Part shown: in pieces, positions 1-34,096 of the stretch
How the letters are laid out: each line of letters opens with the position of its first letter
Numbering within the stretch: position 1 is the stretch's first letter
IMG/VR virus record: IMGVR_UViG_3300025781_000032
Coordinates: 1-34,096 of that record
From: a virus
DNA length: 34,096 nucleotides
Direction: 5' to 3' (one strand)
Program-made: the position numbers and the translations under genes
The notes under the pieces: generated by a model
The model's input: the letters and a program-made list of their open reading frames with translations, nothing else
What the model was told of the DNA's origin: nothing
The model's database searches: none

Positions 1-282
1 GCTAAAGTGTATGCAACATTCCAAGATGCCAAAGACAACAGTCAGGCCATGGATGCCAAAACATATCAAGTCAGTACAGCAGTTCCTGTAGGACGTGGTA
101 GCGCATTGGCCGAGTATGCAAATACCAAGTACAACACTGCTACAACTTATGCAGAAACTGTAGTTGGATATGACTTGCCACTAAGCAAGAAAACTGATGT
201 GTATGCCAACTTTGGACGTTTCACACAAACGGCTCAAACAAACGGTACCATATACGGTGCTGGCTTACGTGTAAGATTCTAA
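1..282 (+). CDS. Outer-membrane porin, C-terminal fragment (5' end outside window)
   Basis: The reading frame is open from base 1, so this is the last 93 codons of a longer gene. The residues alternate polar and hydrophobic in beta-hairpin fashion with acidic/aromatic turns, and the protein ends in ...YGAGLRVRF. A C-terminal Phe with alternating hydrophobics is the BAM recognition signature of Gram-negative trimeric porins (Porin_4-type, as in Betaproteobacteria). Known role of the family: passive diffusion of small solutes through the outer membrane. A strong terminator follows directly, so the gene ends its own transcription unit. Phage-borne porins are known from lambdoid phages (Lc/NmpC type), where they replace host porins and alter phage receptors; a similar role here is inference. 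The family call could be refined only with the missing N-terminus. Confidence 0.8.
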   Translation, partial: AKVYATFQDAKDNSQAMDAKTYQVSTAVPVGRGSALAEYANTKYNTATTYAETVVGYDLPLSKKTDVYANFGRFTQTAQTNGTIYGAGLRVRF

Positions 283-305
283 AATAGCGATAGTTTAAGA
301 AAAAC

Positions 306-330
306 AAAAAGGGCCTTAGGGCCCTTTTTT
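306..330 (+). terminator. Rho-independent terminator after porin gene
   Basis: A GGGCC/GGCCC stem with a TTAG loop is flanked by five A on the left and six T on the right, giving a stem of about 10 bp followed by a U-run. It lies 24 bases after the porin stop codon, so it closes the porin transcript. Confidence 0.9.
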
Positions 331-343
331 GTAGGAGTCAAAA

Positions 344-505
344 ATGGGAATATTAGAATTAACAATAGGATCTGTGATAGTGGGATTCTTCACAGTGTTT
401 GGATGGAACTCAGGAAACATAGTGTGGGACCGATACATTGAACCCACACCAGTCGTGCAATCGGCAGATACAGAAGAAGCAAAAGAAAAACGCGAACGTC
501 ACTGA
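344..505 (+). CDS. Small single-pass membrane protein (53 aa), unknown function
   Basis: This 53-codon frame starts with ATG at 344, preceded by AGGAG at 333-337, a well spaced ribosome-binding site. It encodes one hydrophobic segment (about residues 3-21, ending near FGWNSG) followed by a charged tail rich in Glu, Lys and Arg. The expected topology is one transmembrane helix with a cytoplasmic charged tail. It ends TGA at 503-505 and overlaps the 3' end of the convergent gene on the other strand by 7 bases. No family recognised. It follows the porin terminator closely, so its transcript must come from read-through or from an unrecognised promoter. Confidence 0.65.
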   Translation: MGILELTIGSVIVGFFTVFGWNSGNIVWDRYIEPTPVVQSADTEEAKEKRERH

Positions 506-1140
506 GCCATCAATCGGTCAGCAAAGTGTAACAAAGTCTTGTGATGTCTGGTTCCAGTCCAGCGCGGTTTCATCCACGAATAACTCGAATACCAAAACTC
601 TTCGGCCTCGGGATGACATCCTATTAGGCCTAGATTGCCTTGTATGATGGCCATGGGGTCACCATTGGCATAGGTGGCAATGGTTTTATACCGGCCATTT
701 CCCACAAAAGCACATCCATCGTACCAGAACATGCTTTCAGGTTTTCCTTGCCAAGTAATTGGCATTTCCTTTGCATGTGGCCTACGTGTATCAGTTCCGG
801 GACGTTTTAGATACTGTACTGCATCCACACCTTCTAACAGTTTGAAATAGTGTGAACCGGCCCAGTAAGCACCCATACAGATACCTAGATATTTGCCACC
901 TGCATCGACAAACTCGCGTACACGTCGTTGATTGTTTTTGAGCAAAGTCTTGTAAGTATCGGCATCACCAAACCCACCAGGCACTGCAATCATGTCCACA
1001 TTGTCAAAGAAGTTGTCCTCGACTGTGTTTTTACTAAAGATTTTGAAATTGTAGTGATTGCCCAAGGCATGCATTATGCCGTTCGCGCTTTGAACCGAAC
1101 ACTTGGGATCATAGATAAACAGGGCTATTGTGGGCTTCAT
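499..1140 (-). CDS. BPL_N-domain protein (class I glutamine-amidotransferase-like fold)
   Basis: The 213-residue protein has the architecture of the biotin-protein-ligase N-terminal domain (BPL_N), a class I GATase/DJ-1-like fold. Visible elements are VPGGFGDAD near residues 53-61, a nucleophile elbow GICMGAYWAG with Cys88, and CHPEAEE with His176 and Glu178, which would complete a Cys-His-Glu triad. No biotin ligase catalytic domain follows; the length matches the stand-alone domain. Such proteins occur alone in bacteria, with poorly known function. It is one of only two - strand genes here and sits between small membrane-protein genes in a cargo-like region. A late-type motif CATAAATA (plus-strand 1148-1155) lies just upstream and would start transcription within about 2 bases of the ATG. 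Substrate unknown. Confidence 0.75.
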   Translation of the reverse strand: MKPTIALFIYDPKCSVQSANGIMHALGNHYNFKIFSKNTVEDNFFDNVDMIAVPGGFGDADTYKTLLKNNQRRVREFVDAGGKYLGICMGAYWAGSHYFKLLEGVDAVQYLKRPGTDTRRPHAKEMPITWQGKPESMFWYDGCAFVGNGRYKTIATYANGDPMAIIQGNLGLIGCHPEAEEFWYSSYSWMKPRWTGTRHHKTLLHFADRLMAQ

Positions 1141-1147
1141 GTAACAA

Positions 1148-1155
1148 TATTTATG
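1148..1155 (-). promoter_or_regulatory. Possible late-type promoter for the BPL_N gene
   Basis: On the - strand this reads CATAAATA, one base off the T4 late consensus TATAAATA. With T4 spacing, transcription would begin about 2 bases before the ATG at 1140, giving an essentially leaderless message. The motif is short and AT-rich, so it may be chance. Confidence 0.35.
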
Positions 1156-1207
1156 GTACCAAATATTAAGGTTTTGTTATCTCCACAATATGTTTTGTCC
1201 AAAACTA

Positions 1208-1236
1208 TTGACTTGGTCAAGTAAATATCATATAAT
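1208..1236 (+). promoter_or_regulatory. Sigma70-type promoter upstream of gene at 1272
   Basis: TTGACT at 1208-1213 and TATAAT at 1231-1236 are separated by exactly 17 bases. The predicted start is near 1243, leaving a leader of about 29 bases with an AAAGGAAA ribosome-binding site before the ATG at 1272. Confidence 0.85.
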
Positions 1237-1271
1237 AACCTTTTGCGTAATAGATTCAGTAAAGGAAACAC

Positions 1272-1514
1272 ATGGACGTAGACGTAGCAGCATCGGTATT
1301 GGCCGGCAGTATTTTGACCGGTATTGCACTTATTGTGGCAGTTATCACTGTGGTAATAATCAACAATATCATAAGCAAATACTGGAAACCCATCAAGTGG
1401 ATTAGATTTGAAGATGTACCTTTGCATATCATGAGCCAAGAAGAATATGCTAGATCCCTGGAGTCAAACACAGTTGTGGCCAATTCCACAGTGAGCTCGA
1501 CCTCGGTGCAATAA
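1272..1514 (+). CDS. Small membrane protein (80 aa), unknown function
   Basis: Residues about 8-34 are a long stretch of Ala, Val, Ile and Leu (a single transmembrane helix), preceded by an acidic N-terminus MDVDV and followed by a basic KYWKPIKW segment. This predicts an N-out, C-in inner-membrane protein. The last 20 residues are Ser/Thr/Val-rich and probably disordered. Start chosen for the AAAGGAAA ribosome-binding site and the sigma70 promoter at 1208-1236. No family recognised. Together with the 53-residue membrane protein and the porin it makes this end of the window envelope-themed. Short phage membrane proteins are often superinfection-exclusion or host-takeover factors, but nothing here shows that. 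Confidence 0.7.
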   Translation: MDVDVAASVLAGSILTGIALIVAVITVVIINNIISKYWKPIKWIRFEDVPLHIMSQEEYARSLESNTVVANSTVSSTSVQ

Positions 1515-1517
1515 ATA
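1510..1517 (+). promoter_or_regulatory. Late-type promoter motif upstream of candidate RNA
   Basis: AATAAATA overlaps the stop codon of the preceding gene. With T4 late-promoter spacing, transcription would start at about 1523, three bases before the first paired base of the structured region at 1526. That match is the main reason to list it. Confidence 0.4.
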
Positions 1518-1522
1518 AAAGC

Positions 1523-1636
1523 ACAGTCCGGCAAGCCTCTTGACAATGCTCAAATTGTATAGCTGGGATTTACCAGTGAACCCATAGGACGCTATGGGCT
1601 ACGGACATCACGAGGGGGATAACCCCTCAACTCTTT
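1523..1636 (+). ncRNA. Candidate structured small RNA, about 114 nt, multibranched, terminator-ended
   Basis: By eye, a closing stem GTCCG (1526-1530) with CGGAC (1602-1606) encloses three local hairpins: ACAAT/ATTGT (1543-1547 with 1554-1558), CTGG/CCAG (1563-1566 with 1573-1576) and a strong CCCATAG/CTATGGG with loop GACG (1581-1598). It is followed by GAGGGG/CCCCTC (1612-1628) and T-rich CTCTTTTT, a rho-independent terminator. A late-type promoter motif sits at the right distance upstream. I recognise no tRNA, tmRNA, 6S or named riboswitch signature. It could instead be the terminator region of the preceding gene with fortuitous pairing. CCTC at 1536-1539 could pair with the GAGG of the terminator, so an attenuator is another option. 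Confidence 0.45.
1612..1636 (+). terminator. Rho-independent terminator
   Basis: GAGGGG at 1612-1617 pairs with CCCCTC at 1623-1628 around a GATAA loop, followed by AACTCTTTTT. It ends the candidate RNA and insulates the downstream ahpCD unit from upstream transcription. 1637-1702 is AT-rich and shows no gene. Confidence 0.7.
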
Positions 1637-1702
1637 TTGGCAACAATAATTTTTTTCTATTAGCTCCATTAAAAAATATTCAGGCAAAACCTGTAAAATT
1701 GC

Positions 1703-1731
1703 TTGACTTAATTGTTAAATACTATTACAAT
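1703..1731 (+). promoter_or_regulatory. Sigma70-type promoter of the ahpCD unit
   Basis: TTGACT (1703-1708) and TACAAT (1726-1731) with a 17-base spacer. The predicted start, 1738, is the first base of the hairpin at 1738-1753. Confidence 0.85.
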
Positions 1732-1737
1732 AACACA

Positions 1738-1753
1738 TTAGTGGAAACACTAA
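1738..1753 (+). promoter_or_regulatory. 5'-terminal stem-loop of the ahpCD transcript
   Basis: TTAGTG pairs with CACTAA around a GAAA tetraloop (GNRA type). It begins exactly at the predicted transcription start. A 5'-terminal stem-loop of this kind is known to protect bacterial mRNAs (for example ompA) from RNase E/RppH-dependent decay, so a stabilising role is likely. Confidence 0.65.
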
Positions 1754-1786
1754 TAAGTTTTCAAACATCATTCAAAGGAGAAAATT

Positions 1787-2329
1787 ATGAAAACAATCGG
1801 CGATAAATTAACACACTTTGCAGTAACCGGAGTCAAGCCCGGACAACCAGAAGATGCTTTCTTCACTATTGACGAAACCAGTTTCGAAGGTAAGTGGAAA
1901 GTAATCGTGTTTTATCCAAAAGATTTCACATTTGTATGTCCAACCGAAATCGTGGCCTACGATAAACTGAATCAAGATTTTGCGGATCGTGATGCGGTCC
2001 TGCTAACAGGTTCAACTGACAACGAGTTCTGCAAATTGGCATGGCAAAAATCACATGAAGACTTGATCAAGATCACACACAATCAGTTTGCTGATACACA
2101 ACGTGGTGAATTGAGTCTTGCTGAACAACTGGGTGTATTTTATGCTCCAGCAGGTGCCGCACTACGTGCCACATTCATTGTTGATCCAGACAACACAATC
2201 CAACACGTTACAGTAAACAACTTGGATGTGGGTCGTAGCCCAGAAGAAACATTGCGTATTCTTGACGCATTGCAAACTGGCGAACTGTGTGCATGTAACC
2301 GTACAGTCGGTGGCGCTACATTAGGTTAA
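1787..2329 (+). CDS. ahpC: Alkyl hydroperoxide reductase AhpC (2-Cys peroxiredoxin)
   Basis: Peroxiredoxin of 180 residues that reduces H2O2 and organic peroxides in the cytoplasm. The peroxidatic site is FTFVCPTE with Cys51. The C-terminus carries ELCACNR with Cys168 and Cys170, the extra-cysteine arrangement seen in mycobacterial-type AhpC, which works with AhpD rather than AhpF. The conserved VFYPKDFTFVCP and GVFYAPAGAALRATFIVD stretches are intact, so the enzyme looks functional. Start chosen for the strong AAAGGAG ribosome-binding site at 1776-1782. ahpD follows after 13 bases in the same transcript. The pair sits between two terminators under its own sigma70 promoter, the layout of an independently expressed phage cargo gene (moron). 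Confidence 0.95.
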   Translation: MKTIGDKLTHFAVTGVKPGQPEDAFFTIDETSFEGKWKVIVFYPKDFTFVCPTEIVAYDKLNQDFADRDAVLLTGSTDNEFCKLAWQKSHEDLIKITHNQFADTQRGELSLAEQLGVFYAPAGAALRATFIVDPDNTIQHVTVNNLDVGRSPEETLRILDALQTGELCACNRTVGGATLG

Positions 2330-2342
2330 TCAGGAGACACAA

Positions 2343-2849
2343 ATGAGCTTTATTGAATCAGTAAAAGGTGCATTGCCTGACTATGCCAAAGACACCAAAC
2401 TAAACATGGATGCAGTACTGCTTCGTAGCTCACTGGATCCAGATGTGGCCATGGGATGTGCAGTAGCCGCCTTGGCCGCAACCGGCAATGGCAAATTGCT
2501 ATCGGTACTGTTGGCTGACGCTCCGGTGTTTGCTGACAGCGCAATGACAGCGGCGTCAATCATGGCCCAAAACAACGTTTGGTATCCTTACGTTGAAATG
2601 GCCGATGATGCCGGCCTTGCAGGATTGCCAGCAGGATTGCGTATGAATGCTATTGCCACACATGGTGGAACAACCAAGAGCAATTTTGAAGCATTTAGCC
2701 TTGCGGCAAGCATTGTGGGCAAGTGTCACTTCTGTGTTAAAGCTCATTACGAAACACTCAAGAAGGAAGGCTACACAGTAGAACAACTTCGTGACATTGG
2801 TCGTATTGCCGCAGTGATCAACTCGGCAGCAAAAGTTTTGAACAGTTGA
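2343..2849 (+). CDS. ahpD: Alkyl hydroperoxidase AhpD (CxxC adaptor for AhpC)
   Basis: AhpD of 168 residues, an all-helical disulfide reductase that regenerates AhpC and takes electrons from lipoylated dihydrolipoamide acyltransferase and lipoamide dehydrogenase. The active site is GKCHFCVKAH: Cys128, Cys131 and His135, with Glu116 twelve residues before the first Cys. This spacing matches Glu118/Cys130/Cys133/His137 of the M. tuberculosis enzyme. The proton-relay set is therefore complete. It follows ahpC with CAGGAGACAA as ribosome-binding site. Since no lipoamide dehydrogenase is seen here, the host would supply the reductant. A terminator follows 20 bases after the stop codon. Confidence 0.93.
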   Translation: MSFIESVKGALPDYAKDTKLNMDAVLLRSSLDPDVAMGCAVAALAATGNGKLLSVLLADAPVFADSAMTAASIMAQNNVWYPYVEMADDAGLAGLPAGLRMNAIATHGGTTKSNFEAFSLAASIVGKCHFCVKAHYETLKKEGYTVEQLRDIGRIAAVINSAAKVLNS

Positions 2850-2869
2850 TCTGTTTTGGTAAAACTTGG

Positions 2870-2893
2870 GCCCACTTTGGTGGGCTTTCTTTT
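2870..2893 (+). terminator. Rho-independent terminator of ahpCD
   Basis: GCCCAC (2870-2875) pairs with GTGGGC (2880-2885) around TTTG, followed by TTTCTTTT. It overlaps by two bases the -35 element of the next promoter, a compact junction. Confidence 0.85.
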
Positions 2894-2920
2894 GACTTTG
2901 TGTTGCATATCTGCTACAAT
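2892..2920 (+). promoter_or_regulatory. Sigma70-type promoter giving a leaderless transcript
   Basis: TTGACT (2892-2897), 17-base spacer, TACAAT (2915-2920). The predicted start is 2927, which is the A of the ATG of the next gene. No ribosome-binding site is present in the 6 bases between. Confidence 0.8.
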
Positions 2921-2926
2921 TAACAC

Positions 2927-3319
2927 ATGAGTTATTATCCCACCGGCAATGTTGTTATAAACACAGGAGGCACATGTGCTTCACAATATACATATAATCC
3001 ATATACCACATCGGGGTTTGGCAATTTGAATTGGACTGTACCTTCCGGTGGACTCACTTATGCCTCAACTGGTGCTGCGGTTACCACACTCACTTCAGAT
3101 CTTAAATTAAACAAAGATGCTGATATCAAATTTGGAGACGTAAGTCTAATGGAGACCTTGAGAGAAATACAATCACAATTGGGCATACTGACCCCCGATC
3201 CCGAACTTGAAGCCGAATTTGAAGAGCTTAGGGCCTGTGCCGAAGAGTACCAACGACTGCGCCAAAAGTTCCTGGAACAGAAACGAGTCTGGGACACACT
3301 CAAGCGGCAAAACATTTGA
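2927..3319 (+). CDS. Conserved phage protein with C-terminal coiled coil, unknown function
   Basis: 130 residues. The first ~55 are Gly/Ser/Thr/Tyr-rich and probably unstructured. The C-terminal ~70 (DADIKFGDVSLMETLREIQ, then PDPELEAEFEELRACAEEYQ onward) are strongly helical and heptad-like, typical of a dimeric coiled coil. From memory, similar C-terminal segments (ELE.EFEEL....YR.L...L.EQ..MWDTLK) are common in T4-like phages of aquatic bacteria, where the function is unknown; this needs a database check. The message appears leaderless, with its ATG at the predicted start of the promoter at 2892-2920. Its 3' end overlaps the promoter of the next unit. Confidence 0.75.
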   Translation: MSYYPTGNVVINTGGTCASQYTYNPYTTSGFGNLNWTVPSGGLTYASTGAAVTTLTSDLKLNKDADIKFGDVSLMETLREIQSQLGILTPDPELEAEFEELRACAEEYQRLRQKFLEQKRVWDTLKRQNI

Positions 3320-3344
3320 CACCAAATGACATTTGTAGTATAAT
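3316..3344 (+). promoter_or_regulatory. Perfect-consensus sigma70 promoter for the four-paralog unit
   Basis: TTGACA (3316-3321), 17-base spacer, TATAAT (3339-3344): both hexamers match consensus exactly. The predicted start is 3351, only 12 bases before the ATG at 3363, and no ribosome-binding site is visible in that leader. Confidence 0.9.
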
Positions 3345-3362
3345 ATAACTATCTTAACTCAA

Positions 3363-3548
3363 ATGGATTGTATGACAGTTGTAACTATTGAAGGTGCTGA
3401 TCGAGCCTTGGATGCTGGTACTTGGCTTTTAATGCAAAACATTGATTATGAAATTGATCTTGATTCTGGGTTGGCGCCAAATCCTAGATATTGTTTTCGA
3501 TTTTCTGATCCCGAAGAGGCAATACATTTTAAATTGAAATGGCTATAA
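3363..3548 (+). CDS. Small FxLKW-family protein, paralog 1 of 4 (61 aa)
   Basis: First of four adjacent small proteins sharing a C-terminal signature. Here it reads CFRFSDPEEAIHFKLKW, that is F.F....(D/E)A..F.LKW. The pattern is consistent with a beta strand then a helix, as in a small alpha/beta fold. The start could be 3363 or the internal ATG at 3372; neither has a ribosome-binding site. The stop overlaps the next gene's ATG region by 10 bases, so the unit is likely translationally coupled. Function unknown. Such short acidic proteins driven by a consensus promoter are typical of phage early host-takeover genes, but this is inference. Confidence 0.7.
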   Translation: MDCMTVVTIEGADRALDAGTWLLMQNIDYEIDLDSGLAPNPRYCFRFSDPEEAIHFKLKWL

Positions 3549-3763
3549 CTGTACAAGTACCCTGGCAAACACCTTATAACAACGATCGGGCCTGGAACGA
3601 ACTGCTGGCCTGGACCATGGAACAATTTGGCCTGCCCAACACCGACCGTTATCATTGGCGTGCCTCAGAAGGCTACATGGAATTTGTATTTCGGGACGAG
3701 CACGATGCACTCATGTTCCAACTGTATTGTGGATACAGTGAACGAATGGTTGCCGAGATCTAG
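3539..3763 (+). CDS. Small FxLKW-family protein, paralog 2 of 4 (74 aa)
   Basis: 74 residues, rich in Trp and Tyr (WQTPYNNDRAWNELLAWTMEQF at the N-terminal half). The C-terminal half carries YMEFVFRDEHDALMFQLYCG, the same F.F....DA..F.L pattern as its neighbours, with the LKW ending replaced by LYCGYSERMVAEI. Its ATG overlaps the end of paralog 1 by 10 bases in another frame, so coupled translation is likely. Function unknown. It is not a broken part of a larger gene: each frame has its own start, stop and complete signature. Confidence 0.7.
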   Translation: MAITVQVPWQTPYNNDRAWNELLAWTMEQFGLPNTDRYHWRASEGYMEFVFRDEHDALMFQLYCGYSERMVAEI

Positions 3764-3768
3764 ACCGT

Positions 3769-4029
3769 ATGCTTGTACGGACACCACTACACGAATTCAG
3801 CATGGGCGACAACGACGATCCCGATATCTATGTTGCAGCTCCCATATATGAATGGCAACAGACCGAAGCTGGCCAATGGTGCATGGAGAACTGCGAGCCC
3901 AACTCCATCACTTATCAATACGGAGCCAATCCCTACAACTTTGGTTATCGTGTGGTCATATCTGGCATGCTACGAGAAGATCTTGCTACATATTTTAATC
4001 TAAAGTACAAGAAATTTGGAAAAAGTTGA
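3769..4029 (+). CDS. Small FxLKW-family protein, paralog 3 of 4 (86 aa)
   Basis: 86 residues, 5 bases after paralog 2. The first third is acidic (MGDNDDPDIY). The end reads YRVVISGMLREDLATYFNLKYKKFGKS, a diverged version of the shared signature with a basic tail. There are two candidate starts: 3769, and an internal ATG at codon 12 (about 3802). Neither has a strong ribosome-binding site. Another frame (3773-4003) is open across the same DNA but lacks the signature and is a shadow. Function unknown. Confidence 0.65.
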   Translation: MLVRTPLHEFSMGDNDDPDIYVAAPIYEWQQTEAGQWCMENCEPNSITYQYGANPYNFGYRVVISGMLREDLATYFNLKYKKFGKS

Positions 4030-4243
4030 AGCATGGCCCCCGCCCGAATGGCCCAGCGTAACGATATTTTGGGACGACATACTGGAGGGGCCCTGCTATC
4101 CCATCAGAGAAATATTGCAGTGGATTGATGATGCGCCCGGTGACAACTACCATTTGAGCGGGCTTGATGACGCACGGGGCTTTGATTTTAGGTTCCAAAA
4201 CCCACAAGATGCCACCTATTTCCGCTTGAAATGGTCAATTTGA
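4016..4243 (+). CDS. Small FxLKW-family protein, paralog 4 of 4 (75 aa, TTG start)
   Basis: 75 residues ending FDFRFQNPQDATYFRLKWSI, the clearest copy of the F.F....DA..F.LKW signature. The mid-region WPSVTIFWDDILEGPCYP and REILQWIDDAPGDNYHLSG resembles the WNELLAWTMEQF/DRYHWR part of paralog 2. The only start I can offer upstream of the conserved part is TTG at 4016, overlapping paralog 3 by 14 bases; there is no ATG in frame before the motif. Translation probably depends on coupling. The stop overlaps the -35 element of the next promoter. Function unknown. Confidence 0.62.
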   Translation: MEKVEAWPPPEWPSVTIFWDDILEGPCYPIREILQWIDDAPGDNYHLSGLDDARGFDFRFQNPQDATYFRLKWSI

Positions 4244-4268
4244 CCATGAATGACAATTGTGTTATAAT
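4240..4268 (+). promoter_or_regulatory. Sigma70-type promoter for gene at 4300
   Basis: TTGACC (4240-4245), 17-base spacer, TATAAT (4263-4268). Predicted start near 4275, with a 25-base AT-rich leader without a clear ribosome-binding site. Confidence 0.85.
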
Positions 4269-4299
4269 ATAGTTATTGTAAACTCTGTTAAATAGTATT

Positions 4300-4674
4300 A
4301 TGGATGATTTGATTACATTCTTTGTATTGTGTTGCATTGGCTGGGCGCTTGGACGTTTCCTATTAGGTGTTGTAAATTCACAACAGGATGATATTAGAGA
4401 CGAGCTTAAAGCACATATTTCCAAAATCCTACATCGTGTAGAAGCCATCAAAGAACAAGACACTCATTATTGGTTTGATCTTGACAACGGACAGTTTCTT
4501 GCACAAGGTAGGACCTTTGATGAAGTCATTGAACATTTAAAATCGCGTTTTCCCGATCACTTGTTTTGTTTGCATTTTGACAACGAAGATCACTTGGTGG
4601 CCGCAGTTACCAAATGGCAAGTGGAAAAAATTGACGAAGAAAAAGTCATCGAAGTCGCTAGAAATATTCAATAA
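4300..4674 (+). CDS. Membrane-anchored protein (124 aa), unknown function
   Basis: One N-terminal hydrophobic helix (about residues 4-26, FFVLCCIGWALGRFLLGVV) is followed by a charged helical linker and a soluble domain of about 75 residues: HYWFDLDNGQFLAQGRTFDEV, FPDHLFCLHFDNEDHLVAA. The soluble part (strand, turn, helix over a phrase like FDEVIEHLKSRFPDH) resembles small alpha/beta domains common in T4-like phage genomes. Its own sigma70 promoter lies at 4240-4268. No family assigned. The expected topology is N-out with the domain in the cytoplasm. Confidence 0.7.
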   Translation: MDDLITFFVLCCIGWALGRFLLGVVNSQQDDIRDELKAHISKILHRVEAIKEQDTHYWFDLDNGQFLAQGRTFDEVIEHLKSRFPDHLFCLHFDNEDHLVAAVTKWQVEKIDEEKVIEVARNIQ

Positions 4675-4681
4675 TTTACTG

Positions 4682-4687
4682 TATAAT
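4682..4687 (+). promoter_or_regulatory. -10 element just upstream of ATG at 4694
   Basis: TATAAT ends seven bases before the ATG, so transcription would start on the start codon, as for the genes at 2927 and 20012. The -35 position (4659-4664, TAGAAA) is poor, so activity is uncertain. Confidence 0.45.
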
Positions 4688-4693
4688 CAAACC

Positions 4694-5086
4694 ATGTCTA
4701 TGCACCTCCATCACCCCAGTCTTAGTCTCAACGGTAAAAAACGCGGCAAGGTGAAATTCCGTAATGCCGAAGAAGCACAACGTGCACGTCAACTTGATGC
4801 TGACTGGCAGGCTCTCAAGAAAAAGTACGAGGTAGAAGAAAAGTCTCGTCAAACTCGTAGAATGCAGGCCGAGACACTTACTTACACCTTGACTGCTCCT
4901 CCGGGTCGTGTCACTGCCAAACACATTCCCAGTCTAGACACTGGTCATACCGGCGCAGTTAGAGCCAAAGAAATTCCACAGTACACAGGTACCAAGATTA
5001 TCGGTATTGGTACCATGCACAAGTCAAATGCAGTACCAATTTTTAGTGATGAACAAGCAGTTGACATCAGCCGAATGAGGAGATAA
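4694..5086 (+). CDS. Conserved basic phage protein (130 aa), unknown function
   Basis: Starts [19 protein letters not shown] and continues with a long charged helix ([18 protein letters not shown]...[10 protein letters not shown]) and a less structured C-terminal half containing [21 protein letters not shown] place the start at 4694 rather than at an upstream in-frame ATG at 4577. The upstream codons lie inside the preceding gene, and homologous proteins in T4-like phages of aquatic bacteria begin, as I recall, at the MxxHHPSL motif. The message would be leaderless. The gene lies 13 bases before infA. Function unknown; basic composition and the helix suggest binding to nucleic acid or to another protein. 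Confidence 0.7.
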
Positions 5087-5099
5087 CAAAGAAGGAAAA

Positions 5100-5324
5100 A
5101 TGGCCAAAGAAGATATAATACGATTGAGTGGTGTTGTGGAAGAAGTCTTGCCCAACGCCATGTTTAGAGTAATACTAGACAACGAGCAAAAGACCAAAAT
5201 TACTGCCACCATAGGCGGTAAATTAAGACAGAATAATATACGCATATTACTAGGTGATCGTGTGGATGTTGAAATGAGTCCATACGATCTCACACGAGGG
5301 CGAGTAGTGTATAGAAGTAAATAA
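5100..5324 (+). CDS. infA: Translation initiation factor IF-1
   Basis: 74 residues, collinear with bacterial IF-1 (E. coli 72 residues). Conserved segments are [44 protein letters not shown] and [16 protein letters not shown], nearly motif for motif the OB fold of IF-1. IF-1 binds the ribosomal A site next to the 30S decoding centre and helps IF-2 and IF-3 select initiator tRNA. The ribosome-contacting basic residues (KLRQN..R) are retained, so it is probably active. GAAGGAAAA precedes the ATG. Phage IF-1 has been reported in very large phages. The strings of leaderless or weakly led messages nearby give a possible reason for carrying one, but that link is inference. Confidence 0.93.
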
Positions 5325-5327
5325 ATA
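5320..5327 (+). promoter_or_regulatory. Late-type promoter motif before sod
   Basis: AATAAATA overlaps the end of infA. By T4 spacing the start would fall at about 5333, on the ATG at 5332, so either the message is leaderless or the motif is not used. Confidence 0.35.
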
Positions 5328-5331
5328 CACT

Positions 5332-5874
5332 ATGGATATCAGACAAACTCTCGACCTCTTAGAAGCCAAAAACTCCCACAAACTCGAGCAAATCAAACTG
5401 CCCTACAGTCACTCGGCACTGTCACCGGTCATGAGCAAGGCCGAGATTGATTTTCACTACGGCAAGCTCTACAAGGGCTACGTGGATCGATTCAACCGGG
5501 GCGAGGGTGATCGAAACTTCAACGAAGCCGGTGCTTACTTGCACAGTATCTGGTTTAGTCAATTCAAGTCTCCGGGCGTGAGTAGACCGCACGGTCCCAT
5601 CCTGGACATAATCAACAGACACAGCACCAATTTTGCCAAGTTCAAGGAAAACTTCAAAACCGAAGCACTCAAGGTACAGGGTTCGGGTTGGATTTATCTA
5701 AGCAAAAGTGGTGTGATTAAGACCATTAAAAATCACAAGAAAGTACCAGATATAGCACTATTGGTAGACATGTGGGAACACGCCTACCAAATTGACTATC
5801 ATTCAGACAAGAAAAAATACCTAGACAACATCTGGCGTATCATAAACTGGGATGCCATCAACCACAGACTCTAA
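5332..5874 (+). CDS. sod: Fe/Mn-family superoxide dismutase
   Basis: 180 residues that convert superoxide to H2O2 and O2. Metal ligands can all be placed: His42 (IDFHYGKLYKGY), His71 (AGAYLHSIWF), Asp146 and His150 (VDMWEHAYQIDY). The gateway Tyr50 is present, as are GSGWIYL and the C-terminal IINWDAINHR. The second-shell position four before His71 is Gly, and the position normally held by the Mn-type Gln appears to be His135 (KNHKK), as in mycobacterial and archaeal enzymes; metal preference is therefore uncertain. A 20-residue N-terminal extension MDIRQTLDLLEAKNSHKLEQ has no signal-peptide character. The fibre gene follows 41 bases later, which raises the possibility that the protein is made late or packaged. 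Confidence 0.9.
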   Translation: MDIRQTLDLLEAKNSHKLEQIKLPYSHSALSPVMSKAEIDFHYGKLYKGYVDRFNRGEGDRNFNEAGAYLHSIWFSQFKSPGVSRPHGPILDIINRHSTNFAKFKENFKTEALKVQGSGWIYLSKSGVIKTIKNHKKVPDIALLVDMWEHAYQIDYHSDKKKYLDNIWRIINWDAINHRL

Positions 5875-5886
5875 TCCATTATATGC

Positions 5887-5894
5887 GATAAATA
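5887..5894 (+). promoter_or_regulatory. Late-type promoter of the fibre block
   Basis: GATAAATA, seven of eight matches to the T4 late consensus. The predicted start at 5900 leaves a 16-base leader with AAGGA (5903-5907) before the ATG at 5916. It lies in the loop of an imperfect ATATGCG/CGTATAT inverted repeat. Confidence 0.6.
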
Positions 5895-5915
5895 ACGTAT
5901 ATAAGGACGTGAGCT

Positions 5916-8900
5916 ATGACTTTTTGGAACCCTAACCAACCCACAGTAAACTACAGTACTCCTGACGATGGTCTAGGCGATAGCATTCGAGATTCGTTTA
6001 TAAAAGTAGACAATTACCTTGGTAATATCTCTTTACAATTAGGCAATCCCTATCAAGACTGGAACAATGCCAACGTGCAATTCCAGACAAATTTAAATTA
6101 CACCAATGTAGCAAACCTGTTTGTTGCCAACGCAACAGGTAATACTGCCAGTTTTGTCGGTAACATCACTTCGGGCACTTATGTAAATGCCGGCAATGTT
6201 ACCACTACCGGCAACTTGATCAGTGGCGGTACCACTTATTTGTTGGGCGCTACCACAATATCTGGCGACATTGTGCCAAGTGCGTCTGCACAGTACAATT
6301 TAGGTAGCTCACTAAATCCGTTTAAAACCCTTTACGTTCAAACCACAGTTTCAACTTCGCAACTGTCACAGACTACCAGTGCTGGTTTGCTACAGGTTCA
6401 CGAAGGTGCTCCGCCCACTGACCAGCAGGACGTGGGTGTTTTTGGTAATATTGCGCCCAAGTTCTTGACCAATACCTATGCGTTCTTTGGTCACCAATAC
6501 GCTACCGATAACTTTGTTTACAAGATAACCAACACTGATACTGCCAAGAGCGGCAACAGTGTGGTGTACGATGGTGTGTACGGTAACGTGCAATTTGGTA
6601 GCCAATTTCTCAGCAATGCCACACTGTCAACCAGTACCTCAACTGGTGCACTCATTGTCAAGGGCGGAACCGGCATTGGCGGCAATCTTAATGTAGGTGG
6701 CAATGCCGTAGTGGGCAACAACATGTACATAGCCGGTAGCTATGCTTCCATTGGCGGCTATCAGGTGCTGACCACCAACACTCCGGGACTGCAACAGTAT
6801 TCGGGCTCGGCTATCACACAACTGGTCATAACCGGGGCCAATCCAGCAACTGCACTTGACACTGGAAGTTTGATTCTTGATCCCGGTGGAGCCAGTATTC
6901 GTGGCGACCTGGTACTGGGCGGAAACGTAACTGGTATTCCGGGCTCGTATGTACAATATTATCTTGGTGCCAATGGATATGCCAGTTTTGGTAACGGCGC
7001 AACTACCATTAATTCAGCTGGTACTATTACTGCACCAGCTTTTGTGGGCACACTGTATGGTACCCTGAGCACTTCGGCATCAGCACAACCCAACATCACT
7101 TCAGTGGGCACACTGGGCAGTTTACAGGTGGGTACTTCGATTGCGGGCGCTTCATTGCTACTGTCAGGTTCGGGCGTGTCTGGAACTCCACTAACAGTAT
7201 TGAGTGGTGGCGCTAATATCACTGGCGCAGTCACAGTGACTGGAACAATTGCATCCAGCGGCAATATCACTGCTCCTTGGTTTGTGGGCAACACGTCTGG
7301 CACCTACGGAGTTGTTAACACTCTCTATGCTGGCACTGTGTTGTCATCGGGATCTGCAACTGTTCAAGGCAATCTAAATGCCAGCGCAAACTTGATTGTG
7401 AGCGGTAACGCCTACGCCAACACAAACTTGATAGTGACCACAAACAGTTACATAGGCGGCACATTGTCTGTGACCGGTAACACTTATACTGCCAATTTAA
7501 ACACCACTGGTACAGCACAAATCAACAACTTGGTGGTCACCAATCTTGAATCGGTTGGTGCTGCACTTACAACTCCCACACTAAATGCCACAACAGTCAA
7601 TGTGGGTACTGTGAATGCCACAAACTTATTTGCCCCTACTGTGGGCAACGTCAACAGTTCATCAAGTCTTTACGGTGTATTGCAAACTGCTACCCAGGCC
7701 AATTTGACAACTGCTCTAAACTTGACTTCGGTTGGTACTATCACTGCTGGTACCTGGCGTGGTAGTGTAGTAGCGACCACATACGGCGGAACTGGTGTGG
7801 CTGGGACTCTAACCGGTATTGGTTACATGAACGGTGCCAGTGCATTTACTGTGGCAACAGCCAGTCAAATATCAACAGCACTCAGTGCAGCAAGCCCAAA
7901 CACGCAGGCACCTACTTTGCTGGGCACAAACTTCAGTGGCACTGCTGGTAGTTTGAACATCGGTGGCTATGCACAATATATTGGAAACAGCAGTGGCTAC
8001 TATGCCCCACAAACACCAGGTACGGCTCCAAATAGCGCACAGGTGCTGGTGTCAAACAACAGCGGATATGCCTATTTATATTACATTAACAGTAGTTCTC
8101 CCAACGCTGAAAATCCAAATGTGAGCCAGGTCATAGTCACCAATGGTTACGACGGCTTCTATCGTAAATCTAGCTTGGCGCAGTTTACCGGACAACTAAC
8201 AGGAACTGCCAGCAGTTTAGTTGCTGGTTTAGCCAATGGTCTAAAAGTCGGGCAGGGTTTATACCCCAATAGAACCGACAGTGCTTGGTATCAAATATGT
8301 TGGAACAATGCTAATCAAAACGATAGCAATATATACAGTTCGGCTGCTGTCTTGCTAAATTCAAACGGGTATGGTGCAATTGGATTCAACGGCAGCAGTT
8401 GGTATATTCAAGGAAATAACACTTATGGTCTTTACAGCAACACCGGATTCAATGCCAATGGTGGGTTGTGGGACAGTGGCAATCGAGTTATTACCACCAA
8501 CAACATTGGAAGTCAAAGTGTAAATTATGCAACTACTGCTGGCTCAGCTGGTTATTTAAACAACACCAACATAGCTTACACCAATGGCAGTGACGGTTGG
8601 TTTAGAAGTCCTGGCAACGCTGGCTGGTATAATTCAAGTTATGCTGGCGGAGTTTTCATGCAAGACTCATCATGGGTAAGAACCTATCCCACCAGTGGAA
8701 CCGGAGTTGGTTTTTACGTGGGCGGATCAAATGGTATTGCAGCTGCTTATAACGTGATTGCCTACTACTCAGATGAACGATTAAAGACCAAGGTAGGCAA
8801 AATAGAAAATGCACTGGACAAAGTCAAGAGTCTGAGCGGTTTCTACTATGTGGAAAACGACTTGGCCAAGAGTCTTGGTTACGACAACAAAAAACAACAG

Positions 8901-9119
8901 GTGGCCTTGAGTGCACAAGCGGTACAAAGTGTTATGCCTGAAGCAGTGAGCCTGGCACCATTTGACATGACCACAGACGAGGCAACTGGTGAAATAGTTT
9001 CTAAGTCTGGTGAAAACTATTTGACCGTGCAGTACGAGCGCTTGGTTCCACTATTGGTAGAGGCCATAAACGAACTGGGTAATCAGTTGGCAGACATTAA
9101 AAAACATTTGGGGATATAA
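5916..9119 (+). CDS. Large tail fibre/spike protein with peptidase S74 autochaperone
   Basis: 1067 residues. The N-terminus (NPNQPTVNYSTPDDGLGDS..., DSFIKVDNYLGNI) looks like a virion-attachment module. The long middle is repetitive, rich in Gly, Asn, Thr and Ser, with fibre phrases such as LTSVGTITAGTWRG and YGGTG, typical of trimeric beta-structured shafts. The last ~115 residues are an S74 intramolecular chaperone: it starts YYSDERLKTK with Ser952 and Lys957, the Ser-x4-Lys pair known from endosialidase chaperones, and continues KVKSLSGFYY and LSAQAVQSVMPEAV to a C-terminal helix. Known mechanism: the domain drives trimerisation and cuts itself off before the Ser. It probably helps form the receptor-binding apparatus. 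It follows a late-type promoter. Confidence 0.92.
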   Translation: MTFWNPNQPTVNYSTPDDGLGDSIRDSFIKVDNYLGNISLQLGNPYQDWNNANVQFQTNLNYTNVANLFVANATGNTASFVGNITSGTYVNAGNVTTTGNLISGGTTYLLGATTISGDIVPSASAQYNLGSSLNPFKTLYVQTTVSTSQLSQTTSAGLLQVHEGAPPTDQQDVGVFGNIAPKFLTNTYAFFGHQYATDNFVYKITNTDTAKSGNSVVYDGVYGNVQFGSQFLSNATLSTSTSTGALIVKGGTGIGGNLNVGGNAVVGNNMYIAGSYASIGGYQVLTTNTPGLQQYSGSAITQLVITGANPATALDTGSLILDPGGASIRGDLVLGGNVTGIPGSYVQYYLGANGYASFGNGATTINSAGTITAPAFVGTLYGTLSTSASAQPNITSVGTLGSLQVGTSIAGASLLLSGSGVSGTPLTVLSGGANITGAVTVTGTIASSGNITAPWFVGNTSGTYGVVNTLYAGTVLSSGSATVQGNLNASANLIVSGNAYANTNLIVTTNSYIGGTLSVTGNTYTANLNTTGTAQINNLVVTNLESVGAALTTPTLNATTVNVGTVNATNLFAPTVGNVNSSSSLYGVLQTATQANLTTALNLTSVGTITAGTWRGSVVATTYGGTGVAGTLTGIGYMNGASAFTVATASQISTALSAASPNTQAPTLLGTNFSGTAGSLNIGGYAQYIGNSSGYYAPQTPGTAPNSAQVLVSNNSGYAYLYYINSSSPNAENPNVSQVIVTNGYDGFYRKSSLAQFTGQLTGTASSLVAGLANGLKVGQGLYPNRTDSAWYQICWNNANQNDSNIYSSAAVLLNSNGYGAIGFNGSSWYIQGNNTYGLYSNTGFNANGGLWDSGNRVITTNNIGSQSVNYATTAGSAGYLNNTNIAYTNGSDGWFRSPGNAGWYNSSYAGGVFMQDSSWVRTYPTSGTGVGFYVGGSNGIAAAYNVIAYYSDERLKTKVGKIENALDKVKSLSGFYYVENDLAKSLGYDNKKQQVALSAQAVQSVMPEAVSLAPFDMTTDEATGEIVSKSGENYLTVQYERLVPLLVEAINELGNQLADIKKHLGI

Positions 9120-9122
9120 CTC

Positions 9123-10097
9123 ATGACCATGGTAAACTCTGGTGGTATAGGCTTGGCTCATGACACAACTGGCGCCTACAGTGACACCAGTGGCTCAAAC
9201 AGTGTTTCAGTTGAACATGAATTAAACGCAACCGGTGCTGGATACAATTCTGCCAGCACCGCCCAGATTAGTTTAAATGATACAGCAGTAAGACAAATGA
9301 CCGGATTGTCAGGACAGATCAGTCTCAATGATTGCTATGGCAAAAACTGGAGCCAGGTGTTTAATATTCCAAGTTATTACAGTTACACTAATTTTGATTT
9401 TAGAAGCTATCTTGTCAATCAAGGCTGGGATCAAAACCGTCCAGTGACTTTGGTCAACAATGGCACAATCGGATCCACATCAACTGGCAGTTATGCAATG
9501 ATCATTACGGGTAGCTTCCCCCACGGTGCCACATTTATCAATTACGGTTATGTGGTGGGTGCTGGCGGTGCTGGTGGCAGCAGCGAATGGCTCATTGCCA
9601 AGGGCTATAGTCAGTTCTCGGCAACAGGTGGCAATGGAGGTCCGGCTCTTTATGTTTCTACCGGGGTTACTATATACAATTATGGAGTAATTGGTGGTGG
9701 AGGCGGAGGCGGAGGCAGCGCCGTTATTAATGATTTTGGATATTGGCAATTGGCCGAGTCAGTGGGTGGTGGCGGAGCCGGCTATTATGGCGGCGATCGT
9801 GGTCATAATTTTTATGAATATCCAGGTGGGTATTACAGTTATAGTGTAACATACTACACCCCCAATTCCAGTGCAGGAAGTACTAACAGTGCTGGTAGTA
9901 CCGAGACCGGGGTTATTGCCTATGGTTACGGCACTTGTTATGGCGCCAATGCCGGTTATCTTGGTTACGGTGGTGGTGATGGTTACGGCACTGGTCGCGG
10001 TAGCGGATACAAAGGTGGTGCTGCTGGTATATCTGTATATGGTAGTGGCAATGTGTCATGGGGCTACAGCGGATCTATATTTGGCGGACTGAGCTAA
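9123..10097 (+). CDS. Glycine-rich phage adhesin/fibre-tip protein
   Basis: 324 residues, 3 bases after the fibre gene. The first ~80 residues contain ISLNDTAVRQMTGLSGQISLNDCYGK, a repeat common in phage tail-tip proteins. The middle has alternating strand and Asn/Gly turns (FINYGYVVGAGGAGG). From about residue 190 the chain is Gly/Tyr-rich with a run of eight Gly and many GYG, GGG and GAG blocks. This resembles gp38-type adhesins of T-even phages, whose glycine-rich motifs form a polyglycine-II sandwich with variable loops contacting outer-membrane receptors. Position after the long fibre gene matches that of gene 38. Start could be 9123 or the ATG at 9129. Confidence 0.7.
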   Translation: MTMVNSGGIGLAHDTTGAYSDTSGSNSVSVEHELNATGAGYNSASTAQISLNDTAVRQMTGLSGQISLNDCYGKNWSQVFNIPSYYSYTNFDFRSYLVNQGWDQNRPVTLVNNGTIGSTSTGSYAMIITGSFPHGATFINYGYVVGAGGAGGSSEWLIAKGYSQFSATGGNGGPALYVSTGVTIYNYGVIGGGGGGGGSAVINDFGYWQLAESVGGGGAGYYGGDRGHNFYEYPGGYYSYSVTYYTPNSSAGSTNSAGSTETGVIAYGYGTCYGANAGYLGYGGGDGYGTGRGSGYKGGAAGISVYGSGNVSWGYSGSIFGGLS

Positions 10098-10102
10098 TAA
10101 TT

Positions 10103-13100
10103 ATGTCAACTTTAACTTGGACCACTCCACAAACCAATATTGCAAACTTTGCAAAAACCACCAACGCCACAGTTAGTGTAGCAGTTTCGGCAGTAGACAG
10201 TAATCCTGGCTCTACACTGACTTACTCTATTGTGTCAAACAATCCTAATAGCATAAGTGGTAATCTGCCCATAGGATTCTCAATAGACAGTGCCACTGGT
10301 GTCATATCCGGAAACCCCAGTCTGGCTTTTAGTCAAAGTACCTATTTTACCTATGAGTTTGAAGTGCAAGTTTCAAACGGTACTGACAAACTGTTTGGAG
10401 TTTTCAGTATCACAATCATAAATCAACCCGAACTGGTTTGGGAAACGGCTCCAGGTACCATTGCCAATCTCGGTGTTAACTTGCCGGCCAATCTGCAGAT
10501 ATCAGCCACTGATCTTGCCAACGATGGTGCCCAAATTACCTACAGTTTAATCAGTGGCAGTTTGCCCACTGGCATGACATTAACCACAGTAAACACCGGC
10601 ACAGATCTACTACCAGTCTGGACTGGCATAATCTCAGGTACTCCTGTACTGGATAATACAGCAGCCTACATCACTACACAAACTTATAATTTTGTAATAC
10701 GTGCAAGGGCCAGTGACGGTGCCACTGTTAATGATGCCAGCTACAATATTATTGTCACCAATACTATCAATAGCGATTTCAGCTGGATCACACAGGCTGG
10801 CAATTTGGGCACTATTCCAATTGGCAATTTTTATCAGCTTGAACTCAAGACACAATCAAGCACCAACGCCAATGTTACTTACAGTCTTATATCAGGCGAA
10901 CTGCCCTTGGGTATGCAAATTTTGCCCAACGGATACATACAGGGTGTGCCCAGTCTAGCCTATCCCATTGCAGTTAACAGCAGTGACACATTTAAATTCA
11001 CTGTACGTGCCAGTGACACACACGGACATGTGCGCGATCAAGCATTCAGTTTGATTGTGACCAATTATTTTGCACCCATTATTGAGCCTAGCGTGATTCA
11101 CTTGGGCACAGTGTTTGATGGCAGCTACTATCAACAAGAAATATCAGTGGTTGAACTCAGTCCCAATGTGGCCATACAGTGGAGCAACGTTGGTTTGTTA
11201 CCACCAGGACTGGCCATCAACAACATCAATGGTGCCACCTATATCAGTGGATATGTACAACCAGTATATCAGGACAATGGTGAAAACACTGCCGGTTACG
11301 ACTTCGAAAAAATAACCAGCGGTGTCATAACCTATGAACAACCGTATGATGCCAAACCCTACGACTACGGTAACCTTGCCAGTCGTACCTTGAGCTACAC
11401 TTTTTCTGTACAGGCCTATGATGGCGCCAACTATGATGTACAAACCTATGTGCTAGAAGTAGTGAGTCGTCAAGACTTCACTGCCGACAATGCCAATTTA
11501 ACAGCTGACGTTACCAGTCTAACTGTGGATTCAGGTGCCACATACTATCCGGTCATACTGAATGCCAATGTGAGCACACTGCCCACTGCTAGAGCCAACA
11601 CCGAATACTCGTATCAATTTGTGGGTTACGACTATCAAGGGTTACCAATCACGTATCTGCTGGCCAATACTGTAGGCACGTTTGATGCCAATGTGAACAC
11701 AATTGATATTGGTTTTGATAGCTTGCCATTCGACAGTTACGATCCAAATAGTTCACATACAACTTCATTGCCAGGAACCCTACAACTTGATTCTGCCACT
11801 GGTTGGTTGTACGGCAACATACAGTCTCAATCGGCTGCATACCAAACATATCAAATTGGTATCAACTTACAGAAGACCTACAACGGAAATGTCTATACCA
11901 GTGACCCGGCATATTTTACATTACCGGTGCTGGGCAGTGTTACCAATACCATAACATGGAATTCGCCTGCCAACTTGGGATCGGTTGACAATGGATCTGT
12001 TAGCGAACTCACAATATCAGCCACATCCACTACTGGTGTGCCAGTGATATATCGATTGGTCGATCAAAAAAATGTACCAATTCGTTTGCCACAGGGTCTG
12101 ATACTGTTGCCCACTGGTGAAGTGAGCGGACGTGTCAGCTTTGAAGCCTTCAGTATTGATGCCTATCAAACCACGTTTGACAGTGGTGAATTGTCAATTG
12201 ACAAAAATTACACATTCACTGTCGAAGCTATTACTGATGATTTTACCTTGTTCAGTGATGGCACATACAACGTCCCGCCCAGTGCCACTGCAACAAAAGA
12301 ATTTACCATAAGTCTCAATGTTATCAACACCGAGCCCTATGAAAATTTGTATTTGCATGCCATGCCCGATTTGGATCAAAGACAAATATTCAACAACCTT
12401 GTGGCAAGACAAGATATATTTGTGCCTGATTTGATCTACCGCCGTGAGGATCCTTGGTTTGGTGTTGCCACTGACATGACCATGTTGTTTGCCAGTGGTC
12501 TCAAGGCCAGCGACATTTCGTCTTATATTGCGGCCATAAAGAAAAATCACTACATAAAAACTTATCAATTTGGTGATGTAAAAACTGCTGTGGTGTTAGA
12601 CAACAACTATAACGTCAAATACGAAGTGGTTTATTTAGAAGTTATTGATCCTGATCTAGACTCTGCAGGTCAAGGCCCATCCGAAGTTTTAAATTTGAGC
12701 GGCACTATTGCCAATCCCTACATAGATGCCAACGGAAATCAATATACCACAGTATATCCTGACTCTAGTAGTAATATGCTGGAACGTGTGGTTGCTGGTG
12801 TGGGCTATTATGATCAAAGCACCTTGCCTGAATGGATGACCAGCAATCAACTGGGCTCAACCACAGGATCATTCAATGTTCCCTTGGGCTACACACGAGC
12901 AGTGGTGTTGGCCTACACCAAACCCAATGCTAGCAACTTGATTGCTTACCGACTGAAAAACTCGGGTGTGAATCTAGACGAGATCAACTTCTCGGTTGAT
13001 CGTTATCTACTGGATGACTACTATACCAAGAACTACAATATTGCCAACAACACTTATTATTCTGGTAGAGAAACCACGTTTGATGCCAGCCCCAATAAAA

Positions 13101-13747
13101 ACATTGGAGCCATTGTGAGCACAGTGGAGTATGCAGCTTCGGTGCAGTTTGATCAAATCAACGGCAGACCAGTTGACTATATCATCTCAAATGGCGGTAT
13201 TGACGGCATAGTCACTTTCCAAGATGGCGATAAATTGATATTTGCTAAACAAGAACGTTTCATTAATTCTGATCCCTATGATGGCTGGATCTACTACTAT
13301 GATGAGTGGATTGGTACCAACCTTAGCACCCCTAACGTGATTGGCGGTTACGACAGCGAGAGTTACGATCGCTATTCAGTGGTTCCCGGTTATTTGGAAA
13401 AAATACAAGGCACTGCCCAAGTAAATCAACGCGGCGGTATCTGGCAAATCAACATCAGAAGCGGTATTGTTTACCTGTCATTTGTGCAGGAAATTTTGCC
13501 CTATGATCGTGTGCGTGTGAGTTTTGGTCGCGGTTACGGCGGTACTGTGTTGTACTACAACAACCGACGAGTTGCTGGACAGAATGTGCCCGAATACTCG
13601 TTGTTCAATCAAAGCCAGTTCTCTATTGCAGGGCCAACCACTTTTAACGCAGGAACCACTAAGTTTTTCAGTGGGCGTGATAGATATTATACCCCGAATA
13701 GTCAAGATAAATATGTTAAATTCCCACAATTTGGAGTATTCGTTTAA
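10103..13747 (+). CDS. Large Ig-like (He_PIG/cadherin-type) repeat virion protein
   Basis: 1214 residues. At least six copies of a putative-Ig repeat can be seen by the pattern YSLISG.LP.GM.L...G.I.G.P, beginning near residues 39, 145, 257, 357, 514 and 647. These domains are known from phage tail and capsid-decoration proteins and bacterial surface proteins, where they mediate weak binding to carbohydrate. The C-terminal ~460 residues lack the repeat and are Tyr/Asp-rich (FGRGYGGTVLYYNNRR near the end); they may be a distinct attachment or enzymatic domain that I cannot name. Start at 10103 rather than an upstream in-frame ATG inside the previous gene. It shares a TAATG overlap with the next gene. 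Confidence 0.8.
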   Translation: MSTLTWTTPQTNIANFAKTTNATVSVAVSAVDSNPGSTLTYSIVSNNPNSISGNLPIGFSIDSATGVISGNPSLAFSQSTYFTYEFEVQVSNGTDKLFGVFSITIINQPELVWETAPGTIANLGVNLPANLQISATDLANDGAQITYSLISGSLPTGMTLTTVNTGTDLLPVWTGIISGTPVLDNTAAYITTQTYNFVIRARASDGATVNDASYNIIVTNTINSDFSWITQAGNLGTIPIGNFYQLELKTQSSTNANVTYSLISGELPLGMQILPNGYIQGVPSLAYPIAVNSSDTFKFTVRASDTHGHVRDQAFSLIVTNYFAPIIEPSVIHLGTVFDGSYYQQEISVVELSPNVAIQWSNVGLLPPGLAINNINGATYISGYVQPVYQDNGENTAGYDFEKITSGVITYEQPYDAKPYDYGNLASRTLSYTFSVQAYDGANYDVQTYVLEVVSRQDFTADNANLTADVTSLTVDSGATYYPVILNANVSTLPTARANTEYSYQFVGYDYQGLPITYLLANTVGTFDANVNTIDIGFDSLPFDSYDPNSSHTTSLPGTLQLDSATGWLYGNIQSQSAAYQTYQIGINLQKTYNGNVYTSDPAYFTLPVLGSVTNTITWNSPANLGSVDNGSVSELTISATSTTGVPVIYRLVDQKNVPIRLPQGLILLPTGEVSGRVSFEAFSIDAYQTTFDSGELSIDKNYTFTVEAITDDFTLFSDGTYNVPPSATATKEFTISLNVINTEPYENLYLHAMPDLDQRQIFNNLVARQDIFVPDLIYRREDPWFGVATDMTMLFASGLKASDISSYIAAIKKNHYIKTYQFGDVKTAVVLDNNYNVKYEVVYLEVIDPDLDSAGQGPSEVLNLSGTIANPYIDANGNQYTTVYPDSSSNMLERVVAGVGYYDQSTLPEWMTSNQLGSTTGSFNVPLGYTRAVVLAYTKPNASNLIAYRLKNSGVNLDEINFSVDRYLLDDYYTKNYNIANNTYYSGRETTFDASPNKNIGAIVSTVEYAASVQFDQINGRPVDYIISNGGIDGIVTFQDGDKLIFAKQERFINSDPYDGWIYYYDEWIGTNLSTPNVIGGYDSESYDRYSVVPGYLEKIQGTAQVNQRGGIWQINIRSGIVYLSFVQEILPYDRVRVSFGRGYGGTVLYYNNRRVAGQNVPEYSLFNQSQFSIAGPTTFNAGTTKFFSGRDRYYTPNSQDKYVKFPQFGVFV

Positions 13748-14400
13748 TGACATCACTGATAAATCCCAACAATATAGATATAACTTACCCAATTGCCGGG
13801 CAAGATAATGACACTCAGGGCTTCAGAACCAATTATCAAAATATACAAAATAATTTTTCTGTTGCTGCCAGTGAAATATCTGCATTACAAAGTAACCTAG
13901 CCACCCTGCAAACCGGCGTGTACGGTAATGCCAATGCGGCAGCATTTTTAACAACCTACACCGGAAATATCAGTGCCGGCAACTTGTCGGTGACAAATTT
14001 AAGTTACGTAAACAAAGAAATAATTGCTACCACTGAAGTAGTAGGCGCTAGTATAAATGTAGCCAATGTGATAGTGACCAGTATAACATCACCAGTTGGG
14101 TCTAATGGCAATATTATTATTGACCCAGATGGATCTGCTGATGTGGTATTTCCAATACAGACAGAAATTTGGGTCTATAGTACAGCAACCAATGCAATTA
14201 CAGTGGCTGGTGGTATGTCACTAGGAGGAGCTATTACTGCCAATGCTCTGACCGTATCAAGTGCAATTCAATTTGCTAATCTAACTACTTCACAAATAGC
14301 CACCATTAGCCCCAGTAGAGGTATGACAGTATACAATTATAATACCGGAAATATACAGGTATTCAATGGTTCTAAATGGGCCAACATAGTATTGAGTTAA
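13747..14400 (+). CDS. Fibre protein with shared PIAGQDN adaptor, short version (217 aa)
   Basis: 217 residues. The N-terminal ~45 residues (NPNNIDITYPIAGQDNDTQ, FRTNYQNIQNNFSVAASEIS) are nearly the same as those of the next gene, and mark a common attachment module. The rest is Asn/Thr/Ala-rich with a GMSLGGAITANALTVSSAIQF strand pattern and ends YNTGNIQVFNGSKWANIVLS, a common fibre C-terminal cap. No S74 domain. The ATG overlaps the previous stop codon by one base. Probably a short fibre or shaft component. Confidence 0.8.
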   Translation: MTSLINPNNIDITYPIAGQDNDTQGFRTNYQNIQNNFSVAASEISALQSNLATLQTGVYGNANAAAFLTTYTGNISAGNLSVTNLSYVNKEIIATTEVVGASINVANVIVTSITSPVGSNGNIIIDPDGSADVVFPIQTEIWVYSTATNAITVAGGMSLGGAITANALTVSSAIQFANLTTSQIATISPSRGMTVYNYNTGNIQVFNGSKWANIVLS

Positions 14401-14423
14401 ATATATAATAACAGGACAGAACA

Positions 14424-15863
14424 ATGGCATCTAATATCAATCCATACAACGTTGACGGCACTTTCCCAATTGCAGGGCAGGACAACTCGTCACAAGGGTT
14501 TCGTAATAACTTTACAAACATACAGAACAACTTTCTTTTTGCACAATCTGAAATAAGTGACTTGCAGGCAAAAGCAATCACTACCAGTGCACTCAAAGGT
14601 TCAACGCTGGTCAATGACATGGCCGGCACACAGATACGTCGTCCACAATTGACTGCTTGGACACAGAGTTTGCACGACAACGGAGTTATTGCTGGCTCAG
14701 TCAGTTTAGATTTCAATGTGGCCAACTTCCAGAAGCTCACTACCGGCGCTGCAATTACACTAAATTTTGTCAATTGGCCCACCAGTAGCGGATCAACTGC
14801 GGGCTACGGTGTCATGCGAGTATGGATCGTGGTCACCAGTACTGCACACACAGTGACCTTGCCGGCTGCGGTGAATATTGCAGTGGCAGACATTGCTGGA
14901 TACAACTCAAGTAATAACACCATCACATTTGATACTCCAGGAAATTATATATTTGATATCAGCAGTATTGATGGCGGTACCGACTATCAGATTTTTGACG
15001 TGACACGTAATCGTGCCAGCTTCCGTGATCCCTATTTCTATTTTAACAACACAGTTAACTCTACACTGTTGGTGGGCTACGGAGCACTACTGCCACTGGC
15101 ACAACAGTTTGAATACGGCGAAGACAAAATAAGTGCATTTGGCAGTTACAACAGTGTTGCAGTTGGCAATTTAACAGTGGCCAATATTGCACACACTGCC
15201 ATCGACAACGGCAATCAAATGGGCGGATACAGTGTTACTGGTATACAAGGTAATGTGCTGACCGGTGCCACTTACGGGGTCAAATCCGGAGACATGATTG
15301 GTTACTTTAACGGGTTGAGCTACACCGGCTACAGTAACATGACCGGTAACACTTTCCAGAATGCCGGTAGTGTAACTGTATTTGCAACTGGTGCCAATCT
15401 TGCATACGGACTTGGCGGCAATATTTTGATGAGTACTGCTCAAGATGGTGGCAATGCCAATCAAGCGTTGTATCCGGCACTGAGTGTGGAAAACGATCAA
15501 AGCACACATCTTTACGGCAATCTATATACCAAGACCGGTATTATTGAAGGTGGTACTTATGTGACTGCAATCAGTCAGGTAGGATCAGCAACAGTGGCAG
15601 CCAACGCAGCCACCAGCACCTTTGTGATTGATAGCACCCCGACTAGTGGCCAAACCATTACCTTTGCTAATGTGCAGTTGCCAACCAATCCAGTGGATCG
15701 ACAAACTATCAAGATTGTGGCAGTGGCACCTATTACCACTACCAATGTTTGGGCCACTAACTCAATCGGCGTAAGATATGTACCGTTGAACCGATTTGCT
15801 TCGGGTAATACTGTTGTCAAATTGACATATCTACAGAGTTCGGGTTATTGGGTAATCAGCTGA
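14424..15863 (+). CDS. Fibre protein with shared PIAGQDN adaptor, long version (479 aa)
   Basis: 479 residues. The first ~45 (NPYNVDGTFPIAGQDNSSQ, FRNNFTNIQNNFLFAQSEIS) duplicate the adaptor of the preceding gene. The following ~130 residues (LDFNVANFQKLTTGAAITLNF, WPTSSGS, HTVTLPAAV) have the look of a beta-sandwich seen in phage structural proteins. A repetitive Gly/Asn region follows. The C-terminus contains ITFANVQLPTNPVDRQTIKI, VWATNSIGVRYVPLNRFASG and YLQSSGYWVIS, a pattern frequent in phage tail-spike ends. GACAGAACA is a weak ribosome-binding site, so coupling with the upstream gene is possible. Confidence 0.8.
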   Translation: MASNINPYNVDGTFPIAGQDNSSQGFRNNFTNIQNNFLFAQSEISDLQAKAITTSALKGSTLVNDMAGTQIRRPQLTAWTQSLHDNGVIAGSVSLDFNVANFQKLTTGAAITLNFVNWPTSSGSTAGYGVMRVWIVVTSTAHTVTLPAAVNIAVADIAGYNSSNNTITFDTPGNYIFDISSIDGGTDYQIFDVTRNRASFRDPYFYFNNTVNSTLLVGYGALLPLAQQFEYGEDKISAFGSYNSVAVGNLTVANIAHTAIDNGNQMGGYSVTGIQGNVLTGATYGVKSGDMIGYFNGLSYTGYSNMTGNTFQNAGSVTVFATGANLAYGLGGNILMSTAQDGGNANQALYPALSVENDQSTHLYGNLYTKTGIIEGGTYVTAISQVGSATVAANAATSTFVIDSTPTSGQTITFANVQLPTNPVDRQTIKIVAVAPITTTNVWATNSIGVRYVPLNRFASGNTVVKLTYLQSSGYWVIS

Positions 15864-15880
15864 TAACGGAGATATTGCCA

Positions 15881-15909
15881 TTGACTCCTTGTTGCAAATC
15901 ATGTATACT
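15881..15909 (+). promoter_or_regulatory. Sigma70-type promoter of the replication block
   Basis: TTGACT (15881-15886), 17-base spacer, TATACT (15904-15909). The predicted start is 15916, leaving a leader of about 26 bases that holds the ribosome-binding site AAGGAG (15930-15935). Confidence 0.85.
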
Positions 15910-15939
15910 TGCACAAGGAGTTGTCATTTAAGGAGTCAA
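15881..15939 (+). promoter_or_regulatory. Overlapping inverted repeats joining promoter and ribosome-binding site
   Basis: TTGACTCCTT (15881-15890, containing the -35) is the exact reverse complement of AAGGAGTCAA (15930-15939, containing the ribosome-binding site). ACTCCTTGT (15884-15892) also complements ACAAGGAGT (15913-15921). Read-through RNA from the fibre genes could fold and hide the ribosome-binding site, while RNA starting at 15916 lacks the 5' arm. The inner repeat could equally be a protein operator centred near the -10. Confidence 0.5.
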
Positions 15940-15941
15940 CT

Positions 15942-16181
15942 ATGGGTCATCCACTAACACCAAATCTAACCGGTTTATCCATGGACGAATTGGTAAACAA
16001 ATATAACGATTTGTATAAGCGCATGGGCATGGCCAGTCGTTGGGGCAACGGTGCCATGATTGGGCAATTGAGTATGATTTTGGAAGATTATCAGGCCGAA
16101 CTTGACAAGCGAAATCGTTTACAATTAGAAGAAATGCAAAACAAATCCAGTCAGTTCAAGGACATTATTGATATCAAATGA
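15942..16181 (+). CDS. Conserved small phage protein (79 aa), unknown function
   Basis: 79 residues starting MGHPLTPNLTGLSMDELVNK. It is mostly helical, with a leucine/methionine-rich helix (MGMASRWGNGAMIGQLSMI) and a charged C-terminal helix. Start chosen at 15942, where AAGGAG is 6 bases upstream; an in-frame upstream start at 15909 would lie in the promoter. From memory, close relatives with the pattern NKYN.L..R...A.R.GN..M..QL..ML.DY are present in many T4-like phages of marine and freshwater bacteria, function unknown. It overlaps the next gene by ATGA. Confidence 0.72.
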   Translation: MGHPLTPNLTGLSMDELVNKYNDLYKRMGMASRWGNGAMIGQLSMILEDYQAELDKRNRLQLEEMQNKSSQFKDIIDIK

Positions 16182-16696
16182 AATATGATGCATATGGTCA
16201 AGCACATTGTGATTCCAACGAACTCTGCGACCTACTGTACCAAAATCCCGATCTAGATCTAACCAAGTTTGCTGTAGACGACTTTGGTATGTACAATGGT
16301 GCAGTCCGTGACACATATTCTGATTTGCCCCAAGTACGGGCCTATGTTCCGTTTCATCCCAACGTCAGTTTAGATTCTTTTCATCGGCACAATCAAGACA
16401 CTTGGTTAATGCCCGAACCGTACAAAGATCTAGATATAGCCGAATATGTTTTACGGTTGTGTACCACACAAGCAGAATTACAACGTGTGGGTCAAGAACT
16501 GTTGTTGTTTCAAGAAAGAAACCTGTTTCCATTATTGCAGTATCTAAAATACTTTGTGGACACAATGCGAGCAAATAACGTGGTTTGGGGACTGGGTCGA
16601 GGTAGCAGTACTGCCAGTTATGTGTTATACTTGATTGGTGTCCATCGAATCAACAGCTTGTACTACGATTTGCCCATAGAAGAATTTTTAAAATAA
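16178..16696 (+). CDS. Stand-alone DnaE-like (C-family DNA polymerase) motif protein
   Basis: 172 residues. The C-terminal ~65 align by eye to the palm-domain segment of bacterial DNA polymerase III alpha: ERNLFPLLQYLKYFVDTMR, then NNVVWGLGRGSSTASYVLY and LIGVHRINSLYYDLPIEEF. This mirrors the family's (V)GPGRGSAAGSLVAY...ITDLDPL..DLLFERFL block. GRGSS is at 140-144. DnaE is over 1,100 residues, so most of the polymerase, including the catalytic aspartates that come later, is absent. The protein therefore cannot polymerise alone; it may bind nucleotide or a DNA-polymerase partner. The N-terminal ~90 residues are unrecognised. ATGA overlap with the upstream gene. Confidence 0.72.
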   Translation: MKYDAYGQAHCDSNELCDLLYQNPDLDLTKFAVDDFGMYNGAVRDTYSDLPQVRAYVPFHPNVSLDSFHRHNQDTWLMPEPYKDLDIAEYVLRLCTTQAELQRVGQELLLFQERNLFPLLQYLKYFVDTMRANNVVWGLGRGSSTASYVLYLIGVHRINSLYYDLPIEEFLK

Positions 16697-16707
16697 ACTA
16701 CCCAGTT

Positions 16708-16715
16708 TATAAATA
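16708..16715 (+). promoter_or_regulatory. Perfect T4-type late promoter
   Basis: TATAAATA, exact match to the T4 late consensus. Predicted start 16721; the 14-base leader contains AAGGAG (16723-16728) before the ATG at 16735. The best member of this promoter class in the window. Confidence 0.7.
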
Positions 16716-16734
16716 CATCACACAAGGAGTTACA

Positions 16735-17181
16735 ATGACAAAAATATATAGATCTGCACGTGGAAAAAGTGTAGATATTGATCGAATCAAATTGGCCAAC
16801 GAAACAACTATTGCAGTTGGCAACATGAAAACCAACACACGTGGCGATTTGCTGGGTGCCGGTAACAAAGTAGTTGCTGGACGCAATCAGCTGATGGATC
16901 ATGCATATTCGGTTGATCCAGTAATTCCAGCATACAGCCCAAATGATGCTTCATCTTTTGCTGCTAGACAGGCCATTGTGGCCGAAAGCAAGGCGCAGGA
17001 GTTGGTTCACCTTACTCAAAATTTAACTGTGCCGGTAGAAGCTCCAGTTGACACCAGCGCAACACAACCGGCTGCACGTGGTAGCCTGGCCAGCAGTGTA
17101 GCCAAACCTGCCACAGTAAATCAACAGCCCATGCCCAATCCCAAAACACAGAACAAGGCCAACGGACCTTCAAGAATTTAA
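16735..17181 (+). CDS. Conserved T4-like phage protein (148 aa), unknown function
   Basis: The N-terminal ~60 residues are well ordered and, as I recall, strongly conserved among T4-like phages of aquatic bacteria (KIYRSARGKSVDIDRIKLAN, ETTIAVGNMKTNTRGDLLG, AGRNQLMDHAY). The C-terminal ~75 residues are Pro/Ala/Gln-rich and likely disordered. A late-type promoter and a good AAGGAG ribosome-binding site precede it, so it is probably made late and may belong to virion assembly. The co-chaperonin gene follows after 3 bases, so the two are probably co-expressed. Confidence 0.75.
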   Translation: MTKIYRSARGKSVDIDRIKLANETTIAVGNMKTNTRGDLLGAGNKVVAGRNQLMDHAYSVDPVIPAYSPNDASSFAARQAIVAESKAQELVHLTQNLTVPVEAPVDTSATQPAARGSLASSVAKPATVNQQPMPNPKTQNKANGPSRI

Positions 17182-17184
17182 ACC

Positions 17185-17559
17185 ATGTTAAAACCAATCA
17201 AGATAAAAAGCATTGAAGCACTGAGCGATCATGTGCTGGTAGCTGATATGAATTTCAAAGAACGTTTGACCACAAGTGGTATCTACTTGTTGAACGATGA
17301 CGGGCGTACTGCTGGTATACGTCCACGCTGGGCGCAGGTGTATGCAATTGGGCCCGAGCAACAAGACATTCGTGTAGGGCAATGGATCATGGTGGCACAT
17401 GGTCGTTGGACACGTGGCGTCAAGATCGATGACGGCACCGGCGAGCATGTGATACGCAGGATTGATCCCAAAGATATCTTGTTGTTGTCAGATGAAGAGC
17501 CTGGTGGTGATGACACCATCAGTGAAGCAACCTTGGTAGACAGCAAAGAACGCTGGTAA
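17185..17559 (+). CDS. GroES-like co-chaperonin (gp31-like)
   Basis: 124 residues with the 10-kDa chaperonin fold: IEALSDHVLVADMNFKE at the start, a mobile-loop region around RLTTSGIYLLNDDGRT, then RWAQVYAIGPEQQDIRVGQW, IMVAHGRWTRGV and RRIDPKDILLL. GroES is about 97 residues and T4 gp31 is 111; the excess here is a ~25-residue acidic tail. Known role: caps GroEL, and in T4 the phage version is needed to fold the major capsid protein. The mobile loop keeps a hydrophobic SGIYLL tripeptide region needed for GroEL contact, so function with the host GroEL is likely. Confidence 0.87.
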   Translation: MLKPIKIKSIEALSDHVLVADMNFKERLTTSGIYLLNDDGRTAGIRPRWAQVYAIGPEQQDIRVGQWIMVAHGRWTRGVKIDDGTGEHVIRRIDPKDILLLSDEEPGGDDTISEATLVDSKERW

Positions 17560-17563
17560 AATA

Positions 17564-17803
17564 ATGGGATTTGTAAAAAGATATAGTGTGCCCGACATCA
17601 TGGGGCAATTGAGAGCCTGTGCCTATGACATGAACGATATGCGGCTAGATGGATATACCCAATGGGGTTGCAAACAGGACCTATATCGTATAAAATTCAT
17701 GCTAGATGAATTGTTAGAAAAAGGGCATACATTTGTGCCTGAAACAGAATGGCTTGAAGAGCAAGAAAAAGAACGAGTAGTGAGGATATTAAAAGATGGG
17801 TAA
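17564..17803 (+). CDS. Conserved small phage protein (79 aa), unknown function
   Basis: 79 residues: MGFVKRYSVPDIMGQLRACA, YDMNDMRLDGYTQWGCKQDL, then YRIKFMLDELLEKGHTF and a charged C-terminal helix. Largely helical, with two Cys. It recalls proteins in cyanophages and other T4-like phages with the same VPxI..Q.RACAYE and GC.QDLY.IKWMLD elements, whose function I do not know. It overlaps the next gene by 8 bases. Location beside the clamp-loader cluster suggests a role in replication or its control, on context only. Confidence 0.72.
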   Translation: MGFVKRYSVPDIMGQLRACAYDMNDMRLDGYTQWGCKQDLYRIKFMLDELLEKGHTFVPETEWLEEQEKERVVRILKDG

Positions 17804-17987
17804 AGGATCAGCACCAAGACCACTAAGTGTGGACACAAAAACATTTGACAACAACTGGGACACAATCTTTGGCAAGAAAAACAAGACTGAAGATGTCACA
17901 GAAGTGTATAATGAAGAACGTTTGGTCAGTAAATTAGACAAAGAAGCACTAGCAAAGGAAAATTCAAATGCAAGTAAGAGTGAATGA
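17796..17987 (+). CDS. Small phage protein with MGKGSxPRP start (63 aa)
   Basis: 63 residues. Begins MGKGSAPRPLSVDTKTFDNN, then WDTIFGKKN and a charged tail. The basic N-terminus followed by FxxNWDxIFGKK is a pattern I associate with short proteins of T4-like phages; function unknown. It overlaps the previous gene by 8 bases and the next by 20. GGATATTAAAAG gives a weak ribosome-binding site within the previous gene. Confidence 0.65.
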   Translation: MGKGSAPRPLSVDTKTFDNNWDTIFGKKNKTEDVTEVYNEERLVSKLDKEALAKENSNASKSE

Positions 17988-18147
17988 AGATCGAGGCAAC
18001 ATCGGCAGTTGTGGATGTGGCCGTAGCCCAACAGGAAAATGTTGTGGTTGGCATGGTTTAACCGAAGATGCCTATCAAGAAGAACTGGTGCGCTATCAAG
18101 AGCGACAAGCAAAATTATCAACCCCTAACGACAAGAAACCATTATGA
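17968..18147 (+). CDS. CDGSH-like iron-sulfur mini-protein (59 aa)
   Basis: 59 residues, MQVRVNEDRGNIGS then CGCGRSPTGKCCGWH, followed by a charged helix. The spacing Cys15-x-Cys17-x2-Ser-...-Cys25/26-...-His29 resembles the 3Cys-1His 2Fe-2S site of CDGSH proteins (CxCxxS...PxCDGSH), but one residue shorter and with the Asp replaced. So it may bind a 2Fe-2S cluster or zinc. It ends with an ATGA overlap into the clamp-loader gene and an AAAGGAA ribosome-binding site lies before its start. Redox sensing at the replisome is a possible but unsupported role. Confidence 0.65.
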   Translation: MQVRVNEDRGNIGSCGCGRSPTGKCCGWHGLTEDAYQEELVRYQERQAKLSTPNDKKPL

Positions 18148-19061
18148 AAGAACTCTGGACCGAAAAGTACAGACCGCGAACTGTAGACGACTATGTGTTT
18201 ACTGATGCCAATTTGCGTCAACAGGTCACACATTGGCTTAAGGAAAAGACCATACCGCATCTGATGTTGAGTGGTAGTCCGGGTACAGGTAAAACTACCC
18301 TGGCCAAGATTCTCGTCAATGAACTGGGTGTAGAAGATTTTGACGTGCTACACATCAATGCATCAAGAGACAACAACGTAGACACTATTCGTAATCGAGT
18401 AGAAGGCTTTGTACAAACAATGCCGTTTGGTGACTTTAAAATTGTGTTGTTGGACGAAGCTGACTATTTGAGTTTGAATGCACAGGCAGTGTTGCGTGGC
18501 TTGACCGAGGCCTATGCGGCCAGTTCAAGGTTCATTATCACTTGCAATTATCCGCACAAGATAATGCCGGCATTACACAGTAGATTCCAAGGCTTTCACA
18601 TTGACAAAACTGATGTGACCGAATTCACTGCTAGAGCAGCCACAGTACTGGTTACCGAAGACGTCGAGTTTGATCTTGACACTCTAGACAGTTATGTCAA
18701 GGCCACTTATCCAGATTTGCGTAAGTGTTTGAATCTACTACAAGGTAACAGTACCACTGGCGCATTAAACCAACCAGGCGAAAACGATGCTGGTGCCAAG
18801 GATTGGAAACTGGATGCAGTTACCTTGATCAAGGCCGGTAGTGTACGTGAAGCAAGACAGTTGATCTGTAATCAAGCATCCAACGAAGACATCGATGAAC
18901 TGTTTAGATGGATGTACGACAATCTTGACTTGTGGGCCAAGGATGTGGACAAGCAGGACCAAGCCATACTGGCTATACGTCGAGGCTTGGTGAATCATCC
19001 CATGTGTGCCGACCCCGAAATCAATTTGAGTGCTACCTTAATAGAACTTACTACACTATGA
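18144..19061 (+). CDS. Sliding-clamp loader ATPase subunit (gp44-like)
   Basis: 305 residues, AAA+ clamp loader of the T4 gp44/RFC small-subunit type (T4 gp44 is 319). It begins LWTEKYRPRTVDDYV, the standard RFC-box opening. Walker A is GSPGTGKT (44-51), Walker B LLDEADYL with DEAD at 104-107, sensor 1 FIITCNY, and the SRF arginine-finger motif follows at ALHSRFQ. The C-terminal half is a helical collar domain. It opens the trimeric clamp and loads it at primer-template junctions. Its usual gp62 partner and the clamp gp45 were not recognised in this window. ATGA overlaps link it to genes on both sides. Confidence 0.93.
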   Translation: MKELWTEKYRPRTVDDYVFTDANLRQQVTHWLKEKTIPHLMLSGSPGTGKTTLAKILVNELGVEDFDVLHINASRDNNVDTIRNRVEGFVQTMPFGDFKIVLLDEADYLSLNAQAVLRGLTEAYAASSRFIITCNYPHKIMPALHSRFQGFHIDKTDVTEFTARAATVLVTEDVEFDLDTLDSYVKATYPDLRKCLNLLQGNSTTGALNQPGENDAGAKDWKLDAVTLIKAGSVREARQLICNQASNEDIDELFRWMYDNLDLWAKDVDKQDQAILAIRRGLVNHPMCADPEINLSATLIELTTL

Positions 19062-19447
19062 AAATCAAAGACATACACCTGTTGGCTTTTTATGTTACCA
19101 AGCCCCGTGATCCTAGAATGACCAAGGTTCGGGGCTACATGAGCGATCCCAACAATCTTCGTTACGATGAACGTATCGAATTTACCAAAGGACTAAATGC
19201 CAAAGATGCACTGTATGCCAAAGTAGTTTTAAATCTCAATACCAAACGAGTCGTTAAAAACTCCTGGAACACCGATAGAGGGTTTGACGAGTACTTTAAA
19301 TATTTTCTAGAGGCCTATCCTGAATATGTGATCAATGTGATGGGACAATTGGATATGCCGTACCTGGAGCAGTTCATTCCCAAGGAAGAACCAAAAGATC
19401 AAGTCACGGATGCGGAAGTGAAAGATGCAGAAATTAAAACTGAGTGA
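19058..19447 (+). CDS. Conserved phage protein after clamp loader (129 aa), unknown function
   Basis: 129 residues. Start ATG at 19058 overlaps the clamp-loader stop by ATGA, so an upstream in-frame extension inside that gene is rejected. Elements include IHLLAFYVTKPRDPRMTKVR, GYMSDPNNLRYDERIEF and AKVVLNLNTKRVVKNSW, with a helical C-terminal half ending in an acidic tail. In T4 the gp62 clamp-loader subunit occupies this position, but I see no convincing resemblance to gp62, so I leave the function open. It is translated with gp44 and may contact the replisome. Confidence 0.7.
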   Translation: MKIKDIHLLAFYVTKPRDPRMTKVRGYMSDPNNLRYDERIEFTKGLNAKDALYAKVVLNLNTKRVVKNSWNTDRGFDEYFKYFLEAYPEYVINVMGQLDMPYLEQFIPKEEPKDQVTDAEVKDAEIKTE

Positions 19448-19745
19448 CAGTGGTGCACGTGGATGGTTCATAGGAGATTTTCCCGAAGCCATCCACCGCA
19501 CTCGTGATTTTGAAGTGTGTTATCAAGTTACTCCGGTGGGCAAGAGTCCAACGCACTATCACAAAATCGTAAAAGAAATACAGTTGATCACACGTGGCAA
19601 AATGATTGTGAATGGCGAAACATTTGAAGCCGGCGACATCTGCATACTGGAGCCGGGTGAAATTTGTGAATGTGAAATTGTAGAAGAACTCAATACTGTG
19701 TGTATCAAGACTCCCAGCGTACCCAACGATAAATATTACGTATGA
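19425..19745 (+). CDS. Cupin-fold protein (106 aa)
   Basis: 106 residues. A cupin signature is visible: THYHKIVKEIQLITRGKM gives His44-x-His46 and Glu51, the usual metal-binding HxH...E. It is followed by a glycine-turn MIVNGETFEAGD and EPGEICECEIVEE, the second cupin motif region but without an obvious second His. So a small single-domain cupin that may bind Fe, Mn or Zn. Substrate unknown. It begins 23 bases inside the previous gene in another frame and ends in an ATGA overlap. Start context is AAAGATG without a strong ribosome-binding site. Confidence 0.75.
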   Translation: MQKLKLSDSGARGWFIGDFPEAIHRTRDFEVCYQVTPVGKSPTHYHKIVKEIQLITRGKMIVNGETFEAGDICILEPGEICECEIVEELNTVCIKTPSVPNDKYYV

Positions 19746-19987
19746 GTAATATCAGCATGTATGCGACCAAAAAGAAACGGGTGGTAGATCCTAATGCTCC
19801 GCCCCGTCCCAACCTGCTGAATCACGAAAAACGCCTAAAAGAGACCACAGGCACAGTGGAGCAACAGGCCGAAGAACTGTTGTTTTTACGCAACAAAGTT
19901 GCTGAATTAGAGCGCAAATTAGTCAATCAAACTGCCTATTTAAGCAGTTTACACCAACATATCACCCGTATTAAACTTGACCGTTAA
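19742..19987 (+). CDS. Small coiled-coil phage protein (81 aa)
   Basis: 81 residues, MYATKKKRVVDPNAPPRPNL near the start and a heptad-rich helix from about residue 28 (KRLKETTGTVEQQAEELLFL, then RNKVAELERKLVNQ) to the end. The charge pattern suggests a parallel dimer. Translation is coupled to the cupin gene by ATGA. It ends over the -35 of the next promoter. Function unknown. Confidence 0.7.
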   Translation: MSNISMYATKKKRVVDPNAPPRPNLLNHEKRLKETTGTVEQQAEELLFLRNKVAELERKLVNQTAYLSSLHQHITRIKLDR

Positions 19988-20005
19988 TCTAAAAACTGCT
20001 ATAAT
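19977..20005 (+). promoter_or_regulatory. Sigma70-type promoter, transcript possibly leaderless
   Basis: TTGACC (19977-19982), 17-base spacer, TATAAT (20000-20005). Predicted start 20012, the A of ATG. A second in-frame ATG at 20033 has AAGGGG upstream, so a 21-base leader is the alternative. Confidence 0.88.
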
Positions 20006-20011
20006 AAAGGC

Positions 20012-20710
20012 ATGTTTAAGGGGATTGACACAATGCAACGATATCAAACACGAGACGCAGTTGCCGCTGCCATTTATGCGTTTGACACCAATGGTGTAGT
20101 AGTCAAAGAAAACACTTTTAGAAACGATGCTGACAGTCCCACCGGACTACGCGAAGTGTTTACCAACAAAAGTATCATCTCACAATGCGTGGCCAATCCT
20201 GAACCATTACAGGACACCCACTACACTCGTGCCGACGATGTAATTACCTACATTCAACAGGCAGTCGTGATGCAGACCTTGACCAAGGGGTCTGTGAATG
20301 ATTTTGTGAGCAAAATGCACGACATATTGATCAAGCCTGAAGTTACTGCACGTGACTTTGCCTACATTGCCTGGGCACCCAAATTGGCCGTGGACTACGA
20401 AAATAGTCAACGTGTCAAGAGCGCCATGAGTCTGTACGAAAGCACCAGCAAATTTGTAGGTAGCTTGGGCAATAAAATTACTGTGAACTTTACCTTGATT
20501 AATTCACGTCACCACCAAGACCATAACAGTTATGCCGTGGCCGGACACGATGACAACGGCAATATAATCATGTACTGGGCCAATCGAGAGGACAAAGTGA
20601 TCCGGTCTGGCAAGATCACGGGCAAGGTAAAAGCACACCAAACTGGTGCAAACCGCGGTAAACGAACCATTCTCAACTATGTTAAAATTGTAAAGGACAC
20701 CAATGAGTAA
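20012..20710 (+). CDS. Phage protein with OB-like C-terminal segment (232 aa), unknown function
   Basis: 232 residues, or 225 if started at the ATG at 20033. The N-terminal two thirds are mixed helices (QRYQTRDAVAAAIYAFDTN, ADDVITYIQQAVVMQTL). The C-terminal ~75 residues (SYAVAGHDDNGNIIMYWANR, GKITGKVKAHQTG, KRTILNYVKIVK) form a strand-rich pattern that I have seen at the ends of several phage replication proteins, where a small OB-like fold is suspected. I cannot name the protein. Promoter strength and position next to the replication block suggest early expression. It overlaps the next gene by 8 bases. Confidence 0.7.
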   Translation: MFKGIDTMQRYQTRDAVAAAIYAFDTNGVVVKENTFRNDADSPTGLREVFTNKSIISQCVANPEPLQDTHYTRADDVITYIQQAVVMQTLTKGSVNDFVSKMHDILIKPEVTARDFAYIAWAPKLAVDYENSQRVKSAMSLYESTSKFVGSLGNKITVNFTLINSRHHQDHNSYAVAGHDDNGNIIMYWANREDKVIRSGKITGKVKAHQTGANRGKRTILNYVKIVKDTNE

Positions 20711-20936
20711 CTTGACTGAATATTTCAATCGCAAAGAACAACCACGCACCACTTTCAAGTACGGTGACCGAGTGTTTGGTCGTACCAATAAAGTGCCCTT
20801 CATTGGCACAGTACAACGCGAAATTGATAGTTTGGTCATGATACATTCGGACTTGCCGGTCATGATGGAGGGCATGATTTCAAATATTGTTACAGTTAAA
20901 AAATCTGATATCACTAGACTAACGGAGATGGAATAA
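20703..20936 (+). CDS. Small SH3/KOW-like protein (77 aa), unknown function
   Basis: 77 residues. FKYGDRVFGRTNKVPFIGTV followed by LVMIHSDLP, then GMISNIVTVKKSDIT, reads like a short beta-barrel (SH3 or KOW) with a gamma-turn at GDRVFG. Starts 8 bases inside the upstream gene with AAAGGACACC as ribosome-binding site. Shares TAATG with the following gene. Confidence 0.65.
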   Translation: MSNLTEYFNRKEQPRTTFKYGDRVFGRTNKVPFIGTVQREIDSLVMIHSDLPVMMEGMISNIVTVKKSDITRLTEME

Positions 20937-21355
20937 TGGGACTAGACATGTATGCTTATGTGGCTGCCAAGCAAGGTCAGCGAGATGAATTCTTTGAAAC
21001 GGCCGAATACGACGAAGCCGTGGGTGAATTTGTGAACAAGACTGTGGTTAGACCACACGAGATAGCCTACTGGCGTAAACATCCTAACCTGCATGGGTGG
21101 ATGGAACAGTTGTGGCGCAGTCGGACTCCCGATGCTGACAAACACAGTTTCAACGGTGTCGAACTAGAGTTGACTTGGGAAGACCTGATGTTGTTGGAAC
21201 AGGATATCCTAAGCGGACGTCTGCCCGACACTACTGGATTCTTTTTTGGTGATCCCGCAGACGATTACTATCAAGCACAGGACCTGGAGTTTGTAAGAAA
21301 GGCCAAGGCCGAAGTATTTGTGGGACTGAGAGTGTTTTACAATTCAAGTTGGTAA
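20936..21355 (+). CDS. MGLDMY-family phage protein (139 aa), unknown function
   Basis: 139 residues starting MGLDMYAYVAAKQ. Proteins beginning MGLDMYL are frequent in phages and plasmids and often carry a misleading 'phosphoglycerate kinase' annotation; there is no kinase motif here. Conserved pieces seen: EIAYWRKHPNLHGWME, FNGVELELTWEDLMLLEQD, FFFGDPADDYYQ, a pattern of aromatic and acidic residues. The real function is unknown. One-base overlap (TAATG) with the upstream gene and AACGGAGATGG as ribosome-binding site. Confidence 0.8.
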   Translation: MGLDMYAYVAAKQGQRDEFFETAEYDEAVGEFVNKTVVRPHEIAYWRKHPNLHGWMEQLWRSRTPDADKHSFNGVELELTWEDLMLLEQDILSGRLPDTTGFFFGDPADDYYQAQDLEFVRKAKAEVFVGLRVFYNSSW

Positions 21356-21357
21356 AA

Positions 21358-21633
21358 ATGAATTATTGCGTATTAGAACATGATGCCGAACACAACATCG
21401 TGTATCTAGAGGACACCAGTAGCTCCACCGAACGTACCATAACCAATGATGCCGAAAAGATCATGTTCAACATGTTTCAGTACTATGGATCACGGGTGCT
21501 GGTGGTTTACAAAGATACTGCGGGCGAGTGGTGGGAGATGCGTTTGAAGATATCAGGACCTTATGACGAGTTTGAAGAAATAGTATTCGAGCCCTGGAAC
21601 GGACTAGCGTGGAGAACATTAACAAGGAAATAA
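21358..21633 (+). CDS. Small acidic phage protein (91 aa), unknown function
   Basis: 91 residues from the ATG at 21358, preferred over an in-frame TTG at 21349 inside the preceding gene. Strand-rich: NYCVLEHDAEHNIVYLEDTS, then ITNDAEKIMFNMFQYYGSR, VLVVYKDTAGEWWEMRLKIS and FEPWNGLAWRTLTRK. It could form a small mixed alpha/beta fold. No family recognised. The next gene starts 1 base after the stop. Confidence 0.65.
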   Translation: MNYCVLEHDAEHNIVYLEDTSSSTERTITNDAEKIMFNMFQYYGSRVLVVYKDTAGEWWEMRLKISGPYDEFEEIVFEPWNGLAWRTLTRK

Positions 21634-21634
21634 A

Positions 21635-21856
21635 ATGTCGAAAACCGTATATAAAGAAGTTGAAATTGATGTTGAATTAACCGATTTTGATGATGACGAT
21701 TTACTGGAAGAAATAGAATCACGAGGTCTTGTTGTCAGCACCTATGGCGACACCAAACAACTGCTAGAAACAATTTGGTTAAAGCGTAGACAGGGTCAAG
21801 CGTTTGATCAAGAGCTAGATCAGCTGATTTACGCCAGTTTGGGCCGTGTTGTATAA
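21635..21856 (+). CDS. Small acidic phage protein (73 aa), unknown function
   Basis: 73 residues. A short strand (TVYKEVEIDVELTDFDDDDL) leads into a helix LLEEIESRGLVVS, then a second helical half (TKQLLETIWLKRRQGQAFDQ). The FDDDDLLEEIE opening occurs in other phage proteins of unknown role. CAAGGAAATAAA is a good ribosome-binding site. It is the last gene before the first of two duplicated promoters. Confidence 0.65.
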   Translation: MSKTVYKEVEIDVELTDFDDDDLLEEIESRGLVVSTYGDTKQLLETIWLKRRQGQAFDQELDQLIYASLGRVV

Positions 21857-21870
21857 ATGCAACACCCTGT

Positions 21871-21899
21871 TTGCCCAGAAATGGCGATTTTGCTATAAT
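21871..21899 (+). promoter_or_regulatory. Duplicated TTGCCC promoter, copy 1
   Basis: TTGCCC (21871-21876), 17-base spacer, TATAAT (21894-21899). 25 of 29 bases agree with copy 2 at 22325. The spacer holds the partial inverted repeat GCC-CAGAAAT-GGC. Predicted start near 21906; leader with CAGGAG before the ATG at 21930. Confidence 0.82.
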
Positions 21900-21929
21900 A
21901 GAGTTATAGTAAATAGACAGGAGTAACAG

Positions 21930-22313
21930 ATGGCTTATATCGGTGCAAAAGAAGTGGCAGCAATTCGCAAAGAATTAAAAGCACAATTCCCCGAGTTCAA
22001 ATTTGGTGTACGCAAAGGCACAGGCAGTCTGAGTGTTGGTGTTACTGTAAAATCCGGACCCACTGATTTCAGCGATATTTTTCACAACGTAGGTCACGTA
22101 CAAATCAACCATTACTGGTTGTGTACTTACGGCAAACACCAAGCATTTTTTGAACAAATCATGCGTATCATCAAAATCGCTCCCGCTACAGTTGAGGGCG
22201 GACGTAGATGGTTTGACGAAAGCGATGCAATGACCGATTACTTTCACACTGCATTCTATATTCACTTGGACGTGGGCAGTTGGGACAAGGACTATGTTTG
22301 TGTTGCACGATAA
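21930..22313 (+). CDS. LPD29-like domain protein (127 aa)
   Basis: 127 residues resembling the 'large polyvalent protein associated domain 29': AAIRKELKAQFPEFKFGVRK, then GSLSVGVTVKSGPTDFSDIF with a GP loop, and at the end YFHTAFYIHLDVGSWDKDY. In other elements this domain sits in giant polyvalent proteins of phages and conjugative elements that enter cells along with the DNA; here it stands alone, as it also does in many small phage genes. Biochemical role unknown. It has its own promoter (21871-21899) and CAGGAG ribosome-binding site. Confidence 0.72.
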   Translation: MAYIGAKEVAAIRKELKAQFPEFKFGVRKGTGSLSVGVTVKSGPTDFSDIFHNVGHVQINHYWLCTYGKHQAFFEQIMRIIKIAPATVEGGRRWFDESDAMTDYFHTAFYIHLDVGSWDKDYVCVAR

Positions 22314-22324
22314 CAACACCGAAT

Positions 22325-22353
22325 TTGCCCAGAAATGGCAGATCTGCTATAAT
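22325..22353 (+). promoter_or_regulatory. Duplicated TTGCCC promoter, copy 2
   Basis: TTGCCC (22325-22330), 17-base spacer, TATAAT (22348-22353). Here the spacer repeat is TGCC-CAGAAAT-GGCA, one base pair longer than in copy 1. It drives the gene at 22382 and probably the following small genes. Confidence 0.82.
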
Positions 22354-22381
22354 AAGATATAGTAAGAAATTAGGGGATTGT

Positions 22382-22591
22382 ATGAAACTCAATATTGGAA
22401 ATCGCATTACATGGCGTTGTGCCGCAGGACAACTAGTTGGTGATATTGTTAATATTGCGTTAAGCGAAAACGGCAATAACGAAACAGTTGCCTGGCTTGA
22501 TGTCAAAGTTGCAGACCTTTATAACACTGTGCGTCTTTGTGCAGTAGAAATGAATCTTAAAATGTTGAGTGTTGAGTTGGTGCAGGAGTGA
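22382..22591 (+). CDS. Small phage protein (69 aa), SH3-like, unknown function
   Basis: 69 residues starting MKLNIGNRITWRCAAGQLVG, then DIVNIALSENGNNETVAWLD and a C-terminal strand-helix-strand. The opening GNRITWRCAAGQLVGDIVNI resembles DUF2945/KOW-type barrels. Start at 22382 has AGGGGA upstream and lies just after promoter copy 2; a longer frame from 22280 would run through the promoter and is rejected. The next gene starts 2 bases after the stop. Confidence 0.68.
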   Translation: MKLNIGNRITWRCAAGQLVGDIVNIALSENGNNETVAWLDVKVADLYNTVRLCAVEMNLKMLSVELVQE

Positions 22592-22593
22592 TT

Positions 22594-22941
22594 ATGAAGT
22601 TATTCTTAGAAACTACACAATGGCCCGATAAGACTCCTAACCATGCCTATTACATGGATGACAGTAAGAGCAAGATGTTTGCGTATATCAAAGCCGGAGA
22701 TCGGGCAGTTTTTCGATTTAAGACGCCCATACGCATAGACACACGTGGTCGCAAGTTCCGAGAAATCGCCGACCCCAATAACTTTACGGTAGAAGAAACC
22801 ACAAACCCCAATCGTTGGGAAGTTACTGGTAGCAAAGGCGACTTGTATATTGTGCGATTAGAAGACGGTGTATATAGTTGCAGTTGCTCAGGATTCAAGT
22901 TTAGGGGTGACTGCCGACACGTTAAGGCGTTTGCAAAATGA
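22594..22941 (+). CDS. SWIM-type zinc-finger protein (115 aa)
   Basis: 115 residues. The C-terminus reads YSCSCSGFKFRGDCRHVKAF, a CxC...CxH SWIM zinc-finger motif found in DNA- or protein-binding factors. The N-terminal part (AYYMDDSKSKMFAYIKAGDR, AVFRFKTPIRIDTRGRKF) is a strand-rich domain. GGAG at 22585-22588 sits 5 bases before the ATG at 22594, so I prefer this over GTG at 22588. Ends in an ATGA overlap. The likely role is nucleic-acid binding; target unknown. Such stand-alone SWIM proteins are common in T4-like phages of aquatic bacteria, as I recall. Confidence 0.78.
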   Translation: MKLFLETTQWPDKTPNHAYYMDDSKSKMFAYIKAGDRAVFRFKTPIRIDTRGRKFREIADPNNFTVEETTNPNRWEVTGSKGDLYIVRLEDGVYSCSCSGFKFRGDCRHVKAFAK

Positions 22942-23174
22942 AAGATTTTCTAGGACGAGAATTGGCGGTAGGTGATGTAGTTGCCTTTGAAGGTGTCAAT
23001 GGTGGTGGTTTGGTTTTGGGCCGAATCGAAAAGTTTAGCCCCAAACAAGCCTCATTAACTCCACTGAGTGACCACAACAGTTGGAGCAGCAAAAAGACTA
23101 TTTCTAGATATAGCTCACAATGTGTCAAAATTGATGACGCAGATATCACCATGTATCTTTTAAAGCGCAATTGA
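22938..23174 (+). CDS. Small SH3-like phage protein (78 aa), unknown function
   Basis: 78 residues. DFLGRELAVGDVVAFEGVN, GGGLVLGRIEKFSPKQASL and CVKIDDADITMYLLKRN form a five-strand barrel-like pattern, with the GDVVAF turn typical of SH3/KOW folds. Coupled to the SWIM gene by ATGA. It may be a distant relative of the two other SH3-like genes in this block (20703 and 22382). Confidence 0.68.
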   Translation: MKDFLGRELAVGDVVAFEGVNGGGLVLGRIEKFSPKQASLTPLSDHNSWSSKKTISRYSSQCVKIDDADITMYLLKRN

Positions 23175-23175
23175 T

Positions 23176-23361
23176 ATGAAAAATGCACCCATGCAGGATC
23201 TTTTGGACAAAGAAGCCCGTTTAGCAAATGAAAGATATGCTATAATAGAGATTATAAAACAACGACGCGGGGATACGGCTCCAGTGTGTTATGGACAAGA
23301 CGATTGTAGTACTGACATACTGGCCCGGTGTCCGTGGCGTACGGACTGTGGCGAACAGTGA
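23176..23361 (+). CDS. Cysteine-bearing small phage protein (61 aa)
   Basis: 61 residues. An N-terminal helix (QDLLDKEARLANERYAIIEI) is followed by a C-terminal segment with four cysteines, Cys38, Cys44, Cys52 and Cys58, within CYGQDDCSTDILARC and PWRTDC. This suggests a zinc or iron-sulfur site. One base after the previous gene. Within its coding region, TATAAT at 23241-23246 lacks a good -35. Function unknown. 23362-23391 shows nothing. Confidence 0.62.
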   Translation: MKNAPMQDLLDKEARLANERYAIIEIIKQRRGDTAPVCYGQDDCSTDILARCPWRTDCGEQ

Positions 23362-23391
23362 CAAATTTGAATTTTAACAACCGAGATTTAC

Positions 23392-23568
23392 ATGATTGAT
23401 TTATTTTTAGATGGCATTACTGTCATGATGCTATTGTATTTTGTGGCCCTGGCTGGATGGCTGGCCAAGATCAATATTGAAGATCGAATGAGCCGAGGCG
23501 ATACATTTTTTCAGGCCATCAAAGGTATAATTCGCGATATTTTTAGTGTTACACGGGTGGGCAAATGA
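23392..23568 (+). CDS. Small membrane protein (58 aa)
   Basis: 58 residues: a hydrophobic helix (about residues 9-28, TVMMLLYFVALAGWLA) then a charged amphipathic tail (KINIEDRMSRGDTF...RDIFSVTRVGK). Its TGA shares ATGA with the next gene, which also encodes a membrane protein, so the two are probably made together. No clear ribosome-binding site upstream (CAACCGAGATTTAC). Function unknown. Confidence 0.6.
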   Translation: MIDLFLDGITVMMLLYFVALAGWLAKINIEDRMSRGDTFFQAIKGIIRDIFSVTRVGK

Positions 23569-23837
23569 AACACACATGGTATTACATTCAGTGGTTATTT
23601 AAAGATTTTGATGCATGGAACTTGACTTTGGTTGCAAGTTTAATTGCCAATTTAACGGCCTGTGTGTTTAGCCTATACGACAATGATCCAGCCTATCGAA
23701 TAGCTAGCGGTATTGGTTGGGCTTGCATGGCTGTGTTTTTTGCAAGAATGATTTACGAACTAGAGCGATCACGTTATCGGCGTTTCAAACAAGAACAGGC
23801 TGAAATAGTGAAAACATTACGAAGCGAGGACTGCTGA
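23565..23837 (+). CDS. Membrane protein with two helices (90 aa)
   Basis: 90 residues with two hydrophobic helices, about 19-38 (LTLVASLIANLTACVFSL) and 45-64 (RIASGIGWACMAVFFARM), followed by a long basic-acidic helix (YELERSRYRRFKQEQAEIV). Loop and tail charges suggest N-in and C-in topology. ATGA coupling to the upstream membrane gene. No similarity to a named holin, but a small two-helix protein of this sort could act on the membrane. Confidence 0.65.
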   Translation: MKHTWYYIQWLFKDFDAWNLTLVASLIANLTACVFSLYDNDPAYRIASGIGWACMAVFFARMIYELERSRYRRFKQEQAEIVKTLRSEDC

Positions 23838-23838
23838 C

Positions 23839-24045
23839 ATGGGGTTTCGAACAGTAAGACGAGACGAACCCGGGTTCTATGTGTCAGATGGCATAATGGT
23901 GGGCAATAGAGCCTTTCTTGAAATTGCCGCAGAATGCCCCGAAAACGTTCGAAGAATGGTTCAACAAGCACACAATCAAGGCTGGATTCGAGTAAGTGCA
24001 ACATTTACCGAAGAAGAATACACATGGCTGATGTTGCAAGAATAA
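23839..24045 (+). CDS. Small phage protein (68 aa), unknown function
   Basis: 68 residues, one base after the upstream stop. Segments GFRTVRRDEPGFYVSDGIMV, FLEIAAECPENVRRMVQQA and WIRVSATFTEEEYTWLMLQ suggest two strands, a helix and a terminal helix. AGCGAGGACTGCTGAC supplies GAGG as ribosome-binding site. The composition resembles short phage proteins seen near DNA-metabolism genes. No family. Confidence 0.62.
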   Translation: MGFRTVRRDEPGFYVSDGIMVGNRAFLEIAAECPENVRRMVQQAHNQGWIRVSATFTEEEYTWLMLQE

Positions 24046-24058
24046 AACAAGGAAGATC

Positions 24059-24745
24059 ATGATCACAATTAAACAATGGTTGGAACTGGTTGATTACCGA
24101 ATCACAGAAGGTAATAACTATATGTGGAACTGCTACGGCGATTATGCACACATTTTATCTACATGGAATGGTGTTCACGGAGCCGGTGGTTACAGTTCAG
24201 ATATCACATTCTGCACCAAGACACAGACTGTGTTTGAAACCTGTGTGTACGATTATACAAATCAACGTGCTTACCGAATGATCAATCCCGACTATGAGGA
24301 TGCACACACCAGCGAAGCACAGGCACGTGCCATTGACATGAGTGTTGCCTGGGACTCGGTTTCATATGTGGATCTAGATGTTGACGAAGACTTTGTGGAA
24401 AAGGCCACTGCTATCGTGGCTGGCCAAGCATACGACACCAGAGTCATGATCAATATCGACCTTGACTCGGACCTGGAACTAGAAATTTATCGTAATGCAC
24501 ACCAATTGGATATCACGGTCAACCAATACATTGAGCGTGCATTAGAGGCTCTAATAGAAAAACATCAAAAAGACATGCCCACGCTTGACAAGCAGGTGTG
24601 GACTGTGGATGTACAACAAGATGCGAACGGTGATGCTGTTATACAGTTTCCCGAGGATGCTTTAAAGGCAGCAGGCTGGCAAGAAGGCGACACCATCGAT
24701 TGGAAAACTAATGGTGATGGATCTTATACATTAACAAAGGTGTAA
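24059..24745 (+). CDS. RHH-like plus AbrB/MazE-like phage protein (228 aa)
   Basis: 228 residues with three recognisable parts. Residues 1-105 are an aromatic-rich domain (NYMWNCYGDYAHILSTWNG). Around 145-175, INIDLDSDLELEIYRNAH then DITVNQYIERALEALIEK is a ribbon-helix-helix-like pattern, strand then two helices. The final ~45 residues, VQQDANGDAVIQFPEDAL, KAAGWQEGDTIDWKTNG, resemble the AbrB/MazE swapped-hairpin fold. Two potential DNA-binding folds in one chain point to a regulator or to an antitoxin-like module, but no toxin partner is seen. AAGGAAGATC precedes the start. Confidence 0.72.
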   Translation: MITIKQWLELVDYRITEGNNYMWNCYGDYAHILSTWNGVHGAGGYSSDITFCTKTQTVFETCVYDYTNQRAYRMINPDYEDAHTSEAQARAIDMSVAWDSVSYVDLDVDEDFVEKATAIVAGQAYDTRVMINIDLDSDLELEIYRNAHQLDITVNQYIERALEALIEKHQKDMPTLDKQVWTVDVQQDANGDAVIQFPEDALKAAGWQEGDTIDWKTNGDGSYTLTKV

Positions 24746-24746
24746 T

Positions 24747-25874
24747 ATGACTGAAGAAATCAAAAACCCCGAACATGAAAAACTGTTAGAAGTATTAAAG
24801 TTTACACCAAGAACCTACAAGATATCGATGTGGGGCTATGGTGGTGAAAAAGTTATGGGCACCGTAGATAGAAAAATTTACGACTATTTTCGATCACGTA
24901 GATTGGACCTAAGTGATTATTGCTGGGATTCAGATTATGCTGATGATCACAACATTCCTGAAGAGTTTCAACCTTTCCCGTCGGGTGCCTGGTACGAGTG
25001 TGATGGCCTAGGTCATGTACACGGAGTCAATCGCGATGCCGGTACTATTCAAATCGAAGACGAGACTGGAGAAACAGTGTACCAACGTCAACTTGACAGT
25101 CTTACTGGCTTTGATGAAGAAGAGCCCGAGCCCGAATTTGACTGTGGTGACGAGGTCTGGATTGATCAAGAAGCGGCAGGTACTGTGGTATTTTTAGGCA
25201 ACTCAAACGAGAAAGGCACCTTTTTTGAAGCCGACCTTGAACTAAAAGCACCATTTGATATTAGCAAATTAGTACTGGGCTATGATGAGATTGATGGTGA
25301 GCCCATCATTAATCGTGTCACTTACGATGGCGAAGACATTGACAACTGGGGTGGTAGCACAGATGGCAAGAGTAGCGACTTTGCTTTTTATATTGCCGGC
25401 AGCAAGAATGAAAAAGGCAATTGGGAAAAGTACGCCAACATGGATGATATTGAATATCCCATGACTGAGTGGTTCCCTAAGAAGATCAAACCAGTGCGAG
25501 TAGGCAATTACATGGTTAAAACTGCTGGAAAAAATTCATGGGAACAACAATGTAAGTGGACTGGAGACAAATGGGTCAACTCTTGGACTGAACCAGCAGA
25601 CTACAACGATCCCAACAGAGAAGTTAAAATTCGAGCATGGCAAGGCTTGGCCATTGACCCCGATGCAGAACAAACCGAAGCTAGAGTACAAGATTTAGAA
25701 TCTGCACTAGAAGAACTCAAGGCCGAATTTGACTCACTAATAAAGTATGGATCAGTGGCCTGTTTCAGTTGCGGTGCCGAGTATGTTGAGCATGAGCTTG
25801 TGGAGATGAGTGGCCAATATCATTGTCCCTCCTGTGGACAGGGTTGGGTCATGATGGAAGATAGAGGAGTATAA
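24747..25874 (+). CDS. Zinc-ribbon phage protein (375 aa), unknown function
   Basis: 375 residues. The N-terminal half is strand-rich and aromatic (YKISMWGYGGEKVMGTVDRK, YFRSRRLDLSDYCWDSDYAD). Then comes an acidic middle (FDEEEPEPEFDCGDEV). The last ~40 residues carry a zinc ribbon, CFSCGAEYVEHELVEMSG then YHCPSCGQGW, i.e. two CxxC knuckles. A coiled-coil precedes it (RVQDLESALEELKAEFDS). I do not recognise the whole protein; relatives occur in T4-like phages as far as I recall. One base after the RHH/AbrB gene, one base before the next, hence an operon. Confidence 0.72.
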   Translation: MTEEIKNPEHEKLLEVLKFTPRTYKISMWGYGGEKVMGTVDRKIYDYFRSRRLDLSDYCWDSDYADDHNIPEEFQPFPSGAWYECDGLGHVHGVNRDAGTIQIEDETGETVYQRQLDSLTGFDEEEPEPEFDCGDEVWIDQEAAGTVVFLGNSNEKGTFFEADLELKAPFDISKLVLGYDEIDGEPIINRVTYDGEDIDNWGGSTDGKSSDFAFYIAGSKNEKGNWEKYANMDDIEYPMTEWFPKKIKPVRVGNYMVKTAGKNSWEQQCKWTGDKWVNSWTEPADYNDPNREVKIRAWQGLAIDPDAEQTEARVQDLESALEELKAEFDSLIKYGSVACFSCGAEYVEHELVEMSGQYHCPSCGQGWVMMEDRGV

Positions 25875-25875
25875 A

Positions 25876-26376
25876 ATGGCAACATGGACAGTGAGTACAT
25901 ATCACAAGAAAAATGTACAAGAAAATGAAACGTTTTTACAACAAAACGGTGATGGTAAAATAACTACGGTCAACGGTTTCCGTTGGGGCACCTGGGAAGT
26001 CGAAACCAGTGACGACAACATGCCCGAATTTGAGTTCGCCGAAGTACCCGGAGGCGACGGCAAGCGAGACAGCATTAATATGTGTGAGTGTTATACTGGC
26101 AATATTGAAGGTGTGGAACTTGTCAGCATGGACGATGGCGGTTGTTGGTACGACATAGAAATTGAAGGTCTTGACGAAGATGCCGAGGAAGAAATTAGAG
26201 AGTTCTTGGATGAAAATAGCACATACGATCTAGAAGAACGCGAAGATGATCCTTGGTGTCAAGACGACACCGAGTGGTGGATCTGGGGTCCAATTAAAAT
26301 TGAAAACGAGGACGGATCGGTATCACGTATTATCTGTGCTGACGCAGATGGTAATGTAATAGACTTCCAGGAATAA
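25876..26376 (+). CDS. Highly acidic phage protein (166 aa), possible DNA mimic
   Basis: 166 residues, very rich in Asp and Glu, especially 95-145 (IEGLDEDAEEEIREFLDENS, DLEEREDDPWCQDDTE). The start (TWTVSTYHKKNVQENETFLQ) is neutral. High local negative charge on a small strand-helix fold is a known trait of phage DNA-mimic inhibitors, but it is also seen in ordinary phage proteins, so this is only a possibility. Two neighbouring short Cys motifs (NMCECY and DDGGCWYDIE) may stabilise the fold. Confidence 0.68.
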   Translation: MATWTVSTYHKKNVQENETFLQQNGDGKITTVNGFRWGTWEVETSDDNMPEFEFAEVPGGDGKRDSINMCECYTGNIEGVELVSMDDGGCWYDIEIEGLDEDAEEEIREFLDENSTYDLEEREDDPWCQDDTEWWIWGPIKIENEDGSVSRIICADADGNVIDFQE

Positions 26377-26378
26377 GA

Positions 26379-26774
26379 ATGATTGATTGTTTGGTATTAG
26401 GTGACAGTATAGCTGTAGGCACCGAACAGTTTAGGCCCGAATGTGTTGCTTACGCACGAGGCGGGTGGAACACTTGGCAGTGGAATCGAGACTATTTGCA
26501 AAATGATTTGACTGCCAAAACTGTGATTATCAGCCTGGGATCAAACGATCATGCCGGTGTCAAGACTCAAGCGGAGCTGGAACGAATTCGTGACAAAGTT
26601 AAAGGCAACAGAGTGTTTTGGATCTTGCCCGCAATCAAACCCAACATACAGGCAATAGTACAAGCGGTGGCTAAGGAACATGGTGATACTGTGTTACCAA
26701 TAACACGACTACAACCCGACGGTGTTCACCCCAGCTGGGCCGGATATCGAGAACTGGTAGAAAAAACAAAATGA
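26379..26774 (+). CDS. SGNH/GDSL-like hydrolase (131 aa)
   Basis: 131 residues, compact SGNH hydrolase. Block I is LVLGDSIAVG with Ser10, block II has Gly (ARGGWNTW), block III is SLGSNDH with Asn56, and block V is PDGVHPS with Asp114 and His117. All four catalytic positions are present, so it is likely an active esterase or acetyl-hydrolase; typical substrates are acetylated polysaccharides, peptidoglycan and lipids. At 131 residues it is shorter than most family members (about 180-200) yet keeps the core. No signal peptide. ATGA links it to the HAD gene. A role in modifying host surface glycans or acetylated cell wall is inference. Confidence 0.85.
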   Translation: MIDCLVLGDSIAVGTEQFRPECVAYARGGWNTWQWNRDYLQNDLTAKTVIISLGSNDHAGVKTQAELERIRDKVKGNRVFWILPAIKPNIQAIVQAVAKEHGDTVLPITRLQPDGVHPSWAGYRELVEKTK

Positions 26775-27364
26775 AAGAAAGTATAATTCTAGTAGATGCT
26801 GATGGTGTACTTCTTAACTGGGAGTATGCGTTTAATATTTGGCTAGAACAACACGGCTTTGAAAAAATTAATGGTGCCGAAGTTCACTACGACATTGGCA
26901 AACGATACGGCATCAGCCAGGATCAAGGACGTCGTTTGATCAAGATGTTTAACGAATCGGCTGCTATTGGATTCTTGCCTCCCTTACGTGACGCCATACA
27001 TTATGTTAGAAAGCTACACGAAGAACATGGCTATGTGTTTCACTGTATCACGAGTCTAAGCACAGATCCTAATGCACAACGTCTACGTGAAATGAATCTT
27101 GGCAAACTGTTTGGCGATACTGTGTTTCAACGCATAGTGTGTCTTGCTACCGGTGCCGACAAAGATGAAGCACTTTATCCCTATCGTGATACCGGATGTT
27201 GGTGGATTGAAGACAAACCCGAGAACGCCGAAGTGGGTGCACGACTCGGACTCAACAGTTTACTCATGGAACATGGTCATAATATGAATCACTATCATGA
27301 CCATGTTCGTACAGTTAAGAACTGGGAAGAAGTTTACAAGATCGTTACTCAAACCTCCTTGTAG
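26771..27364 (+). CDS. HAD-superfamily phosphatase (possible 5'-deoxynucleotidase)
   Basis: 197 residues. HAD motif I is ILVDADGVLLNWE with Asp9 and Asp11, motif II includes FHCITSLST, and motif IV is WWIEDKPENAEVG. Cap helices follow motif I, as in class C1 phosphatases, including 5'(3')-deoxyribonucleotidases that phages use for nucleotide salvage. A polynucleotide or sugar phosphatase is equally possible. The end overlaps the convergent phoH by 16 bases. The histidine-rich patch MEHGHNMNHYHDHVR near the C-terminus is unusual and could bind a metal. Confidence 0.82.
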   Translation: MKESIILVDADGVLLNWEYAFNIWLEQHGFEKINGAEVHYDIGKRYGISQDQGRRLIKMFNESAAIGFLPPLRDAIHYVRKLHEEHGYVFHCITSLSTDPNAQRLREMNLGKLFGDTVFQRIVCLATGADKDEALYPYRDTGCWWIEDKPENAEVGARLGLNSLLMEHGHNMNHYHDHVRTVKNWEEVYKIVTQTSL

Positions 27365-28101
27365 ATCTTTAGTATTTCAAGCACTGCAGGATGACGTTGA
27401 ATATCCCGGTGATCAAATTCCACTCCACTCACGTACTTGCAGTCCTTGTACTTTCGAACTAGGCGTTGAAAGTCCAGTAGACCATTGTCGTCTTCTTTGC
27501 GATCCGCTTGGCGTGTATCTCCAGTAACTATCATTTTACTGTTTTCACCTAGTCGCGTGAGTAACATTTTCATTTGTGAAGGTGTCGCGTTTTGCATTTC
27601 ATCTGCAATAATCCACGAGTTTTTAAATGTTCTTCCTCTCATATATGCCAGGGGAGATATCTCAATTTGGTTTTCATCTAGCATACGTGCAACTTCGGTT
27701 TGCTTGTAGTGTTCGCCAATGATATCAAATATCGGACGTGTCCAGGGTGCCATCTTTTCATTTAAGTCACCGGGTAAAAATCCGTGTTGTTCATCATCAA
27801 CGCCTACTGCGGGTCGTGTAACTACTATACGTTCACATTGTCCTGCCTTAAATGCCTTTAGGGCCGCAAGAACTGCCAGCATGGTTTTGCCTGTGCCCGC
27901 TGGGCCAGTTGCAAATACTATCAGTTTGTCTGGGTTGGTTAGTAAATCGATATAGGTTTCTTGACTGAGACTTTTGGGGATAAGTGTAATTGGTTTTTGG
28001 TAAGGGGCCTTTCTATATAAATCAAATCTTACTGCATTATTACTTTTAAAATCACTTTCGCTTGTAATTAGAGCTTCTGCTCTGCGTTGTCGTTTTGACA
28101 A
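27349..28101 (-). CDS. phoH: PhoH-like ATPase
   Basis: 250 residues. Walker A is GPAGTGKT (66-73), Walker B IIADEMQNA with Asp167/Glu168, and the family's TRPAVGVDDEQHGFLPGD segment is intact, as is MIVTGDTRQADR. PhoH is a P-loop NTPase with an RNA-helicase/SF1-like core, widespread in aquatic phages and sometimes called an auxiliary metabolic gene, although its role in infection is unknown. It is the only large - strand gene. AAGGAGAAACACAT gives its ribosome-binding site. The leader contains a 7-bp inverted repeat (28121-28139). Confidence 0.95.
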   Translation of the reverse strand: MSKRQRRAEALITSESDFKSNNAVRFDLYRKAPYQKPITLIPKSLSQETYIDLLTNPDKLIVFATGPAGTGKTMLAVLAALKAFKAGQCERIVVTRPAVGVDDEQHGFLPGDLNEKMAPWTRPIFDIIGEHYKQTEVARMLDENQIEISPLAYMRGRTFKNSWIIADEMQNATPSQMKMLLTRLGENSKMIVTGDTRQADRKEDDNGLLDFQRLVRKYKDCKYVSGVEFDHRDIQRHPAVLEILKIYKEV

Positions 28102-28120
28102 TGTGTTTCTCCTTGAAATA

Positions 28121-28139
28121 GTACACCTGCTTGGTGTAC
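28121..28139 (-). promoter_or_regulatory. Inverted repeat in phoH leader (operator or hairpin)
   Basis: GTACACC and GGTGTAC, perfect 7-bp arms separated by TGCTT, lie about 20 bases upstream of the phoH ATG. They can form a stem in the mRNA leader or serve as a binding site for a dimeric repressor. Confidence 0.5.
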
Positions 28140-28203
28140 AAAGATATTTAAATTCCAGCGGTATTTTGTAATACGTCGTGTTTATATTTCTAAATCGAGC
28201 ATA

Positions 28204-28232
28204 AGTATTAAACTGTCACCACTATTTTTCAA
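28204..28232 (-). promoter_or_regulatory. Possible sigma70-type promoter for phoH
   Basis: On the - strand: TTGAAA (28227-28232), 17-base spacer, AATACT (28204-28209). Two mismatches per hexamer at most; weaker than the other promoters. The leader to phoH would be about 95 bases and contain the inverted repeat. Confidence 0.4.
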
Positions 28233-28254
28233 TCATGTTTGGCATAGCAGTAGT

Positions 28255-28262
28255 GATAAATA
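28255..28262 (+). promoter_or_regulatory. Late-type promoter before gene at 28271
   Basis: GATAAATA, seven of eight to the T4 late consensus. The predicted start at 28268 is 3 bases before the ATG, so the message would be nearly leaderless. Confidence 0.5.
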
Positions 28263-28270
28263 ATTACACT

Positions 28271-28813
28271 ATGACCGCTAACATAAGAGATCTACTAAAT
28301 AACACCAAAGACATCTTCATGACCGACAGCGCAGTTTCGACTCTGCTGGATTTTGAACGTGTTTTAGACGAACTGGACCTGTACGCATTTGCCCACTGGA
28401 AACAGGGCGAACTAGTAGAAGGCCCAGTATACGAAAAGTACTTTGTCAAGTGCACATTTATGTGGCCCTACAAGAAAATGCCCGATCCCAAGGGCGCTGC
28501 ACGTTTAAGCGAATATGACTGCGATGTTGCGTTCAAACAAGACTTCTTTGAACATCCAGCAAAAGTAAAAACTCCCAAAGACTACAAATCAGGAACCAAG
28601 TTTCCCAAAACAGTTAAGAGCCCGGTATGGTTGGTCACTATTGTAATGCCCAAGAAACTGATGTCTGATATCGAGCAGGGTGCACTAGAATTAGAAAGCG
28701 GCACCGTGGACATGGAAGAAATTGATACTGCATACGAAACCGGAGCCGACAACGACTCAATGAATCAAGGAGTAGAAGGTGGACAACAACCCGAACAACA
28801 AACAGCTGCATAA
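28271..28813 (+). CDS. Conserved T4-like phage protein (180 aa), unknown function
   Basis: 180 residues from the ATG at 28271; an upstream in-frame ATG at 28235 lies before the late-type promoter and is rejected. Notable segments: MTANIRDLLNNTKDIFMTDS, TLLDFERVLDELDLYAFAHW, YEKYFVKCTFMWPYKKMPDP and SPVWLVTIVMPKKLMSDIEQ. The pattern matches, from memory, a protein conserved in T4-like cyanophages and pelagiphages and encoded among virion genes. The C-terminal tail is Gln/Gly-rich. It overlaps the next gene by 35 bases. Confidence 0.75.
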   Translation: MTANIRDLLNNTKDIFMTDSAVSTLLDFERVLDELDLYAFAHWKQGELVEGPVYEKYFVKCTFMWPYKKMPDPKGAARLSEYDCDVAFKQDFFEHPAKVKTPKDYKSGTKFPKTVKSPVWLVTIVMPKKLMSDIEQGALELESGTVDMEEIDTAYETGADNDSMNQGVEGGQQPEQQTAA

Positions 28814-29354
28814 TCTATTTGAAGGCCTGGAGTCAGGCGATCTAACTCGTTTGATTCATCCCGAACTGCACATAGACGAATTCAAAAGCAAACTGGGCGA
28901 TGATCGTGATGTGATCACGATCAGTTTCAAGTTAGGCGAAAAAGAACCTGCTAATGATCTTGTGGCCTTTATCGAAAAAGGCTACACCTGGGTATTTGAT
29001 GCTGACGTGAGTTCAGGCGAAATGGATGATGGCAGCTACATTGTGTTTGTGGAACTGGATCGTGACAGTAAAGCACCCGAACATATCATGGATCTCATGA
29101 CCGATCTCATGAACTTGACTGAACAAGATCTAAGCGATTGGCGTGTGCGTTACTTTAAATCTAGACAAGAGAAACCATTCAGTGAGGAAGCACTGAAAGA
29201 ATTGATTCCCCTGAGTCCCGACGAGTACGATCGTCTTTACGGTGATGCAGATTTAACTTATCTTAAAACTGCTGCCGGCATCAAGGTAGATAAAAAAGCC
29301 TCCAAAAACGAGTTTACAGAATCCTTACGCAATCTAGCCGGAATTGTGCGTTAA
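28779..29354 (+). CDS. Conserved T4-like phage protein (191 aa, GTG start)
   Basis: 191 residues, start GTG at 28779 with AAGGAG 6 bases upstream, overlapping the previous gene by 35 bases. Segments: NKQLHNLFEGLESGDLTRLI, HPELHIDEFKSKLGDD, DVITISFKLGEKEPANDLVAF, EKGYTWVFDADVSSGEM, EEALKELIPLSPDEYDRLYG. These recall a second protein adjacent to the 28271-type gene in related T4-like phages, again as I remember, of unknown function. The strong and long overlap indicates coupling and a joint role. 29355-29385 is a short AT-rich stretch before the next promoter. Confidence 0.75.
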   Translation: MDNNPNNKQLHNLFEGLESGDLTRLIHPELHIDEFKSKLGDDRDVITISFKLGEKEPANDLVAFIEKGYTWVFDADVSSGEMDDGSYIVFVELDRDSKAPEHIMDLMTDLMNLTEQDLSDWRVRYFKSRQEKPFSEEALKELIPLSPDEYDRLYGDADLTYLKTAAGIKVDKKASKNEFTESLRNLAGIVR

Positions 29355-29385
29355 AAAGTCTGTAACATTTTCTTCAGCTGAATTT

Positions 29386-29393
29386 GCTAAATA
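29386..29393 (+). promoter_or_regulatory. Late-type promoter of the endolysin gene
   Basis: GCTAAATA, six of eight to the T4 late consensus. The predicted start is about 29399, which lies inside the 5' arm of the hairpin at 29391-29417. So late transcripts would lack most of that arm. Confidence 0.55.
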
Positions 29394-29417
29394 GTTGTAT
29401 CAAGGAGATACAACTAT
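29391..29417 (+). promoter_or_regulatory. Perfect 11-bp hairpin masking the endolysin start
   Basis: ATAGTTGTATC (29391-29401) and GATACAACTAT (29407-29417) are exact reverse complements. The loop AAGGA plus the first stem base G forms the ribosome-binding site, and the AU of the start codon AUG (29416-29418) is inside the stem. Transcripts reading through from upstream would fold and block initiation, while those begun at the late promoter would not. Confidence 0.8.
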
Positions 29418-30039
29418 GGCATTCGAATTCGATTTTACCGCAAACCACGTACACCAATTACTGCAAGGCAACCCTCATGCAGAAAGCTGGTACAGTGCCT
29501 TATGCGACGAATTACCCAAATACCAAATCACAACCCCGGCACGTGTGGCCATGTTCATGGCACAGACCGGACACGAGAGCGGAAACTACACTGCTCTTAA
29601 AGAAAACTTGAACTATCAAGCACATGCACTCAGTAGCATATGGCCCAAGCGTTTTCCGCCTGATGTTGCTACACAATATGCACACAATCAAGAAGCCATT
29701 GCCAATAGAGCCTACTGTGATAGAATGGGCAACGGGTCAGAAGAAAGCGGAGATGGCTGGAAGTTTCATGGACGTGGCTTAATACAACTTACCGGACGTA
29801 GCCTATACGAAGCATTTGCCCGAGAAATTGGTAAAGAACTAGATGAATGTGTGGACTATTGCGAAACACCCGACGGTGCTGTGGAATCGGCCTGTTTCTT
29901 TTGGGAACATCATGGCTTAAACGCCATCAGCGATGCTGGCGATATTGTGAAAGCCACCAAAGTGATCAACGGTGGTACCCTGGGCATAGATGATCGTACT
30001 GCACGTTATAAACATGCATTGCAAATATTTGGTGCATAA
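29416..30039 (+). CDS. GH19 endolysin (chitinase-like muramidase/lysozyme)
   Basis: 207 residues, glycoside hydrolase family 19 endolysin that cleaves the glycan strands of peptidoglycan. Catalytic Glu54 is in MAQTGHESGNY. The conserved NRAYCDRMGNG and DGWKFHGRGLIQLTGRSLY motifs are present, followed by the family's C-terminal helices (FWEHHGLNAISDAGDI, VINGG). No signal peptide or SAR helix is visible, so release needs a holin. Start ATG at 29416 has AAGGAG upstream, held in the hairpin at 29391-29417; a longer frame from 29395 would start inside the hairpin arm and is rejected. The next gene overlaps by one base. Confidence 0.93.
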   Translation: MAFEFDFTANHVHQLLQGNPHAESWYSALCDELPKYQITTPARVAMFMAQTGHESGNYTALKENLNYQAHALSSIWPKRFPPDVATQYAHNQEAIANRAYCDRMGNGSEESGDGWKFHGRGLIQLTGRSLYEAFAREIGKELDECVDYCETPDGAVESACFFWEHHGLNAISDAGDIVKATKVINGGTLGIDDRTARYKHALQIFGA

Positions 30040-30494
30040 TGTTTGAATTTATCATTCAGCATATCCTAAACACACTGCCTGTTTGGTTTTGGCCAGCAGT
30101 GGCCGGAGCAGGTGTGTTGCTATATGCTCTTGCTGGCGTTTTGACACGGTTTCCGGGACTGAAGGTTTACGGATGGTTAATCAAGCCCGTGGGCCTAGTG
30201 ATATTTGTTGTGGGCGTGTTTATGTTTGGTGGTGCCGGTGTCACTGCTATATGGCAAGAACAAGTCCGGCAGGCACAAGCCCGGGTAGATGCAGCTGTGG
30301 TGGCCAGCAAAGCAGCCAATGATAAACTAACACAAGTTCGTCGACAGAAAAATCAGGTGATAGTACAACGTCAGGTTGTTATACATGAACGCATAGTAAA
30401 AGATGCTGCCAAAATGGATGCCACCTGTAGGGTTGATCCTGTGGCCATTCAAGACCTAAACGATGCTGCCATCAATCCCGAGGCCAAGAAATGA
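30039..30494 (+). CDS. Membrane protein with coiled coil, likely inner-membrane spanin/holin-like
   Basis: 151 residues. Two hydrophobic segments, about 14-35 (PVWFWPAVAGAGVLLYALAG) and 48-68 (PVGLVIFVVGVFMFGGAGV), precede a long charged helix (EQVRQAQARVDAAVVASKAAN... QKNQVIVQRQ). A membrane anchor followed by a coiled coil that spans the periplasm is the plan of an i-spanin (Rz). The lipoprotein gene with 4-base overlap would be its o-spanin. The second hydrophobic segment is unusual for Rz, so a holin or holin-spanin hybrid is possible. TAATG overlap with the endolysin. Confidence 0.72.
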   Translation: MFEFIIQHILNTLPVWFWPAVAGAGVLLYALAGVLTRFPGLKVYGWLIKPVGLVIFVVGVFMFGGAGVTAIWQEQVRQAQARVDAAVVASKAANDKLTQVRRQKNQVIVQRQVVIHERIVKDAAKMDATCRVDPVAIQDLNDAAINPEAKK

Positions 30495-30763
30495 AATACC
30501 TATTGCCCGTTTTATTGTTAGTGGGGTGCAGTAGCACTAGACCTCCTGTGGTGGTAAGTGCACCATGGCCCGATGTTCCAGTATCAATGCAGGAATCATG
30601 TCCGGATCTATTGACTGTTGACGCCAAGACAGACAAATTGAGTGATGTGGTTGATACAGTCAGCAAGAATTACACTCAATACTACCTGTGTGCTGGCAAG
30701 ATCGACGACTGGAACAACTGGTATAACACACAAAAACGAATATACGAAAGCACTAGAAAATGA
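30491..30763 (+). CDS. Outer-membrane lipoprotein, o-spanin-like (90 aa)
   Basis: 90 residues. A signal peptide MKYLLPVLLLVGC ends in a lipobox (L-V-G-Cys13), and the residue after Cys is Ser, which targets the outer membrane. The mature part starts with proline-rich STRPPVVVSAPWPDVPVS, as in Rz1-type o-spanins. A helical C-terminal segment (LSDVVDTVSKNYTQYYLCAG) follows. Paired with the upstream coiled-coil membrane protein, it would bridge the periplasm and fuse outer and inner membranes at lysis. ATGA overlap on both sides. Confidence 0.75.
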   Translation: MKYLLPVLLLVGCSSTRPPVVVSAPWPDVPVSMQESCPDLLTVDAKTDKLSDVVDTVSKNYTQYYLCAGKIDDWNNWYNTQKRIYESTRK

Positions 30764-31164
30764 AAAAGCTACTATCCCTAATGGCATTCAGCGTGTTGTC
30801 AGGATGCGCGGCAGTGGATGCGTATCTAATGACACACTTTGATCCCGTAGAATACAGAATGATTACAGAAATTCGTTATGATGCACATAATGGCATTGCT
30901 GATTGTGATGATGCCGCAGTTGCCAAAGCAAATGCCAACTCATTGGCATACAAAGTGGGCCTGTATCATGCATACGAATTGGATATTCCGCACAATGAAG
31001 ACAGCATCAAGGCCAGTACTGCACTAGATGAAATTGCACAAGGATTAAAAACTCGTTATGCTGGCACAGATAAAGTAAGCAGTATATATTGTAAACTCAA
31101 ATTTGGCGGTATTGAAAGCAGCGCCACACTAATACAACAAGTACAAGGAAAGAGACCAAGATGA
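30760..31164 (+). CDS. Second phage lipoprotein (134 aa), unknown function
   Basis: 134 residues. Signal sequence MKKLLSLMAFSVLSGC with lipobox L-S-G-Cys16, and Ala at +2, consistent with outer-membrane sorting. The mature domain is helical (EYRMITEIRYDAHNGIADC, AVAKANANSLAYKVGLYHA) with two later Cys. ATGA-coupled to the o-spanin-like gene and the following gene. It may support lysis or modify the host envelope; I do not recognise a family. Confidence 0.72.
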   Translation: MKKLLSLMAFSVLSGCAAVDAYLMTHFDPVEYRMITEIRYDAHNGIADCDDAAVAKANANSLAYKVGLYHAYELDIPHNEDSIKASTALDEIAQGLKTRYAGTDKVSSIYCKLKFGGIESSATLIQQVQGKRPR

Positions 31165-31418
31165 ACCTAGATGAAATTAACCACCACTTAGCCAATTTAG
31201 TCAACAGTGGCGACCCCGGCTTTGCCAATGCTGCACAATTTGTTCAACAGGTGATACAACAACTGCACACTGGACAGATGAGTGCTAGTGAAGCACAAGA
31301 AGTGTTACAAGATGTACAACGACAAATGGAAGTTATTCAAGACATGAGTCAAATGGCCATGAAAGAAACATTGAATGCTGTTATCAACGGAGTGATAGTG
31401 CTTGCATCTGCTGTGTAA
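31161..31418 (+). CDS. Small helical phage protein of the lysis cassette (85 aa)
   Basis: 85 residues with helical heptads (SGDPGFANAAQFVQQVIQQL, EAQEVLQDVQRQMEVIQDMS) and a hydrophobic C-terminus (NAVINGVIVLASAV) that could be a short membrane-inserting helix. It is the last gene of the ATGA-linked lysis run. Role uncertain; a holin or antiholin is conceivable because the candidate holin is otherwise not clear. 31419-31449 contains a small hairpin GTGTA/TACAC and nothing else. Confidence 0.6.
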   Translation: MNLDEINHHLANLVNSGDPGFANAAQFVQQVIQQLHTGQMSASEAQEVLQDVQRQMEVIQDMSQMAMKETLNAVINGVIVLASAV

Positions 31419-31449
31419 TGCTCGTGTAATAATATACACACATTAAAAA

Positions 31450-31457
31450 AATAAATA
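31450..31457 (+). promoter_or_regulatory. Late-type promoter before the glycosyltransferase
   Basis: AATAAATA, seven of eight to the T4 late consensus. Predicted start 31463, leaving a 17-base leader ACTGAGAATTCA with only a weak GAG ribosome-binding site before the ATG at 31480. Confidence 0.45.
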
Positions 31458-31479
31458 TCAAATATAAACTGAGAATTCA

Positions 31480-32529
31480 ATGACCACCCGAGTACTATTC
31501 ATCCTAAAACGTCGCGAGGACTATAATCCCATCAAGCATAGTCCCAAGGGCCTGAGCACAGGCCTTTTTAATTCAGCCAATTTCATGAACGAAATGCTGA
31601 ATCAGTCCGGTATTGAATCCGAAATTGAAGTTGCCATAGATAACAACGACATAGATAGATTGGTTACCAAGCATAAACCAACCCATGTTATTATAGAAGC
31701 ACTGTGGGTGGTTCCTAGTAAATTCAGTGTGTTGACACGATTGCACCCCGCAGTCAAATGGATCATACGTATTCACAGTGAAATGCCTTTCATGGCCGGT
31801 GAAGGTATGGCCATGGACTGGATTGGCGAGTATTTTAACTTTAGCAATATTGTGCTTGGCATCAATGCTCCTAGAATGACCAGCGAAATTGACGCTTATT
31901 TGACGGCCAAGTACTCCAACAGAAACTATTCTGACAAGATTGTGTACCTGCCCAATTTTTATCCACAACAGTATAAACAAAAACAGTATCAAGACAACAA
32001 GTACTGGATTGATGTGGCCTGCTTTGGTGCTGTTCGTCCCCTAAAGAACCACATGCTACAGGCAGTGGCTGCTCTTAAATTTGCTCGCAGAATGAAAAAA
32101 CAGTTGCGTTTTCATATCAATGTGGGACGTATAGAAATGAAGGGCGATCCAGTCTTAAACAACCTGCGTGGATTTTTCCAGCACCTGGCCGATCAAGGGC
32201 ATCAGCTGATCGGACACGAGTGGACTCCGCGTGAGCAGTTCTTGGAACTGTGTGCCAGCATGGACATGGGACTGCAATGCAATTTCAGCGAGACCTTTAA
32301 TATAGTAAGTGCCGACTTGATCAGTCAGGGCGTGCCTGTAGTAGGAAGCTCAGAAATACCCTGGTCCACAGGATTGTTCAATGCCAGACCAGCCGAGAGC
32401 GACGAAATAGCTAATGCCATGATTCGCACACATCTATTTCCCTCCACAAACGTATGGTTAAATCAACGTAATCTAACTAAATATACAAATAACACACACA
32501 AAATCTGGGTAGATTATTTTAAGGATTAA
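31480..32529 (+). CDS. Glycosyltransferase-like protein (GT-B, 349 aa)
   Basis: 349 residues with the overall pattern of GT-B glycosyltransferases. The N-terminal Rossmann half starts VLFILKRREDYNP and has HVIIEALWVVPSKF and WIIRIHSEMPFMAGEG. A linker DKIVYLPNFYPQ leads to a C-terminal half with VACFGAVRPLKNHMLQAVAA (the usual donor-side opening), then ASMDMGLQCNFSETFNIVSAD and SQGVPVVGSSEIPW, the GT4-like E-x7-E region with Glu at SETFN. Donor and acceptor unknown. It could modify virion proteins or host surface sugars, or act on phage DNA bases; the last is less typical for GT4. A late-type promoter precedes it. Confidence 0.82.
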   Translation: MTTRVLFILKRREDYNPIKHSPKGLSTGLFNSANFMNEMLNQSGIESEIEVAIDNNDIDRLVTKHKPTHVIIEALWVVPSKFSVLTRLHPAVKWIIRIHSEMPFMAGEGMAMDWIGEYFNFSNIVLGINAPRMTSEIDAYLTAKYSNRNYSDKIVYLPNFYPQQYKQKQYQDNKYWIDVACFGAVRPLKNHMLQAVAALKFARRMKKQLRFHINVGRIEMKGDPVLNNLRGFFQHLADQGHQLIGHEWTPREQFLELCASMDMGLQCNFSETFNIVSADLISQGVPVVGSSEIPWSTGLFNARPAESDEIANAMIRTHLFPSTNVWLNQRNLTKYTNNTHKIWVDYFKD

Positions 32530-32532
32530 ATT

Positions 32533-32721
32533 ATGGTACATCGAGTACGCACACACAATTGGATCAATGGACGACTAGAAGTCAAGGACTCGTTCTTTGA
32601 ATACGAATATCAAGCTCTTGAGTTTGCTAATAATGCAGGCGACGATTCTGTTAAAGTTTACGGACGAGATGGCGCTCTCACACATGATTTATCCGCTGAC
32701 GCTACAGATACCTACGCTTAA
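32533..32721 (+). CDS. Small paralog A of tandem trio (62 aa)
   Basis: 62 residues, MVHRVRTHNWINGRLEVKDS with an aromatic repeat FFEYEYQALEFANNAGDD, then SVKVYGRDGALTHD. The same plan occurs in the next two genes: (V/I)R.....NG.L...D..F.(S/Y)..(A)..(F/Y)A......(A/S)..V. A compact strand-helix-strand fold. AAGGATTAAATT precedes the ATG, 3 bases after the glycosyltransferase. Function unknown; in related T4-like phages small copies of this type sit among virion genes. Confidence 0.72.
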   Translation: MVHRVRTHNWINGRLEVKDSFFEYEYQALEFANNAGDDSVKVYGRDGALTHDLSADATDTYA

Positions 32722-32733
32722 GGAATAACAAAA

Positions 32734-32922
32734 ATGTCACACAAAGTAAGAACACACACTTGGTTAAATGGTATATTGCAGTTTAGAGATCACTTTTTTA
32801 ACAGTCATCAGGAAGCTATTAATTTTGCAAATACCGCAGATGCACATTCAGCCAAGGTGTACGATCATAATGATCAAGTGATACACGAAGCAGTATTGAC
32901 ACCAGTCAACACCTACGCATAA
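32734..32922 (+). CDS. Small paralog B of tandem trio (62 aa)
   Basis: 62 residues, the same length as paralog A. MSHKVRTHTWLNGILQFRDH matches MVHRVRTHNWINGRLEVKDS, and NFANTADAHSAKVYDHNDQ matches EFANNAGDDSVKVYGRDG; the ends NTYA and DTYA are also alike. So A and B are a recent tandem duplication that has diverged. AAGGAATAACAAAA is its ribosome-binding site. Function unknown. Confidence 0.75.
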   Translation: MSHKVRTHTWLNGILQFRDHFFNSHQEAINFANTADAHSAKVYDHNDQVIHEAVLTPVNTYA

Positions 32923-32934
32923 CAAGGAAATATC

Positions 32935-33375
32935 ATGATTCACAATGTAAGAATATATAAAATGGATAACGGTGTATTGACCTACACCGACAACGGATTT
33001 GGCAGCGACACTGATGCATTATACTATGCTGGCACCATTAGCGATGCCTATGCAGTTCAAGTCACACATGCCAATGGCGGTGATGTAATATGGGCCACAG
33101 GAGCCACAATTGACGGAGTCAGTGCTACAGCAGCCGATACTGCACCAGTTGTAGATGTTGCGGACGACATTGACGACGAAGAAGTAAGTGATGTAGTAAC
33201 AGAAACCAAGGTATATGATGATTTTGAAGATAGCGAAGAAGAAGATTCCGCAGAAGATACTGAAGAAACAGAGACTGTACCAGAAGTATCTGACAAAGTT
33301 GCAACATCGACCAATGATGACGTGGTAGACGACGATGCACCTGCACAAGACGACACACCTGCTGACACAAACTGA
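32935..33375 (+). CDS. Paralog C of tandem trio with long acidic tail (146 aa)
   Basis: 146 residues. The first ~55 (MIHNVRIYKMDNGVLTYTDN, ALYYAGTISDAYAVQVTHAN) are a third copy of the trio domain. Residues ~70-146 are a low-complexity acidic tail of Asp, Glu, Thr, Val and Ala (DDIDDEEVSDVVTETKVYDD, DFEDSEEEDSAEDTEETE). Thus it is a domain fused to a disordered, strongly negative extension. The DNA of the tail is GAA/GAT-rich. AAGGAAATATC precedes the start. Such tails can drive phase separation, DNA mimicry or assembly scaffolding; none is shown. Confidence 0.75.
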   Translation: MIHNVRIYKMDNGVLTYTDNGFGSDTDALYYAGTISDAYAVQVTHANGGDVIWATGATIDGVSATAADTAPVVDVADDIDDEEVSDVVTETKVYDDFEDSEEEDSAEDTEETETVPEVSDKVATSTNDDVVDDDAPAQDDTPADTN

Positions 33376-33387
33376 TAAGGAGCGATC

Positions 33388-33978
33388 ATGGCACTAATTG
33401 ATTCAATTTTAAATTTGATTAATAAAACTCCAAAAGATCCCGATGCACCCAAGCCACCAGTGGGATCAAGAAGTGAACGTGAGGCACGTATCAAAGACAA
33501 AGCTGGTATGGTTATCAGTGTATTTGCCTTGATCCTGGCAGTTAACTCATGGTACGGCGGTAAATTAAGCAGTACCACTCTCAACAACACTATTCAGGCC
33601 AATGATGTTTGGAGTTTTTATGAAGCCAAGAGTATCAAACAAACTCTAGCTGAACAAAGTCTAGACGATGCAATTTATCGCAAAGACACTGCCAAGATTG
33701 AAAAATTACAGGCCAAGATTGCACGTTACGAAAGTGAACCTGCCACAGGCGAAGGTAAAAAAGAACTAATGGCCAAAGCCAAGAAGCTAGAAGCCGAACG
33801 TGATCAAGCCAAACGTCAAAGTCCCTGGATTGGTTATGCCAGCACAATGTATCAACTCAGTATTGTTGTGTTATCGGCCAGTATCTTGGCAGTTAGCATG
33901 AGCATGTTCTGGGGCAGTTTTGCTGTTGCCGGAATAGGATTATTATTGACCAGCCAAGGTATTTGGCTATGGTTTTAA
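33388..33978 (+). CDS. DUF4337-like membrane protein (196 aa)
   Basis: 196 residues matching the plan of DUF4337 proteins. A charged N-terminus (PKPPVGSRSEREARIKDKA) leads into helix 1 at about residues 40-57 (GMVISVFALILAVNSWYGG) and a long coiled-coil loop (NDVWSFYEAKSIKQTLAEQS ... LQAKIARYESEP ... LEAERDQAKRQ). Two closing helices follow, at about 151-171 (YQLSIVVLSASILAVSMSMF) and 173-195. The family motif NDVWSFYEAKSIKQT is well preserved. The function of DUF4337 is unknown. AAGGAGCGATC precedes the ATG. It may be membrane-bound with the coiled coil in the periplasm or cytoplasm. Confidence 0.82.
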   Translation: MALIDSILNLINKTPKDPDAPKPPVGSRSEREARIKDKAGMVISVFALILAVNSWYGGKLSSTTLNNTIQANDVWSFYEAKSIKQTLAEQSLDDAIYRKDTAKIEKLQAKIARYESEPATGEGKKELMAKAKKLEAERDQAKRQSPWIGYASTMYQLSIVVLSASILAVSMSMFWGSFAVAGIGLLLTSQGIWLWF

Positions 33979-34010
33979 CTGTTAAATTTAAATTCAAAGA
34001 AGGAAACAAA

Positions 34011-34096
34011 ATGCCAAAACTCGATCCCGATGACGCAGGCACTGCCGCAACAACACAAGCACCAGCACCGTTACCGGTTGGACAAACCTCGTTTGG
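34011..34096 (+). CDS. Start of an unidentified gene (3' end outside window)
   Basis: ATG at 34011 follows GAAGGAAACAAA, a good ribosome-binding site. Only 28 codons are visible: MPKLDPDDAGTAATTQAPAP then LPVGQTSFG, a Pro/Ala/Thr-rich, probably disordered opening. It cannot be assigned. Confidence 0.65.
   Translation, partial: MPKLDPDDAGTAATTQAPAPLPVGQTSF

Follow-up and report, generated by a model that had tools for sequence, protein, structure and literature searches.

Why does the start codon of a phage endolysin lie within a perfect hairpin whose 5' arm overlaps a late-type promoter? The window analyzed here is the whole of a 34,096-nt fragment from an uncultured relative of phage T4 (record IMGVR_UViG_3300025781_000032, positions 1 to 34,096). 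The features around the locus are as follows.

28255-28262, + strand: GATAAATA, late-type promoter preceding the two structural genes, likely source of read-through RNA, with an ATG 8 nt on
28271-28813, + strand: virion structural protein gene, phrog_12928 (start taken after the promoter, at 28271; the ORF listing runs from the in-frame ATG at 28235)
28779-29354, + strand: virion structural protein gene, phrog_13138, directly upstream of the endolysin
29386-29393, + strand: GCTAAATA, late-type promoter ahead of the lysis cassette, an Aeh1-like variant of T4 TATAAATA
29391-29401, + strand: 5' arm ATAGTTGTATC, sharing three bases with the 3' end of the promoter box
29399, + strand: predicted late +1, by T4 spacing
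29402-29407, + strand: Shine-Dalgarno sequence (SD), AAGGAG
29407-29417, + strand: 3' arm GATACAACTAT, containing the AT of the start codon
29416-30039, + strand: GH19 endolysin gene, 207 aa (PF00182, E 1.2e-6; relatives)
30039-30494, + strand: Rz-like i-spanin gene (phrog_312, E 1.1e-4)
30491-30763, + strand: Rz1/LysC-like o-spanin lipoprotein gene (phrog_456, E 3.2e-7; PF23793, E 3e-5, under the curated cut-off)

A perfect hairpin over the endolysin start

The 11-bp perfect hairpin at the endolysin start is beyond chance. Its arms (29391-29401 and 29407-29417) pair at 11 of 11 positions around the loop AAGGA (29402-29406), so that the original prediction of a mismatch-free pairing was correct to the base. 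Both the A and the T of the start codon (ATG, 29416-29418) are paired, as had also been proposed, while the description of the ribosome-binding site as the loop holds for AAGGA but not for the final G of the SD, which lies within the stem because the SD extends to 29407. The 61-nt stretch containing the hairpin folds at -19.0 kcal/mol, against -8.0 +/- 2.2 kcal/mol in shuffled sequences (z -4.9), and 0 of 200 shuffles folded as well. No other perfect inverted repeat in the window has arms of at least 11 and a loop of 3-8, and any such repeat appeared in 3 of 100 whole-window dinucleotide shuffles, a count that does not yet require it to sit over an SD and start codon. Perfect repeats with 10-bp arms occur at 28901-28923 and 306-329 (TGATCGTGAT.. 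and AAAAAGGGCC..), where 0.12 repeats of at least 10 bp are expected by chance. A reading of the endolysin hairpin as a terminator was rejected, as the stem is A+T-rich and a T run is absent.

The downstream genes form a lysis cassette in which we recognized no separate holin, and no signal peptide is evident in the endolysin sequence. The Rz-like protein carries two hydrophobic segments ahead of its coil, which is unusual in an i-spanin and possibly a holin-like addition.

A late-type promoter and the predicted opening of the start site

Is the element at the foot of the hairpin a plausible late promoter? T4 late boxes read TATAAATA at -13 to -6, and late promoters of the Aeromonas phage Aeh1 read CTAAATA (PMC1524935), with a/gC at -13/-12 (PMC2988020). 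The window's GCTAAATA matches the Aeh1 variant exactly, which bears out the proposed resemblance of 29386-29393 to a T4 late promoter. Irrespective of position, the TATAAATA-like motif is no commoner in the window than chance predicts (39 observed versus 39.9 expected); the enrichment of the late box is positional, ahead of SD-ATG. In each of eight contigs (the window and the contigs of seven relatives), TAAATA is the hexamer that most often precedes SD-ATG, with 12-28% of its occurrences so placed—above all ten comparison hexamers in every contig—and spacings to the start that peak near 20-23 nt. This positional conservation extends to the endolysin itself: TAAATA lies 20-30 nt ahead of its start in all nine relatives with at least 71% identity (L001-L009) and also precedes it in some of lower identity (L011, L213, L266, and L364). 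All three long-contig relatives encode gp55 (phrog_234, E 2.8e-24 to 2.2e-22) and the T4-type capsid protein gp23 and are thus T4-related. Within the 34-kb window fragment itself gp55 was not found, and the Pfam sliding-clamp model matched nothing, controls included, and is thus uninformative.

With the box at -13 to -6, as in T4, the predicted +1 falls at 29399, within the 5' arm, in line with the original prediction. From this placement we infer both where late transcription would begin and what it would do to the start site. Read-through RNA arriving from upstream would carry both arms, so that the SD and start codon would be closed, while RNA from the GCTAAATA promoter would lack 8 of the 11 bases of the 5' arm and its start would consequently be open. 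Computed folding separates the two RNAs clearly: opening the SD-to-AUG region costs 16.0 kcal/mol in read-through RNA versus 1.8 kcal/mol in RNA from 29399, and sequences shuffled upstream average 6.4 kcal/mol (p at its floor of 0.005). Neither a temperature of 20 C nor the inclusion of 200 nt of upstream sequence alters this result. We consider it probable that the endolysin start is under a translation switch that depends on transcript origin. A start open only in RNA from its own promoter would mean that endolysin is made only once a gp55-type late RNA polymerase fires there, and a structural-gene transcript running into the endolysin gene would yield no endolysin.

The predicted effect depends on where the late RNA begins. 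The opening cost is 7.3 kcal/mol for an assumed start at 29395, 5.7 at 29397, 2.3 at 29398, and 1.8 at 29399; were transcription to begin at 29395 or earlier, most of the repression would persist, and the T4-spaced 29399 lies just inside the open range. If transcription instead began upstream of 29391, the hairpin would be kept in late mRNA and might act as a thermometer, a protein operator, or an mRNA stabilizer. The 5-nt loop holding the SD could be a contact for a protein or the ribosome, and a start merely 4-5 nt before the predicted one would leave most of the stem. We nonetheless regard retention as quite improbable, given that T4 spacing places the +1 within the 5' arm and that the strong hairpins of sister phages have in common a 5' arm upstream of the predicted start, and not their sequence or place.

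Which RNA would be silenced?

The original prediction held that early RNA would be silent and late RNA translatable. The second part agrees with the predicted loss of most start-site structure in late RNA; the identification of the silenced RNA as early is not supported. The nearest promoter upstream on the same strand (28255-28262), and the only recognizable one, is late-type and serves two structural genes, so the RNA most likely to enter the endolysin gene is itself late. No + strand terminator-like site lies in 28105-29416. Nor is there an evident source of early RNA in the window: phoH, upstream of the structural-gene promoter, lies on the opposite strand, and no promoter signal exceeds chance, sigma-70-like sites being at chance level.

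The gene order of structural pair, endolysin, and spanins is common to the window and the sister contigs L003 and L008, the three among ten loci in which the identity of the upstream structural genes was tested. At nine of the ten loci a gene of 180-198 aa is preceded by a late-type promoter, about 1.2 or 2.0 kb upstream of the endolysin; in L213 no such element was seen. These arrangements bear on the strict T4 gene e reading, by which the hairpin silences early or middle read-through and so prevents lysozyme synthesis before the late period. In its favor, published work on T4 assigns the hairpin this role (PMC3014915), and L003 and L008 have more same-strand genes, of unassigned timing, further upstream. 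Set against this, structural genes stand directly upstream of the endolysin in all three phages, late-type promoters precede the upstream genes at nearly every locus, and the window offers only opposite-strand phoH before its structural genes; we judge the strict reading unlikely. It is more likely that the hairpin also shields the lysis cassette from late RNA of the structural genes. The proposed switch would sort RNAs by their start position, with early versus late as one case only.

The upstream promoter has a peculiarity of its own. A late-type box lies 5-8 nt before the phrog_12928-type ATG in the window (28255-28273) and in L003, L004, L006, L008, and L266. With so short a gap, T4 spacing gives a predicted late mRNA leader of 0-3 bases, without an SD, which suggests a leaderless late mRNA for this gene kept in several lineages.

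Sister phages, other late genes, and T4

How far is the hairpin conserved? The window's exact hairpin recurs only in the near-identical contigs L001 and L002, and base-by-base covariation is therefore absent. Two sister phages have an equivalent structure on the same endolysin gene, built from other sequences: CCCTTGATA-gctaaatactt-TATCAAGGG in L003 (opening cost 17.5 versus 1.3 kcal/mol) and AACTCCTTTG-gtaaatactgtat-CAAAGGAGTT in L008 (17.7 versus 2.5 kcal/mol). Their promoter sits in the loop, with the anti-SD 5' arm upstream of it, as in T4 gene e. These predicted switches are as strong as the window's, with other sequences and geometry, and support a function. Elsewhere the signal fades: in L009 the pairing to upstream sequence is borderline (p 0.02); L004, L006, and L266 show a weak hairpin signal; and L007, L011, L213, and L364 show none at the endolysin start. 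Combined over eight related loci, excluding the window, pairing with the upstream segment gives a Fisher p of 4e-5 by one measure and 2e-6 by another, although most loci are individually weak and the combined value is somewhat generous because their lineages are related.

The arrangement is confined to a subset of endolysin relatives, as most of the wider set (L204-L282) have the gene directly after another, without a late box. A BLASTN search with the lysis region found no match among named phages. The endolysin's nearest named relative, MW202675, shares 50% identity with it and sits among different genes. The lysis region of one relative matches named phages solely at a short ClpA-like stretch.

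Might the repeat have arisen by chance, or be an operator at the DNA level that leaves translation untouched? In favor is the lack of a strong hairpin in several relatives that share the promoter. We find this reading highly improbable, since so perfect a repeat is rare window-wide, L003 and L008 carry equivalent structures on the same gene, and start-site hairpins are associated with TAAATA genes in general. In the eight contigs, start-site hairpins with z>3 were found at 10 of 117 TAAATA-SD-ATG genes versus 4 of 255 without the box (p 0.002), and a fall in opening cost of >7 kcal/mol at 12 of 117 versus 4 of 255 (p 0.0003); the contigs share ancestry, so these gene counts are not fully independent.

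The TAAATA genes with hairpins include three endolysins, an HNH/NUMOD3 homing endonuclease, an SprT-like protease, a gp13-like neck protein, and fibre-like proteins. The protease gene (L298:2847-3326:-) has a start-site hairpin of -24 kcal/mol and the neck protein gene (L305:4430-5383:-, on a 354-kb contig) one of -20 kcal/mol; in both, TAAATA lies within the loop or close to it. The homing endonuclease gene (L313:11801-12595:-) has a TAAATACTC...GGAGTATTTA hairpin with a geometry like that of T4 I-TevI. Scans for near motifs yielded one further example of the window's own geometry, TAAATACTC-tatcaat-GGAGTATT, at the start of a small unrelated gene (54-55 aa, MAKIIEDV-type) in L340, L353, and, as a variant, L346. 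There is some possibility, short of an even chance in our estimate, that promoter-cut hairpins are a recurring insulator between late genes, rebuilt several times on the same endolysin gene. The genes so separated would be those for lysis, the SprT-like protease, neck, fibre, and homing endonuclease, and the separation would not be only between early and late.

How does the locus compare with the known T4 systems? The combination of a late promoter and a hairpin switch is established in T4 for e, soc, 49, and I-TevI, where it represses translation of e 100-fold (PMC3014915), and is predicted in close T4 relatives too (PMC3014915, PMC2988022). In Aeh1, start-site structure is not apparent at gene e (PMC3014915), whereas mobE does have it (PMC2988022). 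Applied to T4, our measure recovers segB, I-TevI, I-TevII, e, 49, and 26; the published case soc was not detected. The window resembles gene e in its logic: a lysis enzyme gene whose SD and AUG are closed in RNA initiated upstream and whose late promoter is placed so as to leave the 5' strand of the helix out of late RNA (a prediction in the window), with similar energies by the same measure (14.3 versus 1.4-3.9 kcal/mol in T4). The claim of the same arrangement as gene e does not extend to geometry. The T4 e promoter lies in the loop, like those of L003 and L008, while the window's lies at the foot of the 5' arm, and its upstream genes are structural, with a late-type promoter. By its sequence layout the window is closer to T4 49 and I-TevI; in these, as in I-TevII and segB (PMC3014915, PMC2988022), the promoter overlaps the 5' arm and the 3' arm is located in the SD-AUG interval or extends to the AUG. 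Those four genes encode nucleases of unrelated sequence, whereas the window's gene encodes a lysis enzyme.

The signature is simple and computable and could serve to find such switches in uncultured T4-related phages; it also prompts the hypothesis that their role is to shield late genes against late read-through. In searches of the open-access literature we found no such switch described on GH19 endolysins. The mechanism is known from T4, and what would be new is a predicted switch on an endolysin unrelated in sequence to T4 e (BLASTP E 45), as originally noted. That different sequences and geometries occur suggests that the switch can be rebuilt, and the comparison with T4 suggests that an origin-reading switch on a lysis gene outlives replacement of the enzyme itself—a GH24 lysozyme in T4, a GH19 endolysin here.
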